Shown: positions 1-37,116 of the stretch, in pieces | How positions within the stretch are numbered: position 1 is the first letter of the stretch | How the letters are laid out: each line of letters begins with the position of its first letter | Assembly: GCF_000336875.1 (NCBI RefSeq) | Contig: NZ_AOJK01000077.1 | Location: forward strand, 1,555-38,670 | Direction: 5' to 3' | DNA length: 37,116 nucleotides | DNA from: Halorubrum californiense DSM 19288 | GTDB lineage: Archaea > Halobacteriota > Halobacteria > Halobacteriales > Haloferacaceae | Position numbers and translations under genes: made by a program | Notes under the pieces: generated by a model | Told to the model about the DNA's origin: nothing | What the model saw: the letters and a program-made list of their open reading frames with translations, nothing else | Database searches by the model: none

Positions 1-90
1 CACCAATTCGGTGTCAGCAAAGCGCGTCGTGGAAGCAGGAAGCCCCACCCTCAAGCGCGAGCCGTCAGGCGAGCGGTAGGGTGGGGTAGT
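1..90 (+). mobile_element. Right end of an IS200/IS605 (IS1341-type) element with omegaRNA-like hairpin
   Basis: The segment combines the last codons of a tnpB gene with a strong inverted repeat: CCCCACCCT at 43-51 pairs with AGGGTGGGG at 78-86 around a 26-nt loop that contains the tnpB stop codon. This arrangement is typical of the right end of haloarchaeal IS1341-type elements. In TnpB systems the right-end transcript serves as the guide-RNA scaffold, and sense-overlapping RNAs from such genes are known in Halobacterium. The element stops about 5 nt from the aIF-1A stop codon. The exact outer boundary cannot be fixed from one side. Confidence 0.75.
2..79 (+). CDS. tnpB: TnpB C-terminus (5' end cut by the window edge)
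   Basis: Reading frame 2 is open from the first base and encodes 25 residues ending in VVEAGSPTLKREPSGER before a TAG at 77-79. This is the familiar C-terminal tail of haloarchaeal TnpB/IS1341-type proteins, downstream of the RuvC-like nuclease core. Nothing of the catalytic domain is present, so it cannot be said whether the gene is intact. The stop codon lies inside the right-end hairpin, as expected for a TnpB whose 3' end overlaps its guide RNA. The contig probably broke here because the element is repeated elsewhere in the genome (inference). Confidence 0.7.
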   Translation, partial: TNSVSAKRVVEAGSPTLKREPSGER

Positions 91-375
91 TCACTGGATG
101 TGGCCTTCGCGGCGGAGCTGGTCCGCGTCCTCGTCGTCGTACCGCCACTCGACGTTCGCCTTCTCGTCCTGCCAGTCCCACGGCTCGGCGAGGACTACGT
201 CTCCCTCGTTGATCCACGTTCGGTACTTCATGCGGCCGGGGATCCGGCCGAGCCGCTCCTCGCCGTCGGCGCATCGCAGCTGGACGTGGTTGCCGCCGAG
301 GTGCTCGGTCACCACGGCGAACACTTCGTCGTCGTTCGGCATGCGGAGATTCTTCCGCCCGGAGTTTTCGCTCAT
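91..375 (-). CDS. eif1A: Translation initiation factor aIF-1A
   Basis: The 94-residue product is the archaeal homologue of eIF1A. It binds the A site of the small subunit and helps place initiator tRNA and scan or select the start codon. The sequence shows the S1/OB-fold core, including the segments [20 protein letters not shown] and [19 protein letters not shown], and the usual tail with a [14 protein letters not shown] stretch. The length is normal for the family. I chose the ATG at 373-375 rather than an upstream in-frame start because [13 protein letters not shown] is the conserved beginning and a CTTATAC box sits 26 nt upstream, which fits a leaderless transcript. Its 3' end is only a few bases from the IS200/IS605 right end. 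Confidence 0.95.
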
Positions 376-397
376 ACCACCCGTAGTGCGCTCGCCC

Positions 398-404
398 GTA
401 TAAG
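398..404 (-). promoter_or_regulatory. TATA-like box of the aIF-1A gene
   Basis: CTTATAC on the minus strand lies about 26 nt upstream of the ATG at 375, the usual haloarchaeal spacing for a leaderless mRNA. Confidence 0.55.
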
Positions 405-474
405 TGATGGGAGACGCGTGTGTGCCCACGTCACGAGATCTGTTAGCACCCTCTCGGGCCGCACTGACGACGGT

Positions 475-1167
475 TCATTCCGCGTCGGTGACCGGCGCGG
501 AGCGGTCGTCGCGCTCCGTGGACGGCTCTCCGTCGGACGCTTCCTCGCCGGACGCGTTCTCGCCGAACGCGGCGTCGACCTGCGCGAACGTCTCCGCCTC
601 CGCGCCGGAGTTGTCGACGACGACGTGGTCGCTCGCCACCTCGTCGAACAGCCCCTTGAAGTGGAGGTGGATCTCGAAGTCGGCGTCGCTGATCCCGTCG
701 CGGCGTTCGATCCGGCGCTCGACGACGGTCTCGTCGCAGGCGACCTCGACGAGGTCGAACTCGGCGGCGGCCGCGGCGGCCGTCTCGCGGGCGTCCGCCC
801 GGAATCGCGCGTCCGCGAACGTCGCGTCGAGGACGACGGCGCCGCCGGCGTCGACGTCCTCGCGGGCGCGAGTGAGGAGTTCGGCGTAGACGGCCTCGGT
901 CTCCGCGTCGGTGTACTCGGGGTCGTCGAACAGCTCCTTGCGTATCACGTCGGTCCGCCGGATCCGCCCGTCGACGTGGTCGGCGATCCGCTCGGCGACA
1001 GTCGTCTTGCCGACGCCGGGAAGCCCGCAGACGACGACAAGCCGGCCGGCCGATCCGTCGTCGTCGTCGACCGAGCTCGACCGCGCCGGAGCGAGCGAAT
1101 CCGCCGCGCCACCGTTCGAAGTCGGCGATTCGGCCCGGTCCGGCGCTCGACCGCCTCGGTCACTCAT
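475..1167 (-). CDS. P-loop kinase-like ATPase (AAA_33/zeta-like fold)
   Basis: This 230-residue protein begins with a disordered acidic and Ser-rich segment of about 40 residues. A nucleotide-binding domain follows, starting at LVVVCGLPGVGKTTVAERI (Walker A GLPGVGKT). A second conserved strand reads GGAVVLDATFADARFR, and VEVACDETVVERRIERR resembles the lid region of small kinases related to gluconate kinase, polynucleotide kinase and zeta toxins. The acidic tail of about 40 residues is probably disordered. The substrate cannot be read from the sequence. A GGAGG lies about 12 nt upstream of the ATG. It is a single-gene unit; neighbouring aIF-1A has its own promoter. Confidence 0.75.
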   Translation of the reverse strand: MSDRGGRAPDRAESPTSNGGAADSLAPARSSSVDDDDGSAGRLVVVCGLPGVGKTTVAERIADHVDGRIRRTDVIRKELFDDPEYTDAETEAVYAELLTRAREDVDAGGAVVLDATFADARFRADARETAAAAAAEFDLVEVACDETVVERRIERRDGISDADFEIHLHFKGLFDEVASDHVVVDNSGAEAETFAQVDAAFGENASGEEASDGEPSTERDDRSAPVTDAE

Positions 1168-1320
1168 CTACCGATATCCTCCGTGGTGAAGTAAAAGAAA
1201 CTTCGCATCGGGTCACGGATCTCCCGACTTTCTGATACCTGCCACGATGATCCGGGAATATCTTCTTTCCGACCGATGGTACAAGCGCCTCTCTCTGTCG
1301 TTTAGTTTCGGTCGCAAGAA

Positions 1321-1356
1321 AGTGGGTTGGGGCGGATTTGAACCGTCGGCCTCCTC
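1321..1356 (+). repeat. attL: 36-bp copy of the tRNA-Val 3' end
   Basis: Positions 1321-1356 match 6849-6884 at 35 of 36 bases; the mismatch is T1346 against C6874 in the T-stem. The repeat covers the acceptor 3' strand, T-arm, variable loop and part of the anticodon stem of tRNA-Val. It is the distal attachment site left by tRNA-targeted integration. Just inside it, a perfect hairpin (CCCGCC TGC GGCGGG, 1370-1384) may be an integrase arm or accessory site. Confidence 0.9.
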
Positions 1357-1464
1357 AGCGCCTCTCGTGCCCGCCTGCGGCGGGTTCGGCGCTCCAGACG
1401 AGTCGAGATCTGCGGTATAACGCCGCGCACGTACCACACAGGGTCGGGCGATTCGGAAACACCG

Positions 1465-2466
1465 ATGACCCGACAAATCGAACCCGAACGCGCAGTAGAA
1501 CGGTATCTAAACGAACGCCGGGGGGACATTTCCGAGTCCACCTATTACAACCACTCATCTCTGCTGTCACAGTTCATTGAGTGGTGTGAGGCCCAAGGTC
1601 TGGATTACGTCAACGAACTCGACGGGTTCCATATCTCCGACTTCAAGATCCACCGCCGGGACGAGGACGGCATCAACAAAGTCACACTCTACAACCAGAT
1701 GACTGTCCTCCGCGTTTTTCTCCGATGGTGTGAATCACGCAGTCTGGTGGAAGGCCTCGCGGAGAACATCCTAATGCCGGTTCCCGAAGACGACTCTCGG
1801 GACACGATGATCGACTCGGAGACGGCGGCACAGATCCTCCAGTACCTCCAGAAGTACGAACACGGGACGTTGAAACATACGGTGTTCTCGCTCCTGTGGG
1901 ACACGGGGTTCCGTGTAGGAACTCTCCGAGCGATCGATCTCGAAGACTACCACTTAGAGGAACAGTTCATTGAGGTGGAACATCGTGCAGAGACTGGTAC
2001 ACCGCTCAAGAACAAGCACGGAGCCGAACGTGAAGTGAACCTCCACGAGTGGGTGTGCGACGTGATCGACGACTACGTCGAGATGTACAGGCACGACGTA
2101 ACCGATGACCACGGACGAAAACCGCTGATCACTACGGAACAAGGTCGTCCGGTTCGATCGAACATACGCGGCCACATCAACTCGATGACGCGACCCTGCG
2201 TGTACGCGGACAGCTGTCCCCACGATAGGGATCCGGATAGTTGCGAAGCCTCACAGCGACGGGACGCGGCGGCACGGTGTCCTGGTTCAGTTCCGCCTCA
2301 CGCAATTCGTCGTTCTGCGATCACGGCATGGCTCAACGACGGCCACACGAAGGAACTCCTCTCCGATAGGATGAACGTCTCGGTAAAGACGCTGGAGAAG
2401 CACTACGATGCTCGGACGGAGAGTGAAAAGCGGGAACTTCGCCGCGAAGAGTTTGGGATGGAGTAG
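1465..2466 (+). CDS. int: Tyrosine recombinase (phage/XerCD-type integrase)
   Basis: The 333-residue protein has an N-terminal SAM-like core-binding domain (about residues 5-105) and a C-terminal catalytic domain. Visible catalytic elements are R150 in DTGFRVGTLRAID, K184 in PLKNKHGAERE, H279xxR282 in PHAIRRSAITAWL and the nucleophile Y314 in LEKHYDAR. An insertion at residues 245-272 carries four cysteines (C245, C251, C260, C272), probably a zinc knuckle, as seen in many haloarchaeal integrases. It should excise and integrate the element between the 36-bp att sites at tRNA-Val. The gene is intact and not split by integration, unlike SSV-type integrases. A GGTATAACG box at about 1412-1420 is a possible promoter. 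Confidence 0.93.
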   Translation: MTRQIEPERAVERYLNERRGDISESTYYNHSSLLSQFIEWCEAQGLDYVNELDGFHISDFKIHRRDEDGINKVTLYNQMTVLRVFLRWCESRSLVEGLAENILMPVPEDDSRDTMIDSETAAQILQYLQKYEHGTLKHTVFSLLWDTGFRVGTLRAIDLEDYHLEEQFIEVEHRAETGTPLKNKHGAEREVNLHEWVCDVIDDYVEMYRHDVTDDHGRKPLITTEQGRPVRSNIRGHINSMTRPCVYADSCPHDRDPDSCEASQRRDAAARCPGSVPPHAIRRSAITAWLNDGHTKELLSDRMNVSVKTLEKHYDARTESEKRELRREEFGME

Positions 2467-2470
2467 CAAC

Positions 2471-2480
2471 TCCGTTTTTT
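2471..2480 (+). terminator. T-run after the integrase gene
   Basis: Six T residues (2475-2480) lie 8 nt after the integrase stop codon, a typical archaeal intrinsic termination signal without an obvious hairpin. Confidence 0.4.
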
Positions 2481-2738
2481 CAACTACATCTTGCCCGCAA
2501 CTCCTGGGGTTCGAGTGCCCAAGACCATGCTCTATCTCTTTGATCATTTCACGGCTACATCGACGCAGTCTGCGATTTTCGGCACCTATTTAACCCTGGA
2601 CGTTGTCTTTAGGGTGAAGGCATACTCTCGCGGGATTCTCCATCCGCCGAGTCGGAACTACGCTATTTTTTTCGACAGCTTCGACGCATTGAGGGGAATA
2701 GAACGAACCACAGAGAGACTTCTACCGCAACCAGAAAT

Positions 2739-4664
2739 ATGACTACAGATTCAATCTCGAACAGCGATAGCTATGACGAACCGACTGATTCTCCGAACAG
2801 GGTTACTACCAACGAAGCGCGTGATCGTCTCGAAGAGACGCTATTCTCGGCGCTCCAAGCCGGAGAGAATACGCTCATCGATGCGCCGACTTCGGTCGGT
2901 AAGACCTACCAAATTGCGACGACACGATGGCGTGACTATCCCGAAATCACAGGCGGTGAGCCGGTCATCCATATCCACCAGACGAAGAAGGCGAGGGAGG
3001 ACGCTGTCGAAAAAAGTCGGGAGGAACCCGGTGTGGAATATCGCGTGCTACGTGGTCGGACTGATGCGTGTCCTGTAGCCGCAGGAAACTGCGATGGCGA
3101 GTTGACCGCTCCAAACGGTCGCACTCCCTCGAAGTGGTTCGACTGGATGTGTAACGTGCGTAATATCACATTCCAGAAAGCTCACCACCAATTGGCGCGA
3201 CATTGCGATCTACCCTGCGGAGAGGATTGCGACGCTGTCACTCAATGGTGGGGACTTTCAGACAGCGACGATGAACCGGGTTACGACGTACTACATACGA
3301 CGTCGAATTTCGCTCACGTTGACGACCTCATTGAGGGGGCGAATGTGGTCTTCGATGAACGTCCGGAGTTTGGGTTCTCATTCAAAAGCGACGAAAGAGA
3401 GCAGTTTCAGCAGGCGACGACCAACCTACTTGATCATCGTTCCGATGTAACCCGTGCGATGATTGATCTCAAGAACGCCGCTGTTCGTGATCATCCTGAA
3501 TTGAAAGGAGAGCTAAGAGAACACTTCGAAGACGAGGTCAGTAAGGAGTGGCTATTCCGACGTGAAGAAACCCACCGATTGGCTCCCGCTATCGGGCGTG
3601 CTATCCTCAGTTCGCAGGAAGTCTGCGCAGAACGCTACCATGGACGAGACGGCCGCATTGAGGTTGTGCTGGAAGGAGTAAGCGGTGAGATTCGACATAT
3701 CCAGCATACTCCAGACCTTTCCCAAGCCCGCTGTGTCATCGGCCTTGATGCGTTCCCCTCAGAGACCCGGTGGGAGATCAACACCGTTGACAACCTCTCA
3801 CGAGCGGCAGTGTTGCCTCTCGCCGACCGTAATTGGTGGCGACGAAACGAGCGAGGGCTGGAAATCAAGCAACTCGGAGAGGCAACTCGGTCATATACGC
3901 AGGGTTGGGGAGAGGGTGCCGGCGAAACACGAGGAGAAGCGGTTATCCAGAAAATACGGCAACTACACGGCGAGGCATTCCGTTCGTGTATCTCTCCAAG
4001 TAGTGTTGAACAGGACGTTCGACAGATGATGGCTGACGCAGGTATCGAGAAGCCGAAGACGATGCACTACGGTGAACAGAAAAGTCGCAACGACTTCTCG
4101 AACGAGGAGATCGGGTTGCTCGTTGGATGTATCGATCCCGGTGACGAAAATATTCTTGATCTGCTTGCCCTCCGCGAAATGGACGCAAAACCAAGACGAA
4201 TGATAACGGAGTCAGGACAACGAAAACGAGCGACCGGTCGTGACTTCGTTGGCCCAGACGCAGAGGTAGCAAGAGAGATTCTGGCTTCAGTCCGGGAGAA
4301 TAATCTCGCACAAGCCGCGGGGAGATACGCACGAAATCCTGACGATCCTGACTCCGGAGCTACTGTATATGTGTGGTCGGACGCACTTCCGAGGATGCTC
4401 GTTGATGAGGAGATCAGGACAAAGTACCGTTCAGCTACCGGCAAGCAAGCAGGGTTCGTACAAGTACTGGAGAACTCGTCAGGATGTACTGCGAAGCGGA
4501 TCGCTACTGAGACAGACAGCAACAAGTCCTACGTTATTAATTGGCTCAATAAGATGGAGGGGCAGAACAATGTCACGAAGTCTGTGGGAACTGGGCATCA
4601 GGGAGCGACTGAGTGGGAGTGGTGTGGTGGAGACTTCGAGAGATGTGTGATGTTCAATCCCTGA
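2739..4664 (+). CDS. SF2 helicase-like protein with XPD-like cysteine set and C-terminal HTH
   Basis: This 641-residue protein is the largest in the element and probably its replication protein. Walker A is DAPTSVGKT (48-56). The Walker B/DEAH equivalent is VVFDERPEF (204-211, core D206-E207), and motif VI is QAAGRYAR (525-532). Between Walker A and B lie six cysteines (C111, C118, C138, C156, C160, C164). They are followed by HTTSNFAHVDDLIEGA in the place where XPD/Rad3 helicases have their NH motif, so an Fe-S cluster is likely by analogy. Residues about 570-615 (SGCTAKRIATETDSNKSYV) look like a winged helix. The core D-E-R-P instead of D-E-A-H is unusual. A CGCATTGAG iteron copy lies inside the gene at 3654-3662. 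Function is inferred from motifs only. Confidence 0.7.
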   Translation: MTTDSISNSDSYDEPTDSPNRVTTNEARDRLEETLFSALQAGENTLIDAPTSVGKTYQIATTRWRDYPEITGGEPVIHIHQTKKAREDAVEKSREEPGVEYRVLRGRTDACPVAAGNCDGELTAPNGRTPSKWFDWMCNVRNITFQKAHHQLARHCDLPCGEDCDAVTQWWGLSDSDDEPGYDVLHTTSNFAHVDDLIEGANVVFDERPEFGFSFKSDEREQFQQATTNLLDHRSDVTRAMIDLKNAAVRDHPELKGELREHFEDEVSKEWLFRREETHRLAPAIGRAILSSQEVCAERYHGRDGRIEVVLEGVSGEIRHIQHTPDLSQARCVIGLDAFPSETRWEINTVDNLSRAAVLPLADRNWWRRNERGLEIKQLGEATRSYTQGWGEGAGETRGEAVIQKIRQLHGEAFRSCISPSSVEQDVRQMMADAGIEKPKTMHYGEQKSRNDFSNEEIGLLVGCIDPGDENILDLLALREMDAKPRRMITESGQRKRATGRDFVGPDAEVAREILASVRENNLAQAAGRYARNPDDPDSGATVYVWSDALPRMLVDEEIRTKYRSATGKQAGFVQVLENSSGCTAKRIATETDSNKSYVINWLNKMEGQNNVTKSVGTGHQGATEWEWCGGDFERCVMFNP

Positions 4665-4752
4665 AGTCATTGGGTTCACCACATAAGGAACCATATGTGA
4701 CCTACCCAACGACCTTCGGAATTATCGATTGAGGAGTAGGAACGCATTGAGT

Positions 4753-4780
4753 CGGGATTCGTCTCCGCAGGAGACTCCCG
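4753..4780. repeat. Hairpin downstream of the helicase gene
   Basis: CGGGA (4753-4757) pairs with TCCCG (4776-4780), and GTCTCC (4761-4766) pairs with GGAGAC (4770-4775) around a GCA loop, giving 11 pairs with one 3-nt bulge. It begins 1 nt after an iteron. Confidence 0.7.
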
Positions 4781-4823
4781 AACACGGAGTAGAATAAGTC
4801 GCTGGGTTACTCGTTCGATATTC

Positions 4824-4864
4824 CAACGCATTGAGCGGGGGAGTTCTTCCCCCTCAATGCATTG
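4824..4864. repeat. Long hairpin made of two inverted iterons
   Basis: CAACGCATTGAG (4824-4835) pairs with CTCAATGCATTG (4853-4864) with one mismatch. GGGGGA continues against TCCCC, with a single bulged C4836, closing on a GTTC loop. The stem is about 17 bp. Confidence 0.7.
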
Positions 4865-5152
4865 TTCCTTGGGGGAAGCAGTAACCGATTCATGTAGCTG
4901 GTTCGTTCCGCGATGAATCCCCGGTGGTACGTCATAGAGTCATGTGAGAGGAAGACAAGTAACTGTCGCGGCCATCCATACTCCCCGTTTCCGAGAACTC
5001 AATGCGGGGAATATCGACCAGCTCAGTAACTCAAATTCCAGACTCCAGACGAGAAATTTCTCGGAGAGACTTACATATATATGTAGCGAGCGCACATGGC
5101 AATGTTTCAACTGGAGGTTCGATCCATCGAGTCGTGTTGCTTTCCCGCCGCC

Positions 5153-5368
5153 TCAATGCGATGGTCGTTCAGGATCACACACGACCTCTCGAAGTTCCGC
5201 GTAGAGATCGGGATGATGTTCCCGCAGTATCTCCACGTCAGTCGTCATCTCAGCCTCAATCTTACGACGAATGCGAGAGATAGCCTGATACCGAAGGCCA
5301 TCGTCCGACTCACTCTCTCCCTTAATGAGTTCCCGCTCTCGATCTGTCAACAGAGCGCGTCGTGCCAT
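5153..5368 (-). CDS. Small conserved haloarchaeal protein of unknown function
   Basis: The 71-residue product starts MARRALLTDRERELIKGE and continues with a charged helical stretch (SRIRRKIEAEMTTDVEILREHHPDLYAELREVV). I recognise this pattern from small proteins found on haloarchaeal plasmids, proviruses and integrated elements. No function is established to my knowledge; a DNA-binding or regulatory role is only a guess from size and charge. The ATG is supported by a TTTATT (AATAAA on the minus strand) box about 26 nt upstream. Its stop codon overlaps an iteron copy at 5152-5160. It is transcribed away from the zinc-ribbon gene at 5533, with nested palindromes between them. Confidence 0.75.
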   Translation of the reverse strand: MARRALLTDRERELIKGESESDDGLRYQAISRIRRKIEAEMTTDVEILREHHPDLYAELREVVCDPERPSH

Positions 5369-5410
5369 ATCGCTCTTACATGCGCGCGCTGTTTATTGAT
5401 GTCCGTATTC

Positions 5411-5439
5411 GGGAACGTTCCCAAATATGGGAAATATTT
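5411..5439. promoter_or_regulatory. Nested palindromes between divergent genes (operator candidate)
   Basis: GGGAACGTTCCC (5411-5422) is a perfect 12-bp palindrome. It overlaps TTCCCA-AATA-TGGGAA (5419-5434), which overlaps AAATAT-GGGAA-ATATTT (5423-5439). The block lies between the start regions of the genes at 5368 (minus) and 5533 (plus), so a shared regulator binding here is plausible. Confidence 0.55.
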
Positions 5440-5491
5440 CGCATCTTTTCATCAAACTATAATATACGCTTTGACCCAATAAAGGGCAATA

Positions 5492-5499
5492 TTTATATC
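5492..5499 (+). promoter_or_regulatory. TATA-like box for the 5533 zinc-ribbon gene
   Basis: TTTATATC is 34 nt upstream of the ATG at 5533. It predicts a short leader of about 10-15 nt. Confidence 0.4.
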
Positions 5500-5532
5500 A
5501 TATGCCTATAACAGTTCGTGTGTTGGTTTGAT

Positions 5533-5769
5533 ATGTCATGGTACTGCCCCGAATGTGGGACTGAGGTTACAAGCGGGAAGGAATGTCATGAATGTGGTTA
5601 TGTCGATGAAGGGCCTGAAGAAGAAGAAGATACAGACACATCCTCTGGCGGTTTCGTATCAAAATTAAAAACTGGCGGCAAAATAATGATATATCTTACA
5701 GTTGGAATGACTTTGTTAATGATTTTAGTTACTTTGGTGGCCTTTGGGAATCTATTTCCATTTATTTAA
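5533..5769 (+). CDS. Zinc-ribbon membrane protein of the element
   Basis: The 78-residue protein begins MSWYCPECGTEV and has two CxxC knuckles (C5/C8 and, after a short loop, CHECGYV), making a rubredoxin-like zinc ribbon. An acidic linker (about residues 28-42) and one transmembrane helix near the C-terminus (IMIYLTVGMTLLMILVTLVA) follow. I prefer the ATG at 5533 over an upstream in-frame codon because the zinc ribbon starts there. Codon use is strongly AT-rich, unlike the host genes, which points to recent acquisition. The function is unknown. Many short zinc-ribbon plus single-helix proteins occur in haloarchaeal genomes and elements. Confidence 0.75.
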   Translation: MSWYCPECGTEVTSGKECHECGYVDEGPEEEEDTDTSSGGFVSKLKTGGKIMIYLTVGMTLLMILVTLVAFGNLFPFI

Positions 5770-6020
5770 ATTTACTACAGAAATCAAATGTGATTTATAA
5801 GTTAGATGAATACAGATTTGTTCCAATATATCCGTCTCTTTGTGTTCTATACATAATTAATTTTGATATTAAATTAAATATTTGATCGATTGGTATATTT
5901 ATTTGGTTTTCAAACTTTCTAACTAAATTCTAATATGAACTGAAATTAATAGCACGATACGTCTCACTATGTTATTAATATGCGTTAGTTTTAATTGGAT
6001 ACATCACATTATTTATTTAC
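5770..6020. other. AT-rich spacer without a recognisable gene
   Basis: About 250 bases of very AT-rich sequence with no convincing ORF. A TTTTAATT box at 5989-5996 is about 28 nt before the ATG at 6021 and may be its promoter. Confidence 0.4.
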
Positions 6021-6341
6021 ATGGCTACGTGCCCTGATTGCGGAAATGTAGTAGACCCATCAAAAGAGTTCTGTAAAAACTGTGGAGCTTCAATCGAAGA
6101 TGTTGAAGAATTAGAGTCTGATCAAATATTTGTTCATATTAAAAATGAAGAAAAGAAGCTAACATGCAACTCGGTGAAATATAGTCAACAAGGAACGTGG
6201 ACAAAGATACGGATGCTGGACGGAAGTATCCGGTTGTATCCACAAGAACGGATCGAGTACGTAGAAGCTCCGCGCGGACTGGATAAACTTACATCAGTTA
6301 ATGTAATTAAAAATACACCCAAAATGAATGTACAAAAATAA
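6021..6341 (+). CDS. Zinc-ribbon protein of unknown function
   Basis: The 106-residue protein opens with MATCPDCGNVVDPSKEFCKNCG, giving two CxxC pairs (C4/C7 and C18/C21) that should bind one zinc. The remaining 80 residues have no transmembrane helix and look like a small beta-rich domain (IFVHIKNEEKKLTCNSV; WTKIRMLDGSIRLYPQERIE). Base composition is AT-rich like its neighbour at 5533, and both belong to the integrated element. A nucleic-acid or protein-binding role is possible, but nothing in the sequence specifies it. The ATG is the first in-frame start and puts the zinc ribbon at the N-terminus, as usual for this class. Confidence 0.7.
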   Translation: MATCPDCGNVVDPSKEFCKNCGASIEDVEELESDQIFVHIKNEEKKLTCNSVKYSQQGTWTKIRMLDGSIRLYPQERIEYVEAPRGLDKLTSVNVIKNTPKMNVQK

Positions 6342-6406
6342 ACAGGTAGCTATCCTGATACTGTTTTTACAATTGAATATCTAAAATATATCACACAGTT
6401 GTACTA

Positions 6407-6535
6407 TTAATTTGATTTCCGGGATTTAAATAGTGGCTCGCTTCCAGATTCGTCCGTTTTGCTGAATCGGTGGTGATTGATGTAGTCCTGTACAATCTGA
6501 TTGACCCTCGGCTTGAGAGAGACAACCCCCCACCT
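6407..6535 (-). pseudogene. Remnant of a second tyrosine integrase
   Basis: On the minus strand this stretch reads RWGVVSLKPRVNQIVQDYI followed by NHHRFSKTDESGSEPLF, then a stop. It aligns with residues 189-221 of the element's own integrase (REVNLHEWVCDVIDDYVEMY, then RHDVTDDHGRKPLI), the segment following the catalytic lysine. A TAA interrupts the frame just upstream, and neither the catalytic arginine nor the HxxR/Tyr region is present. It is therefore a decayed fragment from a different integrase, close to the tRNA end. It suggests an earlier integration at the same tRNA. Confidence 0.65.
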
Positions 6536-6830
6536 GATAAGTTATGTTGCGAGAATCGCAGTAATCGGTGGGACGACGAAATAGAGATATAAGTGGTTTA
6601 TATAGAGACTGGCTCCAGATGCGTTTTGTTGAATTTGTTCAGTTGGCGGTAGAGCGATCGTCGGCAATTTCCGTGAATGCGCAGTTACCGGCAGTTTATT
6701 ATCACTTCCGTGTCTCCTTAAGCGTGAATCGCCGTACGGCCCTGTGGTGAGACGTGAAGCGTTGCTGCGCAGTTCAATTGAGAACGCTGGAAGGAACAAG
6801 CCCCGGTACGGCGCGGGGACAGTCTCCTTG
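6536..6830. other. Gene-free stretch inside the element
   Basis: No credible gene is seen. Bases 6609-6640 resemble part of the integrase remnant (TTCARCAAAACG followed by ATCTGGA and GCCA on the minus strand), possibly a second decayed copy. The similarity is short. Confidence 0.35.
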
Positions 6831-6848
6831 AGAAACGCGCGTAGCGCG
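6831..6848 (-). terminator. Hairpin and T-rich tail after tRNA-Val
   Basis: On the minus strand CGCGC-TAC-GCGCG (6836-6848) is followed by TTTCTC. It lies 2 nt past the tRNA 3' end, in element-derived sequence, and may terminate the tRNA transcript. Confidence 0.4.
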
Positions 6849-6884
6849 AGTGGGTTGGGGCGGATTTGAACCGCCGGCCTCCTC
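6849..6884. repeat. attR: 36-bp repeat inside tRNA-Val
   Basis: This is the second copy of the 36-bp direct repeat described at 1321-1356. It lies within the functional tRNA gene, so integration restored the tRNA 3' half. Confidence 0.9.
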
Positions 6885-6925
6885 CATGTCAAGGAGGTGT
6901 CATAACCGGACTAGACTACCAACCC
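6851..6925 (-). tRNA. tRNA-Val (anticodon GAC)
   Basis: The minus strand folds into a complete tRNA. The acceptor stem GGGTTGG pairs with CCAACCC, and a D-arm with GTCTAGTCCGG follows. The anticodon stem CCTCC/GGAGG closes the loop TTGACAT (anticodon GAC), and the T-arm is GGCGG-TTCAAAT-CCGCC with discriminator A. CCA is not encoded. A TCAATTATG box lies about 40 nt upstream (about 6964-6973). Its 3' half is the attachment site of the element. Confidence 0.95.
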
Positions 6926-7097
6926 GCAGGGGCTTACTGACGCATCTCGTCGTTTCCGGGGGACATAATTGAACCTTTCGTTTCGGGGTTCGGGACGGGG
7001 CGCGTGACCGCCCCTCGATCGGGCGACGGCAGGCCTCCGAAGTCGACGGCGCGACGGTTTTCGACCGTTTTTACCCGCTCGCCGACAGTCCGTGCGT

Positions 7098-8228
7098 ATG
7101 GTCGACCTTGACGCTCGCACGGAGCGGCTCGACGCGTACCTCGACGAGCGCGGGCTCGAAGCGGTCTGGTTCGCGCGCCCCAACGGGTTCGCGTGGCTCA
7201 CCGGCGGCGACAACGTCGTCGACGCCGACGCGACGACGGGCGTCGCGGCCGCCGGCTACGACGGCGAACTCCGTGTGATAACCGACAACATCGAGGCGGA
7301 CCGGCTCGCCGACGAGGAGCTCCCGGACGGGTTCGCGGTCGAGTCGTTCCCGTGGCACGCCGACTCGCTCGCGGAGGCGGTCGCCGAGCGCTCGCTCGCC
7401 CCCGCGGCCGCGGACTTCGACGTGGCCGGCTTCGAGAGCGTCGACGGGAGCCGGCTCAGGCAGCCGCTCACCGACGACGACGTCGAGCGGTACCGCGAGC
7501 TGGGCCGCGAGGTCGCGGCCGCCGTCGAGACCGTCTGCCGGAATCTCGAACCGGAGGACCCCGAGTACGAGGTCGCGGCCGGCATCGACATCTCGCTGGC
7601 CTCCCGCGACGTGGACACGCCGGTCGTCCTTGTCGGCGGCGCGGAGCGGGCACAGGCGTTCCGCCACTACACGCCGAGCGACGCCGCCCTCGGCGACTAC
7701 GCGCTCGTGTCGGTCACCGCCGAGCGCGCGGGGCTGTACGCCTCAATGACGCGCACCGTCGCGTTCGACGCCCCGGACTGGTTCGAGGAGCGCCACCGCG
7801 CCGCGGCGCGCGTCGAGGCGACCGCAGTCCGGGCCACGGAGGCCGCCGCGGCCGGGACGCTCTCCGGCGAGGGTACCAATGACGCTCCCGACACGGCCGG
7901 CGACGTCTTCGCGGCCATTCAAGACGCGTACGACGCGGTCGGCTTCGCCGACGAGTGGGAGGAACACCACCAAGGCGGGGCCGCCGGGTTCGCGGGTCGG
8001 GAGTGGTTCGCGACCCCGGACGGCGACGAGCCGGTCCGACGACCGATGGGGTACGCGTGGAATCCCACGGTTCGAGGGACGAAAAGCGAGGACACGCACC
8101 TCGTCACGTCCGACCTGACCGAACGGCTCACGAAGACGGGACGGTGGCCGACTCACGAGGTCGAACCGGTGGACCTCCCGGGGATCCAGACCGAGCCCGT
8201 CGATCTGGCGGCGCCGGTGATCCGGTAA
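7098..8228 (+). CDS. M24 (Xaa-Pro peptidase-like) family protein lacking key metal ligands
   Basis: The 376-residue product has the two-domain layout of creatinase/aminopeptidase P-type M24 proteins: an N-terminal alpha/beta domain (1-125) and a C-terminal pita-bread domain. In active members the second domain supplies two aspartates (in DxG...SDxTRT), one histidine and two glutamates. Here the matching stretch (199-223) reads GDYALVSVTAERAGLYASM followed by TRTVAF, so both aspartates are replaced (S205 and S216). HHQGG (290-294) may stand at the histidine position, and E331 in GTKSEDTHLVT fits the last glutamate. It may be a non-hydrolytic homologue or bind metal differently. The ATG at 7098 is preferred over GTG 7092 because TTTTTACC lies about 28 nt upstream. 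Confidence 0.75.
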   Translation: MVDLDARTERLDAYLDERGLEAVWFARPNGFAWLTGGDNVVDADATTGVAAAGYDGELRVITDNIEADRLADEELPDGFAVESFPWHADSLAEAVAERSLAPAAADFDVAGFESVDGSRLRQPLTDDDVERYRELGREVAAAVETVCRNLEPEDPEYEVAAGIDISLASRDVDTPVVLVGGAERAQAFRHYTPSDAALGDYALVSVTAERAGLYASMTRTVAFDAPDWFEERHRAAARVEATAVRATEAAAAGTLSGEGTNDAPDTAGDVFAAIQDAYDAVGFADEWEEHHQGGAAGFAGREWFATPDGDEPVRRPMGYAWNPTVRGTKSEDTHLVTSDLTERLTKTGRWPTHEVEPVDLPGIQTEPVDLAAPVIR

Positions 8229-8276
8229 CGGGGTCCCTCCCGTCAGTAGCGCGCAGAATCCCGCTCGAACGCCGCG

Positions 8277-9665
8277 TCAGTACACGTACTCGCTCTCGTC
8301 GATGCCGACGTAGTCCTTCTTCACTCGCCGCTTGTTCCACTTGTAGCCGAGCAGTAGCTTCGCCGACTCCCAGCCGGAGCGGTACGGCTGCGAGAGCAGG
8401 TTCCCGCCCGCCTCGGCGTCGAGCATCGCGTCGGCCGCGCCGATGATCCGGTTCCAGTCGGCCGGCTCGTAGTCGGCGACCATGTCCGCCATCGTCACGT
8501 TGCGGACGAGTTCGTCGCCGATCGCCTCCTTCCAGCGGCGATTGTACGCGGCCAGATCGCCCTCGGCGGCGAGTTCCCCGGCGATCGCGCCGGTGCGGAC
8601 CGCGACGTGGTCGCCGCCCTCGTGGAACGCCGAGGTCGTCCCCATCGCGCCGCCCGCGACCGCAATGCCGGCGTCCACCGGCGAGTCGATCGGCCGGGTC
8701 GACGAGATGGGGTACGTCTCCGTCCCGTTCCGCTTCCCGGCGTCCTCGACGACCGGGAACTCCTCATCGATGTCGTACTCGTCGCCGTACTGCCACTCCA
8801 GCAGTCGGCGGATGTACTCGCCGCCCTGCGGGATCGACTCGTCGTCCTCGCGGAGGAGGGCGTACTCGGACGCGTCCACCTCGCCGATGTCGAGGCCGAT
8901 CGGCATCGTCAGCCCGACCCGGCAGACGCGGTCCGCGTTCGGGAAGACCCACGGATACGCCGTCTCGCCGGGCATCACGCCCCACCAGAAGACGATGGCG
9001 TCGTTCACGTCCTCGAACACCTCCTCTGGAACGCGCCGGTACTCCTGGTAGGCGATGTGGTTCGCGGTGCGGGAGGCCAGCCGCTCGGAGGCCTGCGCGT
9101 CCGCGGGCAGGTACTCGTCGAGGACGCGGTTCGTCACGGTGCGCTGGGGACCGTCGGCGAGCACGACGAAGTCGGTGCCGACGGTGCCGCCGTCCGCGAG
9201 TTCGAGCGTGTGACGCGGGTCGTCGTCGCCGGGCGCCGCCGAGAGATCGGTGTCCACGCCCCGGACCGAGGTGCCGACGCGGTACTCGGCGCCGGCGTCC
9301 TCGGCGCGGTCGCGGAGCCAGTCGTCGAAGCGCGCGCGCTGGAAGGTGTACCCGAACTTGTCGTACGAGGAGTCGATGCCGGTCGAGGTGAGCGTCGCCG
9401 ACTCCTCGGGCCCACGGAACTCCGCGCGGTTCAGTTCCCGCTGGACGACCCCGTCGTCGAACTCGTCAGGGTGGATCCCCATGATGTCCACCCAGTAGTC
9501 CAAGATCCCGGCCGCGTCGGTCGAGTCCGGACCGAGGCGGTCGCGGTCGGCCCGGGGGACGCCCTTCTCGAGGACCAGCGCCTCCGCGCCGTCGGTCGCG
9601 GCCGCGTGCGCCGCGGACGATCCGGCCGGCCCGCCGCCCACGATCGCGACGTCTACGCGTTCCAT
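8277..9665 (-). CDS. FAD-dependent oxidoreductase, geranylgeranyl-reductase/FixC family
   Basis: The 462-residue protein starts with a Rossmann dinucleotide-binding loop, VDVAIVGGGPAGSSAAHAA (GxGxxG at G10-G12-G15), and a basic stretch after ALVLEKG. It has a second FAD motif, VVLADGP, near residue 175 and the third, VAGGAMGTTSAFHEGG, near residue 345. This order is characteristic of the geranylgeranyl reductase/FixC flavoproteins. In haloarchaea such proteins saturate isoprenoid chains of lipids or quinones, or act in electron transfer. The exact substrate cannot be assigned. It is convergent with the M24 gene (48-bp gap) and divergent from the transporter gene. An AATTTAATAG box about 28 nt before the ATG supports the start. 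Confidence 0.85.
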   Translation of the reverse strand: MERVDVAIVGGGPAGSSAAHAAATDGAEALVLEKGVPRADRDRLGPDSTDAAGILDYWVDIMGIHPDEFDDGVVQRELNRAEFRGPEESATLTSTGIDSSYDKFGYTFQRARFDDWLRDRAEDAGAEYRVGTSVRGVDTDLSAAPGDDDPRHTLELADGGTVGTDFVVLADGPQRTVTNRVLDEYLPADAQASERLASRTANHIAYQEYRRVPEEVFEDVNDAIVFWWGVMPGETAYPWVFPNADRVCRVGLTMPIGLDIGEVDASEYALLREDDESIPQGGEYIRRLLEWQYGDEYDIDEEFPVVEDAGKRNGTETYPISSTRPIDSPVDAGIAVAGGAMGTTSAFHEGGDHVAVRTGAIAGELAAEGDLAAYNRRWKEAIGDELVRNVTMADMVADYEPADWNRIIGAADAMLDAEAGGNLLSQPYRSGWESAKLLLGYKWNKRRVKKDYVGIDESEYVY

Positions 9666-9878
9666 ACCCCGAGAGGTTCCTGTCCGGCTATTAAATTCAC
9701 GGTCCCCGACGCGGACCGGCCTCGGACCTCGCTCCGCGGCGGTTCCCGGCGATTTCGCCGCCGACCGAGGTGAGACCGCTCAGCGATACCGGTGCCCGAT
9801 TGATCATGTTCGATGATTGTCGGTGAGAGCGACGGAGAGACACGTTTTTACACGGTTGCGGATCTCTCTTTGACACCA

Positions 9879-11234
9879 ATGGCACGCGAGACATGGGCGA
9901 CGCGGATGGGGTTCATCCTCGCCGCGGTCGGCAGCGCGGTCGGCCTCGGAAACGTCTGGCGGTTCCCGTTCATCACCGGCCAGTACGGCGGATCGTCGTT
10001 TCTGATCACGTATTTGGCGTTCGTCGCGCTGATCGGCTTCCCGGCGATCCTCGTCGAGTTCGTCATCGGGCGGCGGACCGAGCGGAACCCCGTCGGCGCG
10101 CTGCGAGAGTTGGGGAGCGGCGTCTGGTCGCGCGCCGGGTGGCTGTTCGTCGTCACCGGCTTCATCATCCTCTCGTACTACAGCGTCGTCGCGGGCTGGT
10201 TCCTCCGCTACATGCTCATCGGGATCACGGAAGGCTACACGCTGACCGACCCGAGCGAGGCGGAGGCGCTGTACGGGGCCGTCTCGACCGGTCTCGACAC
10301 GCTCGTCTTCCACGCGTTCTTCATGCTGCTCGTGATCGGCATCATCGCCGCGGGCGTCCGGCGCGGGATCGAACTGAGCGTGAAGGTGATGATCCCCGTC
10401 ATCCTAATCCTACTCCTCGGCCTCGCCGCGTACGGGTTCACGCTCGACGGCGCGAGCGCGGCGTACAGCTACTACCTCTCTCCGGACTTCGGTACGATCG
10501 CCGCGAACTGGACGGAGATCCTGCCGGCCGCCGCGGGACAGGCGTTCTTCACCCTCTCGCTCGGGATGGGCGTGATGATCACCTACGCCTCCTACCTCGG
10601 CGAGGACCGGAACCTCGCCGCCGACGCCGGGATCATCGCGACGCTCGACACGCTCGTCGCGGTCCTCGTCGGCTTCGTCGTCTTTCCGGTCCTCTTCACG
10701 GTCGGCATCGAGCCGGGTGCGGGCGGCCCGGGCGCAATCTTCGTGAGCCTCACAGCCGCGTTCGCCGGCATCCCCGGCGGCCGGATCCTCGGGATCGTCT
10801 TCTTCGGCATGGTCGGCATCGCCGCGCTCTCCTCGGCGATCAGCATCCTCGAAGTGCTCGTCTCCTACCTCATCGACGAACTCGGCGTCGCCCGCGTACC
10901 GGCCGCGGCCGCGGTGGGCACCGCCGTGTTCCTGCTCGGCGTGCCGGTCACCATCGACTCCATCTTCCTGGGCCTGTACGACGGGCTCGCGGACGGCATC
11001 CTCCTCGTCCTCGGCTCGCTGCTGCTCGCGCTGTTCGTCGGCTGGGTTGTCCCGGATCTGGGCCGCGAGGAGCTCCGAAAGGGGATCGCAGACGTCCGCG
11101 GCCTCGACGTCGCGTGGATCTGGGTCGTTCGGATCCCTGTCGCTATCGTCATTCTCGTCTCGTTACTCCTCGGTATCTCAGACTACGTCACCTTCCTCAC
11201 CGGCGACTTCGCCGACTGGTTGGCGGCGCGATAA
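9879..11234 (+). CDS. Sodium-dependent transporter, NSS/SNF family
   Basis: The 451-residue membrane protein belongs to the neurotransmitter:sodium symporter family (LeuT fold), which imports amino acids or related solutes with Na+. The N-terminal signature GFILAAVGSAVGLGNVWRFP and following FITGQYGGSSFLITY are the conserved unwound TM1 and TM2 region that binds Na+ and substrate. At least eleven hydrophobic segments can be counted, with TM6 around the FFTLSLGMGVMITYASY segment. The substrate is not predictable. The ATG at 9879 is chosen over an upstream in-frame start because it gives MARETWATRMGF, the usual beginning, and a TTTTTAC box is about 30 nt upstream. Confidence 0.92.
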   Translation: MARETWATRMGFILAAVGSAVGLGNVWRFPFITGQYGGSSFLITYLAFVALIGFPAILVEFVIGRRTERNPVGALRELGSGVWSRAGWLFVVTGFIILSYYSVVAGWFLRYMLIGITEGYTLTDPSEAEALYGAVSTGLDTLVFHAFFMLLVIGIIAAGVRRGIELSVKVMIPVILILLLGLAAYGFTLDGASAAYSYYLSPDFGTIAANWTEILPAAAGQAFFTLSLGMGVMITYASYLGEDRNLAADAGIIATLDTLVAVLVGFVVFPVLFTVGIEPGAGGPGAIFVSLTAAFAGIPGGRILGIVFFGMVGIAALSSAISILEVLVSYLIDELGVARVPAAAAVGTAVFLLGVPVTIDSIFLGLYDGLADGILLVLGSLLLALFVGWVVPDLGREELRKGIADVRGLDVAWIWVVRIPVAIVILVSLLLGISDYVTFLTGDFADWLAAR

Positions 11235-11277
11235 AGAGGGAAGTGCGGTAGCGGACGCGGCGCGGCCGACCTCCGAC

Positions 11278-11934
11278 TTAGACGTGTTCTTCCCGCGGCT
11301 GGACCACGACGAAGCCGCCGTCGCCGTCGAAGCGCATCTGGTAGCGCTCGCCGGACTCCTGACCGATCATGTCCGAGAGGCTGCGGTTCACCTCGACGTC
11401 CGGGGAGGTACCGCCCCACGCGACCGTCGCGCTCGGGTCGGTGGCCACCGGCGGCTCCAAGACGATCGGGTCGCCGTGGGTGGTGAGCGCGACGTACCCC
11501 GGCCCTTCGAGGTAGACGTTGCTGAACCCGCCCGCGAGCGCCCCGGCGAGGCTGTCGATCGTGTTGATCTCGTAGGAGAGCGACTCCTCGAACGCGAGCA
11601 CGTCCTCGCCGTTGACCGTGATCGACTCGCCGGCGCCGAGTTCGATCACTTGGACCTTCTTGCCGTCGTCGGCGAAGTAGACGTTGCCGTCGCCCTCGAC
11701 GGCCATGATCGGCGTCCCCTCTCCGGTCGCGGCCTCCTTGAGGAAGCCGGTGATTCCCCCTTCCGCGGAGGCCTTGCCCGTGAACGACACGTCGCCCGTG
11801 TACGCGACCATCGAGCCCGCCTTCGCCATGACGGTACCGGCGACCTCGACGTCGAGGGTGTAGCTGTTCTCGCGCTGGAAGGGTTCCGCGCTGTCGGTCG
11901 GTGCGTTCTCGGCGGTGAACTGATCGAGATTCAT
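11278..11934 (-). CDS. AIM24/TRAP-like family protein
   Basis: The 218-residue protein matches the AIM24 family, a beta-rich TRAP-like fold. Hallmarks are VEVAGTVMAKAGSMVAYTGDV near the start, the Gly-rich GGITGFLKEAATGEGTPIM, and VYLEGPGYVALTTHGDPIV in the second half. Family members occur widely in archaea and bacteria and in mitochondria, where the yeast protein supports inner-membrane organisation; the archaeal role is unknown. No signal peptide is visible. The start codon is 10 nt from a perfect inverted repeat (11945-11963) that would form a hairpin in the leader. A TTCTTAAGC box at about 11989-11997 predicts a leader of roughly 30 nt. Confidence 0.85.
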   Translation of the reverse strand: MNLDQFTAENAPTDSAEPFQRENSYTLDVEVAGTVMAKAGSMVAYTGDVSFTGKASAEGGITGFLKEAATGEGTPIMAVEGDGNVYFADDGKKVQVIELGAGESITVNGEDVLAFEESLSYEINTIDSLAGALAGGFSNVYLEGPGYVALTTHGDPIVLEPPVATDPSATVAWGGTSPDVEVNRSLSDMIGQESGERYQMRFDGDGGFVVVQPREEHV

Positions 11935-11944
11935 GGTGCGGGGA

Positions 11945-11963
11945 CCGAACCGTCTCGGTTCGG
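11945..11963. promoter_or_regulatory. Perfect inverted repeat in the AIM24 leader
   Basis: CCGAACCG-TCT-CGGTTCGG has 8-bp arms and a 3-nt loop. It sits between the TATA-like box and the start codon. It may be a repressor operator or an RNA hairpin affecting translation. Confidence 0.5.
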
Positions 11964-12066
11964 CTATGGCAAAGTTCCCCGGTATCGCTTAAGAATCTAC
12001 GGGAGACGTGAGAAGAAACCGCACGAGTCGGGGACGCCCTCGCCGGGCTCGCCACGCGGCACCGCC

Positions 12067-12732
12067 TCAGTACACGACCAGCGAGAGGTACAGCTGACCG
12101 ATCCCCGCGACGATCATCACCGCGCCCGCGACCCGCTTCAACAGGCCGGCGTGGGCCATCACCCGGTTTGCGTTGCTGACGAGGCCGACGCCCGTCGCGA
12201 CGGTGGTCGCGGCCATCAGGACGGCGACGGTGCCGCCGTAGACGGCGAGGAGGAGCGCCGCCGTGTCCGACGGCAGCGCGACGGCGCGGGCGACGACGCC
12301 GAGGAACACCGGCGCGACGCAGCCGGCCCCGGCCAGCGCGTACCCGGCGCCGAAGACGCCGAAGCCGAATACGCTCGACCGCCGCTCCGGCAGCGGCACC
12401 GATATCGAGGGCGCGCGCCCGGCGACGACGAGCAGGCCGAACGCGACGAGGAGCCCCCCGACGAGCGTCTCGAAGACCGTGATGTTCGACAGGGTCGAGT
12501 AGCCGATCCGGACGGTGGCGCCCGCGAGCAGCGCGAACGTTGCCAGCACGCCGAGCGCGGCCGCGACCCCGCGCACCCCCGCCCCGAGGACGGACGCGGA
12601 GTCCGCCTCGACGGAGTTCACGTAGAAGCCGACGTACCCCGGCAGGAGCGGGTACGCGCACGGGGAGAAGAACGTTGCGACGCCCGCGGTGACGGCGAAC
12701 GGGACGTTCGTCGCGAGCGAGACGTCGGTCAT
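12067..12732 (-). CDS. ccdA: Cytochrome c biogenesis protein CcdA
   Basis: The 221-residue polytopic protein is CcdA, which carries reducing equivalents across the membrane to extracytoplasmic thioredoxin-like proteins for haem or copper-centre assembly. The two membrane-embedded redox cysteines are clear: C25 in FFSPCAYPLLPGYVGFY and C138 in GAGCVAPVFLG. Six transmembrane helices fit the hydrophobic pattern. It lies 36 bp downstream of the TlpA-like gene, whose product is its natural partner, and ends the SCO1-TlpA-CcdA operon. The ATG at 12730-12732 gives the expected short N-terminal tail before TM1. Confidence 0.93.
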   Translation of the reverse strand: MTDVSLATNVPFAVTAGVATFFSPCAYPLLPGYVGFYVNSVEADSASVLGAGVRGVAAALGVLATFALLAGATVRIGYSTLSNITVFETLVGGLLVAFGLLVVAGRAPSISVPLPERRSSVFGFGVFGAGYALAGAGCVAPVFLGVVARAVALPSDTAALLLAVYGGTVAVLMAATTVATGVGLVSNANRVMAHAGLLKRVAGAVMIVAGIGQLYLSLVVY

Positions 12733-12768
12733 AGGTGGGTTGGTTCGCTCATCGGTCGACCCGCTCCG

Positions 12769-13311
12769 TCATCCGTCCAGCGCCCGCTCGATGCCCGCGA
12801 CGAACTCCTCGGTGGTGTGCGTCCCGGAGGTCGCCCACCGGACGCGCCCGGAGGCGTCGATGGCGCGGGCGCTCGGATACCCACCGACGTTCAGCCGCGC
12901 CGCGAGTTCGGCCGAGACGTCGGCCGCGACGAGCCAGTCGCCGTCGTTCTCGCGCCACCACTCCGCCACGGTCTCCTCGCTCACCGAGCCGCCGACGTCC
13001 TCGGGGGTCACCGAGACGAACAGCACCTCGTCGCCGAGCCGGTCGTGCGCCTCGATCAGATCGGGCATCTGCTCGACGCAGGGGCTACACCACGTCGCGA
13101 AGAAGTCGACGAACGTCGGCCGGTCGGGGGCCGGGAGCGTCACCTCGCCGTCGCGGCTGCCCCGCGCGTCGACCGTGTCGAGCGTCACCGGCTCGACCGG
13201 CTCCGGAGCGTCGCCGCCGAGCGAGTCCGGCACGCCCCCGGTCGCGACGGCACCCGCTCCGCCGAGGACCCCAACGCTCGCGAGTCCGGCCACCAGGTGC
13301 CGTCGCCTCAC
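12769..13311 (-). CDS. TlpA/ResA-like extracytoplasmic thioredoxin
   Basis: The 180-residue product has an N-terminal RRRH start and a hydrophobic segment (LVAGLASVGVLGGAGAVA), so it is exported and probably membrane-anchored. A thioredoxin domain follows, with the active site FVDFFATWCSPCVEQMPDL (C75 and C78) and a cis-proline in VGGYPSARAI. It should reduce cytochrome c or copper-protein thiols using electrons from CcdA. The GTG start overlaps the stop codon of the upstream SCO1 gene by 4 nt (13308-13311), indicating translational coupling. The length is normal for TlpA/ResA proteins. Confidence 0.9.
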   Translation of the reverse strand: MRRRHLVAGLASVGVLGGAGAVATGGVPDSLGGDAPEPVEPVTLDTVDARGSRDGEVTLPAPDRPTFVDFFATWCSPCVEQMPDLIEAHDRLGDEVLFVSVTPEDVGGSVSEETVAEWWRENDGDWLVAADVSAELAARLNVGGYPSARAIDASGRVRWATSGTHTTEEFVAGIERALDG

Positions 13312-14003
13312 GCCGTGACCACCCGTCGGAAGTCGTCGACGATCCGCTCGATGTCGGTGGCGGGCCCGCGCGGGTACGCGCGTTCGACGATGCCGCGCTT
13401 GTTGACGAGCAGGATAAGTCCGTAGTGCGGGAACGCGTACTCCAAGTCCTCGTACTCGGACCCGTCCGTCTTCTGGATCTTGAGTCCGAAGTTCTCGTCC
13501 ATCAGCTCCACGCCCGCCTCGTAGCTCTCGGGTCTGAGGAAGTGCCAGTTGCCGGCGTCGAGGTCGACGCCGCGCTGCGCGGCGTACTCGCGGAGCACGT
13601 CCGCGGTGTCGCGCTCGGGATCGAAGGTGAGCGGGAGAAAGGCAGCCTCGTCACCGAACCCCTCCTCGGCGGCGACTTCCTGCGCGCGCCGTAGTCGGAG
13701 GATGAGCGCCGGACAGACGCCGTCGGGGCAGTTCGTGTAGAAGGACGTCCACAGGACGGCGCGCTCGCCCTCGAACTGCGCCGTCGATATCTCCTCGCCC
13801 GAAATCGGGTCGGGGACGGTGAACTCGGGCATCTCGTCGCCTTGAATCGGGTGGACCGGATCGCCGCGGGTCTGCTCCGGCGCGTCGAGGATCGTCCCCT
13901 CGGGACCGGAGTCACCGAGGACGCCGGCACAGCCGGCCGTGGCGGTCACGCCGGCGGCGGTCCCGGTGGCGGCGAGCGAACGGAGGAAGTGGCGGCGGTC
14001 CAT
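13308..14003 (-). CDS. SCO1/SenC family copper chaperone, Tat lipoprotein
   Basis: The 231-residue protein begins MDRRHFLRSLAATGTAAGV and has a lipobox ATAGCAG (C25), so it is a Tat-exported lipoprotein on the outer face of the membrane. The thioredoxin-like SCO domain carries the metal site YTNCPDGVCPAL (C92, C97) and H193 in AFPHYGLILLVNKRG. SCO proteins deliver copper to the CuA centre of haem-copper oxidases. The usual cysteine spacing is CxxxC; here there is one extra Gly (CPDGVC). It is the first gene of the operon with TlpA and CcdA. A CATTTACG box 28 nt before the ATG supports this start rather than the longer frame. Confidence 0.88.
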   Translation of the reverse strand: MDRRHFLRSLAATGTAAGVTATAGCAGVLGDSGPEGTILDAPEQTRGDPVHPIQGDEMPEFTVPDPISGEEISTAQFEGERAVLWTSFYTNCPDGVCPALILRLRRAQEVAAEEGFGDEAAFLPLTFDPERDTADVLREYAAQRGVDLDAGNWHFLRPESYEAGVELMDENFGLKIQKTDGSEYEDLEYAFPHYGLILLVNKRGIVERAYPRGPATDIERIVDDFRRVVTA

Positions 14004-14211
14004 GTCGTTGTCCGACCTACGTGGTCGCTCGTAAATGAACCCCGCGCCTGGTGGCGCGCGCTGAACACGACCGAGAGCGATAGAACGATGGCCGGAGCGC
14101 CCCGAAACGCGGCGGGATTCGGCCTTTCCCGGATAGACGAACGTCCGGAACCTCCGTGGTACCGTGACCCTCGCAAGGGTTATACCCAAACGGGCTGTAC
14201 GTATATTCGCA

Positions 14212-14418
14212 ATGGCAAACGGTAAGGTTGATTTCTTCAACGACACTGGCGGCTACGGTTTCATCTCGACTGACGACGGCGACCTCGACGACGACGAAGA
14301 CGTGTTCTTCCACATGGAAGACGTCGGCGGCCCGGACCTCGAGGAGGGTCAGGAAGTGGAATTCGACATCGAATCGTCCCCCAAGGGACCGCGCGCGACG
14401 AACCTCGTCCGCAACTAA
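14212..14418 (+). CDS. cspA: Cold-shock domain protein CspA
   Basis: The 68-residue protein is a single cold-shock (OB-fold) domain that binds single-stranded RNA or DNA. The RNP1-like motif appears as GGYGFIS and RNP2 as DVFFHME; the ending SSPKGPRATNLVRN is typical. The insert DDGDLDDDED makes it much more acidic than bacterial CspA, a halophilic adaptation. I use the ATG at 14212, not an upstream in-frame start, because it gives the family N-terminus (MANGKVDFFND) and GGTTATACC lies about 28 nt before it. A hairpin follows the stop codon. Confidence 0.95.
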   Translation: MANGKVDFFNDTGGYGFISTDDGDLDDDEDVFFHMEDVGGPDLEEGQEVEFDIESSPKGPRATNLVRN

Positions 14419-14428
14419 TCTCTGAATC

Positions 14429-14445
14429 GCGGACGACGCGTCCGC
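14429..14445 (+). terminator. Hairpin after cspA
   Basis: GCGGAC (14429-14434) pairs with GTCCGC (14440-14445) around a 5-nt loop, starting about 10 nt after the stop codon. No T-run follows, so termination strength is uncertain. Confidence 0.35.
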
Positions 14446-14520
14446 ACGCAACACCGGATTTCGGCCGTCGTTCGACGCGAATGGCGCCTATCTCCGCTTC
14501 TTTCACACTTATCACACCTC

Positions 14521-14580
14521 GACGAGCGACGGCTCTCTTCGATACGAGACGGCACTCTCCGACGCGAGACGGCTCGCCCG
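14521..14580. repeat. Three imperfect 20-bp tandem repeats upstream of radB
   Basis: Units 14521-14540, 14541-14560 and 14561-14580 share a GA..G.GACGGC.C.C.. core. They end 20 bp before the radB TATA-like box and could be spaced binding sites for an activator or repressor. Confidence 0.55.
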
Positions 14581-14600
14581 ACGAGCGGCACGATCGACCG

Positions 14601-14610
14601 TTTAAATACG
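14601..14610 (+). promoter_or_regulatory. TATA-like box of radB
   Basis: TTTAAATACG is about 28 nt upstream of the GTG at 14633, fitting a leaderless transcript and supporting that start. Confidence 0.6.
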
Positions 14611-14632
14611 AGCGCGAGCGAACCGCCCGGTA

Positions 14633-15340
14633 GTGAGCGATCCGATCCCGACCGGCTGTCGCCCGGTCGACGAGCTGTTGGCCGGCGGCTTCGAGCGCGG
14701 CGTCGTCACGCAGGTGTACGGGCCGCCGGCGGCGGGGAAGACGAACCTCGCGCTCGCCGCCGCGGTCGAGGTCGCGGCCGGCGGCGACCGCGCCCTCTAC
14801 ATCGACACCGAGGGGCTCTCGATCGACCGCTTCGAACAGATGGCCGAGGGGCGGCTCGACCGGGGGGACGGCGAGGACACGCTCGAAGCGCTCGCTTCGC
14901 GGCTCGTGATCTCGGAGGCGTACGACTTCGACGATCAGCGCGAGGCGGTCCGCGACGCCGAGGAGCTCGCCGAGGAGGTCGAGCTGATCGTGTTGGACTC
15001 CGCGACGGGATTCTACCGGCTGGAGCGCGCCGGCGACACCGAGGGCGGCGAGTCGCTCCGCAAGGTCGCCAAGCAGGTGACGCACCTCCTCTCGCTAGCC
15101 CGGCGTCACGACGTCGCCGTCGTGATCACGAACCAGGTGTTCACCGACCCCGAGGGCGACCGCGACCGCGCGCTCGGCGGCAACACCCTCAACCACTGGA
15201 CCGGTGCCATCCTCCGCGTCGACCGGTTCCGCGGCGGGAACCGTCGGGCCACCCTCGAAAAACACCGATCGAAGCCCGCCGGCGACACCGCGACGTTCCG
15301 GATCGTCGGCGACGGGCTCGCGGAGGGGACCGACGCCTGA
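14633..15340 (+). CDS. radB: DNA repair and recombination protein RadB
   Basis: The 235-residue protein is the archaeal RadA paralogue RadB, a RecA-fold mediator that helps RadA in homologous recombination. It has only the ATPase core, without the helix-hairpin-helix domain of RadA. Walker A is YGPPAAGKTN (G30-T37) and Walker B is VELIVLDSATGFY (about 115-127). VVITNQVFTDPEGDRDRALGG is the loop characteristic of RadB. The length is typical. The GTG start is fixed by the conserved beginning SDPIPTGCRPVDELLAGG and the TATA-like box. Upstream 20-bp repeats may regulate it. Confidence 0.95.
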   Translation: MSDPIPTGCRPVDELLAGGFERGVVTQVYGPPAAGKTNLALAAAVEVAAGGDRALYIDTEGLSIDRFEQMAEGRLDRGDGEDTLEALASRLVISEAYDFDDQREAVRDAEELAEEVELIVLDSATGFYRLERAGDTEGGESLRKVAKQVTHLLSLARRHDVAVVITNQVFTDPEGDRDRALGGNTLNHWTGAILRVDRFRGGNRRATLEKHRSKPAGDTATFRIVGDGLAEGTDA

Positions 15341-15465
15341 GGGTCACGAGAGACGAATCGAAGTGGACGGCGGAGAAAGCGAAGACGAAGACCGGAATTC
15401 TCGCGGCGATCGATCCGGATCCGTCGGCGTGACGACCGCGCCCGCCGATTCGGGCGCCTACCGGC

Positions 15466-16605
15466 TCACAGCTCGCCGAGCTTCCGGAGGAGCTGGCCGC
15501 GGTACTCCTCGTCGGCGTTGACGCCCTTGATCTCCAGGACGTTCCGCTCCAGCTTGTCGAGCGCGACGTGGAAGGCGTGTTCGGCGCCGTACCCCTCGCC
15601 GGAGCCGCCGACCTGGCCCTCGTTGGTTCGGAGGCGGATCTGGCACTGGATCAGGGGGGTGCCGCGGAGCTTCTCCTTGTGCGCGTGGAGGCGGACGTGC
15701 GCGTGGATGACGTGCATGTCCGCGTACTTGTCCGCGACCTGCTCGATGGACTCGACGATGTGTTCGCGGGAGGTCCCCTCCAGCAGGTCGACGTTGGTGA
15801 TCTGGACGTCCATCGAGTCCCGCTCGGTGAACGTGAGCGCACGCAACACGTCGGTCTTCGTCACCATCCCGGCGACGGTGTCGGCGCCCTCGGGCGTGAC
15901 GACCAGCCCGGACACCTTGTTGTCGAACATGCGCTCGACGACCGCCTGCGCGGTCTCGTCGTTCGTCGCCGTGACGACCGGGCTCGACATGATGTCGTAG
16001 ACGGGGATGTCGAGCATGCGGTCGATGTCGCCCGCGCGGTCGCCGCTGCCCTGCCGCTCCTGATCGCGGACGACGAACTCGACGATGTCGTTCGTGGTGA
16101 CGACGCCGACGAGGTGGCCGTCGTCGTCGAGGACGGGCAGCCGGGAGACGCCGTTCTCGCGGAGGCGGTTGATGGCGCGGCCGACGCTCTCCGTCTCGCC
16201 GATGCCGATCACGTCCTCGGTGGCGATCTGGCCGACGGTGATCGCGTCGAGGCTGTCGAGGACGGCCTCGAGGATCTGGTCGACCGTGACGATCCCGTAG
16301 AGCTTCTCGCCCTCGTAGACGGGCGCGATCTTCACGTCCCCCTCGACGAGGAGCCGGGCGGTCTCGCGGACGTCCTCGTGGCGGTCGACCGAGGGCGCCG
16401 GCTTCATCACCGCCGACACCTTCGTGTCGTCCTCCATGCGCGAGCGCATGAGCTGCTTCTCGCCGACGACGCCGGCGTACTCGCCGTCCTCGACGACGAC
16501 GATCCCCTTCGGGTTCTCTCGCTCGAAGATAGAACGGACCTTGGCGAGCCGCTCGTCGATGTCAACCTCGACGTATTCCGGAACCGCGATATCAGAGATG
16601 TTCAT
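15466..16605 (-). CDS. Four-CBS-domain protein with C-terminal HPF-like domain
   Basis: The 379-residue protein contains four CBS motifs in tandem: about 1-60, 63-120 (MKPAPSVDRHEDVRETARLL), 125-185 (IGIGETESVGRAINRLRENG) and 205-265 (MSSPVVTATNDETAQAVVER). CBS pairs bind adenosine nucleotides and sense energy state. The remaining 110 residues (VADKYADMHVIHAHVRLHAH, then QCQIRLRTNEGQ, then AFHVALDKLERNVL) resemble the ribosome hibernation factor/RaiA fold; this is an inference. Such a fusion would couple nucleotide sensing to ribosome silencing. The frame is open much further upstream, but MNISDIAVPEYVEVD with a TTTCAATACC box about 30 nt before it marks the true start. Confidence 0.85.
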   Translation of the reverse strand: MNISDIAVPEYVEVDIDERLAKVRSIFERENPKGIVVVEDGEYAGVVGEKQLMRSRMEDDTKVSAVMKPAPSVDRHEDVRETARLLVEGDVKIAPVYEGEKLYGIVTVDQILEAVLDSLDAITVGQIATEDVIGIGETESVGRAINRLRENGVSRLPVLDDDGHLVGVVTTNDIVEFVVRDQERQGSGDRAGDIDRMLDIPVYDIMSSPVVTATNDETAQAVVERMFDNKVSGLVVTPEGADTVAGMVTKTDVLRALTFTERDSMDVQITNVDLLEGTSREHIVESIEQVADKYADMHVIHAHVRLHAHKEKLRGTPLIQCQIRLRTNEGQVGGSGEGYGAEHAFHVALDKLERNVLEIKGVNADEEYRGQLLRKLGEL

Positions 16606-16731
16606 AGTCCAATCTGGGGATTCGACGGGCCGGGTATTGAAAGTGCGGGAGTCGTCGCGCGCGCCGGGGGCCGTCGTCAGCCGCGCGCAATCCGCCTGAA
16701 GGTATTTCAGCGTCGACGGCGAAGCCATCCC

Positions 16732-16872
16732 GTGAAGCTCTCGACCGCGCTGATCGCCGTCAGCGTCGCGCTGATCGTGATCCCGCTCCCCGCTCCGATC
16801 CCCTTCGTCGGGGTGATCGCCGGCACGCTCGCGCTGCTGGCCGGACTCTTCTTCCGGCTGTTCGGCGTGTGA
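16732..16872 (+). CDS. Small hydrophobic membrane protein (46 residues)
   Basis: A GTG at 16732 opens a 46-codon frame almost wholly hydrophobic (LSTALIAVSVALIVIPLPAP, then FVGVIAGTLALLAGLFFRLF), predicting two short transmembrane helices separated by a proline turn. A GTATTTCAG box about 25-30 nt upstream supports expression as a leaderless mRNA. It is divergent from the CBS gene and only about 80 bp from the HAD gene downstream. I do not recognise a function. The clean hydrophobic pattern in a 68% GC region, with a well-placed promoter, argues that it is a real gene. Confidence 0.6.
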   Translation: MKLSTALIAVSVALIVIPLPAPIPFVGVIAGTLALLAGLFFRLFGV

Positions 16873-16950
16873 AGACACTCCCGCGGGCCGTGAGGCCCCG
16901 CCTACTCGGCGTGTGAAACCTTTTTGCCCGTTACCCACCCACGGAGACGC

Positions 16951-17634
16951 GTGTACGACGCCGTCGTCCTCGACAACGACGGGGTGTTGGTCGGGCGGAC
17001 GCCGTTCGACACGCTCCGCGAGGCCGCCTGGGACGCGTTCGTGAGTCTCGGCGTCGAGGACCCGGACTTGGCCCACGTCGACGACGTCGCGGTCGGCGTC
17101 GACCCCGCCACCCTGACGGACATCTGCGAGCGCTACGGAGTCGACCCCGCGAAGTTCTGGCGGGTCAGAGACGAGACCGCGGCCGCGGCGCAGATCGACG
17201 CCGCACGGAAGGGGCAGAAGACGCCGTACGACGACGTCGACGCCGTCCGCGCGCTGGACGCCCCGCTCGGCGTCGTCTCCTCGAACCAGCAGGCGACCGT
17301 CGACGCCCTCCTCGACCACTTCGGGCTCGCGGGCCACTTCGAGGTCGCGTACGGCCGCGAGCCCTCGGTTGCGAGCCTCTCGCGGAAGAAGCCCTCGCCG
17401 TACTACATCGAGCGCGCCCTCGAAGACCTCGGCGCGGAGACGGCGCTGTTCGTCGGCGACAACGAGTCGGACGTGCGCGCGGCCGACAACGCCGGCATCG
17501 ACTCCGCGTTCCTCCGCCGCCCGCACCGGCGGTCGACAGAACTGGACTGCCACCCGACCTACGAGATTGACGACCTCCACGACCTCGTGAGCATCTGCGG
17601 GCGAGCGCCGGCCGACCCCGACGGCGGGGCCTGA
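16951..17634 (+). CDS. HAD-superfamily phosphatase (phosphoglycolate phosphatase-like)
   Basis: The 227-residue protein shows the HAD motifs in order: motif I VVLDNDGVLVG (nucleophile D8, acid/base D10), motif II GVVSSNQQ, motif III lysine in LSRKKPSPYY, and motif IV FVGDNESDVRAADNAG. A helical cap between residues 15 and 100 places it in subfamily I, like phosphoglycolate or beta-phosphoglucomutase-type enzymes. The substrate is unknown. GTG 16951 is chosen over a longer upstream frame because the beta1 strand follows directly (YDAVVLDND) and a T-rich box lies about 30 nt upstream. Confidence 0.88.
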   Translation: MYDAVVLDNDGVLVGRTPFDTLREAAWDAFVSLGVEDPDLAHVDDVAVGVDPATLTDICERYGVDPAKFWRVRDETAAAAQIDAARKGQKTPYDDVDAVRALDAPLGVVSSNQQATVDALLDHFGLAGHFEVAYGREPSVASLSRKKPSPYYIERALEDLGAETALFVGDNESDVRAADNAGIDSAFLRRPHRRSTELDCHPTYEIDDLHDLVSICGRAPADPDGGA

Positions 17635-17703
17635 GCCGACGGCCGACTCCCGGGCAGCCACGTCGACCAAAACGGGCATGTGGTCGGTCTCCGAAACGCG
17701 ACC

Positions 17704-18459
17704 ATGTCCTCGCCCTCCGCGAGCCCAGCCGCCGACCGAGACGCGTCGAACGTGCGATCCGTCGTCGCCCGCCACCGCCGCGCGGAGCGCGCCGTCAGTT
17801 GGACGCTCGCGCTGCTCGTCGTCGCCGCGTTCCTCTCGGCGACCGCCGTCCTCTCGTTCTGGTCCGGTGTGGCAGTGGGCACCGTTCTCGTAGTTGCGCT
17901 CCGCGCGCCGGTCTACCGACGGCGCGGCTCGACCCGCCTCCGGGCGGACGCGTCGCCCGCGGCGGTCGTCCGCGAGTTCGGGTCGTCAACGCCACCGAAC
18001 CTCGCGTTCCAGTGGGGCATCGCCGACGAGGTCCGGAGCGTCGACGGCGGGAGCGCCCCGCCCGACTCCGACGACGGAAGCGCGTCCGGGACGGCCGCGA
18101 CCTACGAGTTCTCCTACCTCTTCGGTCTCAGAACGGTCGAACTCGAAATTTCCGTCGACGTGACCGAGGGGGACGCAGTCGACGAGGTCGCTCCGGTCGG
18201 CAGAAGCGCTCCCGACGATCCGCCTGTCGCGACCGTCGAAATCGAGGGGACCGCGAACGGTCGCCCGTGGGGGTCGTACGCGGTCGCGGTCCGCGGGGGG
18301 GCCGACGGGGGAAGCGTCGTCGACGTCGAACTGGAGCCGACGCGGCGGTTCGGTCTCCGCCGGCTCCCGCAGGGGTGGGTGGGAGACCGCTACTACCCCG
18401 ACGCGCTCGCGGCGCAGGGGTACGAGGTCGTCGAGCGGACGGTGTCGCTGACGCGGTGA
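17704..18459 (+). CDS. Conserved haloarchaeal membrane protein of unknown function
   Basis: The 251-residue protein has a short polar N-terminus and two adjacent transmembrane helices (WTLALLVVAAFLSATAVLSF and SGVAVGTVLVVALRAPVY, about residues 30-75). A soluble domain of about 165 residues follows, rich in beta strands (ATYEFSYLFGLRTVELEISV; VATVEIEGTANGRPWGSYAV). The last part, GLRRLPQGWVGDRYYPDALA, looks conserved. I do not recognise a named family. The ATG at 17704 is preferred to an upstream GTG. It is 69 bp after the HAD gene, in the same direction. Confidence 0.65.
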   Translation: MSSPSASPAADRDASNVRSVVARHRRAERAVSWTLALLVVAAFLSATAVLSFWSGVAVGTVLVVALRAPVYRRRGSTRLRADASPAAVVREFGSSTPPNLAFQWGIADEVRSVDGGSAPPDSDDGSASGTAATYEFSYLFGLRTVELEISVDVTEGDAVDEVAPVGRSAPDDPPVATVEIEGTANGRPWGSYAVAVRGGADGGSVVDVELEPTRRFGLRRLPQGWVGDRYYPDALAAQGYEVVERTVSLTR

Positions 18460-18501
18460 CGGTCCGAACCGCTTTTGAATCGCCTCGCGCGAGCCGTTCG
18501 C

Positions 18502-19296
18502 ATGGAACTCCCGCCTGTCGGCCTCGGCACGATGGGGATCGACGATCCGGACGCGGTCGCGGCCGCGCTCTCACTCGGCTACCGCCACCTCGACACCGCC
18601 CGGATCTACGACAACGAGGCAGTCGTCGGCGGGGGGCTGGCCACGTGGCTCGCTGGGGACGCCGGCGCCGCGGCCGGGAACCGTGACCGCGACGACGTGA
18701 CCGTCGCGACGAAGTTGTGGATCGACGACCTCGCGGCCGACGCGGTCGGGCCCGCGGCCCGCGAGAGCGCGGCCCGACTCGGGGTCGACGCGCTCGACCT
18801 GCTGTACGTCCACCGCCCGCGCGGCGACTACGACCCCGAAGCGACGCTGCCCGCGATCGACCGACTGGTCGACGACGGGCTCGTGCGGAACGTCGGCGTC
18901 TCGAACTTCGAACTCCCGGATCTCGACCGCACGATCGAGGTTCTCGGCCGGCCGCCCGCGGCCCACCAGACGGAACTCCACCCGCTGTTCTTCGGCCCGG
19001 AACTCCTCGAACACGCCCGCGAACACGGCTACCCGGTCGTCGCGTACTCGCCGCTCGCGGGCGGGCGGGTGAGAGAGATCGACGCCGTCGTCGAGGTCGC
19101 CGAGGCGCACGGGACGACGCCCGAGACGGTCGCGATCGCGTGGGCGGCCGCGAAGGATCCGGTGGTGACGATCCCGAAGGCGTCGAGCGAGGCACACCTC
19201 CGCGCGAACCTCGCCGCGGCCGACCTCGAACTGACCGGGTCCGAGGTCGCCGCCATCGACGCCGTCGAGCGCGAGGCGGAACTGTTCCCGGAGTAA
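18502..19296 (+). CDS. Aldo/keto reductase
   Basis: The 264-residue protein is an NADPH-dependent aldo/keto reductase with a TIM-barrel fold. The catalytic tetrad is visible: D31 and Y36 in RHLDTARIYDNEAVVG, K71 in VTVATKLWID and H104 in LLYVHRPRGDYD. Downstream motifs NVGVSNFELPDL and VTIPKASSEAHL (cofactor phosphate site) are standard. It is somewhat shorter than typical AKRs (about 300), with reduced C-terminal loops, so substrate range is hard to predict. A GCTTTTGAA box about 27 nt before ATG 18502 supports this start. Confidence 0.92.
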   Translation: MELPPVGLGTMGIDDPDAVAAALSLGYRHLDTARIYDNEAVVGGGLATWLAGDAGAAAGNRDRDDVTVATKLWIDDLAADAVGPAARESAARLGVDALDLLYVHRPRGDYDPEATLPAIDRLVDDGLVRNVGVSNFELPDLDRTIEVLGRPPAAHQTELHPLFFGPELLEHAREHGYPVVAYSPLAGGRVREIDAVVEVAEAHGTTPETVAIAWAAAKDPVVTIPKASSEAHLRANLAAADLELTGSEVAAIDAVEREAELFPE

Positions 19297-19389
19297 ACGA
19301 TCTGCATACTTGGATCAAACTGGAGATAAAACGCGTTCGATGACCACGATCCCGCGTCATTTTTACCTCGGGGCCGCCGACGGCCGTAT

Positions 19390-20283
<894 letters not shown>

Positions 20284-20556
20284 GGCGAGGACGCGGCGGA
20301 GTTCGTGAGTTCACATAGTTTCTTTTCAGAAATCGGTGTCAGGTGTTCACACGGAGTTCCTCGCGGAGCGGCGGTTCTGCTGAAATCCACGAGAACCGAC
20401 GCATTCTGACCGGGTGCGGCCGATACAGAGGGCTCGCAAATCGAAGGGTACGGTACACCCGCGGTATGTGACGCGGGAGCTGTCTCAACTGCCGATTGAC
20501 CAGCGGATCAAGAAACGAACAAGTGACATTTGTATGAACGGGACCATCGTCGGACG
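20284..20556. other. Spacer between folD and the SnoaL-like gene
   Basis: No credible gene is visible in about 270 bases. The composition (for example the stretch around 20370-20460) differs from the surrounding sequence and could be an old insertion scar, but I cannot identify ends or a coding remnant. Confidence 0.3.
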
Positions 20557-20997
20557 ATGGCTGACGTATCAAACGCCACGCGGATGCGCCGGCTATTCGA
20601 GGGGGCATGGACAGACGGGGAACTCGATGTGGTCGATGCGGTCGTCGCCGATACGTTCGTTTTTACCCGCGGTGGCGAGGTCCAGACGGGCGGCGCGGAA
20701 CTCTACAAGGACCTCGTTCGCACCACGCGAGAGATGTTCCCTGACATGGAGTTCAGGGTAGACGACGTGGTCGTCGGCGAGGACGGCGACGCTGTCACGG
20801 TCCGCTGGACCATGACGGGAACGCATGAAGGCGAGTACAACGGCGTCGAACCGACCGGCCAGACGATAGAGATGGACGGCCTCGAACTCAACACGTTTGA
20901 AGACGGCCGGCTCGTCGAAACGTGTACCTACCCGCACTGGGTAGGGTTCTTGGAAGACGTCGGCGTGTTCCCGCTGACCGACTCCCGGAATCGGTAA
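20557..20997 (+). CDS. SnoaL-like (ester cyclase-type) protein
   Basis: The 146-residue protein has the NTF2-like cone fold of SnoaL/ester cyclase proteins. Recognisable segments are the first helix (RMRRLFEGAWTDGELDVVDA), TTREMFPDMEFRVDDVVVGE, VTVRWTMTGTHEGEYNGVEP and TGQTIEMDGLELNTFEDGRL followed by ETCTYPHW. This family is common in bacteria and haloarchaea, and most members have no known substrate. The ATG at 20557 gives the usual start; an upstream TTG in the same frame is less likely. No clear TATA-like box is seen. Confidence 0.8.
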   Translation: MADVSNATRMRRLFEGAWTDGELDVVDAVVADTFVFTRGGEVQTGGAELYKDLVRTTREMFPDMEFRVDDVVVGEDGDAVTVRWTMTGTHEGEYNGVEPTGQTIEMDGLELNTFEDGRLVETCTYPHWVGFLEDVGVFPLTDSRNR

Positions 20998-21053
20998 TCC
21001 GATCGCGCCGCGTGACGGCGGCCCTTTATAAACGAGCGGTCCTCGCGGTCTCG

Positions 21054-22517
21054 TCAGTCGTCGTCATCGGCCGCGGGGGCGCGGTTCCGGATTTCTATCC
21101 GGCCCTCGATCTCGGGGGCGATCCCGTGTTCGCGGGCGTAGGCGGCCAACACCTCGTACTGGATGTCCGCTTCGTCGATCCGGTGGCGCTGGCCGAGCGT
21201 CGGGTACTCGTGTTCGGAGTGGAGCAGGTACTCCGAGACGGCGACCGTGTAGCGCGCGTCCGGGTCGATGGGCTCGCCCCCGACGGTGGCCTCCAGAATG
21301 AGTTCGGCGTCGTCGTCCCAGACGACGCGGGCGTTCGAGACGTGGCCGTGCCACCAGTCCTCCTCGCCGAAGTCCACGTCCGGGGCGGCCATCTCGCGGA
21401 ACACGTCGTGGAGCTCGGCGCCGGTGACGGAGGCGAGCGCGACCGGCTCCTCGAACGGGATCAGGGAGATGAGGTCCGCCTTCGTCACGTCGCCCGCCCA
21501 CGGGTCGCCCTGCCGGAGCCCGCCGGCGTTCGAGAGCCCCACGTCGGCGTCGTGGACCCACTGGAACGCGTCCGCGACGAAGTTGCCGACGCGGCACTCC
21601 CCGCCGTGGACCACGTCGCCGGAGCGCTCGATCGGTCGGTCGACGACGTCGACGGTCTCGTCGAGGTCGGCCGCGGCCATCCGCTCGGCGAGCGCGTCGG
21701 CGAGCCCCGGCGCGGGGTCGGCCCCGTCGGGCTCGTGGAGCGTCGCGGTCGGCGGCTCTGAATCGAGGTCGATCTCGGCCACCGTCTCTCCGTTGACACC
21801 GGGCCGGACGAGGCGGGTGTCCGCGACGACCTCGTTCCGGCGACTGTGGACGTGACCGCCGAGGATCGCGTCGACGTCGAGTTCGCGCGCGAGATCGTCG
21901 TCGCCCGCGCCGAGATGCGAGAGGACGACGACGTGATCGAGCGGGCCGACGCCTGCCCGCCCTCCGCTCGCGTCCTCCTCGCTCCCTGAATCCACTTCCC
22001 CGTCCCCGCGCTCGGCGACCGCGGTCCGCATTTCCGCGAGCGCGTCGCGCGCCGCGGCGACGGGGTCGTCGAAGGAAAGGTCGGCGGCCATCGGGTTCAG
22101 CGAGTCCGTCGCGGGGTCGGTGACGCCGACGAACCCGACCGTCTCGCCGTCGACCTCGTGGGTCGCCCACGGGACGACACCCTCGTCGCGGCCGAACGGC
22201 TCGTCGGCCTCGTCGCGGACGTTCGCGGAGACGAACGTCGCGGGGGCGTCGGCGACGAGGCCGCGCAGCGCGTCGGGGCCGTAGTCGAACTCGTGGTTGC
22301 CGAACGTGTCGAAGACGGTGTCGGTCGCCTCGTAGAAGTCGAGGACCTGCCTGCCGGTCGCGACCAGCGAGAGGACGCCCGGCGCGGTCGTGTCGCCCGT
22401 GCCGACGACCGCGGCGTCCGGGCCCGAGAGCCCCCGGATCCGGCCGGCGAGCCGGGCCGCCCGCTCGGGGGCGTCGAAGACGTTCTCGATGTCGGAGTAG
22501 TGAACGAGCCGGACCAT
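21054..22517 (-). CDS. 5'-nucleotidase-like metallophosphatase
   Basis: The 487-residue protein combines an N-terminal calcineurin-like metallophosphatase domain and a C-terminal 5'-nucleotidase domain, as in UshA/CD73-type enzymes. Metal-site motifs are SDIENVF (D9, E11), GTGDTTAPG (D42), FGNHEFDYG (N74-H75), VVVLSHLGAG and ILGGHVHSR. The C-terminal domain has GECRVGNFVADAFQWV, DVGLSNAGGLRQG and the substrate-stacking part VSEYLLHSEHEYPT. The usual first motif is DxH; here it is DxE. No signal peptide is visible, so a cytosolic nucleotidase or phosphodiesterase is likely. The ATG at 22515-22517 with a CTTTTTATGC box about 33 nt upstream is the true start despite a longer open frame. Confidence 0.88.
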   Translation of the reverse strand: MVRLVHYSDIENVFDAPERAARLAGRIRGLSGPDAAVVGTGDTTAPGVLSLVATGRQVLDFYEATDTVFDTFGNHEFDYGPDALRGLVADAPATFVSANVRDEADEPFGRDEGVVPWATHEVDGETVGFVGVTDPATDSLNPMAADLSFDDPVAAARDALAEMRTAVAERGDGEVDSGSEEDASGGRAGVGPLDHVVVLSHLGAGDDDLARELDVDAILGGHVHSRRNEVVADTRLVRPGVNGETVAEIDLDSEPPTATLHEPDGADPAPGLADALAERMAAADLDETVDVVDRPIERSGDVVHGGECRVGNFVADAFQWVHDADVGLSNAGGLRQGDPWAGDVTKADLISLIPFEEPVALASVTGAELHDVFREMAAPDVDFGEEDWWHGHVSNARVVWDDDAELILEATVGGEPIDPDARYTVAVSEYLLHSEHEYPTLGQRHRIDEADIQYEVLAAYAREHGIAPEIEGRIEIRNRAPAADDDD

Positions 22518-22669
22518 TCGTTGTGTGGGCGGAGGGTCGAGCGACGCATAAAAAGCGCGGAGTGTCGACGCGGCCGCCGCGCGGGGTGCGGCGGCGACCG
22601 CGCCGCCGCCGGTCCTGCCCGCGATCTCGCCCCGTGATCCCCGCTCGCACACGCGCAGGGCATTGAAAG

Positions 22670-22793
22670 CGCTTTTATGGATGTCCTGACTACCACGGGG
22701 CACAGCCTCTGTGGGGTTGATGATGTGCCGTTCCGTTAGGGACCGACCACGGGACGGGCACGCGAGCCCGCACGGAGGATAGGTGAACAACAT
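22670..22793 (+). promoter_or_regulatory. Promoter and long leader of the L7Ae operon, possible kink-turn
   Basis: GCTTTTATGG at about 22670-22679 is a likely TATA box, predicting a leader of about 90 nt, long for a haloarchaeon. The leader has CTGA (22686-22689) and TGATGA (22718-22723), the D- and C-box sequences that form kink-turns, with CCAC/GTGG able to pair between them. A GGGC-ACGCGA-GCCC hairpin and AGGTGA before the ATG follow. L7Ae binds kink-turns, and binding to its own mRNA has been reported in Sulfolobus, so autoregulation is a reasonable inference. Confidence 0.45.
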
Positions 22794-23156
22794 ATGCCCG
22801 TTTACGTAGACTACGACACCCCGGCGGACCTCGCGGAGCGATCCCTCGAAGCGCTCGAGGTCGCCCGAGACACCGGTACAGTAAAGAAAGGAACCAACGA
22901 GACGACCAAGGCCGTCGAGCGCGGTAACGCTGATTTGGTCATCGTCGCCGAGGACGTCTCCCCCGAGGAGATCGTGATGCACCTCCCCGAACTCGCCGAG
23001 GAGAAGGGGATTCCGGTCGCCTTCGTCGACACGCAGGACGAGGTCGGACAGGCCGCCGGCCTCGAGGTCGGCTCGGCCGCCGCCGCCGTCGTCGACGCCG
23101 GCGACGCCGCCGACGACGTCGAAGACATCGGCGAGAAGGTCGCGGAGCTCCGATAA
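22794..23156 (+). CDS. rpl7ae: Ribosomal protein L7Ae (eL8)
   Basis: The 120-residue protein is archaeal L7Ae, a kink-turn binding protein shared by the large ribosomal subunit, C/D and H/ACA guide RNPs and RNase P. The RNA-binding signature [20 protein letters not shown] is intact, and [20 protein letters not shown] and [18 protein letters not shown] are typical. It is the first gene of the conserved L7Ae-S28e-L24e-Ndk operon, with S28e beginning 6 bp after its stop. Unlike most genes here, it has a leader with an AGGTGA Shine-Dalgarno sequence. Confidence 0.98.
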
Positions 23157-23162
23157 CCTCCC

Positions 23163-23387
23163 ATGAGCGCAGAAGAGGGCACCGGCGACTCGACGACCGC
23201 GGAGGTCATCGAGGTCGTCGGCAAGACCGGGATGCACGGCGAGGCCATGCAGGTCAAGTGCCGCATCCAGGAGGGATCGAACCAGGGCCGGATCATCACC
23301 CGGAACGTCCTGGGTCCCGTCCGCCTGGGCGACGTGCTCCAGTTGCGGGAGACCCAGCGCGACGCCGACTCCATCGGAGGCCGATAA
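23163..23387 (+). CDS. rps28e: Ribosomal protein S28e (eS28)
   Basis: The 74-residue protein is a small-subunit OB-fold protein that contributes to the mRNA exit channel. The conserved segments are [40 protein letters not shown] and the ending RDADSIGGR. The N-terminus has a short acidic Ser/Thr-rich extension. It lies 6 bp after L7Ae and 3 bp before L24e, so the genes are co-transcribed and probably translationally coupled. Confidence 0.97.
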
Positions 23388-23390
23388 CCA

Positions 23391-23585
23391 ATGGTTGAGA
23401 AGCGAACCTGCGATTACAGCGGCGAGGAGATCGAGCCCGGCACGGGCACGATGTTCGTCAAGAAGGACGGCACCGTCCTCCACTTCGTCGACTCGAAGGC
23501 GGAGAAGAACTACTTCCTCGGCCGCGAGGCGCGCGACGTCGAGTGGACCGAGGAGGGCCACCGAGCCGGAGGCGACGAGCAGTGA
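23391..23585 (+). CDS. rpl24e: Ribosomal protein L24e (eL24)
   Basis: The 64-residue protein starts [19 protein letters not shown] and keeps the [21 protein letters not shown] segment of eL24. The zinc-finger cysteines are reduced: only the first cysteine (C7) is present where many archaeal members have four, so zinc binding may be lost. Its TGA overlaps the GTG start of ndk (GTGA, 23582-23585). Confidence 0.96.
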
Positions 23586-24061
23586 GCCACCACGACGAGC
23601 GCACCTTCGTGATGGTGAAGCCCGACGGCGTCCAGCGCGGCCTCATCGGCGAGATCGTCTCGCGCTTCGAGGACCGGGGGCTCAAGCTCGTCGCTGGGAA
23701 GTTCGTCCAGCTCGACGAGGAGCTCGCGAAATCGCACTACGGCGAACACGAGGACAAGCCGTTCTTCGACGGCCTCGTCGAGTTCATCACCTCCGGCCCC
23801 GTCTTCGCGATGGTGTGGGAGGGCGCGGACGCGACCCGTCAGGTCCGTGCGATGGTCGGCGAGACCGACCCGACCGAGTCGCCGCCGGGCACGATCCGCG
23901 GCGACTTCGGCCTCGACCTCGGCCACAACGTGATCCACGCGTCGGACCACGAGGACGAGGGCGCGAACGAGCGCGAGATCGACCTGTTCTTCGACGACGA
24001 CGAGCTCGTCGACTACGACCTCGACACCTCGGCATGGGTGTACGAGGAAGAAGACCACTGA
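23582..24061 (+). CDS. ndk: Nucleoside diphosphate kinase
   Basis: The 159-residue enzyme transfers phosphate between nucleoside tri- and diphosphates through a phosphohistidine. The active-site histidine is H119 in [12 protein letters not shown]; other signatures are [18 protein letters not shown] and [20 protein letters not shown] with GTIRGDFG. The GTG start overlaps the L24e stop codon by 4 nt, the standard archaeal arrangement. The C-terminus is slightly longer and acidic. A T6 run follows about 25 nt after the stop codon. Confidence 0.97.
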
Positions 24062-24086
24062 CGCCGCGGCTCTCGGAGCGTTTCAC

Positions 24087-24092
24087 TTTTTT
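24087..24092 (+). terminator. T-run after ndk
   Basis: TTTTTT about 26 nt downstream of the stop codon, probably ending the ribosomal operon. Confidence 0.45.
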
Positions 24093-24221
24093 CCGCTGCC
24101 CGCCGAGCTCCCGCTCAGTCGGCACACCGCGTTTCCGGTGAATCACGCCCGGGAACTCGTCGCAGTCGCTCGGTTCTCGTGAGAAATCTGTTTATAAATC
24201 GGCCGAGACGCCCCCGCCGTC

Positions 24222-25490
24222 TCAGGTGTCGACCGCGATCGCGGTCCCGTCGTCCGCGACCACGACCACCTCGTCGCCGCCGTCGCCCGTGACGTCGGCG
24301 AACAGGGGGCCGCCGTAGGCGACGATGTCACCGGCGTCGCCCCGAGCGATCACCTCGCCGCTCTGGGTCATCGCGAGCACTCCGCCGGCCCGGTTGACCA
24401 CCACCGGCGCGCGCTCGCCGTTCCCGTCGACGTCGCCCATGCGCGGCTCGTTGATCCGGGTCGACGCGCCGTACTGCTGTTTCCAGACGACCTCGCCGTC
24501 GAGGAGGTCGACGGCCCACACGCTCCCGGAGCCGCCGACGTACACTCGCCCGGGGTCCGCGTCCCCGACGGCGATCGGACGGTCCTGTAGCTTGACCTCG
24601 TACCGGTCCGACCCGTCGCTCACTTCGAGGGTCTCGATGTTTCCGTTCGCGCCGCCGAGCGCCAGCACCGGCCCGTCGCGGCTGTCCGCCGCGTTCCAGC
24701 TCAGCGGGTTCACGCTCGGCTCGGTCGTCCAACGCGTGTCGCCGCGCTCGTCGAGCATGTGGACCGTCGCGGGGTTCCCCGCGGTCGTCAGCACCGCCAG
24801 CCCGCCTCGCTCGTCGTCCTCGGCGTCGGGCTCGACGACGAGCGGCCGCCGGCTGATCTCCCCCGCCAGCGAGGCCTCCGCGACCGGATCGCCCTCGCCG
24901 TCGACGACGCGAACGCCCCCGTCGGTCGTGACCGCGGCGACCTCCCGGCTCCCGTCGCCGGTGAGGTCGCCGATGGCCGGTCGGAGCCCGGCGGGGCCGC
25001 CGAGGTCGACCGCGAACCGCTCCGTCCCGTCGGCCGCGTCGATGACGACGAGCTCGCCCGACGCCGTCGTGAGCGCGACCACCGGGTCGCCGCCGAGGGT
25101 GCCGGCGGTGAGCCCGCTGACGCCGATAGGGCCATCACCGGGCCCGTCGGAGCTGCTCCCGCCGCTGTCCCCGGACCCGTCGCCGCCGCCTCGCTCGGCG
25201 TCCGGGCCGGATATCGGGGCCGTCCACGGCGCCTCGTCCGTCCCGACGACCGTCGCGGTGACGACTCGCGACCCGTTCTCCACCGCGGGTCGGAGGAGGT
25301 GCGGGTCGCCGTCGACGGTCGCGACCACGGCGCCGGTGCCGTCGTCGCCCGCGGCCGGCTCGGACTCCCACACGACCGTGGCCTCCGTCGTGGCGTCGTC
25401 GACGCCGACGAACGCGAACAGCGCCACGCCGACGCCGGTCGCGCCGCCGGCCAGCAGTATCAGCGTCGCGAACAGGACGCGTCGGTCCAT
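24222..25490 (-). CDS. Secreted or membrane-anchored beta-propeller protein (PQQ/FG-GAP type)
   Basis: The 422-residue protein starts with one hydrophobic segment (VLFATLILLAGGATGVGVAL) that acts as signal anchor. A low-complexity Gly/Ser/Asp linker follows at about 95-120. Repeated blades come next, such as LVVIDAADGTERFAVDLGGP, AIGDLTGDGSREVAAVTTDG, VWAVDLLDGEVVWKQQYGAS, MGDVDGNGERAPVVVNRAGG and FADVTGDGGDEVVVVADDG. DxTGDG/DxDGNG loops are calcium-binding FG-GAP/VCBS-type motifs, and the others resemble PQQ blades. It probably sits outside the cell and binds a ligand or partner protein; no enzyme active site is visible. Confidence 0.82.
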   Translation of the reverse strand: MDRRVLFATLILLAGGATGVGVALFAFVGVDDATTEATVVWESEPAAGDDGTGAVVATVDGDPHLLRPAVENGSRVVTATVVGTDEAPWTAPISGPDAERGGGDGSGDSGGSSSDGPGDGPIGVSGLTAGTLGGDPVVALTTASGELVVIDAADGTERFAVDLGGPAGLRPAIGDLTGDGSREVAAVTTDGGVRVVDGEGDPVAEASLAGEISRRPLVVEPDAEDDERGGLAVLTTAGNPATVHMLDERGDTRWTTEPSVNPLSWNAADSRDGPVLALGGANGNIETLEVSDGSDRYEVKLQDRPIAVGDADPGRVYVGGSGSVWAVDLLDGEVVWKQQYGASTRINEPRMGDVDGNGERAPVVVNRAGGVLAMTQSGEVIARGDAGDIVAYGGPLFADVTGDGGDEVVVVADDGTAIAVDT

Positions 25491-25578
25491 TTGAACCCCC
25501 TTCGGGCGTCGCCGTGAAACGGTTGTCGGATGCGCACCCCGGTCCGCGGCGGTCGGGAGACCCGCCGGGAGGCCGCGC

Positions 25579-26337
25579 CTACCGCTCCAGCAGCGTCGCC
25601 ACGTGGTCGGCGTGCGCCTCGCCGACGAGGTCGCGCAGCGCCGCGGGGTCGCGCTCGCCGTCGGCGTTCACCAAGTAAACGGCGCCGTCGCGGTCGCCGT
25701 AGGCGCCGTGGAGGTCGTAGACGAATCCGTACACAGTCGCGTCCGCCGTCTCCTCGCTCTCGCCGGCGAACGCGACCTGCTCGTGGACGTTGTACTCGAC
25801 GAGGCGGTCGCGGACCGAGGTGTCGGCATGGCTGTCCGGATCCTCGTCGGCTGCGCCGTCGGCTGGCCCGTCGGCGTTCGCGTCGTCGACCGCGCTACCG
25901 ACGACGGCAGGGTCGCTCAGGCCCTCTTCCACGATCGGTACCAGCGCCTCGACGTCGGCGCGGATGCCCGGTTCGGGCGGGAACTCGCCGGTGCGAGCCG
26001 CCGTGAGGGCAGCGTCGACCGCGCCGCACCCGGTGTGACCGACCACGGCGAGGACCTCTGTTTCGGTGTGTCGGAGCGGGTACGCCACGCTCCCGTCGAG
26101 CACTCGCTCGCCGTCGACGAGCGCGCTCACGCTGTTGCCGATGGCGCCGGCGGTGAAGAGGAACCCCGGCTCGTCGACGGCGAACATCCCCTCTTGGGAG
26201 ACGCGCGAGTCGGAACAGCAGACGGAGACCACGCCGGGCCGCTGGCCGTCGCGGTGCTGGTCGAAGGAACCGGACGAGAGCGCGGCGACGTGGTCGTCGT
26301 TGCGGTCGAGGAGGTCGACGAGTGCCCGGCGGGACAT
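25579..26337 (-). CDS. Beta-class carbonic anhydrase
   Basis: The 252-residue enzyme interconverts CO2 and bicarbonate. The zinc ligands are C41 in SVCCSDSRVSQ (CxDxR dyad D43-R45), H101 and C104 in AVVGHTGCGAVDAAL. The FTAGAIGNSVSALV strand is also typical. An insertion of about 35 residues, acidic and Asp/Ala-rich (around 155-190), is a halophilic extra. The start MSRRALVDLLDRNDDH at 26337 is supported by a GTTTTTTGTC box about 28 nt upstream; the longer frame reads through the promoter. Three 20-bp repeats lie further upstream. Confidence 0.92.
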   Translation of the reverse strand: MSRRALVDLLDRNDDHVAALSSGSFDQHRDGQRPGVVSVCCSDSRVSQEGMFAVDEPGFLFTAGAIGNSVSALVDGERVLDGSVAYPLRHTETEVLAVVGHTGCGAVDAALTAARTGEFPPEPGIRADVEALVPIVEEGLSDPAVVGSAVDDANADGPADGAADEDPDSHADTSVRDRLVEYNVHEQVAFAGESEETADATVYGFVYDLHGAYGDRDGAVYLVNADGERDPAALRDLVGEAHADHVATLLER

Positions 26338-26390
26338 ACCGCCCCGACCCGCCGAAGGGACAAAAAACGCCGTGGGCACGGGAGTGGTTC

Positions 26391-26450
26391 TCCGCCGTCC
26401 GCGGAGGGGATCGCCGTCCGCGGAGGGGGTCACCGTCCACGGAACGGGGC
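26391..26450. repeat. Three imperfect 20-bp tandem repeats upstream of the carbonic anhydrase
   Basis: Units 26391-26410, 26411-26430 and 26431-26450 share CCGTCCrCGGAgGGG. They are upstream of the carbonic anhydrase promoter and run up to the stop codon of the small gene at 26453. Confidence 0.6.
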
Positions 26451-26452
26451 CG

Positions 26453-26587
26453 TCAGGCGACGAGGCCGACCGCGGCGATCAAGAATCCGACGACGAACAC
26501 CGCGAGGAGCGCGACCGTCGCGATCACGACCGCGGGCGCGAGCGCCTCCTCGTTCTCGTCGAGGACGATGTCTTCCATGTTCTGCAT
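26453..26587 (-). CDS. Small single-span membrane protein (44 residues)
   Basis: On the minus strand a 44-codon frame reads MQNMEDIVLDENEEALAPAV followed by a long hydrophobic stretch (VIATVALLAVFVVGFLIAAV). An acidic N-terminus followed by one transmembrane helix is a recurrent layout of small haloarchaeal membrane proteins. The start may be the ATG at 26587 or the internal one at 26578. It lies between the carbonic anhydrase and the solute-binding protein genes, in the same direction. The function is unknown. Confidence 0.55.
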   Translation of the reverse strand: MQNMEDIVLDENEEALAPAVVIATVALLAVFVVGFLIAAVGLVA

Positions 26588-26656
26588 GTGCGAGCCCTCG
26601 TCGCGGCGGGGTTTGAACGCTTCGACCGAGGCCGCGCTACCCGCCGAGCCGGTCCG

Positions 26657-28327
26657 TCACTGGTCGAGCCAGACGTTGTTGTAGTTGCTCAGGACCCGCG
26701 GGTTGTACTGCGAGCGCGGGTGGGCGACGAAGTCGTTGACGTAGTCGCGGACCCCGATGGAGACGCGCAGGCTGTAGCTGGGCAGGTGGACCCGGTCTTC
26801 GAGCACCGTCGGAATGATCGACTCGTAGAGTTCGCGCCGCTCGTCGATGTCGCTGGCGCGCCGGGCCTCGATGATGTCGTCCATGAGGTCGTCGTTCTCG
26901 TAGTAGGTCCCGTTGGTGGCGCCGATCTGGCCGTCGTGGAACAGGTTGTACACGTACGAGTCGGGGTCGGGGCCGCCGAGCCACCCCAGTGCGTACATGT
27001 TGTAGTCGTCCTCGTTACCGGTGTCGTACGTATCGAGGAACGTCCCCCAGTCGTACCGCCGCACCTCGGCGTCGTAGCCGGCCTCGTTCAGCCCGTTCGA
27101 GACGGAGACGCCGATCTGTTCGCGGAGGTCGTCCGGCGGCACGATGATCCGGAAGTTGTAGTCCTCGGGCACGCCCGCGTCCGAGAGCAGCTCCGCGGTC
27201 CGGTCGGTGTCGCGGTCGTGGCCGATGTCAGCCCACTCGTCGGTCGGGAAGTCCCACGAGTCGGCGACCGGGAGCGGCACCGGCGCGTAGTTGCGTTCCC
27301 CCGCCGGTTCGATGAAGTTCGAGACCGCCTGGTCCATCGAGACGGCGTAGTCGATCGCCTCGCGGACTTGGGGGTCCGCCGTCGGCCCCTCGTTGCAGTT
27401 GAACGCGATGTAGTAGTAGGAGATGCCCGGCTCCGACTGGAGCGACATGTTGTCCGCGCTCTGGACCGTCTCCCACGTCTGGGGCGTGATCCCGTCCGCG
27501 ACGTCCGACTGACCCGTCTCTAGGGAGACGACGCGCGTCGTACTCTCCTCGACCGGCTCGAACCGCAGTCGGTCGAGGTGCGGCAGCGTGTCGCCCCAGT
27601 AGTCGTCCCACGTCACCAGGTCGACGAACTGCCCCTCGGTCCAGTCGTCGAACTCGAACGGCCCCGAGCCGACCGGCGACTCGAGGTTGAACGCGTCCTT
27701 GTCCTCTTCCCGGACCGACTCCGGAACCACGTTCCGCGTCAGCGCGAGCGTGTAGAACGGGCCGTACCCGTACTGGAGGTCGATCTGGACGGTCCGGTCG
27801 TCGACGACCTCGATCGTGTCGATCATCTCGACGTCCGGCGCGTTCGCGGTCTCCTCCTCAACGGGCGCGAGCAGCGAGTACTTGACGTCCGACGCGGTGA
27901 CCGGGTCGCCGTTCTGGAAGCGCGGCCCGTCGCGGAGTTCGACGACGTACCGCGTCCCGTCGCGCTCGACGGTCGGCTCCTCGCTGGCGAGGTGCGGGAC
28001 CGGATTCGTCGACTCGTCGTAGGCGTACAAGGGCTCGAACACCTGCGAACACACCTGCTGCGAGTAGATGTCGTTGACGACGATCGGGTCGAACTCGATC
28101 GGCGAGACCTGCTGTGAGTACACCAGCTCGCCGCCGCTGACGGGCTCGCTCCCGCCCCCGTCCCCGCCGTCGGTTTCGTTCCCGTCGGTTCCGCCGGTAC
28201 CGTCTCCGGCCGTTCCGTCCCCGTCGTCGGAGCCGCGGCCGGCGCACCCGGCAATGGCCCCCGCCGTCACTCCAGTCGCGACGCCGCGAAGCACGCGTCG
28301 CCGCGACGGATCGAGTTTCCGTGACAC
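26657..28327 (-). CDS. ABC transporter substrate-binding lipoprotein, family 5 (peptide/nickel type)
   Basis: The 556-residue protein starts with a Tat signal (SRRRVLRGVATGVTAGAI) and lipobox IAGCAG, then a disordered Gly/Asp/Thr linker, so it is tethered outside the membrane. The SBP_bac_5 domain shows VNDIYSQQVCSQVFEPLYAY, NPVPHLASEEPTVERDGTRY, FQNGDPVTASDVKYSL and, in the second half, PQVREAIDYAVSMDQAV. It should bind oligopeptides or similar ligands. No permease or ATPase genes are adjacent, so it works with transport components encoded elsewhere or as a receptor. A GATATATACG box is about 25 nt before the GTG start. Confidence 0.9.
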   Translation of the reverse strand: MSRKLDPSRRRVLRGVATGVTAGAIAGCAGRGSDDGDGTAGDGTGGTDGNETDGGDGGGSEPVSGGELVYSQQVSPIEFDPIVVNDIYSQQVCSQVFEPLYAYDESTNPVPHLASEEPTVERDGTRYVVELRDGPRFQNGDPVTASDVKYSLLAPVEEETANAPDVEMIDTIEVVDDRTVQIDLQYGYGPFYTLALTRNVVPESVREEDKDAFNLESPVGSGPFEFDDWTEGQFVDLVTWDDYWGDTLPHLDRLRFEPVEESTTRVVSLETGQSDVADGITPQTWETVQSADNMSLQSEPGISYYYIAFNCNEGPTADPQVREAIDYAVSMDQAVSNFIEPAGERNYAPVPLPVADSWDFPTDEWADIGHDRDTDRTAELLSDAGVPEDYNFRIIVPPDDLREQIGVSVSNGLNEAGYDAEVRRYDWGTFLDTYDTGNEDDYNMYALGWLGGPDPDSYVYNLFHDGQIGATNGTYYENDDLMDDIIEARRASDIDERRELYESIIPTVLEDRVHLPSYSLRVSIGVRDYVNDFVAHPRSQYNPRVLSNYNNVWLDQ

Positions 28328-28466
28328 GCGCTCTCTTTCGGCTCGGCGTATATATCACCGAACACACTGGCAGCGTTCGACCGAACGTCTGACAGCCGGA
28401 GACAATTTCCGGGAACTCGCCGACGCCGACGTGTTTTTGTGCGTCGGGCGTGGCGGATACGCCAAG

Positions 28467-29141
28467 ATGCCACGCGAACAGTACCAGACGAAACTGGAGG
28501 GGCTCCGCGACGACGTCCTCTACATGAGCGAAGTGGTCGCCGAGCGCCTCCGAATGGGGCTTGACGCCCTCGAACGACAGGACGAGGAGCTGGGGGAGGA
28601 AGTGATCGCGGGCGACGCCGAGATCAACGACCTCTACCTCGAACTGGAGGGGCAGTGTACGGACCTCATCGCGCTCCAGCAGCCCGTCGCCGGGGACCTG
28701 CGGTTCATCGCCGCGTCGTTCAAGATCATCACCGACCTCGAGCGGATCGCGGACCTCGCGACGAACCTCGGGGAGTACGCCAAGCGGGCCGACCGCGAGG
28801 TGTTCCCCGACGTCGACGTCCAGCGCATCGGCGACGACACGCTGGCGATGCTGCAGGACGCGATGGACGCGTACGCCGAGTCCGACCCCGAGCGCTGTTA
28901 CGCGGTCGCCGAGTCGGACGACGACCTCGACGCCGCCTGTGAGGCCGCGAGCGACCTCGTCGTCCGCGACCTCATCGAACGCGACGAACTCCGCGAGGAC
29001 GAGGACGTGGAGGCGACGATGCGGAACGTCTCGCGGCTCCTCCTCACGATCCGCGACCTCGAACGCGTCGGCGACCACGCGGTCAACATCGCCGCCCGGT
29101 CGCTGTACATGATCGAGAACGACGACGAACTGCTGTACTGA
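28467..29141 (+). CDS. phoU: PhoU-family phosphate regulator
   Basis: The 224-residue protein has two PhoU three-helix domains. Each carries the metal-binding acidic motif: RFIAASFKIITDLERIADLA in the first half and RLLLTIRDLERVGDHAVNIA in the second. PhoU represses phosphate uptake through the Pst transporter and its sensor. No pst genes are next to it in this window. I use ATG 28467 (MPREQYQTKLEGL) because a GTGTTTTTG box lies about 30 nt upstream and the longer open frame overlaps the divergent promoter region. Confidence 0.93.
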   Translation: MPREQYQTKLEGLRDDVLYMSEVVAERLRMGLDALERQDEELGEEVIAGDAEINDLYLELEGQCTDLIALQQPVAGDLRFIAASFKIITDLERIADLATNLGEYAKRADREVFPDVDVQRIGDDTLAMLQDAMDAYAESDPERCYAVAESDDDLDAACEAASDLVVRDLIERDELREDEDVEATMRNVSRLLLTIRDLERVGDHAVNIAARSLYMIENDDELLY

Positions 29142-29283
29142 TCAGGACGACGACCTGCCGTACCGATCGGGAGCCGGACCGACCGGGCGGCGACGTTGAC
29201 CGCCTCGGTGGGTCGCCCGAGACCTGTCACCGAGCGAGACGCAGTCCCCGTCTTATATCCCTCTGACCGCTGACTCCGGACAC

Positions 29284-29628
29284 ATGGTTCTCGGAGCTAT
29301 CGTCTCGTTCGTCGTCGCGCTATTGGTCGGTGGGGTGGGGATCTACGTCAGCGGCCGCCTCGTCGCGGGCGTCGACGACTACTCGCACGCGGTGGTGACT
29401 GCGCTGCTCGGCGCCGTCGCGTGGGCCATCGGGTCGCTGATCCCGGTGATCGGGTCCGTGGTCGCGCTGGTCGCGTGGGTGTGGGTCATCAAGTGGCGCT
29501 ACCCCGGCGGCTGGAAGGACGCGGCGATCATGGGACTCGTCGCGTGGGCGGCGACCCTACTCGTCATCGCCGTCCTGAACGGCGTTCTCGACCTGAACAT
29601 CGGCGCGTTCGGCATTTCCGGCGTCTGA
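29284..29628 (+). CDS. Small polytopic membrane protein
   Basis: The 114-residue protein has three to four transmembrane helices: GAIVSFVVALLVGGVGIYV, HAVVTALLGAVAWAIGSLIP, VIGSVVALVAWVWVIKWRY, and AAIMGLVAWAATLLVIAVL. It is common in haloarchaea without known function. A CTTATATCC box about 28 nt upstream supports the ATG. No partner gene is evident. Confidence 0.75.
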   Translation: MVLGAIVSFVVALLVGGVGIYVSGRLVAGVDDYSHAVVTALLGAVAWAIGSLIPVIGSVVALVAWVWVIKWRYPGGWKDAAIMGLVAWAATLLVIAVLNGVLDLNIGAFGISGV

Positions 29629-29736
29629 CGCGGCCCGTTCCGGTCTGTTCTGCTGTTCCGTTCCGTCGGCCGTCCGAACCGCTGCCCGACGGTCCGCGGT
29701 TCAACCGTTCCGTCGAGATATCTCCGACGCGACTCG

Positions 29737-30090
29737 TCACTTCTCTTCGACGAGTTCGCCGTACTCGTTGGTCTCGTAGGGCCCTTTTCGGCTGTCACTC
29801 CCGGTACGCTCCGAGCGCGCCTGTCGCGATTCGGTGGCGTTCGAACCGGCTCCCGCCGACACCGAACTCTCCTTCTGTGACGACGCGCCGGCGGCGTGGT
29901 CGGCGTCGTCCGCCTCCGCCAGCGCCGAGAGGAAGCCTCCGGCAAATCCGACGATGTACGGGAGCGCCTTCAGCGCCACCAGTCCAAGGACGATCACGGA
30001 CGCGATTGCGATGAAAAACAGTAGAAACAGGAAGCCGAAGATGGCCGTCAGTATATCCGAAAAAATGGAGAGCGGGACCAGATGAGTCAC
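29737..30090 (-). CDS. Membrane protein with long charged tail, next to the ESCRT-like cluster
   Basis: The 117-residue protein has an N-terminal hydrophobic region of two helices (LTAIFGFLFLLFFIAIASVI and VLGLVALKALPYIVGFAGGF). A polar, probably disordered cytoplasmic tail of about 60 residues follows, ending YETNEYGELVEEK. It starts with GTG and has its own TTTAATATTC box about 30 nt upstream, 60 bp past the stop codon of the coiled-coil gene at 30151. It could serve as membrane anchor or adaptor for the neighbouring AAA/coiled-coil system, but that link rests on position only. Confidence 0.6.
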   Translation of the reverse strand: MTHLVPLSIFSDILTAIFGFLFLLFFIAIASVIVLGLVALKALPYIVGFAGGFLSALAEADDADHAAGASSQKESSVSAGAGSNATESRQARSERTGSDSRKGPYETNEYGELVEEK

Positions 30091-30150
30091 ACCGGACGAT
30101 CTGTTGGATTTTCTGAATATTAAATCTTCGTCCCGAGGGGCAGCGAAGGC

Positions 30151-30804
30151 CTACGACAGCCGGAGGTCGGACACGTCGTCGTCGTCCAGATCGCCGTCGA
30201 GGTCGTCGAAAACCGCCTCGGGGTCGAGCGACTCGTCCTCCGTCGTCCGCTCTCGTTCGAACTCGGCGTCCCACTCGTCGCGGAGCTGCGAGTTGCCGTG
30301 AAGGCGGTCGGTCGACGCCGAGAAGGAGTCGACCACGTCGCGGGCGGCGACGCCGGCGGTGTCGAGCCGCTGGGTCATCTCCTCGATGGTCAGCTTCTCT
30401 TGCGAGAACATCTCGACCAGCTCTTCGCGGTCGAGTTCCATGAGACGCTCCCAGTACCGGTCGTCGCGGAGCTCTCGCATCTCGTAGACGTTGAGGAAGT
30501 TAGACACCGTCTGGGACATCTGATCCACGACGTCGAGTTTCCCCTCGACCGTTTCGAGGCGGTCGTTGACGGCCTCGGCCTCGCGGAGGGCGGTCTCCGC
30601 CGCGTCCTCGTTTCCCGCCTCGCGGGCGTCCATGTACTGCTGTTTCAGGTTCTCGTGTTTCTCCTTGAGTCGGTCGCGGTCGGTCGCGAGCTGCTCGCGT
30701 TTCGCGTCGAGTTCGACCTGCTTATCGCGGTGTTCGGACTCGTCGAGTTCGAGCGGATGAGTCGTGTCGTCGCCGAAGAGGAGCGTCGAGATTCGATCGA
30801 TCAT
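30151..30804 (-). CDS. Coiled-coil protein, ESCRT-III/Snf7-like candidate 1
   Basis: The 217-residue protein is almost entirely helical. A short hydrophobic N-terminus (MIDRISTLLFG) leads into a long charged coiled coil (about 25-95: ELDAKREQLATDRDRLKEKH). Shorter helices (100-165) and an acidic tail ending DDDVSDLRLS follow. Size, N-terminal amphipathic piece, helical hairpin and acidic tail match ESCRT-III (CHMP/Snf7) subunits, and residues 99-161 align by eye with residues 90-152 of the paralogue at 32815. PspA/Vipp1, from the same superfamily, is the main alternative. It lies 41 bp downstream of the Vps4-like ATPase gene in the same direction, so the two are probably co-transcribed. ATG 30804 is preferred to the much longer frame, which overlaps the ATPase gene. 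Confidence 0.55.
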   Translation of the reverse strand: MIDRISTLLFGDDTTHPLELDESEHRDKQVELDAKREQLATDRDRLKEKHENLKQQYMDAREAGNEDAAETALREAEAVNDRLETVEGKLDVVDQMSQTVSNFLNVYEMRELRDDRYWERLMELDREELVEMFSQEKLTIEEMTQRLDTAGVAARDVVDSFSASTDRLHGNSQLRDEWDAEFERERTTEDESLDPEAVFDDLDGDLDDDDVSDLRLS

Positions 30805-30845
30805 GTGGATACGAACGTGGGGGGAATTTGTAGTTGTTGGGTGTG

Positions 30846-32174
30846 TTACTGCTCGATTCGAGCCGACGGACCCGTGCCGTACTGCGCGTTCCACTCGTCG
30901 TACTCGGATATCTCCGCCGCCGACAGCGACGCGCTCGTCTGATCGAACGCCGTCTCCACGTCCTCCGGCGTGATGGCGTCGATCGTGAGATCGTAATCGC
31001 GGGCTCCGCCGAGCCCGCTGTCCGCGACGGAGACGAGGTCGGGATTCGACCGACGCACCATCGCGTCCACCGAGCGTCGACACAGCGCCTCGATATCGCT
31101 CCCGGTGAACTGTCGCTCCACGCAGGCGGCGGCGATCGCGGTCGCGGGCGAGGCGGCGCCCGCCGCGTCGACCCCGCTCGGGGCGAACGCCGTCGGCCGC
31201 GAGTCGGCGAACTCGACCCCGCCGCGAACGCTGTGGATCCGGACGACCTCCTCGGCGGCGTCGACGTCCGGCAGCGGGATGAGAAGCCGCTCGGGGAAGC
31301 GTCGCCGAACCGCGTTGTCGAGGTCGGCCGGTTTATTCGTCGCGCCGAGGACCATCACGAAGTCGTCTTCCCCTTTATCGATCCCGTCCAGTTCCGACAG
31401 GAGCGTGTTCAGCACCCGCCGAGACGTCTGGTCGGAGTTGTCGTCGCGCGACTGCGTCAGCGCGTCGATTTCGTCGAGAAACACGACCGACGGACTCATC
31501 TCCGCCGCGAGGTCGAACAGCGCGGTGATCTGTTTCGACGACTCTCCGAAGTACTTCGACAGGAGGCCGCCCAGCTTCACGTCGAAGAACGTCGCATCGA
31601 GCGACCCAGCGACCGCCGACGCCAACAGCGTCTTTCCGGTCCCCGGGGGCCCGAACATGAGGACCCGGTCGGTCGCGGCGACCGCCGAGGGAGTCCCTTC
31701 GACCGCACCGAGCGCGATCGCTCGCTTCAGCCGGTCTTGGACCGATTCCAGGCCGCCGATATCATCCCAGGTCACGTCGGTCTCCGAGACGAACGACTCG
31801 ACGCGGCCCTTGAAGTCCTCGTCGTCTCCGGAACCGCCCGAACCGCCGCCTGCGCCACCCCTGCCGCCCGAACCGCCGCCCGCGCCACCCCTGCCGCCCG
31901 ACCCACCCGCGCCGGCGCTCCCGCCGTCGTCGTCCGCCGCACCGGGATCGGTGCCGTCGGCGGCCATCGAGGCCGCACGCAGCAGCCGCTCGATGCGGCC
32001 GCTGTAGTCGCTGTTCGCCTCGACGTCTTGGAGCTGTTCGAGCCGATCGGCGGCCTCGTGGTACCCCTTCGCGGCGGCGTCGAGGTTCCCGGCCTTCCTC
32101 GCCGTCTCGGCCTTCGAAAGCAACTCTTCGTACTGGTTCCTGAGGATGTCGCGTTTGTATCCGTCTACGTTCAT
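30846..32174 (-). CDS. Vps4-like AAA ATPase with N-terminal MIT-like domain
   Basis: The 442-residue protein has an N-terminal helical domain (about 5-70) resembling the MIT domain of Vps4: YEELLSKAETARKAGNLDAA, then GYHEAADRLEQL. A Gly-rich linker (about 85-116) precedes one AAA domain. Motifs are WDDIGGLESVQDRLKRAI, Walker A GPPGTGKT (175-182), pore loop SKYFGES (206-212), Walker B VFLDEID (231-237), sensor GATNKPADLD and arginine fingers in AVRRRFPERLLIPLPD. The C-terminal SLSAAEISEYDEWNAQYG (417-433) is the closing helix of the Vps4/katanin/spastin clade. Vps4 disassembles ESCRT-III filaments through the MIT domain. It sits between two coiled-coil genes that could be its substrates. Other AAA clades are less likely because of the C-terminal helix. 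Confidence 0.82.
   Translation of the reverse strand: MNVDGYKRDILRNQYEELLSKAETARKAGNLDAAAKGYHEAADRLEQLQDVEANSDYSGRIERLLRAASMAADGTDPGAADDDGGSAGAGGSGGRGGAGGGSGGRGGAGGGSGGSGDDEDFKGRVESFVSETDVTWDDIGGLESVQDRLKRAIALGAVEGTPSAVAATDRVLMFGPPGTGKTLLASAVAGSLDATFFDVKLGGLLSKYFGESSKQITALFDLAAEMSPSVVFLDEIDALTQSRDDNSDQTSRRVLNTLLSELDGIDKGEDDFVMVLGATNKPADLDNAVRRRFPERLLIPLPDVDAAEEVVRIHSVRGGVEFADSRPTAFAPSGVDAAGAASPATAIAAACVERQFTGSDIEALCRRSVDAMVRRSNPDLVSVADSGLGGARDYDLTIDAITPEDVETAFDQTSASLSAAEISEYDEWNAQYGTGPSARIEQ
31841..31900. repeat. 30-bp tandem duplication in the ATPase linker
   Basis: 31841-31870 and 31871-31900 are identical except for one base. They encode repeated Gly-Ser-Gly-Gly-Arg-Gly-Gly-Ala-type decapeptides of the linker, likely to vary in copy number by slippage. 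Confidence 0.8.
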
Positions 32175-32253
32175 GGGGTTTGGTGGTGAGTTCGGTCGGG
32201 AAATCGTCTCGATGCCGTCGGTGCCGTGCGGTCGCGTTCGTTCCGCCGCCGGG

Positions 32254-32697
32254 TCATGCGGCCTCGTCCGTTTCGGGACCGTACACGGCCGCGACGACGC
32301 CGTCGGCGACGGTTTCGAGTTCGACCGCGCTCTCGTCGGGCAGTTCCTCTTCGGCGGCGCACACGACGGCCTGTCGGAGCAGTCTGCGGTCGCTCTCGGA
32401 GACCGTCGGGCTGTCGGCACGGAACTCCGGGCCGGACGCGAACTCGAGCGTTCGAGTGAGCACGTACTGGAAGAGCAGCGAGCGGTACTCGTGTCGCGTC
32501 CGCTCGTAGCGACGCAGGAGCGACTCCCGTTCGCGGGAGCGGTCGTCTCCGCTCGGCGTCGCCGGGTTCGCCGTCGTCCGGGACTGCCGGTCGTACTCCC
32601 GGTCCAGCCGTTCGAGGGGCTCGATCCGGTCGACCAGCTCCTCTCGGAGCAGCTCGCGTGCGCCTTCGAAGTCGAGTGTGTTCCGCTGTCGGGTCAT
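32254..32697 (-). CDS. Small helical protein of unknown function in the ESCRT-like cluster
   Basis: The 147-residue protein is predicted largely helical and charged, with EGARELLREELVDRIEPLER near the start and RYERTRHEYRSLLFQYVLTR in the middle. A compact C-terminal part follows (RRLLRQAVVCAAEEELPDES). It contains no transmembrane helix or known catalytic motif. It lies between the coiled-coil gene (117 bp upstream) and the ATPase gene (79 bp downstream), all leftward, which suggests a joint role. I do not recognise the family. Confidence 0.55.
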   Translation of the reverse strand: MTRQRNTLDFEGARELLREELVDRIEPLERLDREYDRQSRTTANPATPSGDDRSRERESLLRRYERTRHEYRSLLFQYVLTRTLEFASGPEFRADSPTVSESDRRLLRQAVVCAAEEELPDESAVELETVADGVVAAVYGPETDEAA

Positions 32698-32814
32698 GAT
32701 CGGTGTGATTTGAGTGATCGAGCGGCGCGGACCGAACGGCCGGCGCGTCCGGCTGACCGAGGCGCGTCCCGTCTGACCGGGGCGGCGGAGCGGTCCCGTC
32801 GCTGTCGTCGCCGG

Positions 32815-33423
32815 CTACATGTCGCTAAGCGAGAACGACGACTCGTCGATGTCGTCCTCGCTGACCTTGTCTGCCAGCGAGAAGTCGCTCACGTCGTTCC
32901 CCTGCTCGAACGCCTGGATGACGTCCTCGACGTCGTCGTCGACTTGGCCGCCGCCCGAGCCGGTCACGGCGGTCAGCGTCTCGTCGATCGTGTTCGCGAC
33001 CTCCTCCATCTGGGCGAGTTCCTGGTTCTGTCCCAGCACGTCGCGCTTGACGTCCTCGCGGAACGACTGTAGCTGCTCTTGATCCATCTCGCGCAGCATC
33101 GAGTCGCTCCGGGAGTTCAGGCGACTCTTCGCGTTAGCCAGCGTCTGGATCGTGGTGAACTCCTTGAGCATGGCTTGGTACTCGGCCTGCTGCTGCTCGT
33201 AGTTCTGCTTGATCGCGGAGGCCTCGCTCTTCAGCCGGTTCCGCTTGGGGCCGGCCGCGTCCGCCGCCTCCTTCGCCTTGCTCAGGAACTTCTGGTCGAG
33301 GCGGTTGAGGTCGTTCTCCTTGACCTTCATGTCGGTCTTGATACTCTCGGCCTCGAGGTCGAGGTCGTTTTTCGAGTACGCGTCGAGTCCGCTCGGGTCG
33401 TCGCTTCTGAACCAGTCGAACAT
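32815..33423 (-). CDS. Coiled-coil protein, ESCRT-III/Snf7-like candidate 2
   Basis: The 202-residue protein opens with the amphipathic MFDWFRSDDP. A long helical hairpin spans about 22-90 (SIKTDMKVKENDLNRLDQKF; SEASAIKQNYEQQQAEYQAM), then helices at 90-155 (SMLREMDQEQLQSFREDVKR; ELAQMEEVANTIDETLTAV), a GSGGG break and an acidic tail. The tail contains DVSDFSL (177-183) and DESSFSL (193-199). This is the layout of ESCRT-III subunits: basic helical core, hinge and acidic tail with MIT-interacting motifs. The tail motif recurs in the second coiled-coil protein. It is the first gene of the leftward set and starts beside the divergent regulatory region. No database search has been run. Confidence 0.6.
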   Translation of the reverse strand: MFDWFRSDDPSGLDAYSKNDLDLEAESIKTDMKVKENDLNRLDQKFLSKAKEAADAAGPKRNRLKSEASAIKQNYEQQQAEYQAMLKEFTTIQTLANAKSRLNSRSDSMLREMDQEQLQSFREDVKRDVLGQNQELAQMEEVANTIDETLTAVTGSGGGQVDDDVEDVIQAFEQGNDVSDFSLADKVSEDDIDESSFSLSDM

Positions 33424-33545
33424 GATGTCGTGTTTGTGTCAGCGTACGGTCTCTTAGTGTTTCCGCCGGCCCCACCTCGCACGTCCAGCCTCGACCGGGG
33501 ATGCTTCACGAGTCAACAATGTAGCTCATGTGTTAAATAACTTTC

Positions 33546-33560
33546 TCTCCAAACTGGAGA
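33546..33560. promoter_or_regulatory. Dyad TCTCCA-AAC-TGGAGA, operator candidate 1
   Basis: Perfect 6-bp arms separated by 3 nt, in the divergent intergenic region. It matches a second copy at 33635-33649. Confidence 0.65.
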
Positions 33561-33602
33561 CTACTTTTGCGTAGCCTGTCGGACACGAAATCTGCCATAC
33601 GT

Positions 33603-33614
33603 CCGCTATAGCGG
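33603..33614. promoter_or_regulatory. Perfect palindrome CCGCTATAGCGG
   Basis: A 12-bp uninterrupted palindrome between the two dyads; its TATA core could also overlap a promoter. Confidence 0.5.
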
Positions 33615-33634
33615 GAGTGTGCGACATATCTGTG

Positions 33635-33649
33635 TCTCCATAATGGAAA
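33635..33649. promoter_or_regulatory. Dyad TCTCCA-TAA-TGGAAA, operator candidate 2
   Basis: Same architecture and 11 of 12 arm bases as 33546-33560, centred 89 bp away. Confidence 0.65.
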
Positions 33650-33743
33650 AGCATATGTGTGCGAACGGCCAATCGAAACCGAGTGAGTCCAGATGACCCG
33701 CTGCTCGGGGCGCGAGTAATGAGCGTACCGGTGGTGACGACCG

Positions 33744-34250
33744 GTGACCGCTGACGACACCTACCTCGTCGTCGTCGATTACGAGGCGGACACCGAGCGG
33801 AAGCGCGCGGAGTACCTCCTCGACAACTGGGACGAGGGCAGCGTCGAGTCGGTTCGCGGACTGACTCGACTGGTCTCTGGGACCGACATTCACGAGCTGT
33901 ACGACGCGCTCGCCGCCAAGGTCCCCGAAGACCAGATCGAGACGTACGATCTCACGCCCGTGAACAGCGAGGCCAGCACCAGCGACGAGCGGCTCGACAT
34001 CAGGACCCAGACGGATCCCGAGCGGGTGGAGTGGGCCGTCGAGTCGGTGCTCAACAAGCGCAAGGCCGTCGAGGACCCCGAGCAAGACGACACCTACGCG
34101 GTGTACACGAAGAAGGGGCGAGCCACGGTCCGGTACGACGTCGTCCCGCGAGACGACGGATCGACCCTGGAGATCCGGATCGAGGGGTACGGCGAGGCGA
34201 CCGAGTTCCTTCGCGACTTCTTCGAGGAGGAGCTCGGGTACATGCTGTGA
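33744..34250 (+). CDS. 168-residue alpha/beta protein of unknown function
   Basis: The GTG-initiated protein seems to have two small alpha/beta domains. The N-terminal half follows a beta-alpha-beta-alpha-beta order (TYLVVVDYEADTER, KRAEYLLDNW, GSVESVRGLTRLVSG, DIHELYDALAAKVPE, QIETYDL), reminiscent of a ferredoxin-like or Cas2/VapD-type fold; this resemblance is weak and by eye. The C-terminal half reads YAVYTKKGRATVRYDVVPRD and ends in FLRDFFEEELGYML. It is the first rightward gene, 48 bp upstream of the large coiled-coil gene, and diverges from the ESCRT-like set. No catalytic residues are identifiable. Confidence 0.6.
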   Translation: MTADDTYLVVVDYEADTERKRAEYLLDNWDEGSVESVRGLTRLVSGTDIHELYDALAAKVPEDQIETYDLTPVNSEASTSDERLDIRTQTDPERVEWAVESVLNKRKAVEDPEQDDTYAVYTKKGRATVRYDVVPRDDGSTLEIRIEGYGEATEFLRDFFEEELGYML

Positions 34251-34297
34251 CGGACGGAGAACGCGACTGACACATCTCGACAACACGAGGCGATACG

Positions 34298-36352
34298 ATG
34301 GGATTCCACGACGAACTTGACGACGTTCTCAGACCGGCGAACCGCGTGCTCGACGGCGACCTCGTCGACTTGGAGCGGATGTCTCCGACGCGCCGAGAAC
34401 GGCTCTACGAAGAGATCCGCGAGAGCGAGGAGCGGTTCGAATCTGAACTGCTCCGGGAGTACCGACGGAAACTGGACGACGTGACCACGAGCGAGGTGCG
34501 GTCTCAGCTCGTGACGGCGCGGCTGTTCCTCCACGTCGCGTCGCATCGAGACGACCGCGGCGACGTCATCGATCCGAACGCCTTCGAGGAGGACGAACGG
34601 CGGGCGGTCGTCGAGTTCGATCGGTACCGCGCGTTCGACGTGTCGAGTACGGAGGACCTCCAGCGACGGATCCGCGAGAAGGACGACGATGTCTACGAGT
34701 TCGTGGTCGAAGAAGTCACCTCGCAGACGGACGACCGGAGTTCCGTGCTTGAGGGGCGAGACAACCGGATCCGGACCGCGGTCATGGACTACCTCAACGA
34801 CCGCTATCAGGAGCGGATCGATCGCTCCGAGGAGGCCGTCTCGCTGTACATCCAGCACCACGGCCTCCCGAACGTCATCGAGGGGATCGAGAACGCCGTC
34901 GAGGCGACCGCCGAAGGGGCCGAACGACGACAGGAGGTCGAGGAGGCGGTCCGGACGCAGCTCGACGACCTCTCGGAGCGGATACACGCGTCGCTGCGCG
35001 ACCAAGAGCGCGCCATCAGGGGGGACATCGCCGGCATTCAGGGGGAGGTCGCCGCGATGGAGGGCGACAAAGGCGCCGCGGTCGACACCGAGAGGCTGGA
35101 GTCTAAGCTCGACGAGGTCGCGACCGAGGTCGAGGCGGTCCGCGAGGAGCGCCGGGCCGACGTGGCGGCGCTCGACGAGGCAATCGACGGCCTCGCCGAC
35201 AAGCGGGAGACCCTCGACGACGCCTTGGAAGAGCTCACCGAGGCCGGTCGGGAGGCGACCAGGCGGGCGGCCGACGAGGCGGCCGAGGGCGTCGCCGACG
35301 ACGCGGAAGAGATCGTCTCACAGGAGCTACAACGGCTCCGGGACCGCCGGGAGGAGCTCGACGGCGAACTCTCTCGGCTCTCGCGCGAGCGAGAACGGCT
35401 CGAAGCCGCGGGGGACCGGCTCGAAACGGAACACGAGGTGCTGTCGGAGCGCGTCGACCGCGTCTCCGCGTCCCTGCCCGCCGAGTCGGACGCCGACGCG
35501 GGAGGCGACGGCGTGGTACCGGCCCGGATCGCCCGGCTGTACGAGGTCGACTTCGTCTCCCGGTTCGACGAGTCGGTCCGAGAGGCGCACTCGATCACGC
35601 TGCCGAGCGGCGAGGCGTTCGAGCCGCCGTCGGAGTTCGCGCGTCGGGCACACGAGGCCGGCGACGAGCGCGAACGGATGGCGTCGCTGCTCGACGAGCA
35701 GGGTGCGAGCGACGACGTCGACGTCGACCACTATCCGCTGCGGCGACGCTCGCGCTACACGGTCGTCACGAGCAGCCGGTTCGGCCTCGTCAGGGACGCC
35801 GAACTGGTCATCGAAGCGACCGTTCACAGCAACCTCGAGGCGTACGCCATCAACGGCTTCGACGCGAGACCCGCCGGACTCGACGACCTCCTCGATGTCA
35901 TCAACCGCGTCACCGAACGAGCCAACACCCGCGGCGTTCCGCACCTGATCGCGGCCGCCTCCACGACCGGATGGACCGATCGGGTCCGCCGGTTGGTCAC
36001 CGAGTCGGAGTTCTCTCGAACCCGCCTCGGCACCGACGTGAGTCTCTGTCTCGTCGACGTGCGTACCGGTGAACTCTTCTACGACCGGAGCGACGACGTG
36101 GTTCACGCGAACCGCGAACTGTTCGAGCGGGCGGTACACGTCGAGCGCGTCGACGCCTGCGAGCGCCACATCCGCGAGGAGTACGTCGAGGACCCGATGA
36201 CCGACACCGTCCGGCTGAGCGCCGTGGCCTCGGAACTCGACGCCCCAGAACACGTCGTCGCGAGCGCGTTCGACCGGATCGAAGACGCCGGCGACGGCAG
36301 CCGAGGCTATCACGACGAACACGGCCCATACCTCGTCGCAAACGGCGGTTGA
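34298..36352 (+). CDS. 684-residue protein with central coiled coil and C-terminal winged helix
   Basis: Three regions can be seen. Residues 1-200 are helical and charged (MGFHDELDDVLRPANRVL start). Residues about 205-400 form a long coiled coil (EVEEAVRTQLDDLSERIHAS; QELQRLRDRREELDGELSRL). Residues 410-600 form an alpha/beta domain (RYTVVTSSRFGLVRDAELVI; GVPHLIAAASTTGWTDRVRR; VSLCLVDVRTGELFYDRS), followed by a probable winged helix (DTVRLSAVASELDAPEHVVA). No transmembrane segment is visible. The layout, long coiled coil plus ligand or nucleic-acid domain, suggests a scaffold or sensor. It is probably co-transcribed with the 168-residue protein gene 48 bp upstream. I do not recognise the family. 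Confidence 0.65.
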   Translation: MGFHDELDDVLRPANRVLDGDLVDLERMSPTRRERLYEEIRESEERFESELLREYRRKLDDVTTSEVRSQLVTARLFLHVASHRDDRGDVIDPNAFEEDERRAVVEFDRYRAFDVSSTEDLQRRIREKDDDVYEFVVEEVTSQTDDRSSVLEGRDNRIRTAVMDYLNDRYQERIDRSEEAVSLYIQHHGLPNVIEGIENAVEATAEGAERRQEVEEAVRTQLDDLSERIHASLRDQERAIRGDIAGIQGEVAAMEGDKGAAVDTERLESKLDEVATEVEAVREERRADVAALDEAIDGLADKRETLDDALEELTEAGREATRRAADEAAEGVADDAEEIVSQELQRLRDRREELDGELSRLSRERERLEAAGDRLETEHEVLSERVDRVSASLPAESDADAGGDGVVPARIARLYEVDFVSRFDESVREAHSITLPSGEAFEPPSEFARRAHEAGDERERMASLLDEQGASDDVDVDHYPLRRRSRYTVVTSSRFGLVRDAELVIEATVHSNLEAYAINGFDARPAGLDDLLDVINRVTERANTRGVPHLIAAASTTGWTDRVRRLVTESEFSRTRLGTDVSLCLVDVRTGELFYDRSDDVVHANRELFERAVHVERVDACERHIREEYVEDPMTDTVRLSAVASELDAPEHVVASAFDRIEDAGDGSRGYHDEHGPYLVANGG

Positions 36353-36378
36353 TATCCCGGTCGACCCGTTCCATCCCG

Positions 36379-37091
36379 TCAGCGGTCCGGCGACAGGGCC
36401 CGTGGCGGCACGAGCGGCGACTCCCTGAGCGCGCGCACGAGTCGCTCGCCGTCGAACAGCCGCATCGCGTCGTACGCGGCGGCGGCCGACCGCGCCGGAT
36501 CGGTGAACGACGAACTCGTCACGACGGCGCCGGCGTCGGCGTCGAACTGCGAAACGGCTCCCTCGGTCTGTTGGACCGTCGGCCGACCGACGGTGTTGCC
36601 CGCCGCGAACTGCTTCACTTGGATCACCTCGGTCCGGCCGTCGGCGAACTGTACCACGACGTCGACGCCGCCGTCGTCGCTGCGTCGGGTGCGAGCGACG
36701 TCACCGATATCGGCGGCCGACCGCCACAGGTCCGCCACGAGGTCCTCGAACTCCTCGGGCGTCGGCTCGATCAGGTCGGGGGCTCCCCACGCGACCTCGT
36801 CCGCCGCCTCGACGCGCGATTCGAGCCGAGCGATCCCGCGCTCGTCGGTCGCCGCGAACGCCTTGCGCGCGTCGCGCTTCAGCCCGTCCAGTTCGGCGTA
36901 CGTCGGAAGCCGGAACGAGGCGACCGCCGCGGTGAGGCGATCGACGCGCCGGGCGAGCGGGAGCGCCTCCGCGAGCGCCTCGACGCTCGCCACGCTGCGG
37001 TCGAGCGCTCGGTCGTACGACCCCGACGCGGCCGAGACGGCCGCCTCCCGGGCCGGGTCAGCCACGCTCTCGGGAGCCGCCTCGTACCGCT
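36379..37091 (-). CDS. Mrr-type restriction endonuclease-like protein (5' end lost at contig edge)
   Basis: The visible C-terminal part has an Mrr-like nuclease core: EEFEDLVADLWRSAADIGDV, then TRRSDDGGVDVVVQFADGR with the catalytic aspartate, then EVIQVKQFAAGNTVGRPTVQ with the QxK motif. AGAVVTSSSFTDPARSAAAA is the following strand and helix. A helical N-terminal region of at least 95 residues precedes it. A GTG at 37065 could start it, but the frame stays open to the end of genomic sequence at 37091, so the true start is probably missing. Mrr nucleases cut modified or invading DNA. It converges on the coiled-coil gene with a 26-bp gap. Confidence 0.75.
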
Positions 37092-37116
37092 CTGTCTCTT
37101 ATACACATCTCTGAGC
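37092..37116. other. Nextera transposase adapter (sequencing artefact)
   Basis: 37092-37110 is exactly the reverse complement of the 19-bp Tn5 mosaic end used in Nextera libraries (CTGTCTCTTATACACATCT), followed by 6 further bases. It is not genomic sequence. Confidence 0.95.

Follow-up and report, generated by a model that had tools for sequence, protein, structure and literature searches.

An ESCRT-type gene set and its rightward partners

The window, a stretch of 37,116 nucleotides from Halorubrum californiense DSM 19288, carries four leftward ORFs between positions 30151 and 33423, here called P1, P2, P3 and P4, all of them present where an initial annotation had placed them, and two rightward genes beside them (Table 1). 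P1–P4 are genuine ESCRT-type membrane-remodelling genes of a kind already catalogued computationally in some haloarchaea, and a set of this kind is rare within the genus Halorubrum. The initial annotation had called them the minimal parts list of an ESCRT-III system, a list that was incomplete, having overlooked the two conserved partner genes at 33744–36352.

Table 1. Features of the ESCRT locus and its surroundings in the window.
Feature	Position	Strand	Evidence
Left edge of gained block	29629..29640	.	DNA similarity to five other Halorubrum ends at 29628-29638
117-aa membrane protein, first gene inside block	29737..30090	-	homologue adjoins P1 in G133; absent from five empty sites
P1, predicted ESCRT-III-fold protein, 217 aa	30151..30804	-	Snf7 match, AF2 hairpin, Foldseek, homologues in ESCRT loci
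P2, Vps4-type AAA ATPase, 442 aa: MIT-like domain, Gly-rich linker, AAA core, Vps4/katanin C-terminal helix	30846..32174	-	
P3, shortened P4 paralogue, 147 aa	32254..32697	-	BLASTP to P4 E 5e-8; homologue in G133
P4, ESCRT-III candidate, 202 aa, acidic tail	32815..33423	-	AF2 helices, profile match to P1 family, gene context
168-aa protein, probable arCOG08177	33744..34250	+	paired with 684-aa gene in nearly all loci; alignment; published description
684-aa protein, probable arCOG09748	34298..36352	+	spread across genomes; alignment
Mrr-type restriction endonuclease domain protein, inside block	36379..37065	-	Pfam Mrr_cat E 5.4e-24; also in G133

P1 and P4 as ESCRT-III proteins

P1 matched the Pfam Snf7 profile with an E-value of 2e-4 (21.5 bits, below the cut-off of 27.3) and the PspA profile more weakly (E = 0.51). 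When we scanned 32 genomes with Snf7, no protein scored above the cut-off and the P4 genes were not marked; the best match in both the window's own genome and that of a close relative, Halorubrum sp. GN11_10-6_MGM (G133), was P1. Because neither the P1 nor the P4 alignment found an ESCRT-III match in profile searches of the PDB, we turned to structure prediction. The AF2 model of P1 has two long helices (residues 22–62 and 66–112, pLDDT ~90–97) and thus the predicted ESCRT-III arrangement, in which shorter helices follow a long alpha1–alpha2 helical hairpin core. In a Foldseek search of 350,542 chains with this model, the top 18 were all ESCRT-III, CdvB, PspA or Vipp1 structures, headed by Asgard ESCRT-IIIB and Snf7, with weak E-values (0.083 at best); the hairpin of CHMP4B superimposed at 1.1 Å across 75 columns. 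Homologues of P1 are also present in the ESCRT loci of Halomicrobium and Halarchaeum. P1 is thus a well-supported member of the ESCRT-III superfamily.

For P4, the second protein of the proposed ESCRT-III pair, membership is less strongly supported than for P1. Its AF2 helices (18–55, 58–103, 108–112 and 115–154) are predicted to form a helical hairpin in the same layout as P1, and a Foldseek search with the model returned no clear family. Profile comparison matched P4 to the P1 family (E = 9.5e-6, probability 83%), a score that coiled-coil composition could inflate, and in those haloarchaeal ESCRT loci that we examined a P4-type gene adjoins the ATPase. On the predicted helix layout, the profile match and this gene context, P4 is probably an ESCRT-III protein as well. 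The small helical protein previously noted between P2 and P4 is there, and proves to be a paralogue of P4, namely P3; Pfam searches with P3 and P4 returned nothing convincing. The acidic tails attributed to the coiled-coil proteins were confirmed (net −17 in 67 amino acids and net −14 in 52 amino acids). Their supposed amphipathic N-termini were not confirmed, being hydrophobic but with a hydrophobic moment not above that of shuffled sequences for the window's proteins.

A Vps4-type ATPase distinct from Cdc48 and PAN

The AAA core of P2 is unambiguous (Pfam AAA, E = 1.3e-38), and its two ends are where the initial annotation had seen Vps4-like features. The N-terminal 75 amino acids matched Pfam MIT with an E-value of 0.02, below the curated cut-off, and weak MIT matches occurred in 6 of 14 P2 homologues, including the window's P2. 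A profile of the family's N-terminal region found the solved MIT structures of archaeal Vps4/CdvC proteins (4lcb, E = 0.008; 2w2u, E = 0.013; 2v6y, E = 0.034) behind designed TPR proteins, which share a short motif with them and outscored them, so the N-terminal domain is called MIT-like with that qualification. At the other end, the best PDB match of the C-terminal 119 amino acids was katanin p60 (E = 0.0045), in agreement with the proposed C-terminal helix of the Vps4 clade, and the corresponding region of a methanogen homologue matched katanin at E = 1.6e-17; the match of P2 to the Pfam Vps4_C oligomerisation domain was below cut-off (E = 0.24).

Cdc48 tops the PDB list for P2 because the scores of its two domains add up. 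The best single-domain match was Vps4 (5uie, 162 bits), compared with 135 bits for Cdc48 D2. In a tree built without eukaryotic and TACK Vps4 sequences, P2 grouped with ATPases of other ESCRT loci, apart from the Cdc48-like and PAN-like proteins of its own genome, with moderate support (84/88); its closest relatives were the ATPases of Halarchaeum and Halomicrobium, and it was sister to methanogen ATPases adjoining the same partner genes (100/99). Single-domain scores, the C-terminus and the tree together largely rule out a Cdc48 or PAN identity for P2. With the ATPase set apart from that clade and the ESCRT-III hairpin predicted, the ESCRT-III/Vps4 interpretation first put forward from the sequence is supported.

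Conserved partner genes

Searches with the 684-amino-acid protein matched 11 of 194 haloarchaea and, across the phylum, 19 of 295 genomes, including a few short and weak matches. In nearly all of the loci examined the 168-amino-acid gene precedes it, and in most of them, in haloarchaea and methanogens alike, an ATPase or ESCRT-III gene lies close to the pair. The partner genes are conserved across the Halobacteriota. Protein kinase and PP2C phosphatase genes lie near several of these loci. A Pfam search with the 168-amino-acid family returned no match.

The marker genes of the 'Main' archaeal ESCRT systems are arCOG08177, with Cas2-like and TBP-fold domains, and arCOG09748, with helical, coiled-coil, globular and winged-helix domains (Makarova et al. 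2024, PMC10936438). By comparing size and architecture, order, partners and spread with this published description, rather than by arCOG profiles, we identify the 168- and 684-amino-acid proteins as the probable arCOG08177 and arCOG09748. The Halorubrum locus thus resembles the 'Main' clade (PMC10936438) in its Vps4-type ATPase, its ESCRT-III protein and the two probably corresponding partner genes, and also in the kinase and PP2C genes near other haloarchaeal loci; it differs in having an additional ESCRT-III protein of the P1 family and the short P3, and in having been gained as a block with E1, E2 and JAB genes within. The Halo_FHA system (PMC10936438) is likewise haloarchaeal and shares the partner genes at some of its loci, and a 217-amino-acid family encoded immediately beyond the window's right end may be the FHA protein, for which a Pfam search returned no FHA match. 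In the tree, however, the window's ATPase falls with those of Halomicrobium, Halarchaeum and methanogens, apart from the ATPases of Halonotius and Haloquadratum.

A gained block of about 30 kb

Five related Halorubrum genomes lack everything rightward of ~29,640. They keep the left flank up to that point and the right flank as in G133, and all between is absent; at the empty site of one genome (G038), only ~0.2 kb separates the flanks. In G133 these genes occur in unchanged order, spread over three contigs, and combining this genome with that of the window gives a block size of ~30 kb. Because these two genomes are close relatives, the block represents one gain event and not two. We rejected a viral origin of the ESCRT locus, since no related loci were found in viral contigs; the phage matches of P2, among those listed, were FtsH-like or generic AAA proteins.

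Beyond the window the block continues with genes for a PQQ-repeat protein, a ThiF/E1-like protein (E = 1e-34), a HEAT-repeat protein, a JAB protein, an E2 and a kinase with PQQ repeats, and at its far end in G133 come coiled-coil proteins and a second AAA protein. The unexpected part of the block, mostly beyond the window, is the set of ubiquitin-like enzymes gained together with the ESCRT genes, and this is the part worth following. E1, E2 and JAB are of bacterial ubiquitin-like type and match defence-associated models in PADLOC (E = 2e-34, 5e-20 and 6e-24, respectively). The JAB protein contains the sequence HKHPGEMNRLSDGD, which we take to fit the JAMM metal-site pattern. Protein and Pfam profile searches found the E2 in only 2 of 194 haloarchaea, the window's genome and G133; the former copy has one N and a duplicated stretch, probably an assembly fault, whereas the G133 copy reads through.

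How the machine might work

Our preferred reading, to which we give a probability of about 0.8, is that the locus encodes an archaeal ESCRT-III/Vps4 machine of 'Main' type that remodels membranes and was gained horizontally by a Halorubrum lineage in the ~30-kb block. From the parts present, their homology, the conserved partners and the shared insertion, we infer the polymerisation, adaptor and scission steps that it might carry out. P1 and P4 would assemble into a polymer on the cytoplasmic side of the cell membrane, with the short P3 perhaps capping or tuning it, and the 684- and 168-amino-acid partners would serve as an adaptor, positioning the polymer or loading cargo. Docked through its MIT domain, the Vps4-like hexamer would extract ESCRT-III subunits from the polymer, which would drive budding and scission away from the cytoplasm.

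As the output of such a machine, division is less likely than the formation of vesicles, the sorting of proteins or the repair of membranes, because the genome contains six tubulin/FtsZ-family genes and sister species do without the block; the earlier suggestion that the set does not serve cytokinesis fits these genes. In Haloferax, vesicle formation uses the GTPase ArvA, so vesicles do not in general require ESCRT. Halorubrum lacusprofundi, too, makes vesicles without ESCRT (PMC10936438), and given both examples vesicles are not assured as the output.

The machine might also work with the co-gained E1, E2 and JAB, a ubiquitin-like tag marking cargo or ESCRT parts, in a coupling whose origin would lie in bacterial-type conjugation enzymes, separate from that in Asgard archaea and eukaryotes. 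We regard this as a speculative and unlikely proposal; the sole tie between the two systems in the Halorubrum lineage is their shared inheritance in one block. In the main survey of archaeal ESCRT systems, the pairing of ESCRT with ubiquitin-like enzymes is reported for Asgard archaea alone (PMC10936438). The Asgard system likewise encodes ESCRT-III/Vps4 with E1, E2 and JAB-type genes, whereas the Halorubrum enzymes match bacterial defence-type models and no UEV, ESCRT-I or ubiquitin gene was seen. If the co-gained enzymes do act with ESCRT, they would represent a second origin for a link so far described in Asgard archaea and eukaryotes.

Alternative readings

The main rival to a role in vesicles, sorting or repair is defence: the block would be chiefly an island against viruses or plasmids, with ESCRT resealing or budding the membrane during infection and the Mrr nuclease, the kinase and E1/E2/JAB as further effectors. 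The Mrr-type nuclease within the block, the PADLOC matches of the conjugation enzymes, a kinase resembling PD-T4-6-type kinases (PADLOC) and the patchy, horizontally gained distribution all point that way. The ESCRT core, however, gave just generic AAA matches and one weak coiled-coil match in PADLOC, methanogens and other haloarchaea conserve it in the absence of these defence-type genes, and neither a CD-NTase nor an effector gene was seen, so that we consider defence as the primary role possible but unlikely. Much less probable is a membrane-stress system of the PspA/Vipp1 kind in place of ESCRT proper: PspA and Vipp1 appear among the Foldseek matches of P1 as members of the same superfamily, but are outranked by Asgard ESCRT-IIIB, Snf7 and CHMP structures, just as the PspA profile is outscored by Snf7, and the set encodes a Vps4-type ATPase.

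Cell division in the manner of Sulfolobus Cdv is more improbable still. The Sulfolobales system has the same ESCRT-III/Vps4 core, its Vps4 (CdvC) bearing an MIT domain, and some ESCRT-III relatives divide cells, but its partner genes differ, no CdvA came to light in an analysis without a CdvA profile, the window's genome has its tubulin/FtsZ-family genes, and the set is absent from most sister species and hence dispensable; the same has been argued for archaea with FtsZ (PMC10936438). Equally improbable is a protein unfoldase of Cdc48/PAN type whose coiled-coil partners are unrelated, a reading suggested by the resemblance of the P2 AAA core to Cdc48 and PAN on general scores, in view of the single-domain scores favouring Vps4/katanin, the separate position in the tree, the MIT-like domain and the predicted ESCRT-III fold of P1.

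In the literature that we searched, haloarchaeal ESCRT systems did not figure in any experiment. Some haloarchaea are genetically tractable, and because the set is compact and sister species manage without it, the role of a euryarchaeal ESCRT can be tested directly. Elsewhere in the window, an rRNA operon was rejected as the identity of the low-GC stretch at 1–7 kb, and the window's repeats resemble coding-frame GC bias.

Ubiquitin-like enzyme genes within the gained block

Beyond the right end of the window, the gained block that carries the ESCRT genes also contains genes for an E1/ThiF-like protein, a JAB protein, an E2 and a HEAT-repeat protein. The E2 was found in only 2 of 194 haloarchaea. 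The small ORF beside it is 93% identical to the copy in Halorubrum sp. GN11_10-6_MGM (G133), and its 45-aa product is smaller than an ordinary ubiquitin fold requires.

Coordinates of features in the window, the gained block and other ESCRT loci (L063, locus on contig G000:C77; L161, locus on G133:C20)
Feature	Coordinates	Position
E1/ThiF-like, JAB, E2 and HEAT-repeat genes	L063:3265-8193	G000:C77, right of window end
45-aa ORF	L063:8216-8353	directly upstream of E2
SIMPL (DUF541) domain protein	L063:4806-5534	gained block
Mrr-type nuclease domain protein	window 36379-37065	gained block
Second AAA protein, 680 aa	L161:12141-14183	far end of gained block
SPFH/Band 7 protein	L074:3070-4641	genome G062, adjoining ESCRT genes
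Halarchaeum ESCRT locus	L126:24909-40042	plasmid
Low-GC stretch	window 1001-7000
tRNA-Val gene	window 6850-6925	near end of low-GC stretch

Other genes and loci

A likely counterpart of the 680-aa AAA protein lies on another contig of the H. californiense genome (G000:C78). SPFH proteins are named for the Meth_adaptin systems (Makarova et al., 2024; PMC10936438), and an SPFH/Band 7 protein adjoins the ESCRT genes of G062; the Halarchaeum locus contains HEAT-repeat/kinase fusions together with PP2C. The low-GC stretch of the window (40–58% GC), for which an rRNA operon was ruled out, is possibly an integrated element.

Follow-up and report, generated by a model that had tools for sequence, protein, structure and literature searches.

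ESCRT systems, which remodel membranes, occur in haloarchaea that use FtsZ to divide, and one such locus in Halorubrum californiense DSM 19288 raises the question of whether its two divergent transcription units answer to a single regulator. The window analyzed here, a whole stretch of 37,116 nucleotides from contig NZ_AOJK01000077.1, contains a leftward ESCRT-III/Vps4 operon and a rightward operon, and the promoter region that separates them carries two similar dyads (Table 1). Both dyads are present as described in an earlier note on this DNA, with 89 bp between their centres. Our analysis suggests that they are operators of a single dimeric transcription factor that would be dedicated to the haloarchaeal ESCRT set and would most likely act as an activator, and we consider this reading highly probable; binding by one protein and its activating effect are both what we infer from conservation, specificity and promoter layout.

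Table 1. Dyads, predicted promoter elements and genes of the ESCRT-type locus in the window
Feature	Position	Strand	Remarks
Dyad 1, TCTCCAAACTGGAGA	33546..33560	.	putative operator of leftward ESCRT-III/Vps4 operon
Dyad 2, TCTCCATAATGGAAA	33635..33649	.	putative operator of rightward arCOG08177-like/arCOG09748-like operon
TATA-like element TTATTTAA (predicted, ESCRT-III promoter)	33533..33540	-	5 nt past dyad 1; read from sequence
Weak TATA-like element CATATGTGT (predicted)	33652..33660	+	adjoins dyad 2; most such promoters have a TATA-like element 2-8 nt past the dyad
Snf7/ESCRT-III-like protein, 217 aa	30151..30804	-	Pfam Snf7 E = 5.8e-4 (longer frame), under curated cut-off
Vps4/CdvC-like AAA ATPase, 442 aa	30846..32174	-	Pfam AAA 1.3e-38; conserved next to ESCRT-III-like genes
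Small protein, 147 aa	32254..32697	-	weakly similar to ESCRT-III-like protein (26% identity, E = 2.9e-4)
ESCRT-III-like coiled-coil protein, 202 aa	32815..33423	-	first gene of leftward operon
arCOG08177-like protein, 168 aa	33744..34250	+	assignment from size, context and PMC10936438 rather than from a profile
arCOG09748-like protein, 684 aa	34298..36352	+	coiled coil and C-terminal winged helix

Genes were called with a simple codon-score script. In the leftward operon, the 202-aa protein matches no Pfam family and is conserved beside Vps4-like genes, its homologs of 33-34% identity adjoining such genes in Halomicrobium, where a homolog of the 217-aa protein likewise sits beside ESCRT-III. 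The AAA ATPase has no Pfam MIT match, and NCBIfam CDC48 (2e-45) scored above CdvC (3e-39), all below cut-off; it is called Vps4-like on account of its ESCRT neighbours. In euryarchaeal ESCRT loci, arCOG08177 and arCOG09748 are constant partners, the former a small, two-domain protein with an inactivated Cas2-like N-terminus and a TBP-like/helix-grip C-terminus, the latter composed of a helical N-terminus, a coiled coil, a central domain and a C-terminal winged helix (Makarova et al. 2024; PMC10936438). Neither rightward protein matches a Pfam family; size, order, domain layout and context, rather than profiles, argue strongly that the genes at 33744-36352 are these two partners. The arCOG08177-like protein has the expected size and position; its homologs occur in 15 loci, and viral contigs yielded no relatives of it. 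Its structure model is poor (pLDDT 56), with weak matches to Polyketide_cyc2 (helix-grip) in two homologs. The protein is otherwise acidic and halophilic, and the invariant basic residues of its ERKR and TKKG motifs are strictly conserved among the homologs, pointing to a polyanion ligand, which may be DNA, RNA or acidic lipid. For the arCOG09748-like protein, coiled-coil matches fall at profile positions of about 180-397, and the last 80 residues adopt a winged-helix topology (pLDDT about 80) with weak winged-helix fold matches; the model of its C-terminus is poor overall (pLDDT 55) and can be relied on only for the terminal winged helix.

The locus resembles the Main and Halo_FHA clades of euryarchaeal ESCRT systems in its predicted Vps4-like ATPase and its predicted ESCRT-III-like, arCOG09748-like and arCOG08177-like proteins, and in the FHA-like, kinase and phosphatase genes of the neighbourhoods (PMC10936438). 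The association with Ser/Thr kinase and PP2C genes was found here as well: a kinase-like gene lies to the right of the window (in L074, on contig C77), kinases and PP2C are present in H. mukohataei, and the PP2C family occurs in eight loci. L074 also holds ThiF/E1-like (3362-4702), JAB-like protease (7074-7751) and apparent E2-like (7754-8293) genes, several kb past the ESCRT genes and accompanied by kinase-PQQ and HEAT-repeat genes; these may form a ubiquitin-like conjugation set neighbouring the ESCRT locus of a haloarchaeon. Within the E2-like frame, part of the sequence is undetermined and one segment is duplicated, which probably reflects an error of assembly. The cluster at 30151-36352 is patchy in its distribution, and its arCOG09748-like gene is plasmid-borne in Halomicrobium. 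Near the left end of the window, at 1465-2466, lies a tyrosine recombinase gene.

The dyad is palindromic over 15 bp, two 5-bp arms flanking a centre of 5 nt; its half-sites (TCTCCA) lie one helical turn apart, and the consensus is TCTCCA-WWW-TGGAGA. The host genome (3.68 Mb in 83 contigs) contains just four exact matches to TCTCCANNNTGGARA, two of them being dyads 1 and 2 and the other two intragenic, in a TadC/FlaJ-like and a mannosyl-3-phosphoglycerate-synthase-like reading frame, and a reversed control pattern has no match in this genome; thus, two copies within 89 bp of a single promoter region are well beyond chance, and homologous loci provided independent confirmation of this. A motif matrix built in this analysis and trained on other genera gave dyad 1 as its best match in the 37-kb window and also picked up dyad 2. 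The earlier note had also drawn attention to a perfect 12-bp palindrome between the dyads. This palindrome (CCGCTATAGCGG, 33603-33614) is indeed present, but it is not conserved, being absent from the near relative Halorubrum sp. GN11_10-6_MGM; a functional role for it was not supported, and it looks like a chance feature.

Both dyads are retained in this near relative. The arms of dyad 1 are kept while its centre differs (TCTCCGGATTGGAGA), the TATA block near it (GTTAAATAACTTTCTCTCC) and the block at dyad 2 (TCTCCATAATGGAAAAGCATATGTGT) are identical, and the DNA between the two dyad and TATA blocks has diverged. Relatives of the 684-aa protein were found in 20 of 391 haloarchaeal genomes, representing 12 genera, and the dyad recurs in the homologous divergent intergenic regions, usually twice, one for each promoter, as in L114 (TCTCCAATATGGAGA and TCTCCAAAATGGAGG, 84 bp apart), L116 (TCTCCATAATGGAGT and TCTCCAATATGGAAA, 104 bp) and L122 (TCTCCTTTTTGGAGA and CCTCCAGATTGGAGA, 110 bp). 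Seventeen such regions contain 16 sites with at most one mismatch, at least two sites being present in six regions; 300 sets of dinucleotide shuffles gave a mean of 0.24 sites and a maximum of two, with at most one region holding two. Orthologous clusters are thus not devoid of the dyad, which lies upstream of the ESCRT set in 11 genera of three families, a count in which related genomes are not independent of one another. Among loci with an arCOG08177-like gene, L068 has no standard dyad and L067 only a variant palindrome with a 6-nt spacer (TCTCC-N6-GGAGA; 7837-7852, genome G229), placed immediately before the start of the TM-protein gene, a position unlike that of standard dyads. The plasmid locus of Halarchaeum has no good dyad (top matrix score 12.6 bits).

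The placement of the dyads relative to predicted TATA-like elements, which were read from the sequence, is regular. In all 11 representative promoters outside Halorubrum that belong to the ESCRT/TM-protein side, 28-29 nt separate the end of the dyad from a downstream TATA-like element (TTTAAGT, TTTATAT or the like); on the arCOG08177 side, the dyad ends about 2-8 nt before a predicted, usually weaker element. Halorubrum dyad 1 lies close to its element, in contrast to the 28-29 nt elsewhere on the ESCRT side; when it is counted with the arCOG08177-side sites, the offset is within 3 nt of the median of 4 nt in 8 of 10. Neither value was reached in any of 2000 shuffles. L117 (8317-8331) and L119 (11400-11414) carry a second, degenerate dyad, GCTCC-N5-GGGAGR when read toward the TM-protein gene, in a proximal position adjacent to the TATA-like element and 24 nt from the main dyad, which suggests tandem binding at the TM-protein promoter.

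We propose that a homodimer would occupy each dyad, placing both divergent transcription units under one signal, and, less certainly, that its main effect would be activation through recruitment of TBP/TFB; activation is proposed because the TATA box follows the dyad at every site and is weak in most promoters of the arCOG08177 side. A dimeric activator that recruits these factors would be expected to use just such a site, palindromic over 15 bp, with its half-sites a turn apart and its distance upstream of TATA fixed. The dyads might instead be repressor sites that block access of TFB/TBP and keep the ESCRT set silent until it is induced, which we regard as possible though not probable. At the proximal sites, the dyad stops 2-8 nt short of the TATA-like element, which is the BRE position, and TrmB of P. 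furiosus offers a precedent for repression from a site at the BRE/TATA, but in ten genera the sites on the ESCRT/TM-protein side stop 28-29 nt short of TATA and would not directly block TFB, and the mostly weak TATA-like elements on the arCOG08177 side are what activator-dependent promoters would be expected to have. An intermediate arrangement is also possible at the TATA-adjoining sites, since the dyad overlaps the expected BRE position there: the arCOG08177 promoter may be autorepressed and the ESCRT side activated.

Activation from such sites has counterparts in known archaeal systems. GvpE, the haloarchaeal gas-vesicle activator, uses one element beside the BRE of each promoter of a divergent pair, at a distance from the BRE that is essential (PMC4390858). 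The ESCRT dyads resemble these elements (UAS-A/UAS-D) in being paired at two divergent promoters of one gene set and in the importance of distance to the promoter, and the arCOG08177-side sites and Halorubrum dyad 1 likewise stand directly beside the BRE/TATA; the gas-vesicle set, moreover, encodes its own activator. GvpE, however, uses two 8-nt elements with a 4-nt spacer that overlap between the promoters, whereas the element described here is a 15-bp palindrome in mostly separate copies 24-144 bp apart, with one class of sites 28-29 nt from TATA. Similarly, archaeal operators of the TrmB type activate from upstream of the BRE/TATA and repress from downstream of it, and those of the TrmB family read TACT-N3-AGTA, TATCAC-N5-GTGATA and TACT-N7-8-GAGTA (PMC4158304). 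A palindromic operator upstream of the BRE/TATA at activated promoters is common to both, but the TCTCCA half-site differs from TACT/AGTA and TATCAC/GTGATA, and TrmB operators serve sugar-metabolism regulons, unlike the ESCRT dyad, which is confined to one locus type. The study of euryarchaeal ESCRT systems covers proteins and neighbourhoods, and the terms 'promoter', 'operator' and 'palindrom' are absent from its text (PMC10936438). No published description of the ESCRT dyad was found in the literature searched; the kind of element is already known, and this instance appears to be undescribed.

The breadth of the regulon bears on whether the factor is dedicated to the ESCRT set. When matrices were trained with one genus left out, the top-ranking match in each of the 11 genera tested was an ESCRT-set promoter site, and all 28 matrix matches of at least 17 bits in 530 kb fall within promoters of the ESCRT gene set. 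In three ESCRT-bearing genomes (G037, G293 and G280), the single exact match per genome is the ESCRT promoter, and this result, together with the four matches in the host, shows that the dyad is not common outside promoters. In a class-wide search, the AT-centred form TCTCCAWWWTGGARA was matched in 19 of 391 genomes: in the seven with an arCOG09748-like gene, all seven matches are at the ESCRT locus, and in the other 12 the matches are mostly intragenic or in transposase debris, none lying beside ESCRT-type genes. Sampling of 46 Halorubrum genomes gave the same picture, the cluster and the AT-centred motif being present in the same two. Judged by these searches, the motif is private to the ESCRT locus type.

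A general haloarchaeal regulator encoded elsewhere, with the ESCRT locus as one of many targets, seems unlikely to us. It would agree with the lack of a conserved stand-alone regulator gene in the loci, where the only families obtained by clustering the neighbourhood genes were ESCRT-III, Vps4, arCOG08177/09748, FHA, kinase, TM-protein, PP2C and a few minor ones, and with the presence of HVO_A0114-like helix-turn-helix proteins in all 19 genomes searched. Against it, no other recognizable promoter targets were found, three genomes each having a single exact match, at the ESCRT promoter itself, and the 44 sampled Halorubrum genomes that are without the cluster are also all without the AT-centred motif. 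A global regulon was accordingly left unsupported by the host, three-genome and class-wide searches, which yielded essentially no other promoter targets.

The three Halomicrobium genomes (G041, G059 and G114) provide the strongest evidence for a shared regulator, because there the motif goes with the genes and is not tied to a single intergenic region. The gene sets are split into three separate operons (in H. mukohataei, the locus is on plasmid pHmuk01), and each has its own dyad: before the ESCRT-III-like gene, in the gap between the small TM-protein gene and the divergent kinase gene, and before the arCOG08177-like gene. In H. mukohataei DSM 12286, the arCOG08177-like and arCOG09748-like proteins are HMUK_RS15890 and HMUK_RS15885. 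About 1.27 Mb separate the TM-protein/kinase dyad site from the ESCRT-III-Vps4 operon in G114, and the three sites before the arCOG08177-like gene were picked up by a matrix built without them. Thus, the proposal of the earlier note that one regulator controls both the ESCRT-like set and the genes at 33744-36352 is largely supported by sequence conservation, by specificity and by these separate operons, and neither of the two outcomes that the note gave as refuting it was observed.

Two further readings fare poorly. That the dyads are RNA hairpins, or a recombination or replication feature, rather than protein-binding promoter elements is very improbable: inverted repeats can form hairpins, and the cluster is patchy across genomes with a recombinase gene near the left end of the window, but each dyad precedes the predicted TATA box of its gene and is therefore outside the expected transcript, which tells against an RNA hairpin or a terminator, and the sites keep a fixed spacing to TATA and stand at operon heads, not at island ends. 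Chance occurrence of two dyads in one promoter region, with which the mild enrichment in a window-only search allowing up to two mismatches would agree, is practically negligible in view of the 11-genus conservation, the shuffle controls and the leave-one-out tests.

As to which protein would bind as the dedicated factor, the lack of other genomic targets and the travel of the motif with a patchy cluster make a cluster-encoded factor more likely than a global one. Dyads were found at 12 of 14 loci with an arCOG08177-like gene and at none of four arCOG09748-like loci without one, counting Halorubrum and Halomicrobium as one each (Fisher p = 0.005, phylogeny ignored); likewise, of the locus copies in G066, the one that includes the arCOG08177-like gene carries a dyad, unlike the one that lacks this gene. 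This restriction makes the arCOG08177-like protein, or a companion protein of the locus, a candidate for the factor. We tentatively suggest, with considerable doubt, that an ESCRT partner protein serves as transcription factor of its own operon: TCTCCAwwwTGGAGA would be bound by the arCOG08177-like protein (as a putative Cas2-like dimer) or by the winged helix of the arCOG09748-like protein, and the membrane machinery would thereby control its own expression according to its state; the basic residues of the arCOG08177-like protein could equally bind membrane lipids instead of DNA. In Halomicrobium, a Ser/Thr kinase with an N-terminal HVO_A0114-like helix-turn-helix (L070, 4854-6320; HMUK_RS15910 in H. 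mukohataei) is divergent from the small TM-protein gene and shares a dyad-bearing promoter region with it. This fusion was weighed as another possible factor; among the 19 genomes searched it was seen in Halomicrobium only, and its helix-turn-helix is related to small proteins in all 19, dyad-less ones included.

A private operator common to the ESCRT-III, small membrane protein and kinase operons and to the arCOG08177/09748 pair would mean that these genes are switched together. The dyad may serve as a DNA bait for finding the regulator and its signal, and the motif would help to spot members of the locus that are not adjacent to it. Knowing when the ESCRT set is on would make its role directly testable, whether in vesicles, protein sorting, membrane repair or defence.
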